Shown here piece by piece: positions 1 through 64,000 of a stretch of DNA of 64,000 nt (its first letter is position 1; each line of letters starts with the position of its first letter). The notes under the pieces were generated by a model. The model was not told the DNA's origin, ran no database searches, and worked only from the letters and a program-made list of their open reading frames with translations. Source of the stretch: Desulfobaculum xiamenense (GTDB lineage: Bacteria > Desulfobacterota > Desulfovibrionia > Desulfovibrionales > Desulfovibrionaceae). A program made the position numbers and the translations under genes. Where the stretch lies: assembly GCF_011927665.1 (NCBI RefSeq), contig NZ_JAATJA010000001.1:601019-665018 (forward strand), in the 5' to 3' direction.

Positions 1-1155
1 GCCGTAGTCTGCGTCGAGCTCCAACCCGGAAATGTCCGTGACCTTGTCACCGCGAAGCGTCTTGATGCGATCCAGCCGCTGCATGAGCGCGGACTTGTCG
101 GACGCGTAGACCATGGCGGTTTCCTCGCTGACCTTGCCCTCCTCGAAGTGCTTCGTCAGGCACTGGTCGAAGGTCATCATGCCGAAGGTCTCGGACGTTT
201 CGAGCACGTTGTAGATCGTCTTCTCCGGAGTCTCGCCGTTGACGACGAGATCCTTGATGCGCAGGTTGTTGCGCAGGATTTCGAAGGCCGCGATGCGCCC
301 ACCGCCCTCCTTCGGGCACAGGCGCTGCGAAACGACGAATTTCAGGCTTTCGCCCAGCCGCTGCCGGACGAGATGCTCTTCCGTGGGGTCGAACATGCCG
401 ATGATGCGGTTGATGGTCTGCCCCGTGTCGGAGGTGTGCAGCGTACCCAGCACAAGGTGCCCTGTCTCAGCCGCCTGCATGGCGATCTCGATGGTTTCCC
501 GGTCGCGGATTTCGCCGACGAGGATAACCTTGGGCGCCTGCCGCAGCGCGGCCCGAAGCCCGGAGGCGAAGGCGTCGAAATCCTGCCCCATCTCGCGCTG
601 ATTGACGGTGCCCATCTTGTGCGGATGAACGAACTCCACCGGGTCCTCAAGCGTGAGGATATGCACAGGGAACTGGGCGTTGATGGAGTCGATAAGCGCT
701 GCGAGCGTGGTGGACTTGCCGCTGCCGGTTGCACCGGTGACGAGCACCAGCCCGAATTTCTCGTGCGCCATTTCGTGGAAGATGGCTGGCAGGCCGAGCT
801 GCTCCACGGTGGGGACCTTCATGGACAGCTGACGCATGACGATGGAAAGCGCCCCGCGCTGGCTGAAGATGTTGACCCTGAAGCGCGCGCGCCCCAACAA
901 TTCGTAGGACAGGTCGCAGGAACCATGCTGGACGAGATCGTCGAAGAGGCGCTGATTCTGCCCCATCATGCAGAAGGCGCACGACTCGGTCTGCGCGGGC
1001 GAGAACGGCCCCATCGCCGGATCGAGCGGCACGTTTTCGAGCTTGCCGTGCACCTCGGCCTGCAAGGGTTTCCCCGCCACGAAAAAGATGTCCGACGTGG
1101 AGGGGCTGTGGTCCAGCACCTGCCCGATAATGTGATCGAACTGCGAACGAAGCAT
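1..1155 (-). CDS. PilT/PilU-family retraction ATPase, 3' end outside window
   Basis: Hexameric secretion-type ATPase that would power retraction of type IV pili at the inner membrane. Reading from the ATG at 1155, 385 codons run open to the window edge, so only the last few residues can be missing. Visible motifs are the Walker A GATGSGKST near residues 141-149, the Walker B-like ILVGEIRD near 211-218, and a His box TGHLVLGTLHTSD. It lies 15 bp downstream of a second, similar ATPase, a pilT-pilU type tandem. Assignment to PilU rather than PilT is not certain. No pilin genes are in the window. Confidence 0.9.
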   Translation of the reverse strand, partial: MLRSQFDHIIGQVLDHSPSTSDIFFVAGKPLQAEVHGKLENVPLDPAMGPFSPAQTESCAFCMMGQNQRLFDDLVQHGSCDLSYELLGRARFRVNIFSQRGALSIVMRQLSMKVPTVEQLGLPAIFHEMAHEKFGLVLVTGATGSGKSTTLAALIDSINAQFPVHILTLEDPVEFVHPHKMGTVNQREMGQDFDAFASGLRAALRQAPKVILVGEIRDRETIEIAMQAAETGHLVLGTLHTSDTGQTINRIIGMFDPTEEHLVRQRLGESLKFVVSQRLCPKEGGGRIAAFEILRNNLRIKDLVVNGETPEKTIYNVLETSETFGMMTFDQCLTKHFEEGKVSEETAMVYASDKSALMQRLDRIKTLRGDKVTDISGLELDADYG

Positions 1156-1170
1156 GACGCTCCCCCCGTG

Positions 1171-2253
1171 TTAGGCTTCGGTGAAGTCGTTGGGGTCCTT
1201 CGTGAGGAACTGCTTGAACTTGGCCTTGTCCACGGACTTCTCGTAGGCATCGTTGGGATCGATGATCTTTTTCTGGAGAAGCTTCATGATCTCGTCGTCG
1301 AGGGTCTGCATGCCGTACTTCTTGCCGGTTTCGATGACCGAGTTCAGCTGGAACGTCTTGTTCTCGCGGATGAGGTTTCGCACCGAAGGAATGCCGATGA
1401 GAATCTCCAGCGCGGCGACGCGGCCCTTGCGGTCGATGCGCTTGAAGAGGTTCTGCGCGACGACAGCCCGTAGCGCCTCGGACAAGCCCGCGCGAATCTG
1501 CGCCTGCAAGTCGCCCGGGAAGACCTCGATGATACGGTCGACGGTCTTGGCGGCGGAGATGGTATGCAGGGTCGAAAACACGAGGTGGCCGGTTTCCGCG
1601 GCTTCCAGCGCGAGCTGGATGGTTTCGAGGTCGCGCATTTCGCCGACGAGGATGATATCCGGGTCTTCGCGCAACGCACCGCGAAGTGCGGCGGAAAAGC
1701 TCTTGGTGTCACGCCCCAGCTCGCGCTGGTTGATGAGGCTCTGCCGGGGCTGGTGCACGAATTCGATGGGGTCCTCAATGGTGAGGATGTGCTGGCGGCG
1801 CATGGTGTTGCAGAAGTCCATCATGGCCGCAAGGGTGGTCGATTTGCCGCTACCCGTGGGACCGGTGACCAGCACCAGTCCCTTAGGCAGCATGCAGAGA
1901 TTCTTAAGGATGGGGGGAAGGTCCAGCTGTTCCACCGTGAGAATCGTCTGGGGGATTTCACGGAAGACGGCGGCGACGCCTCTGGCCTGATTGAAGAAGT
2001 TCACGCGGTAGCGGGCAAGGTTCGGAACTTCGTAGGCGAAGTCGATATCGCCCGTTTCCTCGAATTCCTTGACCTTGGCCTCCGGCGTGATTTCAAAAAG
2101 CAGCTTCTTCAGTTCGTCGTGCTCAAGTACCTTGTATTTGACACGTTCCAGCTCGCCATGCAGCCTGATGATCGGCTGGGTTCCGCTGGAGAGATGGAGG
2201 TCCGAAGCCCCCATTTCATGCATCATTTTAAAAAAGGCATCAATCTGGGCCAT
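1171..2253 (-). CDS. pilT: Type IV pilus twitching motility ATPase PilT
   Basis: Cytoplasmic ATPase driving pilus retraction, 360 aa, a normal PilT length. It carries Walker A GPTGSGKST (residues 131-139), the Asp box HILTIEDPIEF, Walker B IILVGEMRD (about 200-208) and the His box TGHLVFSTLHT. ATG at 2253. The next gene starts 15 bp beyond its stop, so the two ATPases are probably cotranscribed, and pgsA lies 64 bp upstream. The C-terminal tail after about residue 330 is lysine- and aspartate-rich. Confidence in the family is high. Whether it acts on pili or on a related machine cannot be told from this window. Confidence 0.95.
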   Translation of the reverse strand: MAQIDAFFKMMHEMGASDLHLSSGTQPIIRLHGELERVKYKVLEHDELKKLLFEITPEAKVKEFEETGDIDFAYEVPNLARYRVNFFNQARGVAAVFREIPQTILTVEQLDLPPILKNLCMLPKGLVLVTGPTGSGKSTTLAAMMDFCNTMRRQHILTIEDPIEFVHQPRQSLINQRELGRDTKSFSAALRGALREDPDIILVGEMRDLETIQLALEAAETGHLVFSTLHTISAAKTVDRIIEVFPGDLQAQIRAGLSEALRAVVAQNLFKRIDRKGRVAALEILIGIPSVRNLIRENKTFQLNSVIETGKKYGMQTLDDEIMKLLQKKIIDPNDAYEKSVDKAKFKQFLTKDPNDFTEA

Positions 2254-2317
2254 GAAAACCCCCCGCGGTTAGGGTTTCTCGTCCGCTCGCCAATGCGGAC
2301 CGGCATGTACCGCTCCG

Positions 2318-2881
2318 CTATCCTTCCCGATTTTCCTCATATAACCAATTCTTATAGAATTTGTACAGATAATTCCCGCCGGAAAACACTGTCAGCACAA
2401 GGGCGATATAGAGGAAGAACGTTCCGATGCCTACGGGATCGAAGCCGAACCACTCGAAGTGCAAAAGAAGCGGACACAGCGCAAGAATCTGGATCACGGT
2501 CTTAAGCTTGCCGTACTTGTCCGCAGCGAGGACCATGCCCATGTCTGCGGCGATGGCGCGCAGTCCGGTCACGGTCGTCTCACGGGCGATGATGATGATA
2601 ACCACCCACGCGGGAACCCAGCCCATTTCGACCAGCATGATCAGCACGGAGCCGACGAGGATCTTGTCCGCCAGCGGATCGAGGAACTTGCCGAAGTTGG
2701 TCACCATGCCCATGCGGCGGGCGATGAGACCGTCGAAGAGATCCGTGAGCGACGCGACGATGAAAACGAGCATTGCGCTCAGGCACGCGATCTTGGAAGG
2801 AAAATACAGAAGGACAACGATCACCGGCACGGCAAGAATGCGCGCAAGGGTGAGCTTGTTGGCGAGATTGAGCTTTATCAT
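2318..2881 (-). CDS. pgsA: CDP-diacylglycerol-glycerol-3-phosphate 3-phosphatidyltransferase
   Basis: Integral membrane enzyme making phosphatidylglycerol phosphate, the committed step to phosphatidylglycerol and cardiolipin. The 187-aa protein carries the full CDP-alcohol phosphotransferase signature D-G-x2-A-R-x8-G-x3-D-x3-D at residues 50-72, plus several hydrophobic helices, matching family length and layout. ATG at 2881, 6 bp after the stop of the upstream lytic transglycosylase, which implies translational coupling. The Shine-Dalgarno sequence in front of this ATG is weak, which fits coupling. Confidence 0.95.
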   Translation of the reverse strand: MIKLNLANKLTLARILAVPVIVVLLYFPSKIACLSAMLVFIVASLTDLFDGLIARRMGMVTNFGKFLDPLADKILVGSVLIMLVEMGWVPAWVVIIIIARETTVTGLRAIAADMGMVLAADKYGKLKTVIQILALCPLLLHFEWFGFDPVGIGTFFLYIALVLTVFSGGNYLYKFYKNWLYEENREG

Positions 2882-2887
2882 TATGAA

Positions 2888-3466
2888 TCAGCTGCCTTTG
2901 AGTCGATTGTAGATGGTAAGCACCTTCCGGACGTACTGCCGGGTTTCCGGAAACGGAGGGATGCCGCCGTAGCGCTCGACCTGCTTGGGTCCTGCGTTGT
3001 ACGCGGCCAAGGCCAACGCCTTGTCGCCGAAACGATCGATCTGCATCTTCAGATACTTCACTCCGGCCTCGATGTTGTCCTCCATGTCGAAGGGCTTATC
3101 GAGGCCGAGATCGCGCCCGGTATGGGGCATGATCTGCATGAGCCCCTGCGCTCCCTTGTGGGATATGGCATCCGGCTCGAAATTGGACTCCACCTCGATC
3201 ACTGCGGCCACGAGGCTCGGGTCCACGCCGTGCCGCCGCGACATCCGCCGCACGACGCGCATGATGTCGTCGCGGCTCTTGTCGGGAAAATTCCGGAACA
3301 CGGCAAAAACGCTGTACGCAGTCGAGGAGGGCCGGTTCGTGAAATGGAATCGGCCCTCCTCGTCCACGAAATAGTACATCTTGCCCGCACCGGCCTGCGC
3401 GGCGTCGAGCGTAAGGCTCAACGCCATCACAAGAATAAGGATCGGCATGGTCAACGCGTGGCGCAT
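2888..3466 (-). CDS. SLT-type lytic transglycosylase
   Basis: Exported peptidoglycan lytic transglycosylase of 192 aa. An N-terminal signal peptide (about residues 1-25, ending AAQA) is followed by a short DUF4124-like segment (YYFVDEEGRFHFTNRP) and then an SLT domain. The catalytic Glu is the E of EVESNF (about residue 93), and the GLMQIMP and AYNAGP motifs are intact. It would cleave murein strands in the periplasm. It sits between mrp (49 bp upstream) and pgsA (6 bp downstream) and points the same way. ATG at 3466 is preceded by a GAGGG-type ribosome site. An internal ATG at 3448 is a less likely start. Confidence 0.9.
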   Translation of the reverse strand: MRHALTMPILILVMALSLTLDAAQAGAGKMYYFVDEEGRFHFTNRPSSTAYSVFAVFRNFPDKSRDDIMRVVRRMSRRHGVDPSLVAAVIEVESNFEPDAISHKGAQGLMQIMPHTGRDLGLDKPFDMEDNIEAGVKYLKMQIDRFGDKALALAAYNAGPKQVERYGGIPPFPETRQYVRKVLTIYNRLKGS

Positions 3467-3515
3467 ACCCTACCCTCGCGTCCGATGCGGTACGGAAGCC
3501 TGCTGCTTCCGCCGC

Positions 3516-4412
3516 CTAGAGGTGAATGGTCGAAACCGCCTCAAGGCTGTTCTGCGCGGCCTTGCTGATTTCATCGGCAATCTTGAGCAGCGCGTTCTTT
3601 GCCGGAGAGTCCTCTTCGAGGTACACCACCGGGGTGCCCAGATCGCTCGCCACAACGGTGGTCGGATCGAGCGGAATCTCACCGAGGAACGGCAGGCCGT
3701 ACTTCTCGGCCAGTTCCTTGCCGCCGCCCTTCTTGAAGAGATTGATCTCCTTGTGGCAGTGCGGGCAGACGAGGCCGCTCATGTTCTCGATCACGCCGAG
3801 CACGCTCGCGTGGGCGTACTGCAGGAAGTTGACGGCCTTGCGCACGTCGGCAAGGGACAGTTCCTGCGGCGTGGTCACCACCACGCACAGCGCGTCCGGA
3901 ATGGTCTTGAGCACGGTCATGTGCTCGTCGCCAGTTCCGGGAGGCGAATCGATGACCAGAAAGTCGAGCTCGCCCCAGCACACGTCGGAAATGAACTGAC
4001 GGATGGCGGAGGTCTTCATGGGACCGCGCCACAGGACGGCCTGGTCGGTGTCCTTGAGCAGGGAATCCATGGAGACGGCGTAGAGGTTGTCGTCGTACTT
4101 CTTGGGCTTGATCAGACCGCCGCGCTCGTCGCCTTCCAGCTGACCGGAAAGACCGAGCAGACGGGGAACGCTGGGGCCGTGGATGTCCACGTCCATGATG
4201 CCGACCTTGAAGCCGAGCTTGGCCAGCGCGGCCGCAACGTTGACGGTGACGGAGCTTTTGCCCACGCCGCCCTTGCCGCTCATGATGAACAGCTTATACT
4301 TGATCTTCTCCAGTGTGCTGGAGATCATCTGGTCCTGAATGATCTGCTTGGCGCTCGGCTTATTCTCGCCGCCGCCACCAGAGGAACAGGAGCTGCATCC
4401 GGATTGGGTCAT
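3516..4412 (-). CDS. mrp: Mrp/ApbC-type Fe-S cluster carrier ATPase
   Basis: P-loop ATPase of the Mrp/NBP35 family, thought to carry and deliver [4Fe-4S] clusters in the cytoplasm. The deviant Walker A GKGGVGKSS is at about residues 45-53. MDVDIHGPS, the IDSPPGTGDEH motif and a C-terminal CPHC pair (expected cluster ligands) are all present. The N-terminus has a second CSSC pair followed by a glycine run. The start chosen is the ATG at 4412 (298 aa). The open frame continues 42 codons upstream to 4538, but that stretch looks non-coding and the Mrp similarity begins at the later ATG. Confidence 0.93.
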   Translation of the reverse strand: MTQSGCSSCSSGGGGENKPSAKQIIQDQMISSTLEKIKYKLFIMSGKGGVGKSSVTVNVAAALAKLGFKVGIMDVDIHGPSVPRLLGLSGQLEGDERGGLIKPKKYDDNLYAVSMDSLLKDTDQAVLWRGPMKTSAIRQFISDVCWGELDFLVIDSPPGTGDEHMTVLKTIPDALCVVVTTPQELSLADVRKAVNFLQYAHASVLGVIENMSGLVCPHCHKEINLFKKGGGKELAEKYGLPFLGEIPLDPTTVVASDLGTPVVYLEEDSPAKNALLKIADEISKAAQNSLEAVSTIHL

Positions 4413-4568
4413 TGTCTCTAGCCTCTTCGTGGTTACTCTTAGCCGTTCACACCGTGACGGTTCCAGTGCCTCTCCGTCCGACAGCCGGGCGGGGGACGCA
4501 TTGACGATAATCCTTTTCTGGCCGTTGACCAGAGCCAAAGGAGAATTTTTTCACAAAAATCGCGGTGA

Positions 4569-5567
4569 TCAGCGAGCCTGCCGTTCCGACACGCGGTCCA
4601 GCAGGACCACAAGCGCGAATCCCGTCGCCATCAGCAATACGGCAAACATGAAATCCCCGTCAAATGCAGGAAGCACGTTTGCGTCGCGCAGGACGTGCAC
4701 CTTGCCGCGAATGATCTGCGTTTCGAGCACTTCCTTCCACGGCCATACCTTGCGCAATGCGCCGATCATGAATCCCGTGAGACAGGCCACGGCCAGCGCG
4801 TGCCAGCGCACGAAAAAGACGTGCAGCACCCGCGAAAAGGACGTGATGCCGATGACGCATCCACAGGCGAAGATCGCAAGCACCGCAAGGTTGCCGGGAT
4901 CAAACGGATTGCGCAGCGCTCCGGTTATATACTCGTATTTCCCGAGGATCAAAAGCAGAAAGGCACCGCTGATTCCCGGAAGGATCATGGCGCAGATGGC
5001 GATCATGCCGCACAGCAGGATGAACCACCACGTCTCGGGTGTGGTGACGGGGATCATACCCACCACGAACCAGCTGAAGAGGGTTCCGGCGACGAGCCAT
5101 GCCCAGCACGCAGGAGTCCAGCGCTCCACCCGGCGGCTCACCACGAGGATGGACGCGAGGATAAGGCCGAGAAACAGCGCCCATATCTGTACGGGATACG
5201 ACTTGAGCAGCATGTTCATGACACCCGCCATGGACACGAGCGCCAACCCGAGGCCCGCGAGAAGCGGCACGAGAAAGCGCAGATGCACCTGCGCGATGCA
5301 GCCCGCCAGATCGAACCGGAGCAGTGCGCCGATGGCGCGCAGGTTCACCGATCGAATGGCGGCGATGAGGTCCTCGTAGATGCCGGTGATAAAGGCCACC
5401 GTACCGCCCGAAACGCCGGGAACGATGTCCGCCGCGCCCATGCAGAAGCCTTTCGCGGCCAGCACGAGCGCGCGGGAGAACGTGTCCGGTCCGGGACCGG
5501 AGAACAGGGCCTGCCTGAATGTCATGGATTGTCCGCCGAGTTGAGGTTCGATGCGTTTCGAGGGCAT
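4569..5567 (-). CDS. DUF368 polytopic membrane protein (PopT-like)
   Basis: Polytopic inner-membrane protein of 332 aa with about eight to nine hydrophobic segments and the DUF368 hallmarks GAADIVPGVSGGT near the N-terminus and a second LPGISGA repeat mid-protein. DUF368 proteins are one of two families reported to translocate undecaprenyl phosphate back across the membrane for envelope synthesis. That role is family knowledge and is not visible here. The two PG[IV]SG motifs suggest an internal duplication. The start could be 5567 (6 bp after the pcm stop) or the ATG at 5525, which has a GGCGGA site upstream. Confidence 0.88.
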   Translation of the reverse strand: MPSKRIEPQLGGQSMTFRQALFSGPGPDTFSRALVLAAKGFCMGAADIVPGVSGGTVAFITGIYEDLIAAIRSVNLRAIGALLRFDLAGCIAQVHLRFLVPLLAGLGLALVSMAGVMNMLLKSYPVQIWALFLGLILASILVVSRRVERWTPACWAWLVAGTLFSWFVVGMIPVTTPETWWFILLCGMIAICAMILPGISGAFLLLILGKYEYITGALRNPFDPGNLAVLAIFACGCVIGITSFSRVLHVFFVRWHALAVACLTGFMIGALRKVWPWKEVLETQIIRGKVHVLRDANVLPAFDGDFMFAVLLMATGFALVVLLDRVSERQAR

Positions 5568-5573
5568 GTGGCC

Positions 5574-6221
5574 CTACCAGCCATGCGTTCCGATGAGATC
5601 GACGAAGACGACGCCGCCCCTGCTCTCCTGCGTGATTCGCCCGTCCTGCTTGCGCACGAGGACGAGGTCCTGATTCCGGCGCGACGCGCCCACGGGCATG
5701 AGCAGCATGCCGGGATCGGCCAACTGGTCGAGCAGCGGCTGCGGCAGTTCGGGTCCCCCGGCGGTGACGATGATGCGGTCGTACGGAGCATGCTCCGGCC
5801 AACCGAGAGTCCCGTCATCGAGCTTGAGACGGATGTTGAAATATCGCAGTTCCGTCAGCCGCTTCCGCGCGGCGACGTGCAGTTCGCGGATGCGCTCCAC
5901 GCTGTAGACCTCCGCCCCCATCTCGGCGAGCACGGCGGCCTGATAGCCCGACCCGGTGCCGATTTCGAGCACCCTCATGCCGGGCTGGACGTCCAGCAGG
6001 TGCGACATGAGCGCGACGATGAACGGCTGGGAGATGGTCTGCTTGAACCCGATGGGCACGGGGTGGTCCTCGTAGGCTTGCGCCTGAAGGGCCTCCTCCA
6101 CGAAAAGATGACGCTTGATCTTGCGCATGGCGTCGCAGACGGCGAGATCATTGATCCCGCGCGCCTCGATCTGGTCACGAACCATGCGTTCCCTGTTCCG
6201 GCGTAAGTCGACTTGAACCAT
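5574..6221 (-). CDS. pcm: Protein-L-isoaspartate O-methyltransferase
   Basis: SAM-dependent methyltransferase that repairs isoaspartyl residues in damaged proteins. It contains the class I MTase motif [19 protein letters not shown], the post-motif VYSVERI, and the PCMT signature [10 protein letters not shown] followed by PGMLLMPVG. The ATG at 6221 gives 215 aa, the usual length, and has GGGAAC just upstream. The frame stays open to 6311, but those 30 residues look non-coding. It is followed after 6 bp by the DUF368 gene on the same strand. Confidence 0.94.
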
Positions 6222-6351
6222 AGATGTTCCCGATGAATGCACGCCGCCCTTTCGCTGTCCATCCCGTGATGGAGCGGCTGTGACGACCCGCTGATGCAGA
6301 CCAGATTTCACCAGTCAAGTCAACATGATCCGCCAGCATCGACGCATTCCC

Positions 6352-6381
6352 TTGACAGCGCCGGACAACTGTGTCGAGTAT
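6352..6381 (+). promoter_or_regulatory. Candidate sigma-70 promoter for the CBS-domain gene
   Basis: A perfect TTGACA at 6352-6357 is followed after 18 bp by GAGTAT (6376-6381), 28 bp before the ATG of the CBS gene. The -35 is strong and the -10 is weak. Confidence 0.4.
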
Positions 6382-6408
6382 TGTCCATACGACAAAAAGG
6401 AGCACGCG

Positions 6409-6837
6409 ATGCTGACAGTCAACGATCTGATGACAAGGGATGTCTTCACGCTGCGCGGAACGGACACGCTCAAGACTGCACGCTCCATGATGTCACTCGC
6501 CCGGATACGTCACATTCCCATCGTGTCCAACAGCATGAAATTCATGGGGCTTCTCACCCACAGGGACATACTTGCGGCCACTCTGTCACAGTTTGCTGAC
6601 GTGGACAGAAAAACGCAAGACGAAATCGATTCCGGAATCCCCATCCGCGAGATCATGCGCACCGACGTCACGGCCGTCACCCCGGAAACCCCCTTGCAGG
6701 AGGCTGCGGAGCTGCTGCTCCACCACAAGTATGGCTGCCTACCCGTCGTGGACAATGACGAACTTGTCGGCATCATCACCGAGGCTGACTTCCTGAAGCT
6801 GACCATCCGCCTGATGGACATGCTCGATCTCGACTAG
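6409..6837 (+). CDS. Two-CBS-domain protein
   Basis: Small 142-aa cytoplasmic protein made almost entirely of two CBS domains (about residues 1-60 and 75-140). Each shows the V-x-D-L-M or I-R-E-I-M start and the conserved V-x-x-x-x-V/I-G-I-I-T-E-x-D end. Such pairs bind adenine nucleotides and often sense energy state; no effector domain is attached. The ATG at 6409 is preceded by AAGGAG at an ideal distance. The longer frame from 6325 runs through the promoter and is rejected. The gene stands alone, divergent from pcm. Confidence 0.9.
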   Translation: MLTVNDLMTRDVFTLRGTDTLKTARSMMSLARIRHIPIVSNSMKFMGLLTHRDILAATLSQFADVDRKTQDEIDSGIPIREIMRTDVTAVTPETPLQEAAELLLHHKYGCLPVVDNDELVGIITEADFLKLTIRLMDMLDLD

Positions 6838-7058
6838 CCAACGCGTAGCTGACTCTTCCTGCCAAAACGCTCGCCGCCGTCGGGTCGGCTCCATCCGATC
6901 ATTCGAACCTCATTCGCCAAACAAACGGAGAGCCGTCGCCATGCGGCGTGAAAGGTTGGGGGGCGTCGTCACAGAATCTGAAACCGCGTTGCCTTCATGC
7001 GGTCGCAAGCGCCCACTCGTGCCGCGTGATCAGCCCCAGACCTCACAAGGATTAGAGA

Positions 7059-7616
7059 TTATCTACACAGGGCAAAAACCTTGCATGGCTTGCCTGTGGA
7101 TGGCGTATCGATATCCACTACCAATCGAATCCCTTCAATGGTCCTGATAGTTTCATCGTCAAGCAGGACATTCTCTATCACGAAGCATCCCAGTTCTTCG
7201 CATCGCCTGTCAAAGCGCTTGTGCACCTCGCCATGCGCACCGATGCCACATCCGTCAATAAGGATGAAAGACGGAGAGCAGGCGAGTAGAGCCTCTAATG
7301 CTGTCTCGTCAAGGAAGGTGTCGGCCCGTGCGTAATCATCACCGCCATAGCCAAAGCGATGCAAAACACCCGTATAAAGAAAGACTGCCTTTCCCGTGAA
7401 ATCGCGCAGAGGAATAGCCTCCGCAGTGGGCATGCCGTTGGCGCAGTCTATAATCTCGACAGCCAACTCGTACACGCGACGAGATGGCTGCGCTGTATAA
7501 CAGTCAAGATGCGTCCCGATATGCCCCATCGCATCAACGGCGTCGGATTGGGCCTTGGCCCATTGATAAGCAGGATGGCTGGCATCCACAGATACATGAA
7601 GCGGCACAGATCGCAC
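7059..7616 (-). CDS. Cyclase/kynurenine-formamidase-like metal hydrolase
   Basis: 185-aa protein of the cyclase family (Pfam Cyclase, related to arylformamidase KynB). The metal-binding signature is seen as GHIGTHLDCY at about residues 31-40, and a later IDG and a GxGxHGEVH segment are also present. The substrate is unknown. The start is GTG at 7616, with GGAGG 8-9 nt upstream, and there is no competing ATG. The gene and its flanks (about 7050-7750) are visibly more AT-rich than the surrounding DNA and it has no operon partner, suggesting acquisition by transfer. Kynurenine pathway genes are not nearby, so a tryptophan role is not supported. Confidence 0.8.
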   Translation of the reverse strand: MRSVPLHVSVDASHPAYQWAKAQSDAVDAMGHIGTHLDCYTAQPSRRVYELAVEIIDCANGMPTAEAIPLRDFTGKAVFLYTGVLHRFGYGGDDYARADTFLDETALEALLACSPSFILIDGCGIGAHGEVHKRFDRRCEELGCFVIENVLLDDETIRTIEGIRLVVDIDTPSTGKPCKVFALCR

Positions 7617-7747
7617 TCGCTATCCTCCAAATTCTGGTTTTACTGAAGGCCACTTTTGGCCTCCAACAGTCCTCCGCCCTTCTGCCGCTTCCTGGGGCAA
7701 ACGTCCTGACATTCGCTTGCCTACTGAGGCGCCCAAGTACAACAAAA

Positions 7748-7773
7748 GGCCCCCGTCCTTACGGATGGGGGCC
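7748..7773 (-). terminator. Intrinsic terminator of the hydrogenase operon
   Basis: 11-bp stem GGCCCCCATCC / GGACGGGGGCC (one G-U pair) with a 4-nt loop. On the minus strand it is followed by TTTTGTT. It lies 80 bp past the hypC stop. Confidence 0.85.
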
Positions 7774-7853
7774 ATGTTTTGAGCTATGCGGATAGTGCGG
7801 ATTTGCCCGCCGCATCCATGACGCGAAGGCAGGAAAATCCGTTCATGCGCCGG

Positions 7854-8120
7854 CTACAGATCGAACGCCGTGTTGCCCAGCGGCTTGGCCCCGGCGAGTT
7901 CGCTCATCTCGTTGATGAGGTCGATGGTCTTCTGGGCCTCTTCCTGTTCCACCTTGCTGATGGCAAATCCAGCATGGACGAGCACATACTCGCCAACTGC
8001 CGGCTTGTCCTGCATCAGCATGAGCGAACACTTCACGAAGGTCTGAGAGTTGCCGACCTGCACGGTCGCCAGTTCGTCGTCGAGGAGTTCAGAAATCTTA
8101 CAGGGAGTAGCTAGGCACAT
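7854..8120 (-). CDS. hypC: HypC-family hydrogenase assembly chaperone
   Basis: 88-aa HypC/HupF/HyaF-type chaperone that, with HypD, delivers the Fe(CN)2CO unit to the hydrogenase large subunit precursor. The essential N-terminal MCLATPCKI, with the functional Cys2, is intact, and G-x-Y-V-L-V-H-A-G-F-A-I-S matches the family. It is the last gene of the hydrogenase operon, 24 bp after the protease. ATG at 8120 follows GAGGATAC. The other hyp genes (hypABDEF) are not in the window. Confidence 0.93.
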   Translation of the reverse strand: MCLATPCKISELLDDELATVQVGNSQTFVKCSLMLMQDKPAVGEYVLVHAGFAISKVEQEEAQKTIDLINEMSELAGAKPLGNTAFDL

Positions 8121-8144
8121 GGTCGTATCCTCAAAATCCGAAGT

Positions 8145-8651
8145 TTACGAGGGATTGCGCGGGGTCCAGGTTCCCCCGACGGCCTCGATTTCCTTGAGCG
8201 CCATATCCATCATCTCGGGAATGCGCGAGGTCAGTTCCTCGCTGATTTCAAGAGACGGGCTGGACTGATAGTCCTTGGGCTCGATGCCGACGACGACGGC
8301 CGCCGGGCGCTTGCCGGTAATGAGTTCGCAACAGCACATGGTTTCCAGAAGGTCCATGTCGTGCACGGAATTCTTGAACGCCAGAGAGAGCTTGAGGTCG
8401 TCACCATCGAGCCTGTAGAGCGTTCCGGGTTCGTGTCCGTTGATGACCGCATCGATAACAATCACGTGATCCGCTTGCGAGATCATGTCCGTGAGGATGA
8501 GTCCCCTCACGCCGCCATCGACGAGTTCCGTATTTTCGGAGAAATCGTAGGTATCCTGCAAGCGTTCCAGAACTCTCACCCCGATACCTTCATCGCGAAG
8601 CAGGATATTGCCGCAGCCCAGAACGAGAATCTTCTTGTCGGTATTGGTCAC
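8145..8651 (-). CDS. hynC: [NiFe] hydrogenase maturation endopeptidase
   Basis: HyaD/HybD/HupD-family protease that removes the C-terminal peptide of the large subunit once Ni is inserted. It shows the family start ILVLGCGNILLRDEGIGVRV, with the Ni-sensing acidic residue in DEG, the VIDAV segment and the HDM motif. Two GTG starts are possible. AGGAG overlaps the first (8657) and sits 5 nt before the second (8651), so 8651 is preferred (168 aa). It is separated from hynA by a strong hairpin, suggesting that less protease than structural subunit is made. Confidence 0.92.
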   Translation of the reverse strand: MTNTDKKILVLGCGNILLRDEGIGVRVLERLQDTYDFSENTELVDGGVRGLILTDMISQADHVIVIDAVINGHEPGTLYRLDGDDLKLSLAFKNSVHDMDLLETMCCCELITGKRPAAVVVGIEPKDYQSSPSLEISEELTSRIPEMMDMALKEIEAVGGTWTPRNPS

Positions 8652-8671
8652 TCGCACTCCTGACGGTCTGG

Positions 8672-8713
8672 AAAAAACGGGAACCCGGCCCGTCTTATGC
8701 CGGGCCGGGTTCC
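8672..8713 (-). terminator. Hairpin with U-run between hynA and the protease gene
   Basis: Perfect 13-bp stem GGAACCCGGCCCG / CGGGCCGGGTTCC with an 8-nt loop, followed on the minus strand by GTTTTTT. It has the form of an intrinsic terminator inside the operon. It probably lets only some transcripts through, or protects the upstream mRNA end. Confidence 0.8.
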
Positions 8714-8748
8714 ATTTATAGTCGTTTCAGAACCGATGTCTACCCAAT

Positions 8749-10467
8749 TTAGCAGACCTTGAACTTGTAGACCTCGTTACTCTTCGGATCGATCACATGC
8801 ACGCCGCAGGCGATGCAGGGGTCGTACGAATGAACGGTACGGAGGATTTCCACAGGACGCTTGGGATCGAACACCGGGGTGCCGATGAGGGCTTCTTCCA
8901 CCGGGCCGAGGGTACCGTCGTCGCTGCGCGGGCCAAGGTTCCAGGTGGAGGGAACGACCAGCTGGAAGTTCTTGATCTTGCCGCCCTCGATCTCAATCCA
9001 GTGGGACAGCATGCCGCGGGGGGCGTTGACGAAGCCGACGCCGAAGGCCTTGTCGGGCATCTCAAAGGGCGCGACGATGTCGACATTGCCCTTGGCGATG
9101 TTCTTTTCGAGCTTGTCGATCCACTTGACCATCTCGTCACCGATGAGCTTGGTCTCGATGCAGCGGGCAGCGGTACGGCCCAGAGTGGAGAACAGAGCTT
9201 CGGGTCCGACGCCGAGGTGCTTGAGCACGGTGTTGACCAGCGCGACGGTCGGCTCGTGGCCACGGCCGTAGGCAACCAGCACCTGAGCCAGAGGACCGAC
9301 CTCGGTGGACTTGCCGTCGTAGCGGGGAGCCTTCATCCAGCTGTACTTGCCAGTGTCCTCGGAGGTCATGCGGTCCATGCCGGTGTACTCGGGATCGGTG
9401 ACGCCCTTCCAGGGATGCTTCGGGGAGTCGTCCTTGTACCAGCTGTACTTCACACCCTCTTCGATCTTCTGGAGGTCGAACTTGTGGATGTTGGTGATGT
9501 CGCGGTTGTAGATGACGCCGGAGGGCAGGAAGCGGCTGTCCATGTTGGCTTCATCAGTCGGGAACTCACCGCAGGTCTGGAAGTGCGTGGTGCCGCCGAT
9601 GCCGCCCCAGTCGAGGTAGTACGGAGCTACCGCCAGCACGTCCGGCAGGTAGGTGTGGTTCACGAAGTCCATGGTCTCCTTGTAGAGAGCCTTGAACTGC
9701 GCGATGTTTTCCTTCTTGAGGGCGTCGTAGCAGGTGATGCCGCCCTCGTAGAGGCTCTGGGTGTGCGGATTCTTGCCGCCGATGATGGCCATCATGCGCG
9801 AAGGCAGGATCTGGAGCTTCAGAGCCTGCAGGTAGTGATGGGTGGCCAGCAGGTTGAGTTCCGGCGGAAGCTTGTAGGCCGCGTGCGGCTCAAGGAAGTA
9901 GGCGTTGGAGAAGATGCCGAGCTGACCGGAGCCGACGAACTTCTTCAGACGGGCCTGAGTCTCCTCAAGCTCCGCAGCGGTATGCTTGCGATGGCCGAGT
10001 CCGGCGCCGTTGGCGAGGTCGGCAGCCTTCTTGGGGCTAGCGGACAGAGCGCTGACGACGTCGACCCAGTCAAGGGCGTGCAGGTGATAGAAATGCACGA
10101 TGTGGTCGTGCAGGAACTGCGCGCCGAGCAGCATGTTGCGCAGGACGATGCCGGTCTCGGGGATGCGCTTGTCAACGCCGATGGCGTTGTCGACGCAGCG
10201 GGTGGAGGCCAGGGCATGGACGTGCGTGCACACGCCGCAGGAGCGCTGGGTGAAGTGCTTGGCGTCGCGAGGGTCGCGACCCTGCAGGATGATCTCGAGA
10301 CCGCGGAAGAGCTGCGAGCTGGACCACGCATTCTTGACGCGGCCGTTTTCGACTTCCACTTCGATACGCAGATGACCCTCGATCCTGTTGATGGGATCGA
10401 TGACGACCTTACCGGTGTAATCCCCGACAGGAGTGACCGGGGCCGCTTTGGACTTACAACCAGCCAT
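8749..10467 (-). CDS. hynA: Periplasmic [NiFe] hydrogenase large subunit
   Basis: 572-aa subunit carrying the Ni-Fe(CN)2CO active site. The N-terminal L1 motif RSCGVCTHVHA and C-terminal L2 motif DPCIACGVH supply the four cysteine ligands. All four are Cys, so this is a NiFe and not a NiFeSe enzyme. Processing is expected after His557, removing the last 15 residues. It has no signal peptide and would be exported with the Tat-bearing small subunit. ATG at 10467 follows GGAGGAAGTT. Start to end length fits Desulfovibrio-type group 1 enzymes. Confidence 0.98.
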   Translation of the reverse strand: MAGCKSKAAPVTPVGDYTGKVVIDPINRIEGHLRIEVEVENGRVKNAWSSSQLFRGLEIILQGRDPRDAKHFTQRSCGVCTHVHALASTRCVDNAIGVDKRIPETGIVLRNMLLGAQFLHDHIVHFYHLHALDWVDVVSALSASPKKAADLANGAGLGHRKHTAAELEETQARLKKFVGSGQLGIFSNAYFLEPHAAYKLPPELNLLATHHYLQALKLQILPSRMMAIIGGKNPHTQSLYEGGITCYDALKKENIAQFKALYKETMDFVNHTYLPDVLAVAPYYLDWGGIGGTTHFQTCGEFPTDEANMDSRFLPSGVIYNRDITNIHKFDLQKIEEGVKYSWYKDDSPKHPWKGVTDPEYTGMDRMTSEDTGKYSWMKAPRYDGKSTEVGPLAQVLVAYGRGHEPTVALVNTVLKHLGVGPEALFSTLGRTAARCIETKLIGDEMVKWIDKLEKNIAKGNVDIVAPFEMPDKAFGVGFVNAPRGMLSHWIEIEGGKIKNFQLVVPSTWNLGPRSDDGTLGPVEEALIGTPVFDPKRPVEILRTVHSYDPCIACGVHVIDPKSNEVYKFKVC

Positions 10468-10535
10468 AACTTCCTCCTAAATGATATTTCGAGCAGACTT
10501 CAATTCAACCAGTACGGACCCAAACCGTCGAGGTG

Positions 10536-11489
10536 TTAGCCTTCCTCGTAGAAGGGGCTCATCTCGTCCCAGAAATCAGGCTCGGAGCAGCCGATGCAGG
10601 GATGGCCGGCCTGGATGGGGAAGCTGACCTGGTTGAACAGGACCTTCGGGCAGTTGTTGTACGTATTGGGGCCCTTGCAGCCCAGCTCGTACAGACAGTA
10701 GCCCATTCTGGCCTCTTCGGAGTCGAAGGAGGGAGCAAACTTGCCTTCCTCGAAGTACTTGAGGCGGGGGCAGTTGTCGTGAACGGTTTCGCCGTAGAAC
10801 AGAACAGGACGGCCATTGTCGTCCAGCTCGGGCATACCCTTGGTCAGGAAGTAGACCACGGTGCCAATGAAGCTCATCGGGTTCGGCGGGCAGCCGGGGA
10901 CCTGAATCATGGGAGCGCCGCCCAGCGCTTCGCTGCAGCCGACGGAGCCGGTCGGATTCGGGGCGGCCTTCTGAACGCCGCCGTAGGCTGCGCAGGTGCC
11001 GATGCAGATGGTGGCCAGAGCCTTGGGGTAGATCTCCTGCAGGATGGACAGCATGGTCTTGCCGCCAACCTTGCCGTAGATGCCGCCGTCCTTGGTGGGC
11101 ACGCCGCCCTCAAGCACGAGGACGAACTTGCCGGCCTTCTCTTCAACCGTCTTGTGCAGCACTTCTTCGATGGCTTCGCCAGCGCACTGCATGAGGGTTT
11201 CGTGGTAGTCGAGGGAGAGCACATCGAACAGGACTGTCGCGATGTCGGGCTCGGTGCTGCGCAGGATGGACTCGGAACAACCGGTACATTCGGCGAAATG
11301 CAGCCAAACGACGGTGGGGCGTTCCTTGGCCGTGAGGGCCTCGGCCACCTTGGCAGGAGTGAAGGACGCATCCGCAGCCATGGCGGCGGATACAGCGGCA
11401 CAGAACTTCATGAACTCACGGCGTGAAATCCCTTTTGCCTTCAGAGATTCCATGACGTCATGCTTACCGCTACCAATTGCACATTTCAT
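10536..11489 (-). CDS. hynB: Periplasmic [NiFe] hydrogenase small subunit (Tat-exported)
   Basis: 317-aa iron-sulfur subunit passing electrons from the active site to periplasmic cytochrome c. The N-terminus has a Tat signal with the twin-arginine motif SRREFMKF at about residues 22-29. Proximal-cluster ligands ([21 protein letters not shown]), the [14 protein letters not shown] segment and the CKGP...CP and HPCIGC ligands of the medial and distal clusters are present. There is no C-terminal membrane anchor, so the enzyme is expected to be soluble. ATG at 11489 follows GGAGGTGTCTT. First gene of the operon hynB-hynA-hynC-hypC. Confidence 0.98.
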
Positions 11490-11601
11490 AAGACACCTCC
11501 ATAGTTACCAAACAGCGGCGGACCACTCCGCCAAAGGACATGGCGTTCCATCCAACCGTTCAAGTCTTATGGAATCAGCACTACGCGAATACTATTTCGT
11601 G

Positions 11602-11632
11602 ATTAGAAACCACAAATGCAAATGTCAGTCAA
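11602..11632 (-). promoter_or_regulatory. Candidate sigma-70 promoter of the hydrogenase operon
   Basis: Minus-strand TTGACT (11632-11627), 19-bp spacer, TCTAAT (11607-11602), about 110 bp upstream of hynB. The -10 matches 5 of 6 consensus bases. The spacer is long, so this is tentative. Confidence 0.35.
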
Positions 11633-11677
11633 TGGAAAAACCCCATTTTTCCCAGTAATTGACGGCAATTTTCGACA

Positions 11678-11708
11678 TTCTGCATGATGAATTAAATGAT
11701 ATGCAGAA
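11678..11708. repeat. Inverted repeat upstream of hynB, possible operator
   Basis: 8-bp arms TTCTGCAT (11678-11685) and ATGCAGAA (11701-11708) are separated by a 15-bp A/T-only-plus-G spacer. It lies about 45 bp upstream of the candidate hynB -35. It could be a dimeric regulator site. No known regulator motif is recognised. Confidence 0.4.
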
Positions 11709-12080
11709 CAGTATTACCATTTCTTGAATCGTATACACTGCATTCCAATCATTGAATCAGTGCCGCATACAATAATGTTTGAACGAATAACCAGTTGACG
11801 AATCGCTTCCTCACGCGTCACCAGTCACGATGGATACGCAAAAATCCCTGCCACAAGCCGCAATTTGCCATATCACCGATGCGGTGCCGCAAAATCACGG
11901 CCTGCGACAATGCGCGCACGTTTTTGCGCCACCTCCAAACTCGACACTTGACATGAGAAAAAAATGACCGGGCTTGGCATGAGCCACAGAAAGCGGTATG
12001 CCTCGACGCCAAGGCATCCCTTCTCCCATCGCGGAGGGGAATGACACTCCACAAACCTTCAATCCCTACATACGAGTGGC

Positions 12081-13379
12081 ATGAAAAAAATCGTCAGTCT
12101 CTCCATCGTTCTCTTTCTCGTAGCGGCTCTGGGCATCAGCGCCCTGTTCTACTTCAAGGATATGCAGGAGCCCGAACTCGCGCTGACCCCGAACGGCGGC
12201 TTCCTCGGCGCCGAAACGGTGTTCACCCTCGAAGCGAACGACCTCGGGACCGGCATCCGCACGCTGACCGTCACCGCACGTCAGGGCGACAAGACCGTCA
12301 CCCTCCTCTCGACCGACACGTTCGAGGACCCCACCCACGCCGTCCTCAACTTCACCCATTCGCAGGCGAAATTCCGCAACGGTCAGGTCGTGGTGACCGT
12401 GGACGCCACGGACCGCTCCATCTACGGCTTTGGCGCTGGCAACACCGCCAGCAAAAGCTGGACCTTCGAGCTGGACACCAAGAAGCCCATGATCTCCGTA
12501 CTGTCCACCCAGCACAACGTCAGCCGTGGCGGCGTCGGCTGCGTGGCCTACACCGTGAATGAGGACGTCTCCGAAAGCGGCATCCGCGTCGGTGAAGAAT
12601 TCTTCCGCGGCTACAAGCAGGCCAACGGCCAGTTCCTGTGCTTCTTCACCTTCCCCCACTACATGGAGGAGAAGGACTTCGCGCCCATGCTCTTTGCGAC
12701 GGACCTCGCAGGCAACACCCGCAAGGGCTCGTTCTACTATCATCTGATTAACAAGCCCTTCCGCCACGACACCATCAACCTCTCCGACGGCTTCCTGAAC
12801 GCCAAGATGCCGCAGTTCGAGGACGACTATCCCGACGCTGCGAACCAGCTGGAACGCTACCTGCTGGTGAACCGCGAGCTTCGCGTCAAGAACCGCGCGG
12901 CCATGCATGAGCTTGGTGCCAAGAGCGAATCCCGCCCGCTGTGGCAGGGCCGCTTCGAGCGCCTGCCCAACGCGGCCAACCGCGCCCAGTTCGGCGATCA
13001 CCGCACCTACCTCTACAACGGCCAGGAAGTGGACCAGCAGACCCACCTCGGCATCGACCTCGCCTCCGTGCAAAATGCGCCCATTCCCGCCGCGAACTCC
13101 GGCAAGGTCGTGTTCACGGGCTTCTTCGGCATCTACGGCGAGACCGTCGTCATCGACCACGGCTGCGGCCTGATGACCCTCTACGCCCACATGAACGAGA
13201 TCAGCGTGAACGTCGGCGACATGGTCGAAAAGAGCCAGATCATCGGCAACACCGGCGCGACAGGCCTTGCCGGTGGCGACCACCTGCACTACGGCGTGTT
13301 CCTGTCCGGCGTGCCGGTCAATCCCATCGAATGGTGGGACGCCACCTGGATCAAGAACAACATCACCTCGCGCATGTAG
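12081..13379 (+). CDS. M23/LytM-family metallopeptidase, membrane anchored
   Basis: 432-aa protein with one N-terminal membrane anchor or signal (about residues 5-25), a beta-rich, Ig-like middle region (about 35-270) and a C-terminal peptidase M23 domain. Zinc ligands are visible in THLGIDLAS (H-x3-D) and in DHLHYG, with the second-sphere His in LYAHM. It would act on peptide cross-links of periplasmic murein, or regulate amidases if degenerate, but all ligands appear intact here. ATG at 12081 has only a weak ribosome site. Monocistronic, closed by a terminator. Confidence 0.9.
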   Translation: MKKIVSLSIVLFLVAALGISALFYFKDMQEPELALTPNGGFLGAETVFTLEANDLGTGIRTLTVTARQGDKTVTLLSTDTFEDPTHAVLNFTHSQAKFRNGQVVVTVDATDRSIYGFGAGNTASKSWTFELDTKKPMISVLSTQHNVSRGGVGCVAYTVNEDVSESGIRVGEEFFRGYKQANGQFLCFFTFPHYMEEKDFAPMLFATDLAGNTRKGSFYYHLINKPFRHDTINLSDGFLNAKMPQFEDDYPDAANQLERYLLVNRELRVKNRAAMHELGAKSESRPLWQGRFERLPNAANRAQFGDHRTYLYNGQEVDQQTHLGIDLASVQNAPIPAANSGKVVFTGFFGIYGETVVIDHGCGLMTLYAHMNEISVNVGDMVEKSQIIGNTGATGLAGGDHLHYGVFLSGVPVNPIEWWDATWIKNNITSRM

Positions 13380-13401
13380 TTCCCGATCCTCGCGAAACGA
13401 C

Positions 13402-13433
13402 AAAAGGCCCACACCGGAAGGTGTGGGCCTTTT
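13402..13433 (+). terminator. Intrinsic terminator, bidirectional, between M23 gene and ung
   Basis: 14-bp stem AAAAGGCCCACACC / GGTGTGGGCCTTTT with GGAA loop. A-run on one side and T-run on the other let it serve the convergent ung as well. Confidence 0.92.
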
Positions 13434-13550
13434 CTTATACGCTGGCGAAAGATGAAATGCCGCCGCAGACTGGCCGACGACGAGGAACATCGTTCCATCG
13501 TGCCCGGCCTGACGGAAAAAGTTGGCTGTGGCGATGCCGCGCAGACGCGG

Positions 13551-14216
13551 CTACCACTCGATGGGCGGTTCCCCGTGTTCGCGCAGATATGCGTTGGCGC
13601 GGACGAAATGCCCGCAGCCGAAGAAACCGCGATACGCGGACAGCGGCGAGGGATGGGCCGCTTCCAGCACGAGATGGCGCGACGCATCAACGAGCGAGGC
13701 CTTGCTGCGCGCAAAATTGCCCCACAACATAAACACGAGATGCTCCCGTCGCTCGGACAGTGCCTGCACAATCGCATCGGACAGGCGCTCCCAGCCGAGG
13801 CGTCCGTGCGATCCCGGCTTGCCCTCCTCCACCGTGAGCATGGCATTGAGCAGCAAAACGCCCTGCCGTGCCCAACGGGTCAGGTCAGTGGACATGGGGT
13901 GCTCCAGCCCGCCGTAAACGCTCGCCGTGATCTCCTTGAACATATTGCGAAGCGATGGCGGCGCTGGCACGCCCTCCGGCACGGAAAAGGACAGGCCATG
14001 CGCCTGCCCCGGCCGGTGATAGGGGTCCTGCCCCAGCAACACCACCCGCACGGCGTCAAAAGGCGTCAGGCGCAACGCGTTGAACTCCATGCCGCGCGGG
14101 GGGTAAATGGTACGGTCGCCACGCAGGGCATCCGCCCTCGCCAGCACGTCCTCGTGATAGCCCTCGGCCATGAGGGGGACATTGCGCGTCCAGCCTTTGA
14201 GATTCTCGTGTTGCAT
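13551..14216 (-). CDS. ung: Uracil-DNA glycosylase
   Basis: Family 1 UDG removing uracil from DNA in base excision repair. Catalytic motif GQDPYH is seen in VVLLGQDPYHRPGQAHGLSFSV, and the second conserved element is AHPSPLSAYRGFFGC. Start taken at the ATG at 14216 (MQHENLKGW, 221 aa), matching the family start. The frame runs open to 14402 through the upstream terminator, and that part is not coding. Last gene before the convergent M23 gene. Confidence 0.97.
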   Translation of the reverse strand: MQHENLKGWTRNVPLMAEGYHEDVLARADALRGDRTIYPPRGMEFNALRLTPFDAVRVVLLGQDPYHRPGQAHGLSFSVPEGVPAPPSLRNMFKEITASVYGGLEHPMSTDLTRWARQGVLLLNAMLTVEEGKPGSHGRLGWERLSDAIVQALSERREHLVFMLWGNFARSKASLVDASRHLVLEAAHPSPLSAYRGFFGCGHFVRANAYLREHGEPPIEW

Positions 14217-14225
14217 GTCGGTACG

Positions 14226-14258
14226 AAAAAGCCCCCCGGGCCGAGTGGTCCGGGGGGC
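14226..14258 (-). terminator. Intrinsic terminator after the PEP-synthase-like gene
   Basis: 9-bp GC stem GCCCCCCGG / CCGGGGGGC with 10-nt loop, followed on the minus strand by CTTTTTCG. It lies between the ppsA-like stop and the ung start. Confidence 0.85.
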
Positions 14259-14296
14259 CGTTTTGTTGATGGTGATCCGGTTCTCCCGCAGGGGAA

Positions 14297-17200
14297 CTAG
14301 GCGATGCCCAGCTTCTTGCGCTGCTTGATCAGGGCCTCGGCCTGCTCCTCGAAGGAGGCGAAGCCAGCCTGATGCATGGCGTCGAGCACGGTGCCTTCCC
14401 AATCCCAGCTGGCGTAGATGACCGGCTTGTGGAAGGTGGCGCGGAAGTGCTGCATCTCCTGACGGTAGAACTGCTCCTTCTCGGCGTCGAGGTTCTCGCG
14501 CAGCTGCTCAGCAAAGCGAGCCAGCTCGCCCTCGTACCATTCGAGGAAGTCGGCGGGCGTCTTGTACTTCTTGAGGATGTGCCCGTAGTTCTCGGCTTCG
14601 AGAAGCTTGATCAGGTGCTGGAGGTGCTGCTCCTTGACCCAGCGTCCGAGGCCGGACACGGGGATGTTCAGCGCCTCAACGGCGGCCATGTCGTGCTTGG
14701 TCTGGTGGTAGGTATCGGGCACCACGGATGCGGAGGTGATGCCGGCGATGGCCACGAGACCGCGCAGGATCAGGCTATTGGACACGCCCTGACCGCAGAA
14801 GCCAACCTTCTTGGCAAACTTCTGACCGGTGAAGATGGTGACCAGAATGGCCCACACGACGGCCGGATCCTCTTCGTCGTAGATGTGCTGCAACCGGGCG
14901 TTGTCACGGTCGGTGGCAAGCACCATCTGCGTCATGTCGTTGGAGCCGATGGAGAAGCCATCGAACTCCTCGATGAACTGCTTGGCGAGAATGGCGTTGG
15001 CCGGAATCTCGGACATGAGGATCAGCTTGAGGCCGTCCTCGCCCGCCTTGAGCTTGTGGACCTGCTCAAGGTAGCGCTTCATGCTGCGGGCTTCCTCGAT
15101 GGTGCGCACGAAGGGCAGCATCATCATGAGGTTCTTGCCGCCGAACACGCCACGGGCAAGCTTGAAGGCCTCGATCTCCCAGTCGTGGATATTGCGGGAG
15201 ACGCCGCGGAAGCCGATCATCGGGTTGTCCTCGTGGGTCTCGAAGAGGCTGCCGCCGATGAGGTTCCGGTACTCGTTCGACTTGTAGTCGGTGGTACGGT
15301 AGATGATTTCCTTGCCGTAGAAGGCCATGGCGAACAGCGCAAGGCTCTGCGACAGGGTCTGGACGTAGTGCTCACGGCCGTTGCGGTAACCGCGCGACTT
15401 GATGATCTCGCGGATGCGCTCGGGCAGGGTGCGGACTTCCTCGATCTCCTTGGCCAGACCGGTCTGACGGGAGACCTCGCGGCGCATCTCACCGATGCGC
15501 TTGAGGACGTCGCGGACGTAGGCGCTGTCCTTGATGCCCTGCACGTACTCGTGAATCTTGCCCTGAAGCTCCTGACGGCTCTTCACGCTGTGCGTGTCGT
15601 GGCCGGTGAACTGCTCCAGCACCTCAGCCCAACCCATGATGACGGCGACGTGTGCTTCGAGATCCTCGGAGGTCTTGAGCACGTCGAGGCGATGGGTGGC
15701 CAGTTCGAGATGGTGATCGAGCTGCTTGTCCAGTTCACGCATGTGGCGATGGATGGCCAGCACCTCGTCGGTTCCGCCGGGGGTGCTTTCGCGCTCGGTC
15801 AGCGCCTGAATCTGGGAGGCGATGCCGGTGATCTCGCCCACGTAGTCGCGCAGCTTGAGATCGAGGGTACGCACGCCGGTGGCCAGCTGCTCCTTGACGA
15901 GCTTGGTCAGGCGGGCGTCGAGTTCATCGAGCTTGCGGTTGACCAGCGTATCGAGCAGGCCGGTGTCGTAGGCTTCGAGAGCCATGGGATGGATGGCGAT
16001 GTTGCCGAGCATGAACTCGGCGCGCAGCAGGCCAACCTCGAAGTCCGGCACATTGCGCAGGCGCGACAGGAACAGCGACTGACCCACGTCGGCGAGAATG
16101 AGGCCGACCTTGGTCTTGGTGGTGGGCAGCGCTGCGGTGTCAATCTCGCCGCCAACCTCGATGAGGGGCAGCTTGCCGCGGTACACCTTGCCACGGGAAC
16201 CATCGACGGTCACTTCCTGACCATCGAGGTTGCGCAGCACCTCGGCGCGCTGGATGCCGATGATGGCGGGGATGCCCAGCTCGCGGGAAGTGATGGCGGC
16301 GTGGGAGGTATCGCCACCCACGTCGGCCAGAATGGCGGAAGCGATGCGCATGCCGGGGACCATGTCGGGATCGGTACGCTCGGCGGCGAGCACGTCGCCC
16401 TTGTTGACCTTATTCAGCTCAAGAGCGGAACGCAGGAAGCGGACAACGCCCTGCCCTGCGCCACGGGATGCGCCGTTGCCCTCGATGATGGCCTCGGCCC
16501 GGGTCAGGGCCTTGGGATCGACTTCGAGCCTGCGCATGAAGATGGTGTGGGGATGCTGCTCGAACTCCTCGTTCCAGCGGGTCTCGGGGCGTGCCTGCAC
16601 GAACCAGAGCCTGTCGGACGAATCGATGCAGAACTCGGAGTCCATGATCATGCCGCCGTAGGCCTTGCTGATGGCGCGCACGCCACGGGCCACTTCCTCG
16701 GCCTGGGCCAGCGACAGGGACCACTGGTAGGCGTCGAAGGAGTCGACCTTCACGAGCTGGGTTCCGCCCTCGGGATCGTAGATGATCTTCTTGTCCTTGA
16801 AGCCCATGTTGCGGATGACGACTTCGGCGTTGTCATCACGCTTGAAGACGTAGAACTTGTCCGGGGTGACCATGCCGCCAACAACGGCCTCGCCCAGACC
16901 ATAGCTGGCGTCGATGGACACGAGGTCCTTGCGGTCGGTGCCGCGGCAGCCGGTGGCGGTGTCCGCGGAGAAGGCGGTACCGGAGATCACCGGATTGATC
17001 ATGCGCATGATGCACACGGACAGGGAGGTGTTCTCAATGGCCCACTCTTCCTTGGCCGTGGCAGCGATGGAATCATTGCCGGTGCGCTCGGCCTCGGCGA
17101 TGGCGTCGAGAATGGCCTCGCGGCGGTAGGTCATGCTGCGCAGGTTGTAGGCGGAAGCGCAGTCCCAGTGGTAGGCTTCGACGCAGTTGTTCTCGCCCAC

Positions 17201-17893
17201 GATATTGAGATAGGTGTCCTGCAGGCCGGCGAAGGCCTTCTTGCGGCTATCCTCGCCTGCTGCGGAGGAACGCACTGCGACGGGAACGTCTTCGAGACCG
17301 GCTTCCTTGCAGATGGCGTTGTATGCGCTGCGGACTTCGCGGCCAACCTCGGCGGGCAGTTCGACGGACAGAATGGCCGTCTGCACCAACACGGAACGCT
17401 TGCGCAGCTGGTCGATGCCTTCGGGAGAGGTGGCAAATCCGTCAACAACGTTATTGATGAAGGAGCGCAGGCGAACCTTCGTGCCCTCGGAGGCGGAGTC
17501 GCGAACCTTGCGACCGACACGGCGGACGAACTTCTGGAGGTAGTCGGTATCTTTGTTGACTTCCTCGCTGTTCCAATCGATGCGCTTGTATTCCTCTTCC
17601 ACGAGAGAACGGACCAGGGCCGCATCGACCTTGGTCTCATCCAGCGTCTTATGGAAGGCAATGGAGGAGATTGCCCTGAACTGCGGGGCCCTGATTCCAT
17701 CGACCTGGCTGATGATGGCAGTATTGTAATTCTTGCCGCCAACAACGATTTCGGCATCCTCGCCGATGGAAACGATGTCTGCGCCGGTAAGAACAATCTT
17801 GTCAGTTATGGCGTCCAGTTTGGTCGTCTGCTTTTTCGCGGGCGTGGTGGCGTTCTTCTCAGCGTCAGCTACCTTCTGCTGTCCTTTGGCCAT
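14297..17893 (-). CDS. Large PEP synthase-like protein (PEP/pyruvate-binding)
   Basis: 1198-aa relative of phosphoenolpyruvate synthase (pyruvate, water dikinase), expected to convert pyruvate to PEP with ATP. The ATP-grasp part is at about 200-440 (VRSSAAGEDS, AGLQDTYLN), and the swivel phospho-His domain has GGDTSHAAITS with His531. The PEP-binding barrel (about 860-1060) has YRTTDYKSNEY, NPMIGFRG, SIGSNDMTQ and the acid/base Cys1033 in GFCGQG. E. coli PpsA is about 790 aa. The excess is a helical, charged insertion at about 650-845 and an extra C-terminal tail after about 1070. ATG at 17893 follows GGAGGAGAG. Directly downstream of pyc, same strand. Confidence 0.9.
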   Translation of the reverse strand: MAKGQQKVADAEKNATTPAKKQTTKLDAITDKIVLTGADIVSIGEDAEIVVGGKNYNTAIISQVDGIRAPQFRAISSIAFHKTLDETKVDAALVRSLVEEEYKRIDWNSEEVNKDTDYLQKFVRRVGRKVRDSASEGTKVRLRSFINNVVDGFATSPEGIDQLRKRSVLVQTAILSVELPAEVGREVRSAYNAICKEAGLEDVPVAVRSSAAGEDSRKKAFAGLQDTYLNIVGENNCVEAYHWDCASAYNLRSMTYRREAILDAIAEAERTGNDSIAATAKEEWAIENTSLSVCIMRMINPVISGTAFSADTATGCRGTDRKDLVSIDASYGLGEAVVGGMVTPDKFYVFKRDDNAEVVIRNMGFKDKKIIYDPEGGTQLVKVDSFDAYQWSLSLAQAEEVARGVRAISKAYGGMIMDSEFCIDSSDRLWFVQARPETRWNEEFEQHPHTIFMRRLEVDPKALTRAEAIIEGNGASRGAGQGVVRFLRSALELNKVNKGDVLAAERTDPDMVPGMRIASAILADVGGDTSHAAITSRELGIPAIIGIQRAEVLRNLDGQEVTVDGSRGKVYRGKLPLIEVGGEIDTAALPTTKTKVGLILADVGQSLFLSRLRNVPDFEVGLLRAEFMLGNIAIHPMALEAYDTGLLDTLVNRKLDELDARLTKLVKEQLATGVRTLDLKLRDYVGEITGIASQIQALTERESTPGGTDEVLAIHRHMRELDKQLDHHLELATHRLDVLKTSEDLEAHVAVIMGWAEVLEQFTGHDTHSVKSRQELQGKIHEYVQGIKDSAYVRDVLKRIGEMRREVSRQTGLAKEIEEVRTLPERIREIIKSRGYRNGREHYVQTLSQSLALFAMAFYGKEIIYRTTDYKSNEYRNLIGGSLFETHEDNPMIGFRGVSRNIHDWEIEAFKLARGVFGGKNLMMMLPFVRTIEEARSMKRYLEQVHKLKAGEDGLKLILMSEIPANAILAKQFIEEFDGFSIGSNDMTQMVLATDRDNARLQHIYDEEDPAVVWAILVTIFTGQKFAKKVGFCGQGVSNSLILRGLVAIAGITSASVVPDTYHQTKHDMAAVEALNIPVSGLGRWVKEQHLQHLIKLLEAENYGHILKKYKTPADFLEWYEGELARFAEQLRENLDAEKEQFYRQEMQHFRATFHKPVIYASWDWEGTVLDAMHQAGFASFEEQAEALIKQRKKLGIA

Positions 17894-17966
17894 TCTCTCC
17901 TCCTATGAGAGCAGATCGGAAGAATTGATCATTTATTGCGCGCGCGAAATCGCGCGCCGGTCAGGC

Positions 17967-17994
17967 TCTAGAAAACTATGTCGGCGTTGGTCAA
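17967..17994 (-). promoter_or_regulatory. Candidate promoter of the PEP-synthase-like gene
   Basis: Minus-strand TTGACC (17994-17989), 16-bp spacer, TCTAGA (17972-17967). A GC-only hairpin GCGCGCG-ATTT-CGCGCGC (17940-17957) would form in the leader. Moderate to weak match. Confidence 0.3.
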
Positions 17995-18073
17995 GAACTA
18001 ATTGGTTTGTGAGGAATATAACCTAATTGTACATACGCCCAACGGTCCGATCACGTCAACGTTTTCACGGGAA

Positions 18074-18105
18074 CGGCCCGGACCGGGAAAATCCGGTCCG
18101 GGCCG
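18074..18105 (-). terminator. Strong hairpin just after pyc
   Basis: Perfect 13-bp stem CGGCCCGGACCGG / CCGGTCCGGGCCG with 6-nt loop, 4 bp past the pyc stop. No clear U-run follows, so it may be an inefficient terminator or a 3' end stabiliser. Confidence 0.65.
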
Positions 18106-18109
18106 AGAA

Positions 18110-21100
18110 TCATTTGAGTTTCTGTCCGCAGGACGGGCAGAACGAGAAATCGTCGGCGACGATATGCTGTCTGCACGTAGGACAGGTCTTGGGGATGGGG
18201 CCAAGCTCCACCAGCAGTTCGCCTTCCTTCACGGGGACCATCTTGCGATCCTCCTGATAGTCGGCCGCCTTGAGAACGCGGGTGACGATGCCCGCCATGG
18301 GCGACAGCACCGACTTCTCCTGCTTCATGATGGAGATGTTGAACAGCTCCTCGCCCTTCTCGACGATGTCGCCGGGCTTCACGTACATGATCCACAGGTC
18401 GCCGTTGGACGGCGAACCGATGTGCATCGGATTCTTGCGATCCGCCATTTCAAGGCCCTCGATGCCGGAGCGCGCGACCTCGGCCACCTTCACCTCGCAA
18501 CTCAGGAATTCCGAATCCAGCGAGTAGCGCACAATGCTCATGCCGTGATCGTCCGGCTCGGAAATGTGCAGGATGGTCATGGAGTGCGGCTTGCGGTTCG
18601 AGTCCTCGAAGAACAGCTCGCGGCCGATCTCAAGCCCCTCGAACCACACGTCGAGCGGCAGCTTGTTGCAGTCGCCGAACTGTTCGGTGAATTCGATGGT
18701 CTTGAGCGCGTCGCCGGGGTGGTTCAGGTACATCACGAACTCTTCCTCGGTCGGCTCGCGGCGCAGGCGCTCGACAAGCGAGGCATGCTCCGCTTCGATG
18801 TTGACCTCGGGAAGCGTCTCAAGGGGCGAGATGTCCTTCCTGCGGGCAAGGGCGGAACGGTAGTCGGAGCCGAAGGCGCTCTCGTACACCCAGTCCGGCG
18901 GGAAGCCAAGCGGCAGCCTGCCGAACTCGCCAAGCAGCAGATTGCGGAAGGCATCGTTGGAATCGCGGTACAGGGCGAGACGCGCCTTCTTGACGTTCTC
19001 GGGCAGTTCGGCCTCGGGGGTGTTGACCACGAAGTCGAGGATGTCGAGCAGCTCCTGCACCTCGCGCTCGCCGCCGCGCTTGTACGCGCCGGTGACGCCA
19101 AGGAACGCCGTATTCCAGGTGATCTGCGAGCCGGGGGTCACATCGTGGTAACGCACGATCTGCCGGGTTCCGGCGAGGAACTTCAGCATGTAGGGCAGAA
19201 GCCGGATGTAGCCCTGCTTCATCGCGCCCTCCTGCGAGGACGAGGTGGCTCCGCCGGGCATGCCGTGATCGACGACATCGTAGTCGATGCCCTGGAAATA
19301 GGGCGAGGTGTAGCGGTCGTAGTACGGCATGATCTGCTTGAGCACGAAGTTGCAGGTGCGGATCATGTCTTTATTCAGATTGGTCTTCAGGCCAAGCTCA
19401 TCTTCGAGGTAGGCGGCCGTGGAGAGCACTTCGCCCTGTCCGTACCAGCGCACGGACGCGCCGATGGCGGTGTCCACGATGTGCGCGCCAGCCTTGGCCG
19501 CAGCGCCCACAGCAGGCACAAACAGGCCATCGGTGTAGTGGCGATGGTAGTGCAGCACCAAATCGGGATGCTTGCGACGGATGGCGGTCACCAACTCGGT
19601 CATAAACCGGGGCGGACACACGCCCGCCATGTCCTTGAGGCCGAGGATGATGAGGCGCTCCGCCTGCTTGGTGCTCACGCCCGCAACCTGCCGCACGAGG
19701 TTCAGAATCTCCTCTACCACGCCGAGGTAGTGCTCCACGGTGAAGCCCTTGGCCCACGACATGGAAATGGCGGGTTCGAAGACATTGGCCTCGGAAGCGA
19801 GGGCAACCTCGGCGAAAGGCCGCATATTTTCGACATGGTTCAGGAAGTCGAAGCAGCGGATGACGTCGTAGTGCTCGTTGATCATCTCGCCGGTCCGGCG
19901 CATGAGATTGCGCGGCTGGGGCTTGTAGCCCAGCACGTTGGTGGAGCGGATGAGAATCTGCTTGAGCGTCTTGGGCGCGAACTGGTTCCAGCGCGCGGCC
20001 TCGGTGAACGGATAGGTCATGTTGGCGAGCATGGCCACGTGGAAATGCGCGCCGCCACCGTTCTCAAGGGAGAAGAAGCCGCAGTTGTCGAGGTAGGGAC
20101 CGATCAGCTCGTCCTCGGCCAGCCGGAAGCGGTTACCGCTGTTGGACTGGGTGATATCGCGAGCGGTGGTATCCATGAAATGGACGTGGTCCGTGTCGCG
20201 CAGGTAGTCCAGCAGCGCCTTCCTGTCACCGCGAGGATACGGGTAGTCGTACGTCTGCGGGTTGACGGGCGGCAGCACCGGCTCGAAGCGCGGCATGCGC
20301 TTGTCGCTGCGGCCACGGTATTCGCCGAGCTGGACATGGGGGTTGAAGCCCTTGGCCGAAATCTCGGCAATCAGGCGCGACAGACGATGCGCCTCCGGCT
20401 CCTCGTAGCGGTACTGCATGAGCTCCGGCGTATTGAGGACGAAGTTCGTGTCGTAGTCGCCATCGCGGAACTTGCGGTTGCGGATGATCTGGCGATGGAA
20501 GGGAATGGTGGTCTTGACGCCGCTGATGAAATACTCGCGCAGAGCGCGCTCCATCACCCGCAGGGTCTTCTTCCACGTCTTGCCGTAGGCCACGAGCAAG
20601 CTCGCGGCGGAATCGTACTGCGAGGGGAACTCGTAGCCGGCGGACACGCAGGAGTCGATACGCACGCCGGGACCGCCGGGCGACACGTAGCGCGTGAGGC
20701 GTCCGGAGTTCGGCGCGAAGCCGTTCTGCGGGTCCTCACAGTTCACGCGCACCTGCATGGCGTGGTTGAGCGGCTTGGTGTCCTCCTCGTTGAAGCGCAG
20801 CTTCGCACCGAAGGCGATGGCGATCTGTTCCTCGACGAGGTCCACGCCATACCGGCATTCGGTGATGCCGTGCTCCACCTGAAGGCGAGTATTGACCTCA
20901 ATGAGGTACGGAGTGCCCGTCTTATCCACCAGGAATTCGACGGTGGCCAGCGAATGGTAGCCAACGGCCCGGACCAACTGCCGCGCGTACTCCTTGAGCT
21001 GTTCGCGCAGTTCCTCGGTCATCATGGGCCACGGCGAGGGGGTGATCTCAACCAGCTTCTGGTGATTGCGCTGGACGGTGCAGTCGCGCTCGTCAAAGGC

Positions 21101-21814
21101 AAACACGTTGCCGTGACGGTCGGCGATGACCTGAATCTCGATGTGGCGCACGCTGGTCAGCAGGCGCTCCACGTACAGGCGCGGGTTGCCGAAGGAGGCC
21201 TGCGCCATGGTCGATGCCTTGGAAAAGGCATCTTCCAGCTGCGACTGCCTATAGACTTCGTAGATGCCGCGACCGCCGCCGCCGCCCTCGGCCTTGAGCA
21301 TGATCGGGTAGCCAAGCTCCTCGGCGACCTTGCGGGCCTCGGGGATGCTCACCGCTCCGTCGGAACCAGGCACGACGGGCACGCCAAGCTTGCGAGCCAG
21401 CGCGCGCACCTGCACCTTGTTGCCAAGAATGCGCATGGGTTCCGAGGCGGGGCCGATGAACTCGATGCCCGCCTTGCGGCATTTCTCAGGGAACGTATCA
21501 TCCTCGGCGGCAAAGCCCCATCCAGGATGGATGGCGATGATGCCCTTGGCCTTGGCCCTGCGGATGACAAGATCGATATCGAGATAGGCGCGGGGATTAT
21601 CACCCAGCAGCAGGAGCTCCTGCACGCCGGACGAGGCCGGGGAGGTCTTGTCCTGCTCGGTGGCGGTCATCACGGGAATGGCGCCACACATTTCGCGGAT
21701 GGAGCGGGCAATCCGTCGGGCCGGGATACCCCGGTTCGCCACGAGGATGCGCTTGCCCCTGACCTGTTCCAGGACCTCACTGAAGGAGGTCACACGCGTG
21801 TTCTTCCCTGACAA
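18110..21814 (-). CDS. pyc: Pyruvate carboxylase with C-terminal zinc ribbon
   Basis: 1234-aa single-chain biotin enzyme making oxaloacetate from pyruvate and bicarbonate. Order: biotin carboxylase domain (about 20-480; GGGGGRGI ATP loop, NTRLQVEHG), carboxyltransferase barrel (about 540-1050), and biotin carrier (about 1095-1180) with the acceptor Lys1164 in IMKQEKS rather than the usual AMKME. A C-terminal extension has two CxxC pairs (Cys1211/1214 and 1226/1229), i.e. a small zinc ribbon not part of classical PycA. TTG start at 21814 with AGGGAG upstream. Its ligase birA is the next gene upstream and the PEP-synthase-like gene is downstream. Confidence 0.95.
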   Translation of the reverse strand: MSGKNTRVTSFSEVLEQVRGKRILVANRGIPARRIARSIREMCGAIPVMTATEQDKTSPASSGVQELLLLGDNPRAYLDIDLVIRRAKAKGIIAIHPGWGFAAEDDTFPEKCRKAGIEFIGPASEPMRILGNKVQVRALARKLGVPVVPGSDGAVSIPEARKVAEELGYPIMLKAEGGGGGRGIYEVYRQSQLEDAFSKASTMAQASFGNPRLYVERLLTSVRHIEIQVIADRHGNVFAFDERDCTVQRNHQKLVEITPSPWPMMTEELREQLKEYARQLVRAVGYHSLATVEFLVDKTGTPYLIEVNTRLQVEHGITECRYGVDLVEEQIAIAFGAKLRFNEEDTKPLNHAMQVRVNCEDPQNGFAPNSGRLTRYVSPGGPGVRIDSCVSAGYEFPSQYDSAASLLVAYGKTWKKTLRVMERALREYFISGVKTTIPFHRQIIRNRKFRDGDYDTNFVLNTPELMQYRYEEPEAHRLSRLIAEISAKGFNPHVQLGEYRGRSDKRMPRFEPVLPPVNPQTYDYPYPRGDRKALLDYLRDTDHVHFMDTTARDITQSNSGNRFRLAEDELIGPYLDNCGFFSLENGGGAHFHVAMLANMTYPFTEAARWNQFAPKTLKQILIRSTNVLGYKPQPRNLMRRTGEMINEHYDVIRCFDFLNHVENMRPFAEVALASEANVFEPAISMSWAKGFTVEHYLGVVEEILNLVRQVAGVSTKQAERLIILGLKDMAGVCPPRFMTELVTAIRRKHPDLVLHYHRHYTDGLFVPAVGAAAKAGAHIVDTAIGASVRWYGQGEVLSTAAYLEDELGLKTNLNKDMIRTCNFVLKQIMPYYDRYTSPYFQGIDYDVVDHGMPGGATSSSQEGAMKQGYIRLLPYMLKFLAGTRQIVRYHDVTPGSQITWNTAFLGVTGAYKRGGEREVQELLDILDFVVNTPEAELPENVKKARLALYRDSNDAFRNLLLGEFGRLPLGFPPDWVYESAFGSDYRSALARRKDISPLETLPEVNIEAEHASLVERLRREPTEEEFVMYLNHPGDALKTIEFTEQFGDCNKLPLDVWFEGLEIGRELFFEDSNRKPHSMTILHISEPDDHGMSIVRYSLDSEFLSCEVKVAEVARSGIEGLEMADRKNPMHIGSPSNGDLWIMYVKPGDIVEKGEELFNISIMKQEKSVLSPMAGIVTRVLKAADYQEDRKMVPVKEGELLVELGPIPKTCPTCRQHIVADDFSFCPSCGQKLK

Positions 21815-21879
21815 GGCAATTTCTCCCTATGCGTACGTTTGATTTCCGCAGAGCGCGGAGCCTTTGGGGGATTAGGCTT

Positions 21880-22767
21880 TCAAGCCGGTGAAATGCTTCC
21901 GGAATACAGGGTGTCCCTGTGGTCCCCATAATCGAGGACAAGCCCGCCATCGGGCGCAAGACCAACCACTCTGGCCGTGCATTCCCTTCCGGTTCCGTGA
22001 ATCCGGACCACACGGCCAAACCATGCCATGCGACGAGTGATGGTTTGGATGAATTCCCGAGGCGTGCTCCCACAAAGCGCTGTGTTGTACCAATCTTTTC
22101 CCCGCTCCACAAGTGCGGACCATAGGCGGATCGGGGTCGGAGGTTCCGCAAAATCGGCAAGACTCGCCGCCCCGGGGGACCATGCTTCGCGGATGGCGTC
22201 GTCGCCAGGGGAACGGACGATGTTCAGCCCGAGCCCGGCGATGAGTATGCCGCCGCGCTCCTCAACGAGAATACCCCCGACCTTGCGCCCATCCACGAGA
22301 AGATCGTTAGGCCACTTGATCTGCGCACCGATGCCGAATTCGTCGAGCGTTTCGGCGCAGATGACGCCGAGCACCAGCGGAAGGAGCACGTCCCACTCCG
22401 GGGCGAAGCGTGGAAGCACCCACGCGGCGTAGAGGTTGCCTTGCGGGGATGACCATTCGTGGCGAAGCTGCCCGCGCCCGGCGGTCTGGCTCGTGGCGAG
22501 CACCGCGTCCCACGGGCCGATGCTCCCCTGCCCGGCAAGATCACGCGCCACGTCGAGGCTGGAGGAACAACGCCCGCACACGGCAACAGTGGCCGGGCCG
22601 CGCCATCCGCAGGAGCGCCAATCTCCATCGCGAAGCTCCCATGGTCCGTACGCGGCCACATCGGCGCTCCAGCCCGGATGCATGTCCGCCAGCGAATCTG
22701 GGGTCAACGCCTCGCTGATTCCGGCAGTTTCCCTACCTATAAGAAGAAGTTCATGGCTGTCGTTCAT
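21880..22767 (-). CDS. birA: Biotin-[acetyl-CoA-carboxylase] ligase
   Basis: 295-aa biotin protein ligase attaching biotin to carboxylase carrier domains, most obviously that of the adjacent pyc. It shows the biotinyl-AMP loop GRGQLRHEW (variant of GRGRxxRxW), IKWPNDLLV, KVGGILVE and GLGLNIV. There is no N-terminal helix-turn-helix. Instead the first roughly 60 residues are a family-atypical stretch, so it should be a ligase without repressor function. ATG at 22767. 65 bp upstream of pyc. Confidence 0.92.
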   Translation of the reverse strand: MNDSHELLLIGRETAGISEALTPDSLADMHPGWSADVAAYGPWELRDGDWRSCGWRGPATVAVCGRCSSSLDVARDLAGQGSIGPWDAVLATSQTAGRGQLRHEWSSPQGNLYAAWVLPRFAPEWDVLLPLVLGVICAETLDEFGIGAQIKWPNDLLVDGRKVGGILVEERGGILIAGLGLNIVRSPGDDAIREAWSPGAASLADFAEPPTPIRLWSALVERGKDWYNTALCGSTPREFIQTITRRMAWFGRVVRIHGTGRECTARVVGLAPDGGLVLDYGDHRDTLYSGSISPA

Positions 22768-22846
22768 GCGCCATGACCTACCGCCGATGCAGACGGCTGG
22801 TCAATCCCGACTGGCATCGTTTCGCATTAGGTGATAGCTGTTATGC

Positions 22847-24070
22847 ATGAAGATATGCCTCGTTGGCGGAGCAGTGCGAGACATGCTGATGGGACGCGCC
22901 ATTTCCGACCGCGACTATCTCGTGCTTGATGCCTCGCCCCGCGAATTTCAGGAACGCTTTCCCACGGCGCGCGAAGTGGGCCACGCCTTCCCCGTCTTCA
23001 TCCACGACGGCAGGGAATACGCCTTTCCTCGCGGCAACGGCCGTGCCTGCTGCGACTTCGGCTCCAGCGCGGCCTCCGGGGCCGAACTCATGGCCGATCT
23101 CGAATCGCGCGATCTGACGATAAACGCGATCGCCCTGCCCCTGCCCGACTATCCGCGCATTCCGAGCGCCAGTTCCGCCGCGCGCATGGTCATCGGCCAC
23201 CCCCGCGCGCTTTCGGACCTGCACAACCGCATCCTGCGCCCGGCATCGGCAACAGCCATGGCCGACGACCCCTTGCGCGTGTTCCGGGCGGCACGCTTCG
23301 CCGCGCAGCTTCCCGAATTCACCATCCACCCAGAGCTCGCCAAGGCCATGTTCGACACGGCGGAAAACGGTCTGTTGGAGGCTCTCGCCGCCGAACGCGT
23401 GGGCAACGAGCTACGCAAGGCGCTCCGCGCCGCAAGACCGGGACGCTTCCTGCGCATTCTGGCCGCCACCGGCTGCCTTGGCTCATGGTTTGAGGAATTC
23501 GCAGGTGCAGAGGCCATCCCCGCCGGGCCGCCCCAGTGGCACAGCGAAGATGTTCTGGAACACAGCGCAAAGTGCGCGGACGCCATCGCCGAGGACGACT
23601 CCTTCCCCCCGCCGCCAGCCGATCGTGAAATCGCCTGCTGGATGGCCATGGTCCACGACATCGGCAAGGTCGCCACGCCTGTCGAGATGCTCCCCGCCCA
23701 CCACGGGCACGAACTTCGCGGTGAGGACATGGCCCGCGCCCTCGGCCAGCGCCTTGCCCTGCCCACACGCCTCATCCGGGCTGGAGCCGTTGCCGCCCGG
23801 CACCACATGACGGCGGCGCGCTATGTCGAGCTTCGCCCCGGCACTCGGGTGGATCTGCTCCACGTCCTGCATACGGAACGCGTTCGTGAGGAACTTTTCG
23901 CCGTCGTCCGGGCGGATGGAGGTGACGACCTCGCCCCCCTCGCCCGTGAGGATCTCGCCGTCATGCTTGCCGTGCGACTGCCGGAATCCGAACGCGATCT
24001 CGGCCCGGAATCCGGCGAAAAGTTGCGCCTTTTGCGGGCGCAGGCGCTTGCAGCCCGGCGCGAGGCGTAG
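22847..24070 (+). CDS. cca: CCA tRNA nucleotidyltransferase / poly(A) polymerase with HD domain
   Basis: 407-aa class II nucleotidyltransferase. The N-terminal head has LVGGAVRDMLMG and the metal-binding DRDYLV, then LESRDLTINAIAL and the DPLRVFRAARFAAQL brick. The C-terminal part carries an HD phosphohydrolase domain (MVHDIGKV, then HHGHE). This layout matches the HD-type CCA-adding enzyme of enterobacteria, which adds CCA to tRNA 3' ends. A poly(A) polymerase role cannot be excluded. The tRNA in this window already encodes CCA. ATG at 22847; another in-phase choice is not apparent. Confidence 0.88.
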   Translation: MKICLVGGAVRDMLMGRAISDRDYLVLDASPREFQERFPTAREVGHAFPVFIHDGREYAFPRGNGRACCDFGSSAASGAELMADLESRDLTINAIALPLPDYPRIPSASSAARMVIGHPRALSDLHNRILRPASATAMADDPLRVFRAARFAAQLPEFTIHPELAKAMFDTAENGLLEALAAERVGNELRKALRAARPGRFLRILAATGCLGSWFEEFAGAEAIPAGPPQWHSEDVLEHSAKCADAIAEDDSFPPPPADREIACWMAMVHDIGKVATPVEMLPAHHGHELRGEDMARALGQRLALPTRLIRAGAVAARHHMTAARYVELRPGTRVDLLHVLHTERVREELFAVVRADGGDDLAPLAREDLAVMLAVRLPESERDLGPESGEKLRLLRAQALAARREA

Positions 24071-24076
24071 GCAAAT

Positions 24077-24895
24077 CTACATGCCCACCAATTCGCGAAG
24101 AAACGAATCCACGGCGCGCGTGTAGGTGGCTCCGGAACGAAGGTGCGCGTCGTCGTGACGGCCGGAAAGCTCCACGAAACGCCGCGGCTCCCCGGCGGCC
24201 CCGTAGAGCCTGTGCCCTTGCTCGAAGGGAATGACCTCGTCTTGCGGACTATGCATCACAAGCACGGGACACTCTACCCTTCGCAGACGTTTTTCGGTAT
24301 CGTAGTGGATGCGGGCCAGCATGCACACGGGCAACCAGCGATAGACGAGCACCCCCATGTCGGGGACCGACGTGAAGGTCGATTCCAGCACGAGAGCGGC
24401 GGGACATTCGTTTTCGGCCAGCCACGCGGCCACGCCCCCGCCGAGGGAGCGCCCCCACGCGACGATGCGTTGCGGCGGAATCTCGCGGGCGATGGTCAGA
24501 TGTTGCCACGCGGCCCGTGCGTCGCGATAGGTTCCTTCCTCGGTGACGTACCCGCCGCTTTGGCCGTAGCCTCGGTAATCGAAGATGAGTACCGACAGGC
24601 CAAGGGAATTTAGGATGCGTAGCGTATCAAGGCGGTGCGACATGTTCCCGGCGTTACCGTGGCAGAACAGCACCACGCCCCGCGCCCGAGGATGCGGAAC
24701 GAACCATGCGGACAGCCGCACGCCGTCGGACGCAGTAAGCGCCACGTCCTCGAAGGGAAGGCCGACATCCGCCGGAGTGCCGGACATGACGGCATCCGGG
24801 AAATAGACCATCCGCTCCTGCGTGACGTATACCCACGCCATGTAGGCGAGCATGGCAATCAGTAGGGAAAGTGCGAGCTGCATGACCGTTTTCAT
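24077..24895 (-). CDS. Alpha/beta hydrolase, BEM46/ABHD13-like, membrane anchored
   Basis: 272-aa serine hydrolase with one N-terminal membrane segment (about residues 3-22). Visible features are the oxyanion strand FCHGNAGN, FDYRGYGQS, the nucleophile elbow GRSLGG, an acid in SPQDEVIPF and a catalytic His in GRHDD. Substrate unknown. Some relatives act as thioesterases or lipases. The frame starts with TTG at 24901, but the ATG at 24895 is the more likely start. Convergent with cca, with 6 bp between stops. Confidence 0.85.
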   Translation of the reverse strand: MKTVMQLALSLLIAMLAYMAWVYVTQERMVYFPDAVMSGTPADVGLPFEDVALTASDGVRLSAWFVPHPRARGVVLFCHGNAGNMSHRLDTLRILNSLGLSVLIFDYRGYGQSGGYVTEEGTYRDARAAWQHLTIAREIPPQRIVAWGRSLGGGVAAWLAENECPAALVLESTFTSVPDMGVLVYRWLPVCMLARIHYDTEKRLRRVECPVLVMHSPQDEVIPFEQGHRLYGAAGEPRRFVELSGRHDDAHLRSGATYTRAVDSFLRELVGM

Positions 24896-24958
24896 TGGCA
24901 AGTGCTACCGGCACTCTGTCGCCGCGGCATGCGGCAACGGCACTTCACCTCAAAATCT

Positions 24959-24988
24959 TTGACAGATTTTGACCGTTCTGGCTATACA
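24959..24988 (+). promoter_or_regulatory. Sigma-70 promoter of the DHH phosphoesterase gene
   Basis: TTGACA (24959-24964), 18-bp spacer, TATACA (24983-24988). The ATG is at 25075. A small palindrome TACATtgATGTA overlaps the -10. Confidence 0.55.
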
Positions 24989-25074
24989 TTGATGTATTGC
25001 ACGCATACATCTTTGCATCATCAGGGAAGCATGACGCCGCAAACGGCACTGCCCACAGCAAGGAGGATTTTTTC

Positions 25075-25992
25075 ATGCGACTGCTTACCAGATCCGACTT
25101 CGACGGACTGATCTGCGCCGTCCTGCTCAACGAGCTGGGTCTCATCGACGAATGGAAATTCGCCCACCCGAAGGACCTTCAGGACGGCACCATCGAAGTC
25201 ACCTCGAATGATATCCTTGCCAACGTGCCCTACGTGAAGGGCTGCGGCATGTGGTTCGACCATCACTCCAGCGAGGGCAGCCGCCTCGGTACGGACTTCC
25301 AGTTCGAAGGCATGTACAAGATGGCTCCCAGCGCAGCCCGCGTCATTTGGGACTACTACGGCGGGCACGAGAAATTCCCCGAGAGCTTCGACGACATGCT
25401 CGTGGCCGTGGACAAGGTCGACAGCGCCAATCTGACGCAGGACGAAATCCTCAAACCCAGCGGGTGGATTCTCCTCGGCTTCATCATGGACCCCCGCACA
25501 GGACTCGGCCGCTTCCGCGACTACCGCATCAGCAACTACAGGCTGATGGAGGATCTCATCGAGTACTGCCGCGCCATGCCAGTGGACAAAATTCTCGCCC
25601 TGCCCGACGTGAAGGAACGCGTGGACCGCTATCTGGAGCAGGAAAAGCTCTTCCGCCAGATGCTTGAGGACAACACCTCGCTGCACGGCAAATGCGCAGT
25701 CATCGACCTGCGCAATCAGGACCTCATCTACGCGGGCAACCGGTTCATGATCTATGCCCTGTACCCGCAGGTGAACATCAGCATCCACGTACTGTGGGGC
25801 CTGAACCGCCAGAACGTCGTCTTCACCGTGGGCAAGAGCATCATCGACCGCTCATCCAAAACCGACGTCGGCAAGCTCATGCTGCGCTACGGCGGTGGCG
25901 GTCACGCTGCCGTGGGCACCTGTCAGGTTCCCGTCGAGCAGGCCGAAGACCGCCTGAAGGACATCATCGCCGAAATCAACGCCGACGGCTGA
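25075..25992 (+). CDS. DHH-family phosphoesterase, exopolyphosphatase-like
   Basis: 305-aa protein of the DHH/DHHA1 superfamily. Metal-binding motifs SDFDGL (residues 7-12) and WFDHHSSE (the DHH box), and a C-terminal DHHA1 element YGGGGHAAVGTC, are intact. Relatives include RecJ, nanoRNase/pAp phosphatase and PPX1-type enzymes. The exact substrate (polyphosphate, pAp, short RNA or a cyclic dinucleotide product) is not decided by the sequence. ATG at 25075 has AAGGAGG upstream; the frame opens at 24997 but runs through the promoter. Confidence 0.85.
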   Translation: MRLLTRSDFDGLICAVLLNELGLIDEWKFAHPKDLQDGTIEVTSNDILANVPYVKGCGMWFDHHSSEGSRLGTDFQFEGMYKMAPSAARVIWDYYGGHEKFPESFDDMLVAVDKVDSANLTQDEILKPSGWILLGFIMDPRTGLGRFRDYRISNYRLMEDLIEYCRAMPVDKILALPDVKERVDRYLEQEKLFRQMLEDNTSLHGKCAVIDLRNQDLIYAGNRFMIYALYPQVNISIHVLWGLNRQNVVFTVGKSIIDRSSKTDVGKLMLRYGGGGHAAVGTCQVPVEQAEDRLKDIIAEINADG

Positions 25993-26016
25993 CGGTCGGC
26001 TTCCACCCAAATCCCT

Positions 26017-26048
26017 CGCGGGCCGCATCCTGACGGATGCGGCCCGCG
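26017..26048 (+). terminator. Strong GC hairpin after the DHH gene
   Basis: Perfect 14-bp stem CGCGGGCCGCATCC / GGATGCGGCCCGCG with TGAC loop. No T-run follows, so termination strength is uncertain. The next gene starts 28 bp later. Confidence 0.6.
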
Positions 26049-26075
26049 TCATCTGCGCGACGGAACTCCCCACAC

Positions 26076-26957
26076 ATGAAAACGCTCGTCTTCCTTTTGC
26101 TTGCCGCCCTGTGCGCCGCCATCGTCCTTTTCGCCTGCGCGACCTATCTCATCTTCTGGTACGAAACGGCCAACGGAAGTGACCGCGAGGAACTGGACCG
26201 TCTCTCGAACGGACACGCCGTAGCGTGGACCCTTCGCGGATTCGCCACCGCCCTTGCCGGGCAGTGCGTCATCATCGCGACCTACGCGGCGGGCCTCGTT
26301 CCCAGACTCTGGCTGCCGCGCCCGTCCGATGACGCCAGCCCCCATCCGGTTTTCCTTGTGCATGGGCTTTACCACAACCCTTCGGCGTGGCTGCGCGTCT
26401 CCCGCGTGCTGGCCCGTGAGGGCCTTTCGCGGCAGTACACCTTCGGTTATCTCAGTTTTGGCAGGAATTTCGATGAGGTCGCCACGCGGGCGAAGGAACG
26501 GTTTCTGAAGATGATGGAACGCCATCCCGGCCAGCGGGCGGTCGTGGTGGGGCACAGCCTTGGTGGACTCGTCTTGCGCACATTCTTGGCGGACGAGGAT
26601 ACGGCGCGGCACATCGCCGTGGCGGTCACCCTCGGGACGCCGCACAACGGCAGCAGACTCGCGTCCATCGCACCGGGGCGGCTCGCCAAGGACATCACGC
26701 CCGACGGTGCCGCCATCCGCCGCCTGAACGAAGAAAGCCGCCCGGCGGACATTCCCTGCCTGAGCCTCTCCTCGCCCGTGGACAACATGGTGCTGCCGAA
26801 CGCCGCCCTGCGCATTGGCGTCCCCGGCTGGGAGCAGCAACGGACCGGTCCGGTCAGCCATGTCTTCATGCTTTACGACAGACGCGTCATCCGGCAGGCC
26901 CTCGCCTTTATCCGCGAAGCTCTCGCTCCCGTTGGGACAGGCGGCGATAAAGCCTGA
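26076..26957 (+). CDS. Alpha/beta hydrolase / lipase-like protein with N-terminal membrane helices
   Basis: 293-aa protein with an N-terminal hydrophobic helix (about residues 3-25) and possibly a second near 55-75, then an alpha/beta hydrolase domain. The oxyanion motif PVFLVHGLYHN, nucleophile elbow VGHSLGGLV and a catalytic His near the end (GPVSHVF) resemble PGAP1/lipase class enzymes acting on esters. ATG at 26076. An upstream in-frame ATG at 26037 lies inside the preceding hairpin. The last 50 bp overlap the convergent glycosyltransferase gene. Confidence 0.82.
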   Translation: MKTLVFLLLAALCAAIVLFACATYLIFWYETANGSDREELDRLSNGHAVAWTLRGFATALAGQCVIIATYAAGLVPRLWLPRPSDDASPHPVFLVHGLYHNPSAWLRVSRVLAREGLSRQYTFGYLSFGRNFDEVATRAKERFLKMMERHPGQRAVVVGHSLGGLVLRTFLADEDTARHIAVAVTLGTPHNGSRLASIAPGRLAKDITPDGAAIRRLNEESRPADIPCLSLSSPVDNMVLPNAALRIGVPGWEQQRTGPVSHVFMLYDRRVIRQALAFIREALAPVGTGGDKA

Positions 26958-28035
26958 GGTGGTCGGCCACCATTCGCTCGCGGGAAAAACGCATCCGCCC
27001 CCGCTCGAAGGCCTCGCGCCCCATCCGCCGACCAAGGCCGGGATCGCGAAGCACCCGCACCACGGCGGACTCCATGGCCTCCCACTGCCCCGGCGCGACG
27101 ACGATGCCCGTCTCGCCGGAGACGATCTGTTCCGGAATGCCCCCCACACCGAAGGCCACGCACGGCAGCTCCATGCTCATGGCTTCGAGCACCACGAGGG
27201 AATGATTGTCCGCCATGGTCGGATAGGCCAGCACATCCGCCGCGCGCATGAAGCGCAACATCGTCTCCCCGTCCACATACGGCCACAGGAAAAGATCACC
27301 CCGCCTCTCGTGGACTTCGCCACCGACCATGAAACACACGGCCTCTGGCACCGCCAGCTTGATGCGCTGCCAGAGGGCTTCCCATTTGTCACCGGCCTTG
27401 TAGGCGGCATCCCTGCCCCCGTGTGCGGCGAAAAGCACCAGCTTCACACCGGGAGCTAGGCCAATCTCGCGCCGCGCCTCGACCTTTGCGGGAAGATGCT
27501 CCGGCCACGGAACGCCGTTTGGAATCACCCGGACATCGGCATCCGGCAACGCCTCGCGCGCCATGTTCGCCAACCAGCGCGAGGGGGAAACTAGCACCGG
27601 ACGTGCCAGTCTCACGGCCTCGCGCCTTGCGGCACGGCGTTCGGCGGATGCGGGGAAATTGCGCTCGCAGTGGGCACATCCGGCACTCCACTGGTCGCAG
27701 TCCAGCGGATAGGGACAACCGCCAGTCAACAGCCCGCAATCATGCAGCGTCACCACCAGCGGCGCATGCCCGGACAGACCGCCCAGACACGCCTCCCAAT
27801 CAAGGGAACCATGAACATGCGCGAGTGCGCCGGGCGTACGCGCCACCCATGCGCCAACCTCGGATGCGGAAACGAGTTCGTCGCCATCGCCCTCACCTTC
27901 GGCAAGCTCATGGGAAAAGGCGCAATCGCCCCCTTCACGGACGCATCCCTCGAACACGGCCCGCGCGATGCCCGTAGCCCCACCGCGATGCTGCAAGAGC
28001 GCGTGAATGCGCACCGGTGGCAAATCACCGCTCAT
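26908..28035 (-). CDS. Glycosyltransferase family 4 protein with cysteine-rich segment
   Basis: 375-aa GT-B glycosyltransferase. The C-terminal donor-binding half shows VIPNGV, YPTMADNHSLVVLEAMSM and PCVAFGVGGIPE. The first acidic residue of the usual EX7E motif is replaced (DN in place of E). The N-half has a cluster of five cysteines between about residues 125 and 150 (CGLLTGGC, DC, GC, C), as in some polysaccharide GT4 enzymes. Start at ATG 28035, overlapping the upstream glycosyltransferase by 11 bp. The frame to 28239 is a shadow. Role: cell-surface glycan or protein glycosylation, target unknown. Confidence 0.87.
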   Translation of the reverse strand: MSGDLPPVRIHALLQHRGGATGIARAVFEGCVREGGDCAFSHELAEGEGDGDELVSASEVGAWVARTPGALAHVHGSLDWEACLGGLSGHAPLVVTLHDCGLLTGGCPYPLDCDQWSAGCAHCERNFPASAERRAARREAVRLARPVLVSPSRWLANMAREALPDADVRVIPNGVPWPEHLPAKVEARREIGLAPGVKLVLFAAHGGRDAAYKAGDKWEALWQRIKLAVPEAVCFMVGGEVHERRGDLFLWPYVDGETMLRFMRAADVLAYPTMADNHSLVVLEAMSMELPCVAFGVGGIPEQIVSGETGIVVAPGQWEAMESAVVRVLRDPGLGRRMGREAFERGRMRFSRERMVADHLRLYRRLSQRERELRG

Positions 28036-29677
28036 CACAGCGCTCCAGAAAATCGTTCTTGAGCGCCCACAGGATGCAAAACTCGGCATCTTCGGGGGGC
28101 ATGGACTCCGCCTCGGCGAGCTTGGCGGCAAGCCGCGCGCAGGCGATGGGCTTTCGCGCGAAAAACACGACCCGGCGTAGCCTCTCGGGAGACAGACGGC
28201 TTTCCATTCCTTCATAGAAGGAGACGAATTCCTGCCCACGATACAGGGCGCGCCCGGCGGCCGACCACGTCACGCGCAAGGCGTCATCGAGGACGCCCGT
28301 CGGATACCCGCCGAAAACCCTCGCATAGGGCAACTGCATCGGATGGCGACGCCCGCGTAAGGCGGCCTCGTCCACCGGCTCGTTCCACAGGGCGTCCCAC
28401 AGCTCGACGTGTCGCTCCACGACAGACCGCCACGAGAATTCGGCTTCCACCCGCCGCCGCGCATTCTCGCCAAGACGTCCGCGCAGTGCGGGATCGTCGA
28501 AGAGCGTGCGTAGCGCCTGCGCCATTCGCGGCACGTCCACCACCGTCTCCTGCGCCAGCAGCAAATGATAGTCCGCGTCGAAGACCAGCGGGGCCATGCG
28601 GTCCACGCCGTCCGTCGTCCGGGGACCGAGGGTCGGCACAAGGAGCCCCGTCTCACCGTGCACGACGAGATCACGATATCCGTCGTAGTCCGAGGCGACC
28701 ACAGCGCAGCCCATGGCCCCGGCCTCCAGCATCGTCAGTCCGAAGGTCTCCTGCGGATTGTCCACCGGCGACAGGAACACGTCGCAGGCCCAGAAAAGTT
28801 CACGCTTGCGGGATTCGTCCGGCCCCACCTCCAGCCGCCAGCCTAGGCCGACATTGCGCGCCAGTTCGGCCAGCGTCGCGCCGAAGGCCGCGCCATCGCC
28901 ATCGTCCCACCCCGCAAGGCACAAAACCACGCGTGACAGGTCGAAGCCCTCGCGCCCGAGACGCTGGAATGCCCGCAGCACGGGCAGCGGGTCCATCTTG
29001 GAATGGTGCGACAGCCGGGAAAAAAGCAGCACCGCCAACTGCCCATCGGCCAGCCCGAGGCTCTCGCGCGCCGCACGGCGTTCCTCCTGCGTTGCGGGAC
29101 GGTAGACGTCCGTATCCACGCCAAGGGGAATGCGCTCCACGCGGGGCCTGCACTCCGGCGCGATGCCGTAGCCCTCCGAAAGGTAATCATGAAATCCGCG
29201 CACCACCTCCACGGCCGTGGTCGACGTGGCGATGACACAGTCGCGCCGGGTCGATCCGGGCCAGAGCTGGGCGAGGAAATCCGTGGAGAAACGGCGATAG
29301 CTCAAGGAATGGGTGGGGCCGGTTATGGGGAAGATGCGCGGACTCAAGGCGTTGCGCAGCGCGGCCAGATGCGCCGGATGATTGATGCAATCCGAAAGGT
29401 GCATGCAGTGGAAAGGCGTATCGGCCATGGCGGCGGGCAGTTCAGCCCTTTCGCGAAAGACGAGCCGCCCGCCCCGTGCGAGTTCGGGGAACTCGTCGGC
29501 CAGCCGGGCGCGCACGCCGTTGGCCAGCGCCCGGTCACGCAGCAGGAAATGGTATTCGTCAAAAGGATCGGCCCGCAGAAGCGCACGCAGAAACGCGGCG
29601 TTGGCCACGCTGCGCCCCATGATCGCTCCGCCCTCGATGAAAGGGTCGAGCGTTCCCCATATTTTTTTCGATATCAT
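28025..29677 (-). CDS. Glycosyltransferase family 4 protein with C-terminal extension
   Basis: 550-aa GT-B glycosyltransferase. The donor domain shows IPLGVDTDVYRP, LLFSRLSHHSK, the canonical EX7E motif in PQETFGLTMLEAGAMGCAVVAS, and GETGLLVP. The last roughly 110 residues, after the GT domain, form an extension not typical of the family. It overlaps the next glycosyltransferase by 11 bp and lies downstream of a GT2, so the three form an operon for one glycan. ATG at 29677 with a weak ribosome site. Sugar donor and acceptor cannot be told. Confidence 0.9.
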   Translation of the reverse strand: MISKKIWGTLDPFIEGGAIMGRSVANAAFLRALLRADPFDEYHFLLRDRALANGVRARLADEFPELARGGRLVFRERAELPAAMADTPFHCMHLSDCINHPAHLAALRNALSPRIFPITGPTHSLSYRRFSTDFLAQLWPGSTRRDCVIATSTTAVEVVRGFHDYLSEGYGIAPECRPRVERIPLGVDTDVYRPATQEERRAARESLGLADGQLAVLLFSRLSHHSKMDPLPVLRAFQRLGREGFDLSRVVLCLAGWDDGDGAAFGATLAELARNVGLGWRLEVGPDESRKRELFWACDVFLSPVDNPQETFGLTMLEAGAMGCAVVASDYDGYRDLVVHGETGLLVPTLGPRTTDGVDRMAPLVFDADYHLLLAQETVVDVPRMAQALRTLFDDPALRGRLGENARRRVEAEFSWRSVVERHVELWDALWNEPVDEAALRGRRHPMQLPYARVFGGYPTGVLDDALRVTWSAAGRALYRGQEFVSFYEGMESRLSPERLRRVVFFARKPIACARLAAKLAEAESMPPEDAEFCILWALKNDFLERCDER

Positions 29678-29785
29678 GGACTTGGATGGAACATGGAACC
29701 GCCCGCCGCGTCAAGACCGGCTGGCACGAAGGCCGGTTGCGCAGGCGCGTCGCTCGCGGCGTCTGTGCTTCGCGCCGGAACACAT

Positions 29786-30667
29786 TCATGGCGTAACAGG
29801 TGGGATCACCTCGCCTTCCCGGTGTTTTGCGGCCATCTCCCCGGCGACCCGCTCGGCGATGCCACGCAGGGTCCGCACATCTTCGGCGCGCGGGATAAGC
29901 CCACGCCCGAAGCCCACGGCCCACGGCTCGCCCCGCTCGACACCCCGCGCCCACGCCACGACCTGCGCATCGAAGAACCGACGGTTGGCCAGCACCAGCG
30001 CGGCCTTGGCCCGCGCATCGTCCCTGCGCGCCGTCTGGGAATAGTTCCCCGCATGGAAATTATAGCGAAACAAAGTTCGCTCCACGCGCACTACACGAAA
30101 TCCGGCGGACGCGGCGCGCACCCACAGTTCCCAGTCCTCGTAGGCGGTGTCGTCACGGTAGCCGCCGCAACGCTCGTACACCTCCCGCCGGAAAAGCATG
30201 ACTGATGGATAGGGATTCTGTGTGCGCAGAATGTCCGGATCGAACTCCGGCACGCGGATGACGCGCACGTCGTCCCCCTCGGCCAATTCGTAGTCCGTGA
30301 CGGCCATACCCGCCTGCGGACAGCCCTCCAAAGCGGCAAGGGTGGCCCCCAGATACTGCGGAGCCACCTCGTCGTCGGGGTCGAGACACAGCATAAATCG
30401 CCCGCATGCGCGGGCCAGCCCCACGTTGCGCACGGTGCCCGGACGCCCCGAATGGCGCATGCGCACCACGCGGAACTCCGCCGCGCCAAGCGTCGCACCC
30501 AATTCATTTGCGACCGCCACGGAATCGTCGGTGCTCCCGTCGTCGATGACGATGACCTCCACGTCCGACAGCCCACGGCTCTGCGCGCACAGCGAGGTAA
30601 ACAGCCTCGGCAGAAAGCGGCCATAATTGTAGTTCGGCACTATGATCGATATGGAAATGTCCTTCAC
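29786..30667 (-). CDS. Glycosyltransferase family 2 protein
   Basis: 293-aa GT-A enzyme. The N-terminal nucleotide-binding fold has ISIIVPNYNYGRFL, VIVIDDGSTDDS and the metal-binding LDPDDE (DXD-like), followed by EDWELWVRA, where the catalytic base is expected. The start is taken as GTG at 30667, preceded by AAAGGACGGG. The longer frame from 30754 begins in non-coding-looking sequence. First gene of the three-gene glycosyltransferase set, 108 bp before the next. Confidence 0.9.
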   Translation of the reverse strand: MKDISISIIVPNYNYGRFLPRLFTSLCAQSRGLSDVEVIVIDDGSTDDSVAVANELGATLGAAEFRVVRMRHSGRPGTVRNVGLARACGRFMLCLDPDDEVAPQYLGATLAALEGCPQAGMAVTDYELAEGDDVRVIRVPEFDPDILRTQNPYPSVMLFRREVYERCGGYRDDTAYEDWELWVRAASAGFRVVRVERTLFRYNFHAGNYSQTARRDDARAKAALVLANRRFFDAQVVAWARGVERGEPWAVGFGRGLIPRAEDVRTLRGIAERVAGEMAAKHREGEVIPPVTP

Positions 30668-30935
30668 TCCCCGTCCTTTCCGGATTGCGAAACTCCTTCC
30701 GGTTCTTGGTCTTTTCGGCCGAAGCCCGAAATTCTTGAGCGCGGCGCGGTCCATGCGTCAAAAAAATAGCGACCTCGCCTCCGGCACACACCAGCCGCCC
30801 GCATTCCCGTACACCCAATCGCCTGAAAAACGAAGCGGTCCATACCATCCGCGACGCCGCCCGCTCAAACTGGCCCCGTTCTTGCTTCTGAACTCGCGAA
30901 CGGAACTCTTTTCCACCCACAACGGGGATTCGCAC

Positions 30936-32429
30936 ATGCAGAACATGACAAGCCGCACGCTCCTCTGGGGATTCGGCCTCAACGACATAGACCGCAAAAA
31001 GATCGAAACCGCCTCCGGTTCGGGCTACGAGCTGCGCAACTGGACGCCGGACGCACTGCCCCAAGCGGGCGACGTGGAGCGGGACGAGCCGCTCGTCCTG
31101 TGGATTCCCATAGCCTCGTGGGACGCGCTCGACACGACCCGCCGCGAGGAAATCCTCGGGTGGGACAGCGTCCAGAAGGTGCTTCTGCAAAACGGTACGG
31201 GCAGCGACGTATCCCCGGAAGCCTATGTAGATATGGGCTTTCTGTCGGTTCTCGGCGCTCCGCTGCGGCCTGCCGCCATCAGCGATGCCCTGCTCAAGGC
31301 CATCGAGGTGCGCAATCTCTATGACGACATCATGCGCATGACACGCGAGATTTCCCTCGAACGGGAAATCCTTGCCCGCAAGAACGACTACCTGCTGTTC
31401 CTCAACCGGGTCATGGCGAGAGCCGTCGAAAGCCTCAACCCCGCGACGATCATCACGCAGGCCCGGCAGGACCTGAACATGCTCTTCCCGGTGAGCGCCG
31501 CGCAGTGTATCTTCTGGCACGAAACGGGCCGCGAGAGCGTGGAAGCCGAACTCTTCCTCGCCTTCCACGAGCACAGCGACATTCAGGAGGCGTGGGTGGA
31601 ACTGCTGCTCAAGACGGCGGCGAAGCTCTCGACCGCGCATGTGGACAGCTATCAGCTCACCTTCCTGCTCGATGCCGCCGCGACCGATGACGGCGTGGAC
31701 CTCTCGCCGCGTCCGGGGCAGGTCATCCTGCTGCCGCTCAAGGCTGGCGGGCGGGACTTCGGCTGTCTTGCGCTACTCACGCCGGAGCAGGTGCGCCTTG
31801 GCCGCGAGCAGCGCGACGTGCTCCATTCCGCCGCGAACCACCTCGGCCTCGCCCTGAAGAACGCCCTGCTCTACCGCGAGGTCAAGATCCGCGCCGACCA
31901 CGACGGCCTGACGCGCATCTACAACCGCCAATACTTCGACGAGCGTCTGGTGGACGAACTCAAGCGCGCACGCCGCTACTCGCAGGACATTTCGCTGCTG
32001 CTGCTCGACATCGACCACTTCAAGGCCGTCAACGACACCTACGGCCATCAGGCGGGAGACGCCGTACTCAAGGACGTGGGCGCACTGCTGCTCGAAACCC
32101 TTCGCTCCACGGACTTTCCCGCCCGCTACGGCGGAGAGGAGTTCGCGGTGATTCTGCCCCACACCTGCGAGACGAAGGCATGGAATCTCGCCGAGCGTCT
32201 GCGTCAGAAAATCGCCAGAATGCTCTTCGCCGCAGACGGAAAAAACTTCACCATCACGACGAGCATCGGCGTGGCATCCATTCCGCCGGGCGCATTCAAG
32301 AAGAATGTGGACATCCTGCGGCAGGCGGACCGCGCGCTCTACCTCGCCAAGGCCTCGGGGCGTAACATGGTCTGCACCTCGCTCGGCTGCGAGGACGACG
32401 CGGACCAGCCACGCGAAGCGAATTCCTAA
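30936..32429 (+). CDS. Diguanylate cyclase with GAF-like sensor
   Basis: 497-aa GGDEF protein making cyclic di-GMP. N-terminal about 130 residues look like a degenerate receiver-type fold. A short coiled coil follows (about 125-150), then a GAF-like domain (about 155-300) and a GGDEF domain (about 315-480) with DHDGLTRIYNR, LLDIDHFKAVND and the active-site YGGEEF, so catalysis is expected. No clear RxxD inhibitory site was noticed. ATG at 30936. The frame is open upstream to 30642, but the divergent glycosyltransferase promoter must lie there. Confidence 0.92.
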   Translation: MQNMTSRTLLWGFGLNDIDRKKIETASGSGYELRNWTPDALPQAGDVERDEPLVLWIPIASWDALDTTRREEILGWDSVQKVLLQNGTGSDVSPEAYVDMGFLSVLGAPLRPAAISDALLKAIEVRNLYDDIMRMTREISLEREILARKNDYLLFLNRVMARAVESLNPATIITQARQDLNMLFPVSAAQCIFWHETGRESVEAELFLAFHEHSDIQEAWVELLLKTAAKLSTAHVDSYQLTFLLDAAATDDGVDLSPRPGQVILLPLKAGGRDFGCLALLTPEQVRLGREQRDVLHSAANHLGLALKNALLYREVKIRADHDGLTRIYNRQYFDERLVDELKRARRYSQDISLLLLDIDHFKAVNDTYGHQAGDAVLKDVGALLLETLRSTDFPARYGGEEFAVILPHTCETKAWNLAERLRQKIARMLFAADGKNFTITTSIGVASIPPGAFKKNVDILRQADRALYLAKASGRNMVCTSLGCEDDADQPREANS

Positions 32430-32451
32430 TCTATTACAGACATGAACCCAC

Positions 32452-32484
32452 AGGGGCCGCGGACTTCCGTTCGCGGCCCCTTTC
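32452..32484 (+). terminator. Terminator after the diguanylate cyclase
   Basis: 10-bp stem AGGGGCCGCG / CGCGGCCCCT with 10-nt loop, followed by TTTCG. The U-run is short. Confidence 0.6.
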
Positions 32485-32514
32485 GCGTATCATCGCCTCG
32501 TTCGCCCCGCGGGG

Positions 32515-32541
32515 TTGACCATGCCCGCCACCGGGTATACA
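32515..32541 (+). promoter_or_regulatory. Candidate promoter of the VUT-family transporter
   Basis: TTGACC (32515-32520), 15-bp spacer, TATACA (32536-32541). The spacer is short. The start site would fall near 32548, just before the structured leader. Confidence 0.4.
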
Positions 32542-32552
32542 ACCCGCGCGTT

Positions 32553-32606
32553 CCGGCAATGGTGCCGGGAAGGAGGCCGCCCTCCTTCTAAATCTAACTC
32601 CGGAGT
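32553..32606 (+). promoter_or_regulatory. Structured leader of the VUT/YhhQ transporter, possible riboswitch
   Basis: Two perfect adjacent hairpins, CCGGCA-ATGG-TGCCGG (32553-32568) and AAGGAGG-CCGC-CCTCCTT (32570-32587), are followed by a palindrome ACTCCGGAGT (32597-32606) that contains the GGAG ribosome site 6 nt before the ATG. The CCTCC arm could pair with that GGAG. It does not match the preQ1-I or preQ1-II consensus as I remember them, so the class is unknown. Confidence 0.4.
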
Positions 32607-32611
32607 CGTCA

Positions 32612-33295
32612 ATGAACGAAATCCTTTGGCTTTGCTTTGCCGTGGTGGACCTTTCGCTCGTCGTGGTCCTCTTTCGGCTCTTCGGTCGATCCGGACTCTA
32701 CGCCCTGATCGTTTTCAACCTCATCCTGTGCAACCTCCAGGTCATCAAGACGGTCGAACTCTTCGGCCTGACGACCACTCTGGGGAACATCCTCTACGCC
32801 AGCGTCTACCTCTCCACGGACCTGTTGAGCGAATTCTACGGCAAGAACGAAGCCAAGCGCGGTGTTCTGCTCGGATTCGTGGCGCTCGTGATGATGACGG
32901 TATACATGCAGATCGCGCTGAAGTTCGTCCCCACTCCGGAGGACTTCGCCCAGCCGCACCTTGAGGCGATATTCGGCTTCATGCCCCGCATCGCCCTTGC
33001 CAGCATGGCCGCGTACCTCATTTCGCAGACGCACGACGTGTGGGCCTTCCACCGTCTGAAGGAACGCACCAACGGCCGCCACCTGTGGCTGCGCAACAAC
33101 GTGAGCACGATGGTCAGCCAGATGCTCGACTCCGCCGTGTTCTGCTTCGTGGCCTTCTGGGGTGTCTTCGAGGGACCGGTCCTCGCCGAGATTTTCCTCA
33201 CCACATACCTGTTCAAGGCCTTCGTGGCAGCGCTCGACACGCCGTTCATCTACCTCGCCCGCAAGGTCGGCACACAGGACGAACAGTTCGCCTAG
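32612..33295 (+). CDS. VUT-family / queuosine precursor transporter (YhhQ-like)
   Basis: 227-aa polytopic membrane protein with about six hydrophobic segments. Family features include YASVYLSTDLLSEFYGKNEAKRGV, the SQTHDVWAF segment and RNNVSTMVSQMLDS. Members of this family (DUF165/VUT, YhhQ) import preQ0 or preQ1 for queuosine synthesis; that is family knowledge. ATG at 32612 with GGAG 6 nt upstream, inside a structured leader that would suit ligand control. Stands alone between a diguanylate cyclase and a tRNA. Confidence 0.85.
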   Translation: MNEILWLCFAVVDLSLVVVLFRLFGRSGLYALIVFNLILCNLQVIKTVELFGLTTTLGNILYASVYLSTDLLSEFYGKNEAKRGVLLGFVALVMMTVYMQIALKFVPTPEDFAQPHLEAIFGFMPRIALASMAAYLISQTHDVWAFHRLKERTNGRHLWLRNNVSTMVSQMLDSAVFCFVAFWGVFEGPVLAEIFLTTYLFKAFVAALDTPFIYLARKVGTQDEQFA

Positions 33296-33387
33296 CGCCC
33301 CGCGCTACGCTCGCGGCTCCCGTCGGCGGCGACAGGGACCGTGAGCGCCGCACCACGCGCCACCGAGGCTCTTTCCCCGAAGAATCC

Positions 33388-33417
33388 TTGACATCCTTGG
33401 ACTTCTACGGGTAAAAG
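33388..33417 (+). promoter_or_regulatory. Promoter of the CAU tRNA gene
   Basis: TTGACA (33388-33393), 18-bp spacer, TAAAAG (33412-33417), 21 bp before the mature tRNA 5' end. Confidence 0.6.
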
Positions 33418-33438
33418 TATCGGCTCGCTAGGCGCATT

Positions 33439-33514
33439 GGGCCAATAGCTCAGTTGGTAGAGCTCCCGGCTCATAACCGGTTGGTCGTAGGTTCGAGTCC
33501 TACTTGGCCCACCA
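33439..33514 (+). tRNA. tRNA with CAT anticodon (Met, or lysidine-modified Ile2)
   Basis: 76-nt cloverleaf with encoded CCA. Acceptor GGGCCAA / TTGGCCC, D-arm GCTC...GAGC, anticodon loop CTCATAA, T-arm GTAGG-TTCGAGT-CCTAC. The anticodon is CAT. It is not initiator-like, because its first pair is G-C. C4-G69 and C5-G68 pairs and the TTGGTCGTAGG variable/T-arm region resemble bacterial tRNA-Ile2, whose C34 becomes lysidine through TilS. Elongator Met remains possible. Confidence 0.93.
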
Positions 33515-33524
33515 ATGACCTTCA

Positions 33525-33562
33525 GGGGTTGGAAAGACGATTGTCCTTCCAACCCCTTTTTT
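33525..33562 (+). terminator. Terminator of the tRNA gene
   Basis: 10-bp stem GGGGTTGGAA / TTCCAACCCC with 12-nt loop (an inner GAC/GTC pairing is possible), followed directly by six T. Confidence 0.95.
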
Positions 33563-33610
33563 GACAATAACGAACACCACTCCGGGAACACGCCGGAACG
33601 CTTTGCGTTC

Positions 33611-33639
33611 TTGCGGAGTGCTGGCTTTTCTGCTAAAGT
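33611..33639 (+). promoter_or_regulatory. Candidate promoter of the structured RNA/leader before the Nif3-like gene
   Basis: TTGCGG (33611-33616), 17-bp spacer, TAAAGT (33634-33639), predicting a start near 33646. It is placed just after the tRNA terminator. Confidence 0.5.
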
Positions 33640-33645
33640 TTTCGC

Positions 33646-33883
33646 TTCCCGCAAGGTGGACTTTGCCTGTGGCGGGCACGGGACGCGTTGACGTCTCACC
33701 GCCAAGGGCCGCTGTGCGCGGCGTCGGGATTCTCGTATCCTCCGGCATGCGCACGATCCGTGCGGATTACGCCGGTTGGTCCACGGACCTGCCGACATCG
33801 GTCGGGTGCCCTGCGCCCCCCGCTACCGCGCGACAACAGCGGTGCTTTCCTCCGACGCGAACAGGGAAGCACCCTTCTTTTTT
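33646..33883 (+). ncRNA. Candidate ~240-nt structured RNA or attenuated leader
   Basis: The tract between a plausible promoter and a terminator with T-run is rich in local stems: TGGCGG/CCGCCA (33670-33675 with 33699-33704, enclosing GACG/CGTC), GCCGC/GCGGC, and CCGGC/GCCGG enclosing CGCACG-ATC-CGTGCG (33742-33775). GCTTCCC at 33644-33650 is complementary to GGGAAGC at 33864-33870, so the ends could close, in competition with the terminator stem. The tract has an open frame in phase with the Nif3-like gene, but its translation looks non-coding. The class is not recognised; 6S RNA is one idea. Confidence 0.4.
33841..33883 (+). terminator. Terminator or attenuator just upstream of the Nif3-like gene
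   Basis: 10-bp stem GGTGCTTTCC / GGGAAGCACC (one G-U pair), 13-nt loop, followed by CTTCTTTTTT. It ends 10 bp before the Nif3-like ATG and overlaps the region of its ribosome site. Confidence 0.8.
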
Positions 33884-33893
33884 GAGGAGCGGC

Positions 33894-34685
33894 ATGAACG
33901 TTCGTGAACTGATCGCCTGCATCGAGGAGATGGCCCCGGTATCGGGTGCCGCACCGTGGGACAAAAGCGGTGTGCAGATCGCCGGCACCATCGGCGATAT
34001 CGAAAGGATAGCCGTGACCATCGACCCGTCCCCAGCCGCCATGGCCGAGGCGCTGGAGTGGAACGCGGACTTCATCCTGACGCACCATCCTCTGTATATG
34101 GAGCCGAAGCCCCTCGACAGGCCCGGCTTCTTTCTTGATGTTGCGCGGCAGACGCTCACACGCGGGACATGGCTGTACGCGGCGCACACGTCCCTCGACG
34201 TCCGCCCCGAAGGCCCCGCGGGCTGGCTCGCACGGGAATTGGAGCTTGACGAACCGCGCGTGATGGAACAAACCGACCCCGGCAACCCCATGGTCGGCTT
34301 CGGTCTCGTCGGCAGGCTCCCCGCCCCCATGGGCTGGGACGCCTTCGCGGATCGCCTCGGCGCATGCGTGGAACGCGACTTCTGGGTCACCACGGGGCAA
34401 ATTCCCGAGCGCATCGACTCGGTGGCCTACTGCACCGGCTCTGGCGGCTCGCTCATCCCGGCCGCCGAGGCAAGCGGAGCGCAGGTCTACATTACGGGCG
34501 ACATCAAGTACCATCAGGCGCTTGAATCGAATATTTTCATCATTGACGTGGGACATTTTTCTCTGGAAGAAACCATGACGCGCATCCTGGCGGAAACGCT
34601 CGCCTCCCGGCTCTCGGGACGGCACGATGCCGAAGTCCGTTTCTTCCCCGGCCGCGAGCCGTTCGCCCTGCGCGCCGGACGATAG
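33894..34685 (+). CDS. Nif3-like dinuclear metal center protein
   Basis: 263-aa member of the Nif3/YbgI family (often named GTP cyclohydrolase I type 2 homolog), which forms toroidal hexamers with a two-metal site. Metal ligands are visible in LTHHPLYM, AAHTSLD and the C-terminal VGHFSLEE. GDIKYHQ is also conserved. The biochemical function of the family is unsettled. ATG at 33894 has GAGGAG upstream. The frame extends 111 codons further 5' to 33561 across an RNA-like tract; that part is excluded. Followed 96 bp later by the C4 zinc-ribbon protein. Confidence 0.9.
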   Translation: MNVRELIACIEEMAPVSGAAPWDKSGVQIAGTIGDIERIAVTIDPSPAAMAEALEWNADFILTHHPLYMEPKPLDRPGFFLDVARQTLTRGTWLYAAHTSLDVRPEGPAGWLARELELDEPRVMEQTDPGNPMVGFGLVGRLPAPMGWDAFADRLGACVERDFWVTTGQIPERIDSVAYCTGSGGSLIPAAEASGAQVYITGDIKYHQALESNIFIIDVGHFSLEETMTRILAETLASRLSGRHDAEVRFFPGREPFALRAGR

Positions 34686-34781
34686 GACATACGACGCAAA
34701 GAACCCGCCCACGGGGTCTTGATACATTCACGGCAGCCGCCAGCCGGCCGCCAACAGGCAACTGCCGAGGAGGAAATTCCG

Positions 34782-35561
34782 TTGAGCATGTACCTCAAGC
34801 AAATCGAACAGCTCGTCGTTCTGCAGAAGGTTGATGACGAGATCATCGTCATCGAGAAGGAACTCGAAAGCCTGCCAAAGGAGCTTGCCGCTCTTGAGGA
34901 AAAGAACGCCAAGCTGACCGAGCGCATGGAACAGACCAAGGAGCGGACCGACATCCTGCTGCACCAGCAGCGCCTGCTTGCCGACGAGATCGACAGCAAC
35001 GACTCCAAGATCAAGAAGAGCAAGAACAAGCTCATGATGGCCGGCAACACTCGCGAATATCAGGCCATGATGCGCGAGATGGACAACATGGAGAAGATCA
35101 ATCGTTCCCGCGAGGAAGAGAAGATCGCTCTCATGGACGAGATGAACCGCCAGAAGGAGCGTCAGACCGCCGCCGAGGCCGAGGCCGAGGAACTCAAGGG
35201 ACAGCTTGAGGAATGCAGCGCCAACCTCAAGAAGCGCACCGCCACGGCCAAGAAGCGTCTGACCAAGCTCCAGAAGGATCGCGAGACCGCCTGTGAAGTC
35301 ATTCCTCCGCGCGTTCTCGGTCGCTATGAATTCATCCGCGCCCGCATTCAGCACCCCGTCATCGTCCCCGTGGACGAGGCCGTGTGCAATGGCTGCCACA
35401 TTCTGATTCCCCCGCAGATCTTCAACGAACTGCAGCGCGGCGAACAGATTCTGAGCTGCCCCAACTGCCAGCGACTCATCTACTGGACCAACCACTTCTG
35501 CGCCCCCGCCGACGCTCCCGCCGCACCCGCGGCAGAGGTCGAGGCCGAGGAGCAGGAATAG
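34782..35561 (+). CDS. Coiled-coil protein with C-terminal C4 zinc ribbon (COG1579 type)
   Basis: 259-aa protein. Residues about 5-175 form a long charged coiled coil, followed by a C4 zinc ribbon (CNGC and CPNC) near the end and an Ala/Glu-rich tail. The family is often found next to Nif3-like genes, as here, and its function is poorly known; nucleic-acid binding or a structural role is assumed. The start is probably TTG at 34782, since AGGAGG lies 8 nt upstream. The ATG two codons later (34788) is 14 nt from it. Confidence 0.88.
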   Translation: MSMYLKQIEQLVVLQKVDDEIIVIEKELESLPKELAALEEKNAKLTERMEQTKERTDILLHQQRLLADEIDSNDSKIKKSKNKLMMAGNTREYQAMMREMDNMEKINRSREEEKIALMDEMNRQKERQTAAEAEAEELKGQLEECSANLKKRTATAKKRLTKLQKDRETACEVIPPRVLGRYEFIRARIQHPVIVPVDEAVCNGCHILIPPQIFNELQRGEQILSCPNCQRLIYWTNHFCAPADAPAAPAAEVEAEEQE

Positions 35562-35612
35562 TATAGGCGCACTGCGGCGTGAACCGCGCGCCGCAAAACG
35601 CCTTTGACATTT

Positions 35613-35975
35613 CGGGAGTCGGACGGGTCATCGTCGCGATCCTTCGGGATCGGGGAGGAAAGTCCGGGCTTCGCAGGGCAGGACGCTGGATAACGTCCAG
35701 GTGGAGTGATCCACGGACAGTGCCACAGAAAACAGACCGCCGGTGAAAGCCGGTAAGGGTGAAACGGTGGGGTAAGAGCCCACCAGTCGCCACGGTGACG
35801 TGTCGAGCTAGGTAAACCCCGTCCGAAGCAAGACCAAATAGGAAAGCGTTTGAGGCCGGCCCGGCTGATGCTTTCGGGTAGGTTGCTTGAGGCCGTAGGC
35901 AACTGCGGTCCTAGAGGAATGATGACCACTCCCTTCGGGGAGTACAGAACCCGGCTTACAGTCCGGCTCCCGACA
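35613..35975 (+). ncRNA. rnpB: RNase P RNA (class A)
   Basis: Catalytic RNA of RNase P, which trims tRNA 5' ends. The ends pair as P1: CGGGAGTCGGAC at 35613-35624 with GTCCGGCTCCCG at 35961-35972. The universal 5' core GAGGAAAGTCCGGGC, the internal AGGGTGAAACGGTG, the GTAAACCCC element and the 3' core ACAGAACCCGGCTTACAG are all present in order. About 360 nt, typical of type A. A TTGACA at 35604 sits too close to be its -35. Confidence 0.97.
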
Positions 35976-35989
35976 TTCAGGTCACCACG

Positions 35990-36028
35990 GACGGCGCTGG
36001 GGCTTTTGCCTCCGCGCCGTTCCTTTTT
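35990..36028 (+). terminator. Terminator of rnpB
   Basis: Stem ACGGCGC (35991-35997) / GCGCCGT (36014-36020) with a 16-nt loop, then CCTTTTT. It ends only 20 bp before the ispDF start codon. Confidence 0.8.
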
Positions 36029-36047
36029 CAAACCCCTTGCACACACG

Positions 36048-37241
36048 ATGAAAACCATGTCCGTCTGGGCCGTCATTGTCGCCGCAGGTCAGGGAACCCG
36101 TCTCGCGCGGGCGGGCCTGTCCACACGCAAGCAGTTCATCCCCTTCGAGGGCGCGCCGCTGTTCTGGAAGAGCGCCCGGACGCTGGCGCGGGTCTCCCGC
36201 GTGAAGGGACTCGTCTTCGTCCTTCCCGAAGCGGAATTCGAGGAATACGCCGCCATCGTGCGCGACCTCGCCAGCAGGGACGACATCGTCCTCCCCTGCC
36301 TCACCGTCCCCGGCGGCGAACGCCGTCAGGACTCCGTGCTGAACGGACTTCGCGCCATTGCCGAAACCTGCGACACCGTCCTCGTGCATGACGCCGCCCG
36401 CCCCTTCGCCGGGGCGCAGCTCGCCAACCGCCTCATCGACGCCGTCGAGCAGGGCGATGTGGCCGCCATCCCCGCCATTTCCGTCACGGACACCATAAAG
36501 CGCGTCACGCCCGAGGGGCTGGTGGCAGAGACTCTCCACCGTGCGGAACTTTGCGCGGTGCAGACGCCGCAGGCCTTTGCGCTGCCCACCCTTATCGCCG
36601 CGCACGAGTTCTGCAACGCCAAAGGGCTCGACGTCACGGACGACGCCTCCATGATTGAGGCCGCAGGCGGAGCCGTACGCGTCGTCCCCGGCGAGGAGAC
36701 CAACATCAAGATCACGAATCCGGAGGATCTGCGCATGCTCACCGACAACGCGCCAGCCCCGCTGCCCTGCGTCGGCTGGGGGTACGACGTCCACAAGTAC
36801 GGACTCGGCAGGCCCATGAAGATCGGCGGAGTGCCCATCGACGGCGGCCCGCAGGTCGTCGCGCACTCGGATGGCGACGTCCTGCTCCACGCGCTCACGG
36901 ACGCCCTGCTCGGATGTCTCGGCAAGGGCGACATCGGCCAGCATTTTCCCGATACGGACAAGGCCTTCTCCAACATTGAATCCGCCGTGCTGGTCAACGA
37001 GGTGCTGACCATGGCCGAAGAGGCGGAGTTGGAGCTGTGCCACGTGGACCTGACCGTCATCGCCCAGATTCCGAAACTCTCTCCCTATCGCGAACGCATC
37101 CGCGACAACGTGGCCCGGCTGCTGCGCATCGACGCACAGCGCGTCAACTTCAAGGCCACCACCGAGGAAGGTCTCGGCTTTACCGGCGAGAAGCTCGGCA
37201 TCAAGGCTGTGGCCTGCGTCACGGCGCTTCGCCACGGTTAA
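36048..37241 (+). CDS. ispDF: Bifunctional MEP cytidylyltransferase / MEcPP synthase
   Basis: 397-aa fusion catalysing two nonadjacent steps of the MEP isoprenoid pathway. IspD half (about 1-235): VAAGQGTRL nucleotide loop, HDAARPF, VPGEETNIKITNPEDL. IspF half (about 240-397): GWGYDVHKYG and HSDGDVLLHALTDALLG with the zinc ligands, GDIGQHFPDTD, KATTEEGLGFTG. The start is the ATG at 36048 or 36057; neither has a visible Shine-Dalgarno. The terminator of rnpB lies immediately upstream, leaving almost no room for a separate promoter. Confidence 0.96.
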   Translation: MKTMSVWAVIVAAGQGTRLARAGLSTRKQFIPFEGAPLFWKSARTLARVSRVKGLVFVLPEAEFEEYAAIVRDLASRDDIVLPCLTVPGGERRQDSVLNGLRAIAETCDTVLVHDAARPFAGAQLANRLIDAVEQGDVAAIPAISVTDTIKRVTPEGLVAETLHRAELCAVQTPQAFALPTLIAAHEFCNAKGLDVTDDASMIEAAGGAVRVVPGEETNIKITNPEDLRMLTDNAPAPLPCVGWGYDVHKYGLGRPMKIGGVPIDGGPQVVAHSDGDVLLHALTDALLGCLGKGDIGQHFPDTDKAFSNIESAVLVNEVLTMAEEAELELCHVDLTVIAQIPKLSPYRERIRDNVARLLRIDAQRVNFKATTEEGLGFTGEKLGIKAVACVTALRHG

Positions 37242-37290
37242 TCGCCATTCACGGCTGTTGCGCCCGCAAACTGGCATTTCCCCCAACGCT

Positions 37291-37319
37291 TTGACGCATG
37301 GGGGCATTTGGTGCATGAT
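37291..37319 (+). promoter_or_regulatory. Candidate promoter of cysS
   Basis: TTGACG (37291-37296), 17-bp spacer, CATGAT (37314-37319), about 87 bp before the ATG. Reasonable but not strong. Confidence 0.4.
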
Positions 37320-37405
37320 GCCACCCCTGTCAGACATTGGCGCAATCACCGCGCACAGCACGGAAAACGACAACAAACAGACCGAGTGATACCGGAGTAC
37401 GGCCC

Positions 37406-38863
37406 ATGCAGCTCTACAATACGATGACCCGCCAGAAGGAAGAGTTCACACCGCTCAGGGACAACCATGTCCGCATGTACGCCTGCGGCATAACCGCCTA
37501 CGACTACTGTCACATCGGTCATGCCCGATCCGCCGTGGTCTTCGACGTGCTCGTGCGCCACCTCCGCCATCTCGGCTACGATGTCGTCTTCGCCCGCAAC
37601 TTCACTGACGTGGACGACAAGATCATCAACCGCGCCAACGAGAACGGCGAAGACCCCATGGCCCTCGCCCTGCGCTTCATTGCCGCGTTCCACGAGGACA
37701 TGGACCGGCTGAACGTCCTGCGCGCCGACATCGAACCCAAGGCCACCGAGCATATCGACGAAATGCTCGCCCTGACCTCGAAGCTCATCGAGACCGGCCA
37801 CGCCTACGCCACGCCCTCCGGCGACGTGTACTTCCGCGTGCGGTCCTTCGACGCCTACGGCAAGCTCTCCGGCCGCGACGTGGACGAGATGCGCTCCGGC
37901 GCACGTGTGCAGCCCGGCGACGAGAAGGAAGACCCGCTGGACTTCGCCCTGTGGAAAGCCGCCAAACCCGGCGAACCCACGTGGGACAGCCCGTGGGGCC
38001 CCGGACGCCCCGGCTGGCACCTCGAATGCTCCGCCATGAGCGACAAGCACCTCCAGCTTCCCTTCGACATTCACGGCGGTGGGCAGGACCTCATCTTCCC
38101 GCACCACGAGAACGAAATCGCCCAGTCCGAGGCCGCCACGGCTACTGAAATGGCCCGCTTCTGGGTGCACAACGGCTTTGTGCAGGTCAACTCCGAGAAG
38201 ATGTCCAAGTCGCTTGGCAACTTCTCCACCATCCGCGACATTCTGGAGTCCTACCTGCCCGAGACGCTGCGCTACTTCCTGCTGACCAAGCACTACCGCA
38301 GCCCCATCGATTTCACGCCCGACAACATGCTTGAGTCCGAAAAGAACCTCAAGCGCATCTACACCGCCCGCTGCGAAATCCGCGCGGCCCTCACCCGCGA
38401 GAAGTGGTCCGGTGCGCAGTTGCCCGCTGAGATCACCGAGGAACTGGCGCACATCGAAGCCGAATGGACCCGCGCCATGGATGACGACATCAACACGGCA
38501 GCCGCGCTTGGCCATGTGTTCGGTCTCGTCCGCCTTGCCGGTCGCGTGGCCGAGGACAAGACCATGCGCAAAAGCGAAGGCGCGCGTGTTCTGTGGAATC
38601 GCGTCCAGTATTTGCTGTCCTCGTGGGGCACGGTGCTCGGCGTGTTCAATCAGGACCCGGACGAATTCCTCGCCGCGCTTCGCACCATGAAGATTCGCCG
38701 CAACAGGATTGACCTCAGTCAGGTCGAGGAACTGCTCGCTCGCCGCGCCAAGGCCCGGGCGGACAAGGATTTCGCCACCTCCGACGCCGTGCGCGACGAA
38801 CTCGCCGCCATGGACATCGAGGTGAAGGACACCCCCGCCGGGCAGGAATGGGACGTCATCTAA
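37406..38863 (+). CDS. cysS: Cysteinyl-tRNA synthetase
   Basis: 485-aa class I aminoacyl-tRNA synthetase. The HIGH signature is CHIGHARS, the KMSKS loop is KMSKSLGN, and the zinc-site Cys in YACG, the C of ECSAM and HHENE are in place. Length is normal. The start at ATG 37406 (MQLYNTMTRQ) fits the family. The preceding 23 codons of open frame are not conserved-looking. The gene is closed by a strong terminator. Confidence 0.97.
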   Translation: MQLYNTMTRQKEEFTPLRDNHVRMYACGITAYDYCHIGHARSAVVFDVLVRHLRHLGYDVVFARNFTDVDDKIINRANENGEDPMALALRFIAAFHEDMDRLNVLRADIEPKATEHIDEMLALTSKLIETGHAYATPSGDVYFRVRSFDAYGKLSGRDVDEMRSGARVQPGDEKEDPLDFALWKAAKPGEPTWDSPWGPGRPGWHLECSAMSDKHLQLPFDIHGGGQDLIFPHHENEIAQSEAATATEMARFWVHNGFVQVNSEKMSKSLGNFSTIRDILESYLPETLRYFLLTKHYRSPIDFTPDNMLESEKNLKRIYTARCEIRAALTREKWSGAQLPAEITEELAHIEAEWTRAMDDDINTAAALGHVFGLVRLAGRVAEDKTMRKSEGARVLWNRVQYLLSSWGTVLGVFNQDPDEFLAALRTMKIRRNRIDLSQVEELLARRAKARADKDFATSDAVRDELAAMDIEVKDTPAGQEWDVI

Positions 38864-38885
38864 CCGCCCAAAGACATGACACATC

Positions 38886-38919
38886 AAAGCGCCCGTCTCC
38901 CATGGAGGCGGGCGCTTTT
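38886..38919 (+). terminator. Terminator of cysS
   Basis: 15-bp stem from AAAGCGCCCG to CGGGCGCTTT (38886-38900 with 38904-38918, one G-U pair), CAT loop, then TTTTC. Confidence 0.92.
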
Positions 38920-39041
38920 CATTTTCCCTGCCGAGCGCGGCGCTCGTGCGCGCGAACCCTGTCCACCGCATCGAAAATGGAGTAGGTTGAAGGATACGCC
39001 CAAGGACTCCAACGTATTTCGGACACCTGAACCAAGCGCAG

Positions 39042-41549
39042 GTGAATGTGCCACGAAAGAGAGCCCTCGCCACATCCGCCCCGCCATGCAAGGTTTCGCG
39101 TCGATTCCTTTCTCTCCTGCTGGCGTTGACTAGCGCATTCCTGTGCGCAATCGAGCTGCCGGGGGTTCGAACGGCTACAGCGCAGGAGATTACCACGGCC
39201 GCCGTGCCGAGATATTTCCCACCCCACTATGACACGGACGAAAAGGGCAACCCCGTCGGCTTCGCCATCGACGTCATGAATGCCATAGCGAAACGGGCAG
39301 GTCTGACCGTCCACTACAGCGTCTACGACAACTGGGACCTCGCCCAGACGGCCCTCAAGACAGGACAGGCGCAGGTCATTCCGAACATGGGCATCACGAG
39401 CCGTCGCTCCGAGTACGCCGAATTCACCTCGCCCCTCGAAACCTTCGAAATCTCATATTTCATCCGCGCCTCCGCGCCAGACATCAACACGCTGGAGGAC
39501 CTCGAAGGCAGACGTATAGGCACGGTTCAAGCCAACGTCGGGCACTCCATCGTCTCGTCCAGCCCCGCGTTCGTCGAAGTGATGACGGATGACCTGCGCG
39601 ATCTCGTCCTTCTGCTGCTTTCTGGGCAGGTGGACGCGATCATCTATCCGGCCCCCCTCGTATGGCGCATGGCCCGCATGCTCGGCATCGAGGACCGCAT
39701 CGCCTCGCTTGAACCTCCCGCCATGGAAGTCAAACGCGCCATGGCAGTGGCCCGTGGAAACACCGCGCTGCTCGTCGCGCTGGACCGCGAGGTGCGCCAC
39801 TTCGTCACCGAGGACGAATTCGAGCACATCTACGTGAAATGGTATGGAAGAAAAACTCCCTACTGGTCCGCCCAGCGCATCCTACTCATCTCGGGCGGGC
39901 TGATCTTCCTCACGGCGATGACGCTACTCCTGTGGCGCTATCGCTCCGTCTGCGCCATCAACAGAAAACTCGTCCAGAGCATGGCCGAACGCGACGCCGC
40001 GCAAAAGGCACTGGCGCTTCGCGAGCACCAGTACAGCCTCGTCGCCCAAAACCTCATGGAAGGAATCTGGGTTGTGGACAAGCAGGACAGCACCATATTC
40101 GTCAATTCACGCATGGCCGAAATGCTCGGCCTCGACGAATCGCGACTTCTCTCTACCAAACTGCAGGCCTTTCTGCCCGAAGACGAAAGGCTACCAGCCA
40201 AGGAGCGCCTGCAAGCCCTACGCGAAGGCCACGGCGGCACATACGATGTGGAATTGCGCAGGGCGGACGGCACCATCTTCCCCACGCGGCTCGTCACCGC
40301 GCCGATCCAAAACGAAACGGGCGAGTATGACGGAACGCTTGCCTGTGTGCTCGACATGTCCGAAACCGTAAAGCGTATGAAGGAATTGCGCGTAGCCCAA
40401 ACGACGTTATCTGCCGCCAGCCGCACGCAATCCGAATTCCTCGCCATGATGAGCCACGAAATCCGCACCCCCCTCAACGGGCTATTGAGCATGCTCCAAC
40501 TGCTCGACAAGACACGCCTGGACAAGGAACAGCGCGGCTTCGTCGACAACGCCTTGCGTGCCGGGCGTGGACTCATCACCCTGCTCAACGACGTGCTCGA
40601 CATTTCGCGCCTCGCTCCCGACACGCTCACCGTCCGCTCGGAACCTCTGTCCATTGCGGAAACGCTAAAGACCGTCGTGGACAGCTTCGCACCCGAAGCC
40701 ACAACCAAAGGCCTTACGCTCGGTTGGGACATGGCTCCCAACATACCGGACCGGGTGTACGGCGATGCGCAGAAACTCCGGCAGGTCCTGTTCAATCTTC
40801 TGGGAAACGCCATCAAATTCACGGAGCGCGGAGGGGTGGTCATCATGGCCAACGCGCTACCCTATCGCCCGAATCAGCGGCTCGTAATCCATATCTTCGT
40901 GGCGGACACAGGCATAGGATTCAGCGAAAATCGCCTTGAGACCAGCTTTGATCTTCAGGAAGGCTCATCTCCAGAGCACTGCCTCGGGCTTGGGATCGTA
41001 AAGCGCATGATCAGTCTAATGGGCGGAACGCTGTCCGTGGAATCGGCCGAAACGCAGGGAACCACTGTCCATTTCACGTTCCAGGTCGATATTCCGGCCG
41101 CCCCGCCGTACGAGGTCATTGAGGACGTCCCGGCCGTCATGCCCGAGATTCTCCCCTGCATCCTCGTGGCCGAGGACGATAGGCTCAGCCGCATCGCGCT
41201 GGAGCGATTCCTGACACACCTTGGCTACCCGTTCCGCAGCGTGACCACGGGAAAGGAAGTTCTGGACCTGTTGGCGCAGGAAGAATTCGGTTGCATCCTG
41301 ATGGACGTTCAGATGCCGGTGCTTGATGGGCTTCAGACGACACGGATCATTCGGGAGCGGCTCGACCTGGGCGACAAGGCGCAAATCCCCATCGTCGCCC
41401 TCACGGCGTTTGCCATGGAAGGCGACAGGGACCGCTTCATCGCGGCTGGCATGAACGACTATCTGCCCAAACCCGTCGAACTGGAAGAACTGGAAAGACT
41501 GCTCGCGAACATCGCCGCGGCAAATGGGACATTCCCGGTGGAAAACTAA
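39042..41549 (+). CDS. Hybrid sensor histidine kinase with periplasmic solute-binding domain
   Basis: 835-aa membrane sensor of BvgS-like layout: signal segment (about 18-48), one SBP_bac_3 domain (about 50-270), a membrane helix (about 279-298), PAS (about 330-440), HisKA with phospho-His472 in MSHEIRTPLNG, HATPase with N box LLGNAIKF, and a receiver with Asp755 in LMDVQMP. The ATPase has DTGIGF and GLGIVKR, but the F box between them is short and lacks the usual phenylalanine. No partner regulator is adjacent. An amino acid or similar ligand is expected for the periplasmic domain. Confidence 0.93.
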   Translation: MNVPRKRALATSAPPCKVSRRFLSLLLALTSAFLCAIELPGVRTATAQEITTAAVPRYFPPHYDTDEKGNPVGFAIDVMNAIAKRAGLTVHYSVYDNWDLAQTALKTGQAQVIPNMGITSRRSEYAEFTSPLETFEISYFIRASAPDINTLEDLEGRRIGTVQANVGHSIVSSSPAFVEVMTDDLRDLVLLLLSGQVDAIIYPAPLVWRMARMLGIEDRIASLEPPAMEVKRAMAVARGNTALLVALDREVRHFVTEDEFEHIYVKWYGRKTPYWSAQRILLISGGLIFLTAMTLLLWRYRSVCAINRKLVQSMAERDAAQKALALREHQYSLVAQNLMEGIWVVDKQDSTIFVNSRMAEMLGLDESRLLSTKLQAFLPEDERLPAKERLQALREGHGGTYDVELRRADGTIFPTRLVTAPIQNETGEYDGTLACVLDMSETVKRMKELRVAQTTLSAASRTQSEFLAMMSHEIRTPLNGLLSMLQLLDKTRLDKEQRGFVDNALRAGRGLITLLNDVLDISRLAPDTLTVRSEPLSIAETLKTVVDSFAPEATTKGLTLGWDMAPNIPDRVYGDAQKLRQVLFNLLGNAIKFTERGGVVIMANALPYRPNQRLVIHIFVADTGIGFSENRLETSFDLQEGSSPEHCLGLGIVKRMISLMGGTLSVESAETQGTTVHFTFQVDIPAAPPYEVIEDVPAVMPEILPCILVAEDDRLSRIALERFLTHLGYPFRSVTTGKEVLDLLAQEEFGCILMDVQMPVLDGLQTTRIIRERLDLGDKAQIPIVALTAFAMEGDRDRFIAAGMNDYLPKPVELEELERLLANIAAANGTFPVEN

Positions 41550-41577
41550 GCGGCCCGTAACTGAGCGGCCCGAAAAT

Positions 41578-41611
41578 GAAAAAAGAATCGGGAGCCGCTA
41601 CCCCTTCCCGA
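41578..41611 (-). terminator. Terminator overlapping the end of radA
   Basis: 6-bp stem TCGGGA (41611-41606) / TCCCGA (41593-41588) around the radA stop, followed on the minus strand by TTCTTTTTTC. Confidence 0.5.
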
Positions 41612-42935
41612 AGAGACTCGTCTGGAGATCGACGATGGTGCGCGCCCCGCGCCCGCCCGAGGCAGGCCCGACAATGGGACCGTACCCGAGGCGCTGCGCC
41701 TGCTTGAGCCGAATGTCATGACTGGTGACCGGGCGAATCTGCCCGTTCAAATCCACCTCGCCCCAGACCACAGCCCCCTCCGGCAACGCCCTGTCGTAGA
41801 AGGACGACAGCACGGCGGCCACGATGCCCGCATCGAGGCCGGGGTCCGTCATCTTCAGTCCCCCGCCGATCTTGGTGTAGATGTCCACCTGCGACAGATT
41901 GAGCCGCAGACGCTTTTCGAGCACGGCCAGCAGCAGATGCAGCCGGTTGGCATCGAATCCTAGGGCCGTGCGGCGCGGAATGGCCAGAAACGACTTGCTG
42001 ACCAGCGCCTGCACTTCCACCGCGAAGGGACGCTGCCCGTCGATGGCCATGACCAGCGCCGTGCCGGACAGGCCGGGGTTGCGATCCTGAAGGAAGAACG
42101 TGGACGGATCATGCACGACCTCCATGCCGGAACCGCGCATCTCGAAGACCACCATCTCGTGACTCGGGCCGAAGCGGTTCTTCATGACGCGCAGGATGCG
42201 GTACAGATGCCGCCTGTCGCCTTCGAGAGACAGCACCGTGTCCACCATGTGTTCGAGGAGCTTCGGGCCAGCAATCTGGCCGTCCTTGGTGACATGGCCG
42301 ACAAGGATGAGCGTTGCGCCGTTGCTCTTGGCCGCCTCGATGAGCGACGTCGAAACCGCGCGCACCTGACTGACGCTGCCGGGAAGGCCTTCGACGTCAT
42401 CGGAGGACAAGGTCTGCACGGAGTCCACGATCATGAGATCAGGACGATCCGGACCGCCGATGGCGGCCAGCGCGTCTTCGAGCCGTGTGGTGGAAAGGGC
42501 CAGCAAATCGGGCGGAGACGCCACCAGACGCTTCGCGCGGGCATGGACCTGACCGAGGGATTCCTCGGCGGAAAGATAAAGCGCTCGCCTGCCGCTACGG
42601 CTGATGCTCGCCGCGAGCTGGAGCAGAAGCGTGGACTTGCCGATGCCGGGATCGCCCGCAAGCAGCACGACGCCACCGGGCATGAGTCCCTTACCGAGCA
42701 CCTGATCCAGCGCGTCGAGCCCACTGGAATACGGCACCGCGCGCTCCTCGGAAAAATCCGCAAGGGCGACCGGCGCATGAATGGCTCCCGCTGCGGCCTG
42801 CCGCGCGGTACCGGCCTTGCGCGGAGCGGTCTGCTCCGCCAGGCAATTCCACATGCCGCAGTGCGGGCACTGCCCCTGCCAGCGCGGAGAAACGCTCCCG
42901 CACTCGGAACAGACGTAGACGCTTTTCTTCTTCAT
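41598..42935 (-). CDS. radA: DNA repair protein RadA
   Basis: 445-aa RecA-like branch-migration helicase acting in recombination and repair. Order: N-terminal C4 zinc finger (CSEC...CPHC), RecA-type core with Walker A GDPGIGKST, the RadA signature KNRFG, and a C-terminal Lon-protease-like domain. Start at ATG 42935 (MKKKSVYVCSECGS), the canonical RadA N-terminus. The 86 codons of open frame upstream overlap the preceding gene and are not real. It follows the zinc-ribbon membrane protein by 47 bp. Confidence 0.96.
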   Translation of the reverse strand: MKKKSVYVCSECGSVSPRWQGQCPHCGMWNCLAEQTAPRKAGTARQAAAGAIHAPVALADFSEERAVPYSSGLDALDQVLGKGLMPGGVVLLAGDPGIGKSTLLLQLAASISRSGRRALYLSAEESLGQVHARAKRLVASPPDLLALSTTRLEDALAAIGGPDRPDLMIVDSVQTLSSDDVEGLPGSVSQVRAVSTSLIEAAKSNGATLILVGHVTKDGQIAGPKLLEHMVDTVLSLEGDRRHLYRILRVMKNRFGPSHEMVVFEMRGSGMEVVHDPSTFFLQDRNPGLSGTALVMAIDGQRPFAVEVQALVSKSFLAIPRRTALGFDANRLHLLLAVLEKRLRLNLSQVDIYTKIGGGLKMTDPGLDAGIVAAVLSSFYDRALPEGAVVWGEVDLNGQIRPVTSHDIRLKQAQRLGYGPIVGPASGGRGARTIVDLQTSLFGKG

Positions 42936-42982
42936 GATGATGTACGCAATGGGCGGGCTGGGACGTTCGTGCCGGACGCGGA

Positions 42983-43801
42983 CTACATGTCCACCGACTG
43001 GACGGCCACGACCTTGACCACGAACTCCGAAACGGCGTCGGAAGGCGAAAAGAACACGAACATAAACGGCGCTTCCTGTCCGGGCTGGAGATTCACGTTG
43101 TTGGACCCCACACCGGCTTCGTCGGTGAGGGCCTTCTCGATCTCCGCCTGATCCAGAACCTGAAGCTGGAACAGGGACAGGGTGTTCCCGCACAGCAGAC
43201 GGCGGGAATCGAGCACGGCGTTCTTGTCGTCGAACAGGCTGGCCTCGACCTCGACAAGCTCCTTGGGAACCTCGAAACCGTTGATGGCGCGGCCCTCGAT
43301 GACGAAGATGCGCCCGGCCTTCTCGTTGTCCACATAATACTGGCGGATGCTTTCAAGGGAGATGCGCTTGACCATCTCCTCCATCTGCTCGGCCTGCTCC
43401 ATGGCAATCTCCTCCATGGCAGCCTTGCCGCCCAGAAACGCGGGGAGATACTGGGGAGCGAGAAAACGCAGGCCTGCATAGCTGCCACCGGCAAGCAGCG
43501 CAAAAATCATGAGCACGATGGCCACGGTCTTCGCACGACCGCCCTTGGCGGGCTTTGCGCCCTCATCGATATCAAAGGACAGGCTGCCGAGGCCTTCGAA
43601 GGATTCCTCCTCTCGCGCGGCATCCTTGCGAGCGGAAGGCTTTTCGGACGGTGCTTCGGACTTGCCCGCCTTTGGCGGGGCGGACGTGGGCGACAGGGTG
43701 AAGATATTCTCGCAGACGGTACAACGCACCTTGCGGCCCGCTGTCGCGAACTGTTCATCGAGATTGTACGTCGTGTGGCAATTCGGGCATTCTACGACCA
43801 T
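42983..43801 (-). CDS. Zinc-ribbon / DUF3426-type membrane protein
   Basis: 272-aa protein. The N-terminal MJ0042-type zinc ribbon has C-x2-C at residues 5-8 and 27-30 (CPNC, CTVC). It is followed by a low-complexity linker rich in Lys, Ala and Glu (about 38-88), one membrane helix (about 92-112) and a DUF3426-like C-terminal domain. The topology suggests a cytoplasmic zinc finger and a periplasmic domain. Function is unknown; such proteins recur in deltaproteobacteria. ATG at 43801 with GGAGAG upstream. It lies between hpt and radA. Confidence 0.82.
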   Translation of the reverse strand: MVVECPNCHTTYNLDEQFATAGRKVRCTVCENIFTLSPTSAPPKAGKSEAPSEKPSARKDAAREEESFEGLGSLSFDIDEGAKPAKGGRAKTVAIVLMIFALLAGGSYAGLRFLAPQYLPAFLGGKAAMEEIAMEQAEQMEEMVKRISLESIRQYYVDNEKAGRIFVIEGRAINGFEVPKELVEVEASLFDDKNAVLDSRRLLCGNTLSLFQLQVLDQAEIEKALTDEAGVGSNNVNLQPGQEAPFMFVFFSPSDAVSEFVVKVVAVQSVDM

Positions 43802-43873
43802 ATGTGAACCACTCTCCTTCAGCCCCCTCGCCCGGAGCCCTAGTCCTGTAACGCCAGCGGCAATGTCCGCCAG

Positions 43874-44395
43874 CTACTCGACGAGTTCGTAAATTCCGCC
43901 AAGCTCCCTGAATCGCTCCGCAAAATCCATTCCATACCCGACGATGTACCCTTTATCAATATGGAAACCCGGAAAGTCAACCTTTACGTCCACTTCGCGG
44001 CGTTCATACTTATCCACCAGCGCGGCCAACGCGAGGGCCTTCGGCTTGCGCTCCTCGAAGGTGCGCAGCAGGAAATCCATGGAATGCCCGGTATCGACGA
44101 TGTCCTCGACGATGAGCACGTTCTTGTCCTTCAGGGTCGTCTCCACATCCTTGGAGAAGACCAGCTCTCCACTCTCGGTGCCACGGCCGTAGCTGGCCAG
44201 ACGGACGAACTCAAGCTCAAGGTCAAGGTCGATGGTGCGCACGAGATCGGCAAAAAAGAGAAAACCGCCCTTGAGCACGCAGACGACGACGAGCGGCTCG
44301 CCGTTGAAGCGCTGGGTGATCTCGCGGCCGAGAACGGCGACCCTCTCCCGAATTTCCTCGGGAGTGATGACGACCTTCATGTTCTTTCCAGTCAT
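43874..44395 (-). CDS. hpt: Hypoxanthine phosphoribosyltransferase
   Basis: 173-aa purine salvage enzyme making IMP (and GMP) from base and PRPP. It has the PRPP-binding loop VLIVEDIVDTGHSM, the flexible loop region FVRLASYGRGTESG and the base-binding VGYGMDF near the C-terminus. ATG at 44395, with an alternative at 44380 (MKVVIT). Length is normal. It sits between a GNAT gene and a zinc-ribbon gene on the same strand, with gaps of about 65-70 bp. Confidence 0.95.
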   Translation of the reverse strand: MTGKNMKVVITPEEIRERVAVLGREITQRFNGEPLVVVCVLKGGFLFFADLVRTIDLDLELEFVRLASYGRGTESGELVFSKDVETTLKDKNVLIVEDIVDTGHSMDFLLRTFEERKPKALALAALVDKYERREVDVKVDFPGFHIDKGYIVGYGMDFAERFRELGGIYELVE

Positions 44396-44460
44396 ATGTT
44401 CAACCTGTTTCCTTGGAGTTGTGACGTGTCATGCGCATGCGGAATCGAGCGACGGCCCGC

Positions 44461-44925
44461 TCACATAACCAGGAGCATGGCCGTCTCGTCGCAGTCGGGG
44501 AACTTGGGACAATTGAGACAGTCCGTCCACACCTTCTGCGGCAAAACGTCCTTTTCGACTTCCTCGAATCCGAGCCTCGCGAAAAAGCCGCTCACATACG
44601 TGAGAGTGAAGACCTTGTAAACCCCAAGCGTCACGGCCTCGGACAGGCAGGACTCCACGAGCTTGCGCCCGAAGCCCCGTCCCTTCAACTCCTCGACCAC
44701 GGCAAGCGAGCGGATTTCGGCATGGTCGGCCCAGAAGATGGTCAGCGCGCAGCATCCGAGCACGCGCTCGTCGTCCCGGTCCACCAGCACATGGAAATCC
44801 CGCAGATGCGAATACAGGGAACTCAGCGAACGGGGCAGCAGTTGTCCCTTGGAGGCACACGACATGAGCAGGGCGTGAATGGCCTTCACGTCCTGCATCA
44901 TTGCCTTGCGAATGTATGAACTCAT
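44461..44925 (-). CDS. GNAT N-acetyltransferase, short N-acetylglutamate-synthase-like
   Basis: 154-aa acetyltransferase. Acetyl-CoA loop seen as RSLAVVEELKGRGFGRKLVE, followed by VFTLTYVSGFFARLGFEEVEK. The C-terminal CLNCPKFPDCDETAM cysteine cluster is typical of the short, kinase-less ArgA-like proteins found in deltaproteobacteria. The activity (acetylglutamate for arginine synthesis) is inferred from family resemblance. Start at ATG 44925, 1 bp after the stop of the thioredoxin-like gene, so the two are translationally coupled. Confidence 0.85.
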   Translation of the reverse strand: MSSYIRKAMMQDVKAIHALLMSCASKGQLLPRSLSSLYSHLRDFHVLVDRDDERVLGCCALTIFWADHAEIRSLAVVEELKGRGFGRKLVESCLSEAVTLGVYKVFTLTYVSGFFARLGFEEVEKDVLPQKVWTDCLNCPKFPDCDETAMLLVM

Positions 44926-44926
44926 T

Positions 44927-45463
44927 TCACTCTTTCCGGTTGAGAAGCTTATCGACAACGGGGGACAGTTCGTCCGCGGTAACCATGCCCTCATGATTCA
45001 CGGCGAGTTTGCCCGCCGCATCGTAGACCATGATCCGCGGAATGCCCTCGATCCTGAAAAAACTGGTCACGGAATCGTCAGCTCGGCGGACGGGATAATT
45101 GAACTCCGTCCGGCCGAGAAATTCCGCATAGGCCTTCTCGTCGTCATCGAGGGACACGCCCAAAAGCAGCAGGTCCGCGTCGGAATAGCTTTCGCGAAGC
45201 TGCCGCAGTTCGGGAATCTCCGCCCTGCACGGCGGGCACCATGTAGCCCAGAAATTGACGACAACCACCCGCCCGCGGGCGGACCCCACTGCGCGGATGA
45301 TATCCATCGCGGCCACGGTGTCCCGCTCGTTTCCGGGCAGTGCCGCAACTGCGGCATCCGCATGGGCCTGTCCGACGACAAAAGGAGCGGAAAAGCCGAG
45401 GAGCGCCGCTGAAAGCACCACCCCTCCGGCAAGCCGCTTCACAAATCCCTTGCGCATTCTCAT
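44927..45463 (-). CDS. TlpA/ResA-family thiol-disulfide oxidoreductase
   Basis: 178-aa exported thioredoxin-like protein: Sec signal (about residues 1-36, ending AHA) followed by a TlpA-type fold with redox motif WCPPC in VVVNFWATWCPPCRAE and the cis-Pro segment EGIPRIMVYD. It would reduce periplasmic disulfides, for example for cytochrome c maturation. ATG at 45463 overlaps the metH stop by 4 bp (ATGA). This is an odd operon partner for metH, but the coupling is clear. Confidence 0.92.
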   Translation of the reverse strand: MRMRKGFVKRLAGGVVLSAALLGFSAPFVVGQAHADAAVAALPGNERDTVAAMDIIRAVGSARGRVVVVNFWATWCPPCRAEIPELRQLRESYSDADLLLLGVSLDDDEKAYAEFLGRTEFNYPVRRADDSVTSFFRIEGIPRIMVYDAAGKLAVNHEGMVTADELSPVVDKLLNRKE

Positions 45464-47898
45464 GCTCCACGGCTCTCGGCCACGGCGCCGCTCAAGGCCT
45501 TGGCAACCTTCACAGCGTCCACAGCGTCGCGGGAATAACCGTCCGCGCCGATCCTGTCGGCATAATCCTGCGTAACCACCGCGCCGCCAACCATGACCTT
45601 GCAATTCAGGCCCTGCTCGCGCACAAGGTTCACGGTCTCCTCCATGCGGACCATGGTGGTGGTCATGAGCGCGGACAGGCCGATGACGGCCGCATTTTCG
45701 CGGCGCGCCGTCTCCACGATGCGCTCTGCGGGCACGTCCTTGCCAAGGTCGATGACCTCGAAGCCGTTGTTGCGCAGCATGAGGATGACGATGTTCTTGC
45801 CGATGTCGTGGATGTCGCCCTCCACCGTGGCCATGACCACCTTCACCCGTTCCTTGCCACCCGAAACGGCCTCAAGGTGCGGGCGCAGATGCTCGAAGGC
45901 GAGCTGCATGGTCTCGGCGGATTGCAGAAGCTGCGGCAGGAAGTATTCCTTGCGCTCGTACTTCTCGCCAACCTCGGTGATGGCCGGGATGAGGTCGCTA
46001 TCGACGATCTCGAAGGGATCGCGGCCCTTGGCGAGCTCGGCCTCCACAAGTTCGACGACCTTCTCCGCCGCACCTGCGATGACGGCCTGCCCCGGAGTTT
46101 CCACGGGCGCGGCCGCACCGGCGAGGTGCGAATCGCGTCCCGGCAACGGACCGCCGGTCGGTTTCCACTCCGCGTAACCGGCCACGAAATCGCGAGCCTG
46201 CGGGTCCCGCGCGAGCAGCACCTCCGACGAGGAGAGGCTCTCCATGAGACGATTCGAACCGGGATTGGCAATGAAGGCCGAAAGGCCCTGCGTCATGCCC
46301 ATCACGAGGAACGAGGCGTTGAGCAGTTCACGCGCGGGCAGACCAAAGGAAATGTTCGACAGACCACACACCGTGGCCAGATTCCATTCGTCACGGCAGT
46401 GGCGGATGACTTCGAGGCAGGCCTTGGCGGACTCCGGCTTGGACGATACGGTCAGCACCAGCGCGTCGACCATGATGAGCCGTCGCGGAACGCCGAGGTC
46501 GTCGGCCTCGCGCAGGAGCGACTCGATGACCGCGAGCCTGTCGGAGGCGGTCACGGGCAGCTTACGGCCCAGAAGCGGCAGCATGATGAACGGCGCGCCA
46601 TAGTGCTTGCACAGCGGGCCGAGGGCCTGCATGCGGCCGGGTTCGCCACTAATGGAGTTGACGAGCGGTGAGCCGGGATACACGTCCAGCGCGGCGCGGA
46701 TGGCGTCTGCGTTGGTGGAATCAAGGCACAGCGGAGCCTGCACGCGCGACACGAGGGCCGAGACGAGATCAGGCAGCAGCGTTTCCTCGCGTACCATGGG
46801 CGCGCCCACGTTCACATCAAGGATATGTGCGCCGCAGGCCAACTGCTCCTTGGCAAAACGGAAGGCTTCGGAGAACTGCCCGGCCTGAAGTTCGGCAGTG
46901 AGCTGCTTCTTGCCCGTGGGGTTGATGCGCTCGCCGATGACCTTGCTGCGTCGATGCGGCGACACGGCCACGGACTGCGCGCGCGAGGTCAGCACGAGGC
47001 AGTCGCGCTCTGGCGGTTCGGGCAGCGACCACGCCACGTCCTCGAACACCTTCGAGGCGCAGCGGATATGCTCCGGCGTGGTGCCGCAGCAACCGCCGAT
47101 GGCCTTGGCCCCAAGCGCCACGAAAGGCTTTATCTGCTCAGCGAAGGTCTCGGGGTCCAGCCGGAATACGGTGCGGCCGTCCTCAAGCTCGGGCAGGCCG
47201 GCGTTGGGCTGGGCGAAGAACGGAGTGGACAGGCGCGGCAGCATGGCGCGCACCACCTCAAGCATACCTTCGGGACCGGCGGAACAGTTGGTGCCGATGA
47301 GCTCGACGCCGAGGTTCTGCATGGTGTCGATGAAGGTCAGCGGGCGGGTGCCCGTCAGGCTGACGCCATCCTCGAAGGTCATGGACACGGCCACGGGCAG
47401 GTCGCACACTTCACGGGCGGCGATAACGGCGGCCCTGCATTCGGCGAGGTCGAACTGCGTCTCGATGATGAGCAGGTCCGCTCCGCCTTCGCTCAGGCCG
47501 CGAATCTGCCGCTTGAAGGCCTCGACGAGGTCGCGGAAGTCCACGTCGCCAAGCGGACGACAGAACTTTCCGGTGGGGCCGATGTCACCCGCGACGAAGG
47601 CGCGGTCTCCGGCGGCCTGCCGGGCCACGGCGGTCATCTCGCGGTTGAAGGAGACGACTTCCAGACCGGCGTCGAGCTTGAAATCCGTACCACCGAAGGT
47701 ATTGGTGGTGACAACACGCGCTCCGGCGTTTATGTATTCACGATGAATGTCGGCAACGATATCGGGATTGGCGAGGCCGAACGCTTCGGGTGACTGGCCG
47801 GGCTTCAGTCCCCGGGCCTGCAGAAGCGTCCCCATGCCGCCATCGAAGGCGAACATGCGGCTTTCCTTGAGGAAACGGCGAAAATCAGGCAACGTCAT
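45460..47898 (-). CDS. metH: Cobalamin-dependent methionine synthase lacking the activation domain
   Basis: 812-aa enzyme methylating homocysteine. Modules in order: homocysteine-binding (about 1-290; FDGGMGTLLQ, NTFGGT, zinc ligands in GTNCSAGP and IGGCCGTTPEHI), pterin-binding (about 320-580; GERINPTGKK, LDVNVGAP), cap (about 605-690) and cobalamin-binding (about 690-812) with the ligand His697 in EGDIHDIGKN. The C-terminal AdoMet reactivation domain of E. coli MetH (1227 aa) is absent, so a separate reactivator is expected elsewhere. ATG at 47898. No cobalamin riboswitch was recognised upstream. Confidence 0.95.
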   Translation of the reverse strand: MTLPDFRRFLKESRMFAFDGGMGTLLQARGLKPGQSPEAFGLANPDIVADIHREYINAGARVVTTNTFGGTDFKLDAGLEVVSFNREMTAVARQAAGDRAFVAGDIGPTGKFCRPLGDVDFRDLVEAFKRQIRGLSEGGADLLIIETQFDLAECRAAVIAAREVCDLPVAVSMTFEDGVSLTGTRPLTFIDTMQNLGVELIGTNCSAGPEGMLEVVRAMLPRLSTPFFAQPNAGLPELEDGRTVFRLDPETFAEQIKPFVALGAKAIGGCCGTTPEHIRCASKVFEDVAWSLPEPPERDCLVLTSRAQSVAVSPHRRSKVIGERINPTGKKQLTAELQAGQFSEAFRFAKEQLACGAHILDVNVGAPMVREETLLPDLVSALVSRVQAPLCLDSTNADAIRAALDVYPGSPLVNSISGEPGRMQALGPLCKHYGAPFIMLPLLGRKLPVTASDRLAVIESLLREADDLGVPRRLIMVDALVLTVSSKPESAKACLEVIRHCRDEWNLATVCGLSNISFGLPARELLNASFLVMGMTQGLSAFIANPGSNRLMESLSSSEVLLARDPQARDFVAGYAEWKPTGGPLPGRDSHLAGAAAPVETPGQAVIAGAAEKVVELVEAELAKGRDPFEIVDSDLIPAITEVGEKYERKEYFLPQLLQSAETMQLAFEHLRPHLEAVSGGKERVKVVMATVEGDIHDIGKNIVILMLRNNGFEVIDLGKDVPAERIVETARRENAAVIGLSALMTTTMVRMEETVNLVREQGLNCKVMVGGAVVTQDYADRIGADGYSRDAVDAVKVAKALSGAVAESRGA

Positions 47899-48142
47899 GC
47901 TCCGTTTTTGCGGGTTGACAGCGAGAACGGGTTACGCCCGCCAAGCGCGGATTCCGAGGCTTGCCGGGCCTGTGTTGTGTACTTAAAAACATTGAAAGTG
48001 ACAAACAAAAACTATATCGTTCCCGGACCCCGAAAGGGGCACGAAACCTGCTAACGGCAGCCGTCATCCGCCGCATTTCACGGCGACGGCCCGCCCGGAA
48101 AGGCGGCTTTCGCAACACGGACCGCCATGGTCGCGACTAACG

Positions 48143-49174
48143 ATGGAAGATCATACCATAATAGACGAAAACGACATCGAGTTCGAATCCGAAGATGACG
48201 CCATCGAAGGCGAATCCGAAGACATCGTCGAAGGCGAGTGGGAACACCCTGCCGACGACGATGACGACGATTCGCACGAGAAGGCGCTCACTCTCGTCGG
48301 CAGTTCGGACATCATGCCCCGCGATCCGCTCAGGCTCTACCTGCGCGAGATCAGCCGCTTCCCCCTGCTCGCCCCCGAGGAGGAGTTGGAACTCGCCCGC
48401 CGTGTGCGCGACGAGGGCGACAACGAAGCCGCGTTCCGGATCGTGTCGTCCCATCTGCGCCTTGTGGTGAAGATCGCCATGGAATTCCAGCGCCGCTGGA
48501 TGCAGAACGTTCTGGACCTCATCCAGGAGGGCAACGTCGGCCTCATGCGGGCCGTCCAGAAGTTCGACCCCGAGAAGGGCATCAAGTTCTCCTACTACGC
48601 GGCGTTCTGGATCAAGGCCTACATCCTGAAATTTATCATGGACAACTGGCGTCTGGTCAAGATCGGCACCACGCAGTCGCAGCGCAAGCTCTTCTACAAC
48701 CTCAACAAGGAACGGCAGCGCCTGCAGAATCTGGGCTTCGACCCGGACACCGCGACACTGTCCAAGAACCTCGGCGTGGCCGAGGACGTCATCATTGAAA
48801 TGGACCAGAGACTCGCCCGGCAGGACATGTCGCTCAACGTCCCGCTTGGCGAGGACGGCGGCGCGTCGCGCATGGACTTTCTCCCCGCGCTCGAACAGGG
48901 CATCGAGGACAACGTCGCGCAGGACGAGATCAGCGCCATGGTCCGCAAACACATTCAGGCCATCCTTCCCCAGTTGAGCGACAAGGAACGGGACATTCTC
49001 GCCTCGCGGCTGTTGACCGACGAACCGGCCACCCTGCGCGAGATTGGCGAGAAGTACGACATCACCCGCGAGCGCGTGCGCCAGATCGAGGCCCGCCTAC
49101 TCGAAAAGCTCCGGAAGCACATGGCCGAACACATCTCCGACTTCTCGGACGACTGGATCCACACCGATGAATGA
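48143..49174 (+). CDS. rpoH: RNA polymerase sigma-32-like factor RpoH
   Basis: 343-aa sigma-70 family factor. Region 2 (SHLRLVVKIAMEFQ, LDLIQEGNVGLMRAVQKFDPEKGIKFSYYAAFWIKAYI) and region 4 (LREIGEKYDITRERVRQIEARLLEKLR) are complete. The RpoH box appears as QRKLFYNLNKE, which identifies the heat-shock type. It is about 60 aa longer than E. coli RpoH because of a very acidic N-terminal tail (residues about 1-45, with six consecutive Asp). The leader (about 48010-48140) contains stems such as CCCC-GAAA-GGGG. ATG at 48143. Confidence 0.93.
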   Translation: MEDHTIIDENDIEFESEDDAIEGESEDIVEGEWEHPADDDDDDSHEKALTLVGSSDIMPRDPLRLYLREISRFPLLAPEEELELARRVRDEGDNEAAFRIVSSHLRLVVKIAMEFQRRWMQNVLDLIQEGNVGLMRAVQKFDPEKGIKFSYYAAFWIKAYILKFIMDNWRLVKIGTTQSQRKLFYNLNKERQRLQNLGFDPDTATLSKNLGVAEDVIIEMDQRLARQDMSLNVPLGEDGGASRMDFLPALEQGIEDNVAQDEISAMVRKHIQAILPQLSDKERDILASRLLTDEPATLREIGEKYDITRERVRQIEARLLEKLRKHMAEHISDFSDDWIHTDE

Positions 49175-49925
49175 AACACTGCGCAGAATGAAGAACGAGG
49201 CGAAGATTCTTGCGGCGAAGCAGATTCTTCCGGGCTTTTATCAGGAGTGCTCCGCCGAGCTGCACTACAGCAACCGGAACTTCTTCGATCATCCCATGAT
49301 CCTGCGCCTGCAGGAAGACGTGATCCCCTTCCTCTACGATGATGCGAGCCATGGCGTGGTCCACGCCAAGAAGGTCGCCATCGAAGCCGGAGCCATTGTG
49401 CTGTGCGAAGCGCGCGGAAACGACATGGAGCGCGTCCGTCAGCTCGCCCTGCTCGCTCAGATGAGCGGCCTCATGCACGACACCTGCCGCCTTGAAGAGG
49501 ACCACGCCGAGAAGGGAGCCGAAGTCTCGGGGATGATCCTCGGCGACTACCCCATCTCTGACCACGACAAGGAACTCATCGCCTTTGCGATTAGCGACCA
49601 TGAGGCGTTTCGCGAACGCCGCATCACCGACGACCCCGAAGCCGAACTGCTGGCCAACGCCCTCTACGACGCGGACAAATTCCGCTGGGGCCCCGACAAC
49701 TTCTCCACCACCCTCTGGGAAATGTGCGATTACAACGAGTTGAGCGTCAAGGAAATCCTCGACCTCTTCCCGGCAGGCATGGAGAAGATCCGCGAAATCG
49801 CGGAAACCTTCCGCACCAGAACGGGCCAGACCTTCGGCCCCGAGTTCATAGAGCTCGGCCTTGCCCTCGCCCCGGCCATCTTCCGCCGTCTCAAGGAAAT
49901 CGAGCAGGAGCTTCTGGGCTGTTGA
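49167..49925 (+). CDS. HD-domain hydrolase
   Basis: 252-aa protein with an HD phosphohydrolase domain: metal-binding residues in HGVVHAKKV, GLMHDTCRLEEDHAEKGAE (the HD pair), ISDHE and the final D of LYDADKFRWG. Substrate unknown; nucleotides are typical. ATG at 49167 overlaps the rpoH stop by 8 bp, so the two are translationally coupled. A link to stress physiology is only suggested by position. The open frame upstream lies inside rpoH and is a shadow. Confidence 0.87.
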   Translation: MNETLRRMKNEAKILAAKQILPGFYQECSAELHYSNRNFFDHPMILRLQEDVIPFLYDDASHGVVHAKKVAIEAGAIVLCEARGNDMERVRQLALLAQMSGLMHDTCRLEEDHAEKGAEVSGMILGDYPISDHDKELIAFAISDHEAFRERRITDDPEAELLANALYDADKFRWGPDNFSTTLWEMCDYNELSVKEILDLFPAGMEKIREIAETFRTRTGQTFGPEFIELGLALAPAIFRRLKEIEQELLGC

Positions 49926-50106
49926 GAGCCGGCGTCCGCCCTTGTCAGCGGACGCCAAAACACGATACATTCACGGGAAGATGCACTCGACATCCCGCAG
50001 GGTTGACGAGCGCGACGCGAACCCGACCACATGGCCGGGTTCGCCTTCTCGACGAAACAGCCGTCCGCGGAAGCTCGACCAATCCAACCGGAGTTACACG
50101 TCCGCC

Positions 50107-51783
50107 ATGTCCCGACTGCTGACACTTCCGCTCGCCACGGCGCTTGCAGCCACACTCTGCTCCTGCGCGACGCTCCCGGACACCCGTCCGGCCGACGAAC
50201 CCGTCGTGTGGGAACTCACCGATCACGCGGAAATCACCTACCAGTTCATGCGCTTCGATACGGCGCGCCGCCTCGGACGTCATGAAGACGCGGAAGCCGC
50301 GCTGGCGCGGCTTCTGGAGCTTGCCCCATCACCGCACGCCTTCCTTGAGGGCGCGAACTATTTCTGGCATCGCAACAGGATCGACGAAACCCGCGACATC
50401 CTCAAGACCGCCATTGCGACCTATCCCGATAATCGCGACCTCGCGCTGACGCTGGCGACGACCTATTTCGCCGAAAAGCGTTTCGACGCGGCGGAACTGA
50501 CCATCCGCGACTACCTGCGCACCCGCCCCGACGACTGGGTCGCCCATCGCGAACTTGCCGTCGTGCTCATCGAGGCCCGTCGCTTCGCACAGGCCATCGA
50601 CGTCATCGAGGGCATCCCCGACGAGGAAAAAGACGCGCAGACCCTCTACTACGGCGCGAAGGCCAGCGCCGGACTCGGCCTGAACCGTCAGGCCATCGGC
50701 ATGCTCTACCGTGCCGTGGAGATCAAGTCCGACTTCGTGGAAGCATGGGCCGAAATGGCCTACCTGTTCGAGGTCGAGCGCGACTACGTCGCCGCGGAGG
50801 AAACCTACGGCCGCATCCTCGAACTCGGCGAAACCGGCGGCGAAGTCTGGCTCCGGCTCATCAGCCTGAACCTCAAGATGAACAATCCGGACAAGGCGCT
50901 CGAACTCTACCGCCAAGGCCCCACGGACATGAACTTCGCCCTCGAAGCGGCGACCATGTTCCTGGAGCAGAAATTCTACGACCACGCGCGCTCCGTCCTG
51001 ACGCCGCTGCCGCAGACCGAGGGGGCACCGACGAAGATATGGTTCTATCTCGCGCTGTTGGCCTACGAAGGCGATCAGGACCCCGCACAGGCCCTCGACT
51101 ACCTGAATCGCATCCCCTCGGACGATCCGCTCTATGGCCGCGCCATCAGCTTCCGCGTGCAGCTTCTGCTCGATACCGACCGCACCCCCGAGGCGCTCCG
51201 ATTGGTCCGCAGAGTCAAGACCGCGCACCCCACCGTGCGTGACTACTGGCTGCTTGAAGCGCACATCCACGAAACGCTCGGGGATTTCGCGCAAGCACGC
51301 GCCACGCTTGAAAAGGCCCTCGAACAGTGGATCGACGATACGGAACTGCTCTATTCCCTCGGCATCACGCTCGACAAGCTCGGCATGCGCGACAAGGGCG
51401 TGGAGATGATGGAGCGCATCATTTCCATTGATCCGGAGCATTCCGACGCCCTCAACTTCGTCGGCTACACGCTCGCCGACGAAGGACGCGACCTCGACCG
51501 CGCCATGGTGCTCATCAACAAGGCGCTGGAGGCCGACCCCGAAAGCGGCTTCATCATCGATTCGCTGGCCTGGCTTTATTTCCGCCTCGGCGACAACGAC
51601 AAGGCATGGGCGGAAATCCAGCGGGCCGTCGAACGCGTGGCCGACGACCCCACCATCTGGGAACACTATGGCGACATCGCCCGCGCCGTGGGCGATACGG
51701 AAAAGGCCCGCGAAGGCTACCGGAACAGTCTCGAACTCAGGCCGGACACCCCGGCCATTCAAAAAAAGCTCGACACCCTATGA
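50107..51783 (+). CDS. TPR-repeat lipoprotein
   Basis: 558-aa protein with a lipoprotein signal (LCSC, lipid-attachment Cys near residue 18) and tetratricopeptide repeats across nearly the whole length; the clearest unit is around residues 440-540 (ALNFVGYTLADEG, SLAWLYFRLGDNDKAW). It is likely a periplasm-facing outer-membrane lipoprotein serving as a scaffold. ATG at 50107. Its stop overlaps the next start (ATGA), so it is coupled with the LolB-like lipoprotein, which suggests an envelope-assembly pair. The 246 bp of open frame upstream overlap the HD gene and are not counted. Confidence 0.88.
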   Translation: MSRLLTLPLATALAATLCSCATLPDTRPADEPVVWELTDHAEITYQFMRFDTARRLGRHEDAEAALARLLELAPSPHAFLEGANYFWHRNRIDETRDILKTAIATYPDNRDLALTLATTYFAEKRFDAAELTIRDYLRTRPDDWVAHRELAVVLIEARRFAQAIDVIEGIPDEEKDAQTLYYGAKASAGLGLNRQAIGMLYRAVEIKSDFVEAWAEMAYLFEVERDYVAAEETYGRILELGETGGEVWLRLISLNLKMNNPDKALELYRQGPTDMNFALEAATMFLEQKFYDHARSVLTPLPQTEGAPTKIWFYLALLAYEGDQDPAQALDYLNRIPSDDPLYGRAISFRVQLLLDTDRTPEALRLVRRVKTAHPTVRDYWLLEAHIHETLGDFAQARATLEKALEQWIDDTELLYSLGITLDKLGMRDKGVEMMERIISIDPEHSDALNFVGYTLADEGRDLDRAMVLINKALEADPESGFIIDSLAWLYFRLGDNDKAWAEIQRAVERVADDPTIWEHYGDIARAVGDTEKAREGYRNSLELRPDTPAIQKKLDTL

Positions 51784-52610
51784 TCCTGAACACCTTTGGC
51801 CCGAGGCTAACGCCTCGGGCCTCGCTTCTCGTCGTGTTGGCTTGCGCCCTCATTGTGGCCGCAGGATGCGCCCGTCCCAGAATCCCCGCAGGCGTGCTGC
51901 CCACGGCCACGGCGCTGTGGCAGGAGTTCCGGCATAGGCACGAGGCCCTCGGCACGCCCAGTTCCATCGACGCCGCCGCCAGCCTCCAGTACGAGGGACG
52001 CCGTTCGGGGCGGGTGCTGCTGTCGCTCTATGGATATTTCGGCTACCCCCTGCGTATGGACGTGAGCGCGGGCTTCGGCACCAACGTCGCCCTCATGCGC
52101 GAAACAAAGGATGGCTTCCTCGGCTACTTCCCGGAAAACGGCGCCGCCTACGCCAACGACGACGGCGCATCCGCCGCCGCGGGGATGGGCATAGCCCTGC
52201 CCTTCTCCCTGCACGACCTCGCCTATCTGCTGTCCGGCCACTACGCGGACCTCGTCCCCGAAATCTTCGATACGGCGCGCCCGCTATCCGATGGCGGCTG
52301 GCTGTTCGGATTCGAGGATTCCCGCATCAACGGCATAGCCCTTGACGCCGATGGCCTTCCTGTGGAACTCACCGGGCGGCACCAAAACAAAGACTGGACC
52401 CTTCGCCTTGAGCGGTATACAGACGGGACGGATGTCGCACCTCGGGCGCGGCGTCTCGACCTGCGCATGCAACCCGGAAACCGGGCCGTGCTCAGGGTGA
52501 AGAGCGTGGATACCACGCCGCGCGACTGGCCGAAGGAGGCGCTGAACCTCCTGCTGCCTCCGGGCACGGTGACGCGGACCATGGATTCGCTCGCCCCGCT
52601 AGAACCCTGA
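51780..52610 (+). CDS. LolB/DUF4292-like outer-membrane lipoprotein
   Basis: 276-aa lipoprotein: N-terminal hydrophobic segment with lipobox VAAGC (Cys near residue 30), then a beta-rich domain with SLQYEGRRSGRVLLSLYGYFGYPLRMDVS, reminiscent of LolB and DUF4292 proteins. It may help insert lipoproteins or other lipids into the outer membrane; this is inference from fold-like features. ATG at 51780 overlaps the TPR lipoprotein stop by 4 bp, and the pair should be made together. Confidence 0.78.
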   Translation: MILNTFGPRLTPRASLLVVLACALIVAAGCARPRIPAGVLPTATALWQEFRHRHEALGTPSSIDAAASLQYEGRRSGRVLLSLYGYFGYPLRMDVSAGFGTNVALMRETKDGFLGYFPENGAAYANDDGASAAAGMGIALPFSLHDLAYLLSGHYADLVPEIFDTARPLSDGGWLFGFEDSRINGIALDADGLPVELTGRHQNKDWTLRLERYTDGTDVAPRARRLDLRMQPGNRAVLRVKSVDTTPRDWPKEALNLLLPPGTVTRTMDSLAPLEP

Positions 52611-52631
52611 CATATCGAGGACGACTGAACG

Positions 52632-53024
52632 ATGCCTGACGCCAAACTGGACAGCACTGACATTCGACGCAAGAGCGACAGCGTACTGGACAACCTCATC
52701 ACCGGACTCAAGGTGCTTGCCGACGAGACCAAGTGGATCGTCCTCAAAGGCCTGCGCGCCGTGGAAATCCGTCAGATGGAAAAGCGGCTCGAAAGCGAGT
52801 ACGCCGCCATCGGCCGGCACATTCACGACGGCATTGTCCCCGGCGAAGACGGTCGCAAGTCCTCCGGGACCATCCCCCCGGTCGACGACGACCTGCTGCT
52901 TTCGCTCAAGCAGATCGAGTTCCTGCGTGAGGAGATCGACTACCTCCGCAACGAACGCACCCGCGTCCGCGAGGCCCTTCTCAAGGCCCGCGTGCAGGAT
53001 CTCGGTCTCAAGTCCGACGAATAG
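52632..53024 (+). CDS. Small coiled-coil protein of unknown function
   Basis: 130-aa soluble, charged protein without recognised domain. Two helical, coiled-coil-prone segments (about 20-65 and 85-120) flank a short Gly/Pro-containing linker. No cysteines and no signal peptide were seen. ATG at 52632 with GAGGA about 11 nt upstream. It lies 21 bp after the LolB-like gene and 48 bp before rpiB on the same strand. Codon use looks like that of its neighbours, so it is probably a genuine gene. No function is proposed. Confidence 0.75.
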   Translation: MPDAKLDSTDIRRKSDSVLDNLITGLKVLADETKWIVLKGLRAVEIRQMEKRLESEYAAIGRHIHDGIVPGEDGRKSSGTIPPVDDDLLLSLKQIEFLREEIDYLRNERTRVREALLKARVQDLGLKSDE

Positions 53025-53072
53025 CGGTCCCTTCGCCACGAACCTCTCAACCAACCAGCAAAGGGTGGCATC

Positions 53073-53513
53073 ATGTCACAGTTAACGGTCGCCATCGGCT
53101 CCGATCACGCCGGATTCTCCCTCAAGGAAATCCTGCGCAAGCATCTGGAGGACCGTGGCATCACCGTGCAGGACGTCGGTCCCTTCGACACCTGCAGCGT
53201 CGATTATCCCGTCTACGCCAAGAAGCTCTGCAAGTATGTCCTCGAAGAAGGCTGCCCCGGCGTGCTCGTCTGCGGCACCGGCATCGGCATGTCCATGACG
53301 GCCAACCACATCCCCGGCATCCGTGCGGCGGTGTGCGCCAATAGCTATCAGGCCCGCATGACCCGTCTGCACAACGACGCGAACGTCCTCTGCCTTGGCG
53401 AGCGCGTCACCGGTCCCGGCCTTGCCGCCGAAATTCTCGACATCTTCATCGACACGCAGTTCGAGGGCGGCCGCCACCTGCGCCGCATCGAGCTGATCGA
53501 GAACAACGACTAG
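53073..53513 (+). CDS. rpiB: Ribose-5-phosphate isomerase B
   Basis: 146-aa RpiB/LacAB-family isomerase interconverting ribose 5-phosphate and ribulose 5-phosphate. It shows IGSDHAGFSLKE, VDYPVYA, the catalytic-Cys region VLVCGTGIGMSMTANHIPGIRAAVC and LCLGERV. ATG at 53073. It is followed 66 bp later by transketolase, so the pair covers the non-oxidative pentose phosphate branch. Confidence 0.96.
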   Translation: MSQLTVAIGSDHAGFSLKEILRKHLEDRGITVQDVGPFDTCSVDYPVYAKKLCKYVLEEGCPGVLVCGTGIGMSMTANHIPGIRAAVCANSYQARMTRLHNDANVLCLGERVTGPGLAAEILDIFIDTQFEGGRHLRRIELIENND

Positions 53514-53579
53514 TCACGAAGCCCGGCCCAGTCCGGACACAAAAAATACCGCCCCTTCGGCGCAGAGGAAAGAACGACC

Positions 53580-55559
53580 ATGATGACCGAGGCGAATCCC
53601 GCACTTGATGCCAAGGCCGTGAGCGTGCTCAAGGCTCTGGTCATGGATGCCACCCGCAAGGCCAACTCCGGCCATCCCGGCGGCCCCATGTCTTCCGCTG
53701 ACATGGCCTACGTGCTGTTCAAAGAATTTCTCCGTTTCGACCCGTCCGATCCCCAGTGGTTCAACCGCGACCGCTTCATCCTGTCCGCAGGGCACGAATC
53801 CTCGCTGCTCTACGGCCTGCTGCATTTCTGCGACCTGCTCGAAATCGACGACCTGAAGGCCTTCCGCCAGTTCGGCAGCAAGACCCCCGGCCACCCCGAA
53901 ATCGAACTCCCCGGCGTGGAAGTGACCACCGGTCCCCTCGGACAGGGCTTCGCCATGGGCGTGGGTGAGGCCGTTGCCGAAGCGCTGCTGCGCAGCAAGC
54001 TCGGCGACGAGACCATCGACCACAACACCTTCGTGCTCGCTTCCGACGGCGACCTGCAGGAGCCTGTGGCCCTTGGCGCGGCTTCGCTGGCAGGCCTGTG
54101 GGGCCTCGGCAAGCTCGTGGTGCTCTACGACAAGAACGAAATCCAGTTGGCCGGTCCCACCAGCCGCTGCGACTGCGTCGACTACCGCAAGGTCTTCGAA
54201 GGCATGTGCTGGCAGGTTCTCGAAGTCGACGGACATGACCACGAAGCCATCCGCACCGCCATCGCCGAGGCGAAGAACGATCCCCGCCCGACCCTGATCA
54301 TCGGCCATACCGTCATGGCCAAGGGCACCGCCACCCGCGAGGGCGATCATGAGACCCACGGCGCACCGCTGCCGCCCGAGGAAATCGCTGCCACCAAGGC
54401 CAAGTGGGGCCTTGATCCCGAGGCCGACTTCCAGGTGCCCGAGGATGTCCTCACCCATTTCCGTTCCCACTTCGGCTTCCTCGAAGCCGAATCCAAGAAG
54501 TGGATGCGCAAGCTGGTCACCCGGCGTGAAACCGATTCCGAGTTCGACGAGCTCTGGAACAACGTGACCGGCAGCCGCAGAAGCCTCAAGCTGCGCATGC
54601 CCGAATTCGAGGACGGTTCCTCCGTGGCCACCCGCAAGGCCTGGGGTTCCTGCCTGAACGAGATCATGCACCAGCTGCCGTTTTTGGCCGGCGGTTCCGC
54701 CGACCTCGACCCCTCCAACCAGACCGCCAAGTTCCGCGAGGCCATGGGCGTCTTCTGCGCCAGCGACCACGGCAAGCGGAACCTGTCCTTCGGCGTGCGT
54801 GAATTCCCCATGGGAGCCATCCTGAACGGCATGGCCGCTCACGGCGGCGTCATCCCCTTCGGTGCGACCTTCCTGGTCTTCTCCGACTACGAGCGCAACG
54901 CGCTGCGGATGTCCGCCCTGCAGAAGCTCCCCGTCCTGCACGTCTTTACGCATGATTCCTTCTACGTGGGCGAAGATGGCCCCACGCACCAGCCCATCGA
55001 GCACGCCAGCTCGCTGCGCCTCATCCCCAACATGCTCGTGTTCCGCCCGGCAGACGCCTACGAAACCCGCGCATGTCTGGAACTGGCTCTCACCCAGACA
55101 GAGCGCCCGAGCTGCCTGCTGCTGACCCGTCAGGGTCTCCCCGTGCTCGCGCCGTCCAGCCACCCCTCGGTGGTGGAAGGCCCCGCCCGCGGCGGTTACA
55201 TCCTTGAGGACTGCGACGGCGAACCCGAAGTGACCATCATGGCCGCCGGTTCCGAGGTTGACCTCGCCCGCCGCACCGCCCGCATGCTCGAAGGCCGCAA
55301 GGTGCGCATTGTCAGCATCCCCTCCATGGAACTCTTCGACGAACAGACCCCCGAGTACCGCAACGCAGTGCTCGGCGGCGGCCTGCGCGTCGCCGTGGAA
55401 GCAGGCTCCACCGGCCTGTGGTACAAGTACGCCGGGCTCGACGGCATCGTTTACGGCCTCGACCATTTCGGCGCTTCCGCTCCCGCTGGAGAACTTGCAA
55501 GGGAATACGGCTTCACCCCCGAGAATCTCACCCGGATCATCACTGAAAAGCTCGCCTAG
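53580..55559 (+). CDS. tkt: Transketolase
   Basis: 659-aa thiamine-diphosphate enzyme of the pentose phosphate pathway. N-terminal ANSGHPGGPMSSADMAYVLF, the ThDP motif SDGDLQEPVALGAASLAGLWGLGKLVVLYDKNEI, and mid-domain FTHDSFYVGEDGPTHQP with the catalytic Glu region are intact. Length is normal. Start at ATG 53580 or 53583; GAGGAAAG lies upstream. Between rpiB and glpX on the same strand. Confidence 0.97.
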   Translation: MMTEANPALDAKAVSVLKALVMDATRKANSGHPGGPMSSADMAYVLFKEFLRFDPSDPQWFNRDRFILSAGHESSLLYGLLHFCDLLEIDDLKAFRQFGSKTPGHPEIELPGVEVTTGPLGQGFAMGVGEAVAEALLRSKLGDETIDHNTFVLASDGDLQEPVALGAASLAGLWGLGKLVVLYDKNEIQLAGPTSRCDCVDYRKVFEGMCWQVLEVDGHDHEAIRTAIAEAKNDPRPTLIIGHTVMAKGTATREGDHETHGAPLPPEEIAATKAKWGLDPEADFQVPEDVLTHFRSHFGFLEAESKKWMRKLVTRRETDSEFDELWNNVTGSRRSLKLRMPEFEDGSSVATRKAWGSCLNEIMHQLPFLAGGSADLDPSNQTAKFREAMGVFCASDHGKRNLSFGVREFPMGAILNGMAAHGGVIPFGATFLVFSDYERNALRMSALQKLPVLHVFTHDSFYVGEDGPTHQPIEHASSLRLIPNMLVFRPADAYETRACLELALTQTERPSCLLLTRQGLPVLAPSSHPSVVEGPARGGYILEDCDGEPEVTIMAAGSEVDLARRTARMLEGRKVRIVSIPSMELFDEQTPEYRNAVLGGGLRVAVEAGSTGLWYKYAGLDGIVYGLDHFGASAPAGELAREYGFTPENLTRIITEKLA

Positions 55560-55591
55560 TTCCGAGCACGGCGCAAGAAAGGAGTGACACT

Positions 55592-56575
55592 GTGGAAGCC
55601 CCCGAACGCAATCTCGCAATGGATCTGGTCCGCATAACGGAAGCTGCGGCACTCGCCTCTGGCCGCTGGCTCGGCAAGGGCAACAAGGAAGCCGGAGATC
55701 AGGCTGCCGTTGATGCCATGCGCCTGTCCTTCAACTCCCTGCCCATCGCGGGCACCGTCATCATCGGCGAAGGGGAGAAGGACGAAGCCCCCATGCTCTA
55801 CAACGGCGAAAAGGTCGGCGCGGGCGGCGGTTTTGCCGTCGACGTCGCGGTTGACCCCGTCGAGGGAACCAACCTCCTCGCCTTCGGCCGTCCCAACGCC
55901 ATCTCCGTGGTCGGCGTGGCTCCCAAGGGTGCCATGTTCAACCCCGGCCCCAGCTTCTACATGCAGAAGCTCGTCGTGCCCGCCGCCGCGAAGGACGTGG
56001 TGCACCTCGACGCCCCGGTGAAGGACAACCTGACCAAGGTTGCCAAGGCGCTCGGCAAGGACGTGGACGACCTCGTCGTCTTCGTGCTGGACAAGCCCCG
56101 CCACAAGCAGCTCATTCAGGAAATCCGCGAAACCGGCGCACGCATTCAGCTGCACACCGACGGCGACGTGGCTGGCTCGCTCATGGCCATCAACCCCAAT
56201 TCCGAGGTTGACATCATGATGGGCACCGGCGGCACCCCCGAGGGCGTGCTCTCCGCCTGCGCCATCCGCGCCATGGGCGGCGAAATGCTCGCCCGCCTCG
56301 ACCCGCGCTCCAAGAAGGAGGAGCAGGCTCTCATGGATGCCGGCATCGACATCCGAGAGATCTTCACCGTCCGCACGCTGGTCAAGACGGACGACACCTT
56401 CTTCGCCGCCACCGGCATCTCCGGTGGCACCTTCCTTAAGGGCGTGACGTACACCGGCAACGGTGCCACCACCCACTCCCTCGTCATGCGCGGCAAGACC
56501 GGCTCCATCCGCTACATCGAGGCCGTGCACAGCTGGGACAAGCTGATGCGCTTCTCCTCCGTGAAGTACGACTAA
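55592..56575 (+). CDS. glpX: Class II fructose-1,6-bisphosphatase
   Basis: 327-aa GlpX-type FBPase of gluconeogenesis. Lithium-sensitive phosphatase motifs are seen as IIGEGEKDEAPMLYNGE, DVAVDPVEGTNLLA and the C-terminal GTGGTPEGVLSACAI. The start is GTG at 55592, with AAAGGAG upstream. It closes the rpiB-tkt-glpX run, 32 bp after tkt, and is followed by a strong terminator. With the PEP-synthase-like and pyc genes elsewhere in the window, it fits a gluconeogenic lifestyle. Confidence 0.96.
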   Translation: MEAPERNLAMDLVRITEAAALASGRWLGKGNKEAGDQAAVDAMRLSFNSLPIAGTVIIGEGEKDEAPMLYNGEKVGAGGGFAVDVAVDPVEGTNLLAFGRPNAISVVGVAPKGAMFNPGPSFYMQKLVVPAAAKDVVHLDAPVKDNLTKVAKALGKDVDDLVVFVLDKPRHKQLIQEIRETGARIQLHTDGDVAGSLMAINPNSEVDIMMGTGGTPEGVLSACAIRAMGGEMLARLDPRSKKEEQALMDAGIDIREIFTVRTLVKTDDTFFAATGISGGTFLKGVTYTGNGATTHSLVMRGKTGSIRYIEAVHSWDKLMRFSSVKYD

Positions 56576-56603
56576 GCCGATCGCACGACCACTCGACGAA
56601 ACG

Positions 56604-56635
56604 AAGCCCCCGGACGCAAGTCCGGGGGCTTTTTT
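56604..56635 (+). terminator. Terminator after glpX
   Basis: Perfect 12-bp stem AAGCCCCCGGAC / GTCCGGGGGCTT with GCAA loop, then a run of T. Confidence 0.95.
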
Positions 56636-56655
56636 CGCATTCGGGGGAACCGTCG

Positions 56656-57507
56656 TCAGGCGTAGTGCATCATAATCCGCTCCAGCGCCGCGCGGTCCTC
56701 CTCGCGTTCGGCCAGCGGCGGACCTTCCAGATGACGGAAGCGGCTCTCGAAGGTTGGCCTGTCTGTACGATACAGCACGCCGATCGGAATCCTCTCGCCG
56801 AACTCCCACGCCCGCGCCATGGCCGCCGTCCGGTCGGTGGGATCATGCTCCGGCGGCAATTCGTAGCACCGTTCGCGATACCATGCTTGCGTATTGACCT
56901 TGTTGAAGGAAACGCAAGGCTGAAGAACATCCACAAGGGCGAATCCCTCGTGATTCATGGCCTGCCGGATGAGATCGGCCAGATGCGCCTGCATGCCGGA
57001 AAATCCCCGCGCCACGAACCCGGCGTTCATGGCCACGGCCACAGCCACCGGGTTGAACGCCTCGGAGGCCACGCCCCACGGCTGGGCCTTGGTTACCTGC
57101 TCGCTCATGGTGGTCGGGCTGGCCTGGCCCTTGGTAAGCCCGTATATCTGATTGTCGTGCACGATGACGGTGAGGTCCATGTTACGCCTGATGGCCGCGA
57201 GGAAATGGTTGCCGCCCTCGCCATAGGTGCAGCCGTCGCCACTGGTGACGAGAATCTTCAGGCGGCGATTGGCCAGCCGCGCGCCTTGCGCCACGGGAAG
57301 CGCCCGCCCGTGCAGACCGTTGAAGAAATTCACCCGCATGTAGTGCGGCAGCTTTGCCGCCTGCCCGATACCCGAGACCACCAGCGCCTCGTTCGGCGCT
57401 ATGCCCTCCTCGGCCAGCGCCTGCTTCACGGCCGCGATGATGCCGAAGTTGCCGCATCCGGGACACCACGAGGTCTTATACGTTCCGAAGTCGTCTGCGG
57501 TTACCAT
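56656..57507 (-). CDS. korB: 2-oxoacid:ferredoxin oxidoreductase beta subunit
   Basis: 283-aa thiamine-diphosphate subunit of a KorB/PorB-type enzyme that oxidatively decarboxylates a 2-oxoacid (2-oxoglutarate most likely) to an acyl-CoA and reduces ferredoxin. It shows WCPGCGNFGI (cluster/ThDP motif), the ThDP-binding SGDGCTYGEGGNHFLAAIRRN, DNQIYGLTKGQASPT, and CVSFNKVN with a further Cys. ATG at 57507 with GAGGAGGG upstream, 1 bp after the alpha-subunit stop. No separate ferredoxin-like delta subunit is adjacent. Confidence 0.93.
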   Translation of the reverse strand: MVTADDFGTYKTSWCPGCGNFGIIAAVKQALAEEGIAPNEALVVSGIGQAAKLPHYMRVNFFNGLHGRALPVAQGARLANRRLKILVTSGDGCTYGEGGNHFLAAIRRNMDLTVIVHDNQIYGLTKGQASPTTMSEQVTKAQPWGVASEAFNPVAVAVAMNAGFVARGFSGMQAHLADLIRQAMNHEGFALVDVLQPCVSFNKVNTQAWYRERCYELPPEHDPTDRTAAMARAWEFGERIPIGVLYRTDRPTFESRFRHLEGPPLAEREEDRAALERIMMHYA

Positions 57508-57508
57508 G

Positions 57509-59221
57509 TCAGCCCTCCTCCGGTGACGAGCACACCCGCGCATCGAGCCTGTCCACGATATACCGGGCCGTGAGCGGTAGCCCGTCGTGCCGCAGCACAA
57601 GGTAGCTAAAACCAAACCCCGTCTCCCGCCTGAGGAGCGCCGCGAACTGCCCCGTGGCGTTGCTCTCCACGCACACGACCTCCCGCGCGCTGTCGAACTC
57701 CCCAAGAAAGGCGTCCGCGCGAAGCGGCCAGACCTGCGTGAAATGGACCACGCCCGTACGCACGCCGTGCCCGCGCATGACCGACGCTGCCTCGCGCACC
57801 GCATCGCCGCTCGAACCCCAGCACACCAGCAGCAGATCGGGCGATTCGTCGCCGCTCACTTGCGGTGGCAAAGCGTCTCGCCACAGGCCAAGTCCCTTGC
57901 GCAGGCGCTTCTCGTTCTGCGTCACGCGAATGTCCGGGTCCTCCGTGATGTGCCCATCCGGCCGATGCTCGTGCGAATCCGCCACCACCACATGCGGGCC
58001 AAACCCCGGCAGCAGCCGTGGCGAAACGCCGCTTTCCGTCTCGGCGTAACGCTCGTAGTCATCACCCACCTCGGCGTGCGTTGCCGGGCGGCTCACCGGT
58101 GGCAGGGCATCGAGATCGAAGGCGTCCACGGCACACAGGCTGTCGGCCAGATGCTGATCCGTAAGGATGATGACCGGACTCTGGTGCAGCTCGGCCTGAT
58201 CAATGGCCCGATGGGCGAGGTGGAAACAGTCCTCGACGCTTCCCGGCGCGAGCACGGCTCGCGGGAATTCGCCATGCCCCGCGTGGAGCACGAGATTCAG
58301 GTCTGCCTGCTCGGTGTGCGTGGGCAGGCCCGTCGCCGGTCCGGGGCGCTGTGCCACGGCGCAGACGATGGGCGTCTCGGCCACGGCGGCAAGGCTCAAG
58401 CCTTCGGTCATAAGCGCGAAACCGCCGCCCGAGGTCGGCACGATGGCCCGCGCCCCGGCATAGGACGCGCCAAGGGCCATGTTGATGGCTGCTATCTCGT
58501 CCTCGGCCTGCTCCACGACCACGCCAAGCTCCGCGCCATGACTGATAAGCGCTTGCGCGATGGAAGTGCCCGGCGTCATGGGATAGAAGGAACAGAAGTT
58601 CGCCCCCGCCGCCATGGCTCCCAGCGCGAGGGCGTCGTTGCCGTTCATCAGCAGACGCCCCGTCCGAGGTTCCGCCTCCGGTAGCGCGGCAAAGGGCACA
58701 TTTCGCGAATACGCCCACTCGTAGGCCTTTGCGAGCACGGCGTGATTGCGGGCGACGACGGTCTCCCCCTTGCGGGCGAAGGTTTCGGACAGAAGCGTCT
58801 CGAACACGTCCTGCCCGAGGCCCAGCAGCGCCCCGACGACGCCAAGCCCAGCGACATTGCGCAAAATCGCCTCCGGAGCCAATTCCGCCAGCGGCAACGA
58901 AAGGCTGGGGGCCTCCTTTGCGTCCAGTTCGGCATCCAACAGGAGCAGCCCGCCCTTGCGCAGAGCATGGGCATTGAGATCCACGGCCTCCTGATTCAGC
59001 GCCACCAGCAGATCCATTTCCTCGTCAGGCCCGCCGACGGGCGCCGTCCCCGCGCGAATGGCGAAGGTATTATGTCCGCCACGGATGCGCGACATGTACA
59101 CCTGCGACACGGCCACATTGTATCCGGCCCGCATCAGTGCCTTGGCCAGCAGACGGCCCACCGTTGCCAACCCCTGCCCTGCCGCTCCACCGATGACGAC
59201 ATTCACCCCGCGTTCGGACAT
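57509..59221 (-). CDS. korA: 2-oxoacid:ferredoxin oxidoreductase fused gamma-alpha subunit
   Basis: 570-aa subunit. The N-terminal gamma domain (about 1-185) starts with VVIGGAAGQGLATVGRLLAKAL and contains SRIRGGHNTF. The alpha (pyrimidine-binding) domain follows (about 195-400) with GNDALALGAMAAGANFCSFYPMTPGTS and ALGASYAGARAIVPTSGGGFALM, and then a C-terminal domain (about 450-570). This gamma-alpha fusion with a separate beta subunit is typical of two-subunit 2-oxoglutarate synthases. ATG at 59221. Coupled to korB. Confidence 0.93.
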   Translation of the reverse strand: MSERGVNVVIGGAAGQGLATVGRLLAKALMRAGYNVAVSQVYMSRIRGGHNTFAIRAGTAPVGGPDEEMDLLVALNQEAVDLNAHALRKGGLLLLDAELDAKEAPSLSLPLAELAPEAILRNVAGLGVVGALLGLGQDVFETLLSETFARKGETVVARNHAVLAKAYEWAYSRNVPFAALPEAEPRTGRLLMNGNDALALGAMAAGANFCSFYPMTPGTSIAQALISHGAELGVVVEQAEDEIAAINMALGASYAGARAIVPTSGGGFALMTEGLSLAAVAETPIVCAVAQRPGPATGLPTHTEQADLNLVLHAGHGEFPRAVLAPGSVEDCFHLAHRAIDQAELHQSPVIILTDQHLADSLCAVDAFDLDALPPVSRPATHAEVGDDYERYAETESGVSPRLLPGFGPHVVVADSHEHRPDGHITEDPDIRVTQNEKRLRKGLGLWRDALPPQVSGDESPDLLLVCWGSSGDAVREAASVMRGHGVRTGVVHFTQVWPLRADAFLGEFDSAREVVCVESNATGQFAALLRRETGFGFSYLVLRHDGLPLTARYIVDRLDARVCSSPEEG

Positions 59222-59251
59222 GTCCCCTCCCGACGGTCTTCCGCCGACGAA

Positions 59252-59767
59252 TCAGTCCACGAGAAACCCGTCCGCATCAGCGGTCATCACCCAGCCGTGC
59301 GGATCGGTGAAATAGTACTGAAGATCGGTGATGAGCAGGATCACCTCCTGCCCCTCGGCAATAAGCTGCTCCAGAAAGCGCCGCTCCGCGTCGCTCCCCG
59401 CATCCTCGAACTGCCCACCGTGGTAGCCGACGATGGCCTGTTCCATCTCCAGCGCCATGCCAAGGGCGTCGAGTTCGCGCTCCAGCGGCGGACGCGGCGG
59501 CTCATGGCGGACGGCCAGCCTGCGGAACACGATGCGCAGGGGGATGCCCTCCTCGACCGGCGGCTTCACGGCGTTCCATGATTCATGACGCACGGTGAGC
59601 CGCACCGCCCGCAGCCGCCACATCTGGAGCAGTTTCTCCCGCCGTAGCATGGACAGCATGGCCGCGCCCAACGCATCCGAGCACGCCCCGGCGGCGCGTG
59701 CATAGAATTCCGCGCTTTTGCCAGCCATTTCCTCCGAACGCGTCAGCACCTCGAACAGATCATCCAT
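59252..59767 (-). CDS. Ferritin-like/rubrerythrin-fold protein with degraded metal sites
   Basis: 171-aa helical protein. The first helix (SEEMAGKSAEFYARAA) resembles the first helix of rubrerythrin-type ferritin-like domains, and a later pair (EMEQAIVGYH, AERRFLEQLIAEGQE) resembles the second half. However, the E-x2-H motifs expected in helices B and D are not intact (REKLLQM, EGQEVIL), so a normal di-iron site is doubtful. The C-terminus carries an aromatic segment (LQYYFTDPHGW). ATG at 59767 with GGGAGG upstream. It lies 36 bp after ferritin. The fold assignment is inference. Confidence 0.6.
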   Translation of the reverse strand: MDDLFEVLTRSEEMAGKSAEFYARAAGACSDALGAAMLSMLRREKLLQMWRLRAVRLTVRHESWNAVKPPVEEGIPLRIVFRRLAVRHEPPRPPLERELDALGMALEMEQAIVGYHGGQFEDAGSDAERRFLEQLIAEGQEVILLITDLQYYFTDPHGWVMTADADGFLVD

Positions 59768-59803
59768 GACATCCTCCCGGCCAGTCGGTGCGAACCACAT
59801 CCG

Positions 59804-60316
59804 CTACTGCGCGGCGGTCGGCGGGGTGAACACGCGCATGCCAAGCTCGCGATCCAGCATGAACAGCCCGCCGCCGTCCTTGCCCACCAGCCGTAGCTTG
59901 TTCAACGCATCGCTTACGCTGTCCTCCTCCTCGACCTGCTCCGAAATGAACCATTGCAGGAAGATACCGCAGGCGTGGTCCTTCTCCTTCTGCGCCACAT
60001 CCATGAGATCGTTGATGCGCCGGGTAACCTGCTGCTCGTGCTTGAGGGTCTCCTCGAACACCTCTTCGGGATGCTTCCACGTCGCGGGCGGCGCGTCGAT
60101 GACCGCCAGCTTCACCCGTCCCCCGCGCTCAAGGACATAGTCGTGGAACTTCATGGCGTGGAACAGTTCCTCCTGCGCCTGGATGCGCATCCAGTTCGCG
60201 AATCCCGGCAGGCCCTTCGTGGCGAAATAGCCCGACATGGAAAGGTAGAGATAGCTCGAATACAGTTCCCACTTGATCTGTTCGCTCAAGGCCTTTTCCA
60301 TCGTCCCGCTCAACAT
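59804..60316 (-). CDS. ftnA: Ferritin
   Basis: 170-aa bacterial ferritin (non-haem FtnA type) forming 24-mer iron-storage shells. Ferroxidase ligands are seen in the first helix (QIKWELYSSYLYLSM), in AQEELFHAMKFHDYV (E-x2-H) and in the fourth helix (ISEQVEEED). Length is normal. ATG at 60316 with AAGGAG upstream; an earlier in-frame codon at 60340 is less likely. It may protect the oxygen-sensitive oxidoreductase downstream, but no Fur or PerR box was recognised. Confidence 0.94.
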   Translation of the reverse strand: MLSGTMEKALSEQIKWELYSSYLYLSMSGYFATKGLPGFANWMRIQAQEELFHAMKFHDYVLERGGRVKLAVIDAPPATWKHPEEVFEETLKHEQQVTRRINDLMDVAQKEKDHACGIFLQWFISEQVEEEDSVSDALNKLRLVGKDGGGLFMLDRELGMRVFTPPTAAQ

Positions 60317-60562
60317 GGTGATGCTCCTTCGCGACGGCATCCGCCGCTCGAATCATTGATGTTTCCCGGCATGCAGGGCAGCCGCCCGTGCATGTGCCCT
60401 CCATATCTGCGCATGCAACGCATGATCTATCAATTCGGCCACATCGCATTGACAGGCTCTGCGGGGCTTGCCCAAATCACGCGAATGGGGCAAAAGAGTA
60501 TCCGGAAACGAGACGGCACCATCCTTCTCCCTTCACGAACTACGACCGGAGGATATTCATTG

Positions 60563-60778
60563 ATGCACACCCCTTCCGTCTTCAACCGTTCCCCCCGTCA
60601 GGCGGAAACGAAAATGACCTGCAAGACCTGCCACGGTTCCCTTCGGGTCATCCGTTCCTGCCGAGAAGTCTTCATGTTCTGCGACAAGTGCGGCGGCCGC
60701 TTTCCCCTTGGAGAGTACACGGAATTCTTCGATCAGATCGAGGAGTTCATGAACAACGTGCCCTGCGACCGAATCTGA
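60563..60778 (+). CDS. Small dual-CXXC protein
   Basis: 71-aa soluble protein with two CxxC pairs (CKTC and CDKC) in a zinc-ribbon-like arrangement and a conserved-looking end NNVPCDRI. It resembles a family of small dual-CXXC proteins known from deltaproteobacteria, in which one Cys is selenocysteine in some members; here all are Cys codons. Zinc binding or thiol redox is plausible; the function is unknown. The start is ATG 60563 or TTG 60560, with GGAGGA upstream. Divergent from ferritin; a TTGACA at 60449-60454 could be its -35. Confidence 0.75.
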   Translation: MHTPSVFNRSPRQAETKMTCKTCHGSLRVIRSCREVFMFCDKCGGRFPLGEYTEFFDQIEEFMNNVPCDRI

Positions 60779-61017
60779 CACGCTCCACTTTCCCCTCCGG
60801 GGGCTCCTTTCCCGTCATCACAGGTTTCCATCAGGCTACTCGCGCCGTGCGTGCGCGGCGGGCACTTTTCGTTCAAGGGTATACCAATTCGCGAAACGTG
60901 GAAACCGGGATGCATCAAAACTCGTTCTCATCCTAAAGAATTCCGGGCATCAACCGATATGGCTGGCATGACGACCTTTCGAATCGTCCCCAGCGGCACC
61001 ATTTCGGAGAATGCCTC

Positions 61018-61869
61018 ATGAACAGACACGCACTCATCACCGCGGCCGTCCTGGCCCTTGCCGTCGCCCCCATCGCCCGGGCCGACGAGCAACCGGCCAC
61101 GCCCGGCGAACATATGATCGCCGCCCAGAACGAGGCCCCTGCCCTCGATCCCGGCAGCGGCGTCACCTCGAAATACGGCGGTTCCATCCATCTGGACGGC
61201 ACGCGGCACAGCCTGCGCAATCAGGGGCAGGTTCATCCCGGCGTGCTGGTCCACGACGGCGACAAGGGCTACATATGGCTCCACTCGGACCAGCCCATGC
61301 CCGCGCCGGACGAACACGCCGCAGCGGCGGAAGAACTGCGGCTCAAGGTCCGCGAGCTCGCCGCGCAACTCCTCGCCCCCGGCACAGACCTCGGCGGCGC
61401 GGTAACCATGCCCGTCTCCTTCGTCGATCAGGACGATTTCGACCATTCGTCCTCCTTCGGCCGCTTCATCGCGGAACAGATGTTCAACGACCTGACGCGG
61501 CAAGGCATCGGCGTGCGCGAATACCGCGCCCTGCCCGCCGTGGCCACCCGCCCGCAGGACGGCGAATTCGCCCTCACGCGGGACATGGAACGCGCCGTAC
61601 CGCAGCTTGCCTCCGGACTCGTGCTGGCGGGCACCTACTATTTCGACAAGCACAGCGTCTTCGTGAACGCCCGGCTGTTCCGGCCCTCGGATCAGATGGT
61701 GGTCCGCACCGCGTCGGTAGCCTTCCCGCAGACGCCGCTCACCCGTAGCATGCTGGCCAAGGGCGCGGCCCTGCGCCTGCGCACGGCCGAGGTGGAACTC
61801 AAATCCTACGATGAGATGAAGGACAAGACCACGCTCGGCTACATGCTTGAGCAGGAGGACCTGCACTAG
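61018..61869 (+). CDS. Exported FlgO-like protein (first of trio)
   Basis: 283-aa protein with a Sec signal peptide (cleavage after ARA, about residue 22), a His/Gly-rich segment (about 30-90), and a C-terminal FlgO-like domain (about 100-270) with SFGRFIAEQMFNDLTRQGIGVREYR, GEFALTRDM and AGTYYFDKHSVFVNARLF. FlgO proteins are outer-membrane or periplasmic factors associated with the flagellar H ring or envelope in Vibrio. No flagellar genes are in this window. ATG at 61018 with GGAGAA upstream. First of three genes with 17- and 10-bp gaps. Confidence 0.8.
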   Translation: MNRHALITAAVLALAVAPIARADEQPATPGEHMIAAQNEAPALDPGSGVTSKYGGSIHLDGTRHSLRNQGQVHPGVLVHDGDKGYIWLHSDQPMPAPDEHAAAAEELRLKVRELAAQLLAPGTDLGGAVTMPVSFVDQDDFDHSSSFGRFIAEQMFNDLTRQGIGVREYRALPAVATRPQDGEFALTRDMERAVPQLASGLVLAGTYYFDKHSVFVNARLFRPSDQMVVRTASVAFPQTPLTRSMLAKGAALRLRTAEVELKSYDEMKDKTTLGYMLEQEDLH

Positions 61870-61886
61870 TGCCCCGGAGGTCGATA

Positions 61887-62177
61887 ATGACGACGAAATC
61901 CCGCATCGCCGCGCTTGCGCTGACGGCCCTGCTCGCCGGGTGCTCGGCGGGCGGCGTCAGCCCGCTGGTCGATGTATCGCGGGCGGACGCCCTGCCCTAT
62001 CACGAGCTTGCCCTGCACAATCTCACCCTCGGGCGGGAGTATCAGGTGCAGGGGCGCTTCGAACTGGCTCGGCAGACCTTCCTGCAAGGCCTCGCCACCG
62101 CGCAGAACGACGACATGCGCGCCGTTCTGTCGCAGGAGATCGAAAACACGGACCGGCTCATCCGCACCAAACGGTAG
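61887..62177 (+). CDS. Small lipoprotein between two FlgO-like genes
   Basis: 96-aa lipoprotein. Signal with lipobox LLAGC (Cys near residue 19), then a helical segment of about 60 aa that reads like a single TPR-type hairpin (HNLTLGREYQVQGRFELAR). ATG at 61887 with GGAGG upstream; a GTG at 61869 is less likely. It is sandwiched between the two FlgO-like genes and is probably their lipoprotein partner. No specific function can be given. Confidence 0.8.
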   Translation: MTTKSRIAALALTALLAGCSAGGVSPLVDVSRADALPYHELALHNLTLGREYQVQGRFELARQTFLQGLATAQNDDMRAVLSQEIENTDRLIRTKR

Positions 62178-62187
62178 GATTCACAGC

Positions 62188-62859
62188 ATGACAGGAAAGA
62201 TCATCACAACGCTCGCCCTTCTGGTCCTCGTACCCTTCTGCGCCATCGCGGGGGGAGTGCCGGACATGGCGGACAGCATCGCCGCGAGCCTCGACGCGCA
62301 ACTCGTTGAACGGCTGGGGCTCGACGAAGGCCCCGCGCGCGGAACCACGCTCATCGTGACCACGCCCGCCAGCCTCGACGATCTCGAACAAAGTTCTCCA
62401 CTCGCGCGGCTGCTCGGCGAAGAAATGGCGGGCTGGTTCGTCCGGTCCGGCTACAGCGTGCAGGACGTCCGCAAGGGCAAGAACATCCTGCTCAAGCCCG
62501 GACGCGGCGAGCTGCTCCTCACGCGGGACGTGCAATTGGCGGACAACCGCTTCGTGAAGAGCGCCGTGCTCCTCACCGGCACCTACACGCAGACCAGCCG
62601 CAATGTGCGCTTCAACATCCGCCTGATCCACGCGCCCTCGAACGAGGTGTTGGCAATGGCCAGCGCCACCCTGCCTCTTACCTCCGAGGTGACGGAACTC
62701 CTCGACGAAAAATCCCGCGACGAGATGACGCGCATCCGTCCCTCCGTGCGCACAGGCATCCTGCGCAGCGCCAACTCCATGCCGTGGCAGCGCCCAACGC
62801 CCCTCATTCCACCTGGACCGGTGGCGCAGGGACCTGACACCATCGATCTCACGCAATAA
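62188..62859 (+). CDS. Exported FlgO-like protein (second of trio)
   Basis: 223-aa protein with a signal peptide (about residues 1-20, ending IAG) and a FlgO-like domain: LARLLGEEMAGWFVRSGYSVQDVR, GELLLTRDVQLA, LTGTYTQTSRNVRFNIRLIHAPS. The pattern closely parallels the C-terminal half of the first trio gene, so the two are probable paralogues. The C-terminus is Pro-rich. ATG at 62188, 10 bp after the small lipoprotein stop. The trio ends in a strong terminator. Confidence 0.8.
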   Translation: MTGKIITTLALLVLVPFCAIAGGVPDMADSIAASLDAQLVERLGLDEGPARGTTLIVTTPASLDDLEQSSPLARLLGEEMAGWFVRSGYSVQDVRKGKNILLKPGRGELLLTRDVQLADNRFVKSAVLLTGTYTQTSRNVRFNIRLIHAPSNEVLAMASATLPLTSEVTELLDEKSRDEMTRIRPSVRTGILRSANSMPWQRPTPLIPPGPVAQGPDTIDLTQ

Positions 62860-62893
62860 CAAGGCGTTGCGAACAACGCATTTTTCGCGTACC

Positions 62894-62935
62894 AAGCCCT
62901 TCCCGACTCTTTCGTCGGGAAGGGCTTTTTCTTTT
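62894..62935 (+). terminator. Terminator after the FlgO-like trio
   Basis: Perfect 14-bp stem AAGCCCTTCCCGAC / GTCGGGAAGGGCTT with 6-nt loop, then TTTCTTTT. Confidence 0.95.
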
Positions 62936-62965
62936 CCAACACCGATATACCGGGGCAGGCGGACC

Positions 62966-63598
62966 ATGCTCTATTTCCTGGACATCTTCGGTACACTGAT
63001 ATTCGCCATATCCGGCGCATTCAAAGCATCACGCCGCGAGTTAGACATCCTCGGCGCGCTGGTTCTCGCCACGGCTACGGGCGTCGGCGGCGGCATCATC
63101 CGCGACATGGTCCTCGGGGCCACACCGCCCGCCGCATTCCACGATGAATCCTACCTTTTCGTCTGCCTCGCAGGCGGCGTCACCGTCATTTTCATCGCCC
63201 CCCGCATCGCTCGCCGCTGGAACATGGTCATGGCGGCGGACGCCCTCGGCCTCGGCGTATTCTCGGCCATTGGCGCAGCAAAGGCCGCCGCGTACGGTCT
63301 TGGCCCCATGGGCACCATCATGATGGCCGCGCTGACCGCCGTGGGCGGCGGCGTCATCCGCGACGTGCTTGTCTGCGAAGTGCCCGCCGTCATCCGCACG
63401 GATTTCTACGCCACGGCGGCCATCCTCGGCGGCGCGACCTTCGTGGCCCTGCACGCATGTGGCGTCGGCCAGTCGTGGCTACTTTTCGCGACCACCATCA
63501 CCGCCACGGGCCTGCGACTTCTCGCCATGCGCTTTCACCTGCGCCTGCCCAAGGTCCGACGGCTGGACGAATCGGCAATCCCAAACGAACGGGATTGA
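62966..63598 (+). CDS. TRIC / UPF0126-family membrane protein
   Basis: 210-aa polytopic inner-membrane protein with about seven hydrophobic segments and two internal repeats, each with the Gly-rich motif GVGGGIIRDMVLG and GGGVIRDVLV. This is the UPF0126/YicG pattern; bacterial members are TRIC-like trimeric cation channels, or have been proposed to transport small metabolites such as glycine. ATG at 62966, 31 bp after a terminator, so its promoter must overlap that region. Monocistronic. Confidence 0.9.
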   Translation: MLYFLDIFGTLIFAISGAFKASRRELDILGALVLATATGVGGGIIRDMVLGATPPAAFHDESYLFVCLAGGVTVIFIAPRIARRWNMVMAADALGLGVFSAIGAAKAAAYGLGPMGTIMMAALTAVGGGVIRDVLVCEVPAVIRTDFYATAAILGGATFVALHACGVGQSWLLFATTITATGLRLLAMRFHLRLPKVRRLDESAIPNERD

Positions 63599-63634
63599 CC
63601 GCCGACAAGCGGCAACAAAATTCCGACACAGCAA

Positions 63635-63675
63635 CGCGAAACGGGCGGGGAATCCACTTCCCCGCCCGTTTCGCG
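63635..63675 (+). terminator. Long perfect hairpin after the TRIC-like gene
   Basis: 18-bp perfect stem running CGCGAAACGGGCGGGGAA / TTCCCCGCCCGTTTCGCG with TCCAC loop. There is no T-run beyond TTTCG, but the stem is very strong. Confidence 0.75.
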
Positions 63676-63899
63676 TATGCGGTCCGACAACGACCGCGTG
63701 CGTCCGCGTCCACTCGCACGGCTACAAAACCGTGCCATCTCGCCCCGCTACCACATAGACACCGCCTACAGACCTCACCAAAGGCACAGGACTGCGTGGC
63801 AAACCGAAACGATGCTCCGAACATTGCCGATCTTCGCGCCCCACCGTACGGGATATGCGCTTCGGTCCCACCGCGTCACAACCGATTCAAAAACATAAG

Positions 63900-63931
63900 A
63901 AAAGGGCCGAAGCATGAAGCTCCGGCCCTTT
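63900..63931 (-). terminator. Terminator of the partial minus-strand gene
   Basis: Stem AAAGGGCCG-A-AGC / GCT-C-CGGCCCTTT (one mismatch) with 5-nt loop, followed on the minus strand by TTCTTATG. It lies 23 bp past the stop at 63954. Confidence 0.8.
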
Positions 63932-63953
63932 GTGACGTCATTGGTGCCGCGCG

Positions 63954-64000
63954 CTAGTGCGTACGGCTATTCTGACAGTGCTCCTTGAGCAGCGTCTGCG
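63954..64000 (-). CDS. 3' end of an unidentified gene
   Basis: Only the last 14 codons are inside the window, reading QTLLKEHCQNSRTH then TAG. It is supported by the terminator immediately downstream. The product cannot be identified from so little sequence. Confidence 0.5.
   Translation of the reverse strand, partial: QTLLKEHCQNSRTH

Follow-up and report, generated by a model that had tools for sequence, protein, structure and literature searches.

The window, a stretch of 64,000 nucleotides from the genome of Desulfobaculum xiamenense, carries on its + strand a Vut_1 transporter gene, a tRNA gene with a CAU anticodon, the tRNA's own terminator, a stretch of ~280 nt, a further intrinsic terminator, nif3, a gene for a COG1579-type protein, and rnpB (Table 1). 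The promoter region upstream of the tRNA scores 10 of 12, and the tRNA's own terminator is graded strong when read from the sequence. The long antisense ORFs that cover nif3 and rnpB (- strand, 33696-34727 and 35480-36076) are mechanical candidates of the ORF list. The GGDEF genes found upstream both in the window and in a congener, G001, are 38% identical over 174 residues, the domain that both possess.

Table 1. Features of the tRNA-nif3-rnpB locus in the window (positions in the window).
Feature	Position	Strand	Basis or remark
tRNA gene, anticodon CAU	33439..33514	+	ARAGORN calls tRNA-Met
tRNA's own terminator	33525..33562	+	10-bp stem 33525-33534/33547-33556, T-run 33557-33562; read from sequence
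Weak promoter-like TTGCGG-17-TAAAGT	33611..33639	+	7/12; chance-level
Leader body	33640..33840	+	no detectable congener similarity, second genomic copy or Rfam family
Candidate leader ORF, TTG 33776	33776..33907	+	sequence, translation, start-to-stem distance like relatives
Alternative candidate start TTG 33663	33663..33893	+	AAGG 6 nt before; frame open, in frame with nif3
Conserved intrinsic terminator (candidate attenuator)	33841..33883	+	stem 33841-33850/33864-33873, 13-nt loop, T-run 33878-33883, ending 10 nt before nif3 start; fold, conservation, covariation
GAGGAG, nif3 ribosome-binding site	33884..33889	+	sequence
nif3 (DUF34/NIF3, PF01784), ATG 33894	33894..34685	+	domain match
COG1579-type zinc-ribbon protein, start ATG 34788 or TTG 34782	34788..35561	+	PF02591 + PF24481
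rnpB, RNase P RNA class A	35615..35974	+	336.5 bits

The genome has two initiator-like CAU tRNAs, two copies of another kind and the tRNA of this locus, which differs in sequence from the other four and whose kind was met once in the genome by pattern search. Its acceptor stem contains C4 and C5, which we take to be identity elements of TilS that point to tRNA-Ile2. The gene is therefore probably that of a tRNA-Ile2 (CAU) instead of the Met tRNA of the ARAGORN call.

Gene order and terminator in the family

A Nif3 match is found in 112 of 119 Desulfovibrionaceae genomes (that of D. xiamenense included), and 110 loci were read (G079 and G088 were left out; L035, which lies on the same contig as L011, was dropped from all counts). 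A tRNA(CAU) in the same orientation precedes nif3 in 64 of these loci and is absent from 46. Its start lies at most 354 nt before nif3 in the relatives and 455 nt before it in the window. A COG1579 match follows nif3 in 108 loci, and nhmmer detects rnpB downstream in 97. Six of the 13 loci in which rnpB was not found have less than 2 kb of sequence after the nif3 start, and the other seven, which include all five loci of genus g26, have at least 2.2 kb. As read in these genomes, the order nif3-COG1579-rnpB is conserved across the family.

Parts of this neighbourhood have been described. Homologs of DUF164/COG1579 (FlgZ) have nif3 upstream in several phyla; the genes depicted there include tRNA-Met, in Borrelia burgdorferi the homolog is followed by RNase P RNA (PMC3372290, whose text does not contain the word Desulfovibrio), and COG1579 is the COG that co-occurs most frequently with COG0327 (PMC8469502). 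Unlike the unit presented here, the neighbourhood as treated in the relevant passages of these two papers has no leader ORF or attenuator named in it. The combination of tRNA, leader ORF, terminator and nif3 was not recognised in the literature among the matches listed, which does not establish its absence from print.

The intrinsic terminator that precedes nif3 was called complete in the earlier note, and of all the pieces that the note assembled it is the only one that clearly exceeds chance. Its local fold in the window has an energy of -17.9 kcal/mol (z -2.76). The terminator scan does not list it because that scan is restricted to loops of 3-8 nucleotides. When the upstream regions of the window and G001 are aligned, the terminator and the ribosome-binding site match, and none of 500 shuffles aligns as well. 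Across the family, a hairpin with a T-run is positioned directly before nif3 in 76 of 110 loci, 55 with the tRNA and 21 without it (score of at least 20, counting stems that end no more than about 45 nt from the nif3 start). As a control, 5 of 153 ORF starts in the examined part of the window's genome have an equally scored hairpin just upstream. An alignment of 57 of the 76 hairpins, chosen to thin near-copies, has 92.4% of its pair cells paired, with two-sided changes at 10 of the 12 pairs; judged from these sequences, the nif3-proximal hairpin is covarying in the relatives.

The terminator is thus kept in 21 of the 46 loci devoid of the tRNA, although some of these are weak (L133 is at the threshold) and one, L173, retains part of the tRNA. 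In the latter, a locus of genus g22 (G119), the tRNA can be recognised by its 3' part alone, as if the 5' part had been replaced or interrupted by an insertion. Three other g22 loci, L169, L170 and L172, have neither tRNA nor terminator. Conversely, nine tRNA-linked loci lack a scored terminator: L007, L016, L120 and six of genus g8. Genus g8 was scored separately, and L016 has no terminator by that scoring either. At 121-141 nt in g8 and 81-275 nt in several members of the order, the stem is located far before nif3, which may therefore be transcribed from a separate promoter in these cases.

The stem itself is not special to this locus. A hairpin model run against the window's genome, with 150 of the 1358 first-look candidates taken to scoring, yields at least three other places with a hairpin of this kind at E<=0.001, all of them between convergent ORFs. 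Because similar hairpins occur between other genes, it is the position of the stem and not its sequence that marks the nif3 locus. In several genera (loci L149, L151, L153, L154, L155, L157, L160, L165, L167, L171, L176 and L178), a further hairpin, GGGG-(G)AAA/GAAT-CCC, is nested with small internal loops in the terminator stem, an elaboration that a plain terminator does not require.

The leader frame in relatives

The linkers that connect the tRNA to nif3 in the relatives read as an AGGA-like sequence followed by TTG and a stop-free frame. A Shine-Dalgarno (SD) sequence, a start codon and a frame open into the terminator are present in 44 of the 55 tRNA-linked family loci, compared to 5.3 in dinucleotide shuffles. 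A looser frame limit with SD spacings of 5-10 gives 45 (5.9 shuffled), and widening the spacing to 4-10 gives 50 (6.3 shuffled). Weighted by genus, the leader frame is present in 18.7 of 23 against 1.9, or 19.7 against 2.1 with the 4-10 spacing. These counts are not independent of the SD-start rule, since the rule was formed on the same loci. The 55 loci include the window (L005), which is positive through TTG 33663, and L188, the linker of which is identical to that of L185. Both were left out of the frame-opening and start-to-stem counts and kept in the leader-frame counts; L188 was also left out of the other-tRNA and pairing counts and kept in the codon-position test, and the window was kept in the other-tRNA counts.

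If the first SD-start (spacing 4-9) is taken regardless of its frame, it is missing in 5 of 53 loci, and frame 0 is open in 47 of the remaining 48, frame +1 in 24 and frame +2 in 41; the linker is stop-poor, and frame +2 is open almost as often as frame 0. The leader frame is absent under either rule from three of the 23 family genera with the usual terminator (g49, g22 and g2), and g8 has it in none of six loci. For other tRNAs (30 loci in six family genomes), a start within 45 nt is found in 2/47 and one within 120 nt in 7/47, whereas the nif3-linked values are 40/63 and 54/63, respectively. Loci with the terminator and no tRNA have a leader ORF in five of 21 cases, with 2.3 expected, which is no clear enrichment.

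Beyond the family, order-level loci that were fetched later have the leader frame in 10 of 17 tRNA-linked cases, with about 1.0 expected. The ten positives belong to families f2 and f5, with distances of 51-63 nt, and five of them are from one genus; the frame is found in 0/5 loci of family f3, 0/1 of f4 and 0/1 of f6. Five tRNA-less loci (L266, L267, L268, L270 and L276) and six g8 loci are excluded from the 17, and one of 23 order genomes has no Nif3 match. The SD rule is older than this count, and the frame limit and the terminator scorer were set after the loci had been viewed. The looser frame limit did not decide the ten positives, because all ten run into the hairpin.

The distance from the leader start to the stem is narrow (median 61 nt, IQR 58-63, range 40-91, n=48), while that from the tRNA to the start varies from 10 to 114 nt. 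The start is TTG in 36 loci, ATG in eight and GTG in four, and this interchange favours a start codon over a -35 box. The frame ends before the hairpin in three of the 48 loci, inside it in seven, between hairpin and nif3 in nine, and in an overlap with the nif3 start in 29. The encoded peptide is under no visible selection. Pairwise changes number 358, 376 and 339 at codon positions 1, 2 and 3 (46 loci of 12 genera; the starts in g26, g3 and g52 were set by eye, and L153 and L157, in which no start was found, were left out), so there is no codon-position signal, and it is only the start, the frame and the spacing that argue for the leader ORF. Even substitutions combined with a preserved start, frame and spacing fit an ORF that may be kept for the act of translating it. 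No attenuator of the trp or his type is apparent: inspection by eye finds no common codon run in the peptides, and pairing with the 3' arm shows no family-wide excess.

Taken from the compared loci, the conserved unit in the Desulfovibrionaceae is a tRNA(CAU), an SD sequence and start, a frame of ~20 codons that enters an intrinsic terminator, nif3, COG1579 and usually rnpB.

The tract before nif3 in the window

The tract upstream of nif3 in the window had been proposed to be a structured RNA or an attenuated leader, driven by a credible promoter and closed by complementary ends. The promoter boxes do exist (TTGCGG at 33611-33616, a 17-nt spacer and TAAAGT at 33634-33639), but 82% of shuffles reach their score, and a promoter scan of the window, which needs 9 of 12, does not list them. 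The ends, GCTTCCC (33644-33650) and GGGAAGC (33864-33870), are likewise complementary, but with a shuffle p of 0.07. In 75 related loci, the longest complementary stretch has a mean length of 4.96 nt (4.58 in shuffles) and reaches p<=0.05 in six, so there is no family-wide excess; in G001, a 7-nt match to the 3' arm of the terminator has a p of 0.02. Given the p value in the window and the lack of an excess in the 75 loci, a switch in which the end pairing competes with the terminator stem is unsupported.

A structured leader RNA, a 6S-like RNA or a riboswitch would account for the local hairpins of the tract, for the 7-nt matches to the 3' arm in the window and in G001, and for a whole-leader fold that is slightly better than those of shuffles (z -1.94, equalled or bettered by 10 of 200 shuffles). 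However, Rfam 15 contains no 6S, riboswitch or T-box model that matches the leader at the gathering cut-off or at E<=10; the two matches that it gives (E 4.1 and 6.4) are chance matches, neither to a riboswitch. The 6S RNA of this genome (RF00013) is encoded on another contig (G000:C2:283064-283247, 84.4 bits). In G001, the sole congener compared, nothing similar to the leader body was detected (p 0.50 for the alignment of the two), and the competing pairing shows no excess in the family. When the tract is searched by BLASTN in 59 genomes, its own among them, the one match apart from itself is the terminator part in G001, and a second copy of 33564-33840 was sought in the genome and not found. 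Within the reach of this one congener, the leader body is not a conserved structured RNA, because only the region of the terminator and the ribosome-binding site aligns: 33611-33840 is indeed not conserved, and the terminator is. Neither a 6S-like RNA nor a riboswitch is supported, and we consider any such RNA highly improbable here. Local alignments that would indicate a decayed tRNA or a duplicated tRNA promoter in the leader are no better than those of shuffles (p 0.94, 0.40 and 0.17). Alignment of the leader body with the linkers of L010, L013, L008, L026, L116 and L012 shows no significant similarity either (p 0.12-0.78).

Two starts in the window could open a leader ORF. TTG 33776 is preceded by a weak GGA (33764-33766), which fails the 4-mer rule used for the relatives, and lies 65 nt before the terminator stem. 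Its frame runs through the terminator to a TGA (33905-33907) inside nif3 and out of frame with it, as in many relatives. TTG 33663 has a better ribosome site, but it is 178 nt away from the stem and has a shuffle probability of 0.16. Since neither ORF is significant in the window alone, the claim for the window is restricted to the conserved terminator and a possible leader ORF. The window is a divergent member of the family: it clearly retains the terminator, the one part retained for certain, its tRNA is closed off by a terminator separate from this one, and its leader ORF is a candidate.

TTG 33663 could instead be the start of an N-terminally extended Nif3. Its AAGG and a frame free of stops up to nif3 would suit such a protein, whereas the GAGGAG of nif3 itself, an ATG position common to the relatives and the chance probability of this start argue against it. 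The codon score of the extension, -0.25 compared to a mean of 0.13 for coding pieces, also speaks against it, although the 5-95% range of coding pieces reaches down to -0.39. We give an extended Nif3 very little credence. In the earlier note, the open frame was judged unlike protein; the codon scores of the leader frame are not coding-like, but the score ranges of coding and off-frame pieces overlap widely, so this is a weak test.

A candidate translation-sensitive attenuator

The conserved element may be a translation-sensitive transcription attenuator that precedes nif3-COG1579-rnpB and is similar to that of E. coli pyrBI, a reading to which we give an even chance on the strength of comparative sequence analysis. 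RNA polymerase would transcribe the tRNA(CAU), followed by a short leader ORF that has a Shine-Dalgarno sequence and mostly a weak TTG start; about 60 nt past that start, the polymerase would reach the intrinsic terminator, which directly precedes nif3. In the default state, this terminator would end the tRNA transcript. A ribosome that loads early, and translates the leader close behind the polymerase, would cover the 5' arm of the hairpin, so that termination would fail and nif3, COG1579 and possibly rnpB would be transcribed by read-through. The weak TTG start would presumably render the device sensitive to initiation, and in the 29 of 48 loci where the leader ORF runs into the nif3 start, this overlap could couple the translation of the two. 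In the window, transcription of nif3 would start at the weak promoter or come by read-through. Of the attenuated leader suggested originally, the conserved intrinsic terminator directly before nif3, kept in some lineages that have no tRNA, survives, and the switch by end pairing does not.

As in pyrBI of E. coli, a short leader ORF contains the terminator: at the family level, 45 of 55 loci have a leader ORF with a ribosome-binding site that reaches the terminator, and an intrinsic terminator lies between the leader start and the first structural gene. Unlike in pyrBI, the leader follows a tRNA gene, starts mostly with TTG and would serve nif3-COG1579 and probably rnpB. The tyrT tRNA operon of E. 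coli also carries a small frame, the tpr ORF, towards the 3' end of its tRNA transcript; we know of no role of tpr in attenuating a downstream gene. At premature 3' ends linked to upstream ORFs in E. coli, such as that of mdtU-mdtJI, translation of the upstream ORF affects premature termination, but mdtJI employs Rho and an upstream ORF with a conserved C-terminus (PMC7815308). The unit described here has an intrinsic terminator and a peptide without conservation.

A strict version of the attenuator reading is weakened by the tRNA-less loci, because they keep the terminator without a clear enrichment of the ORF, and the leader ORF is also absent from seven of the 17 order-level loci. Alternatively, the hairpin could be an ordinary terminator of the tRNA, with nif3 expressed by constant partial read-through or from its own promoter and the hairpin in the window being a leftover. 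The lack of a clear ORF enrichment in the tRNA-less loci, the same-strand tRNA upstream of nif3 in 64 of 110 loci, the similar hairpins between other genes of the window's genome, and the distance of nif3 from the hairpin in g8 and some members of the order all point in this direction. A plain tRNA terminator, however, would not be expected to persist in 21 of 46 loci that have no tRNA, nor to be, together with the ribosome-site region, the only part that aligns between G001 and the window, and it leaves the SD-start frame at its narrow distance from the stem unexplained. We regard this explanation as rather unlikely. The conservation of the SD sequence, the start and the open frame, together with a peptide similarity visible within some genera, could also be taken to mean that the tRNA transcript gives rise to a functional small protein, the product of the leader ORF. 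This is very unlikely in our view, as changes are spread evenly over the codon positions and most frames read past the terminator (no more than three of 48 stop before the hairpin, with seven stopping inside it), which would leave the terminated RNAs without a stop codon.

RNase P is the enzyme that processes tRNAs, and tRNAs are its substrates. A ribosome-gated attenuator embedded in a tRNA transcript might, by way of a leader ORF whose weak start would sense translation initiation, set the output of a gene group that ends in the RNase P RNA, so that translation status and tRNA processing would feed back on rnpB; we regard this extension as improbable.

If the attenuator reading is correct, many genera of the Desulfovibrionaceae would possess an unannotated leader ORF and attenuator that operate within a tRNA transcript and are controlled by translation. 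The start, frame and spacing of this ORF would be conserved while its peptide is not. The device would lie in front of a pair of widely distributed genes whose function is unclear and, at most loci, of the RNase P RNA gene as well, and it would offer a direct handle on the response of nif3-COG1579, and perhaps of rnpB, to translation.
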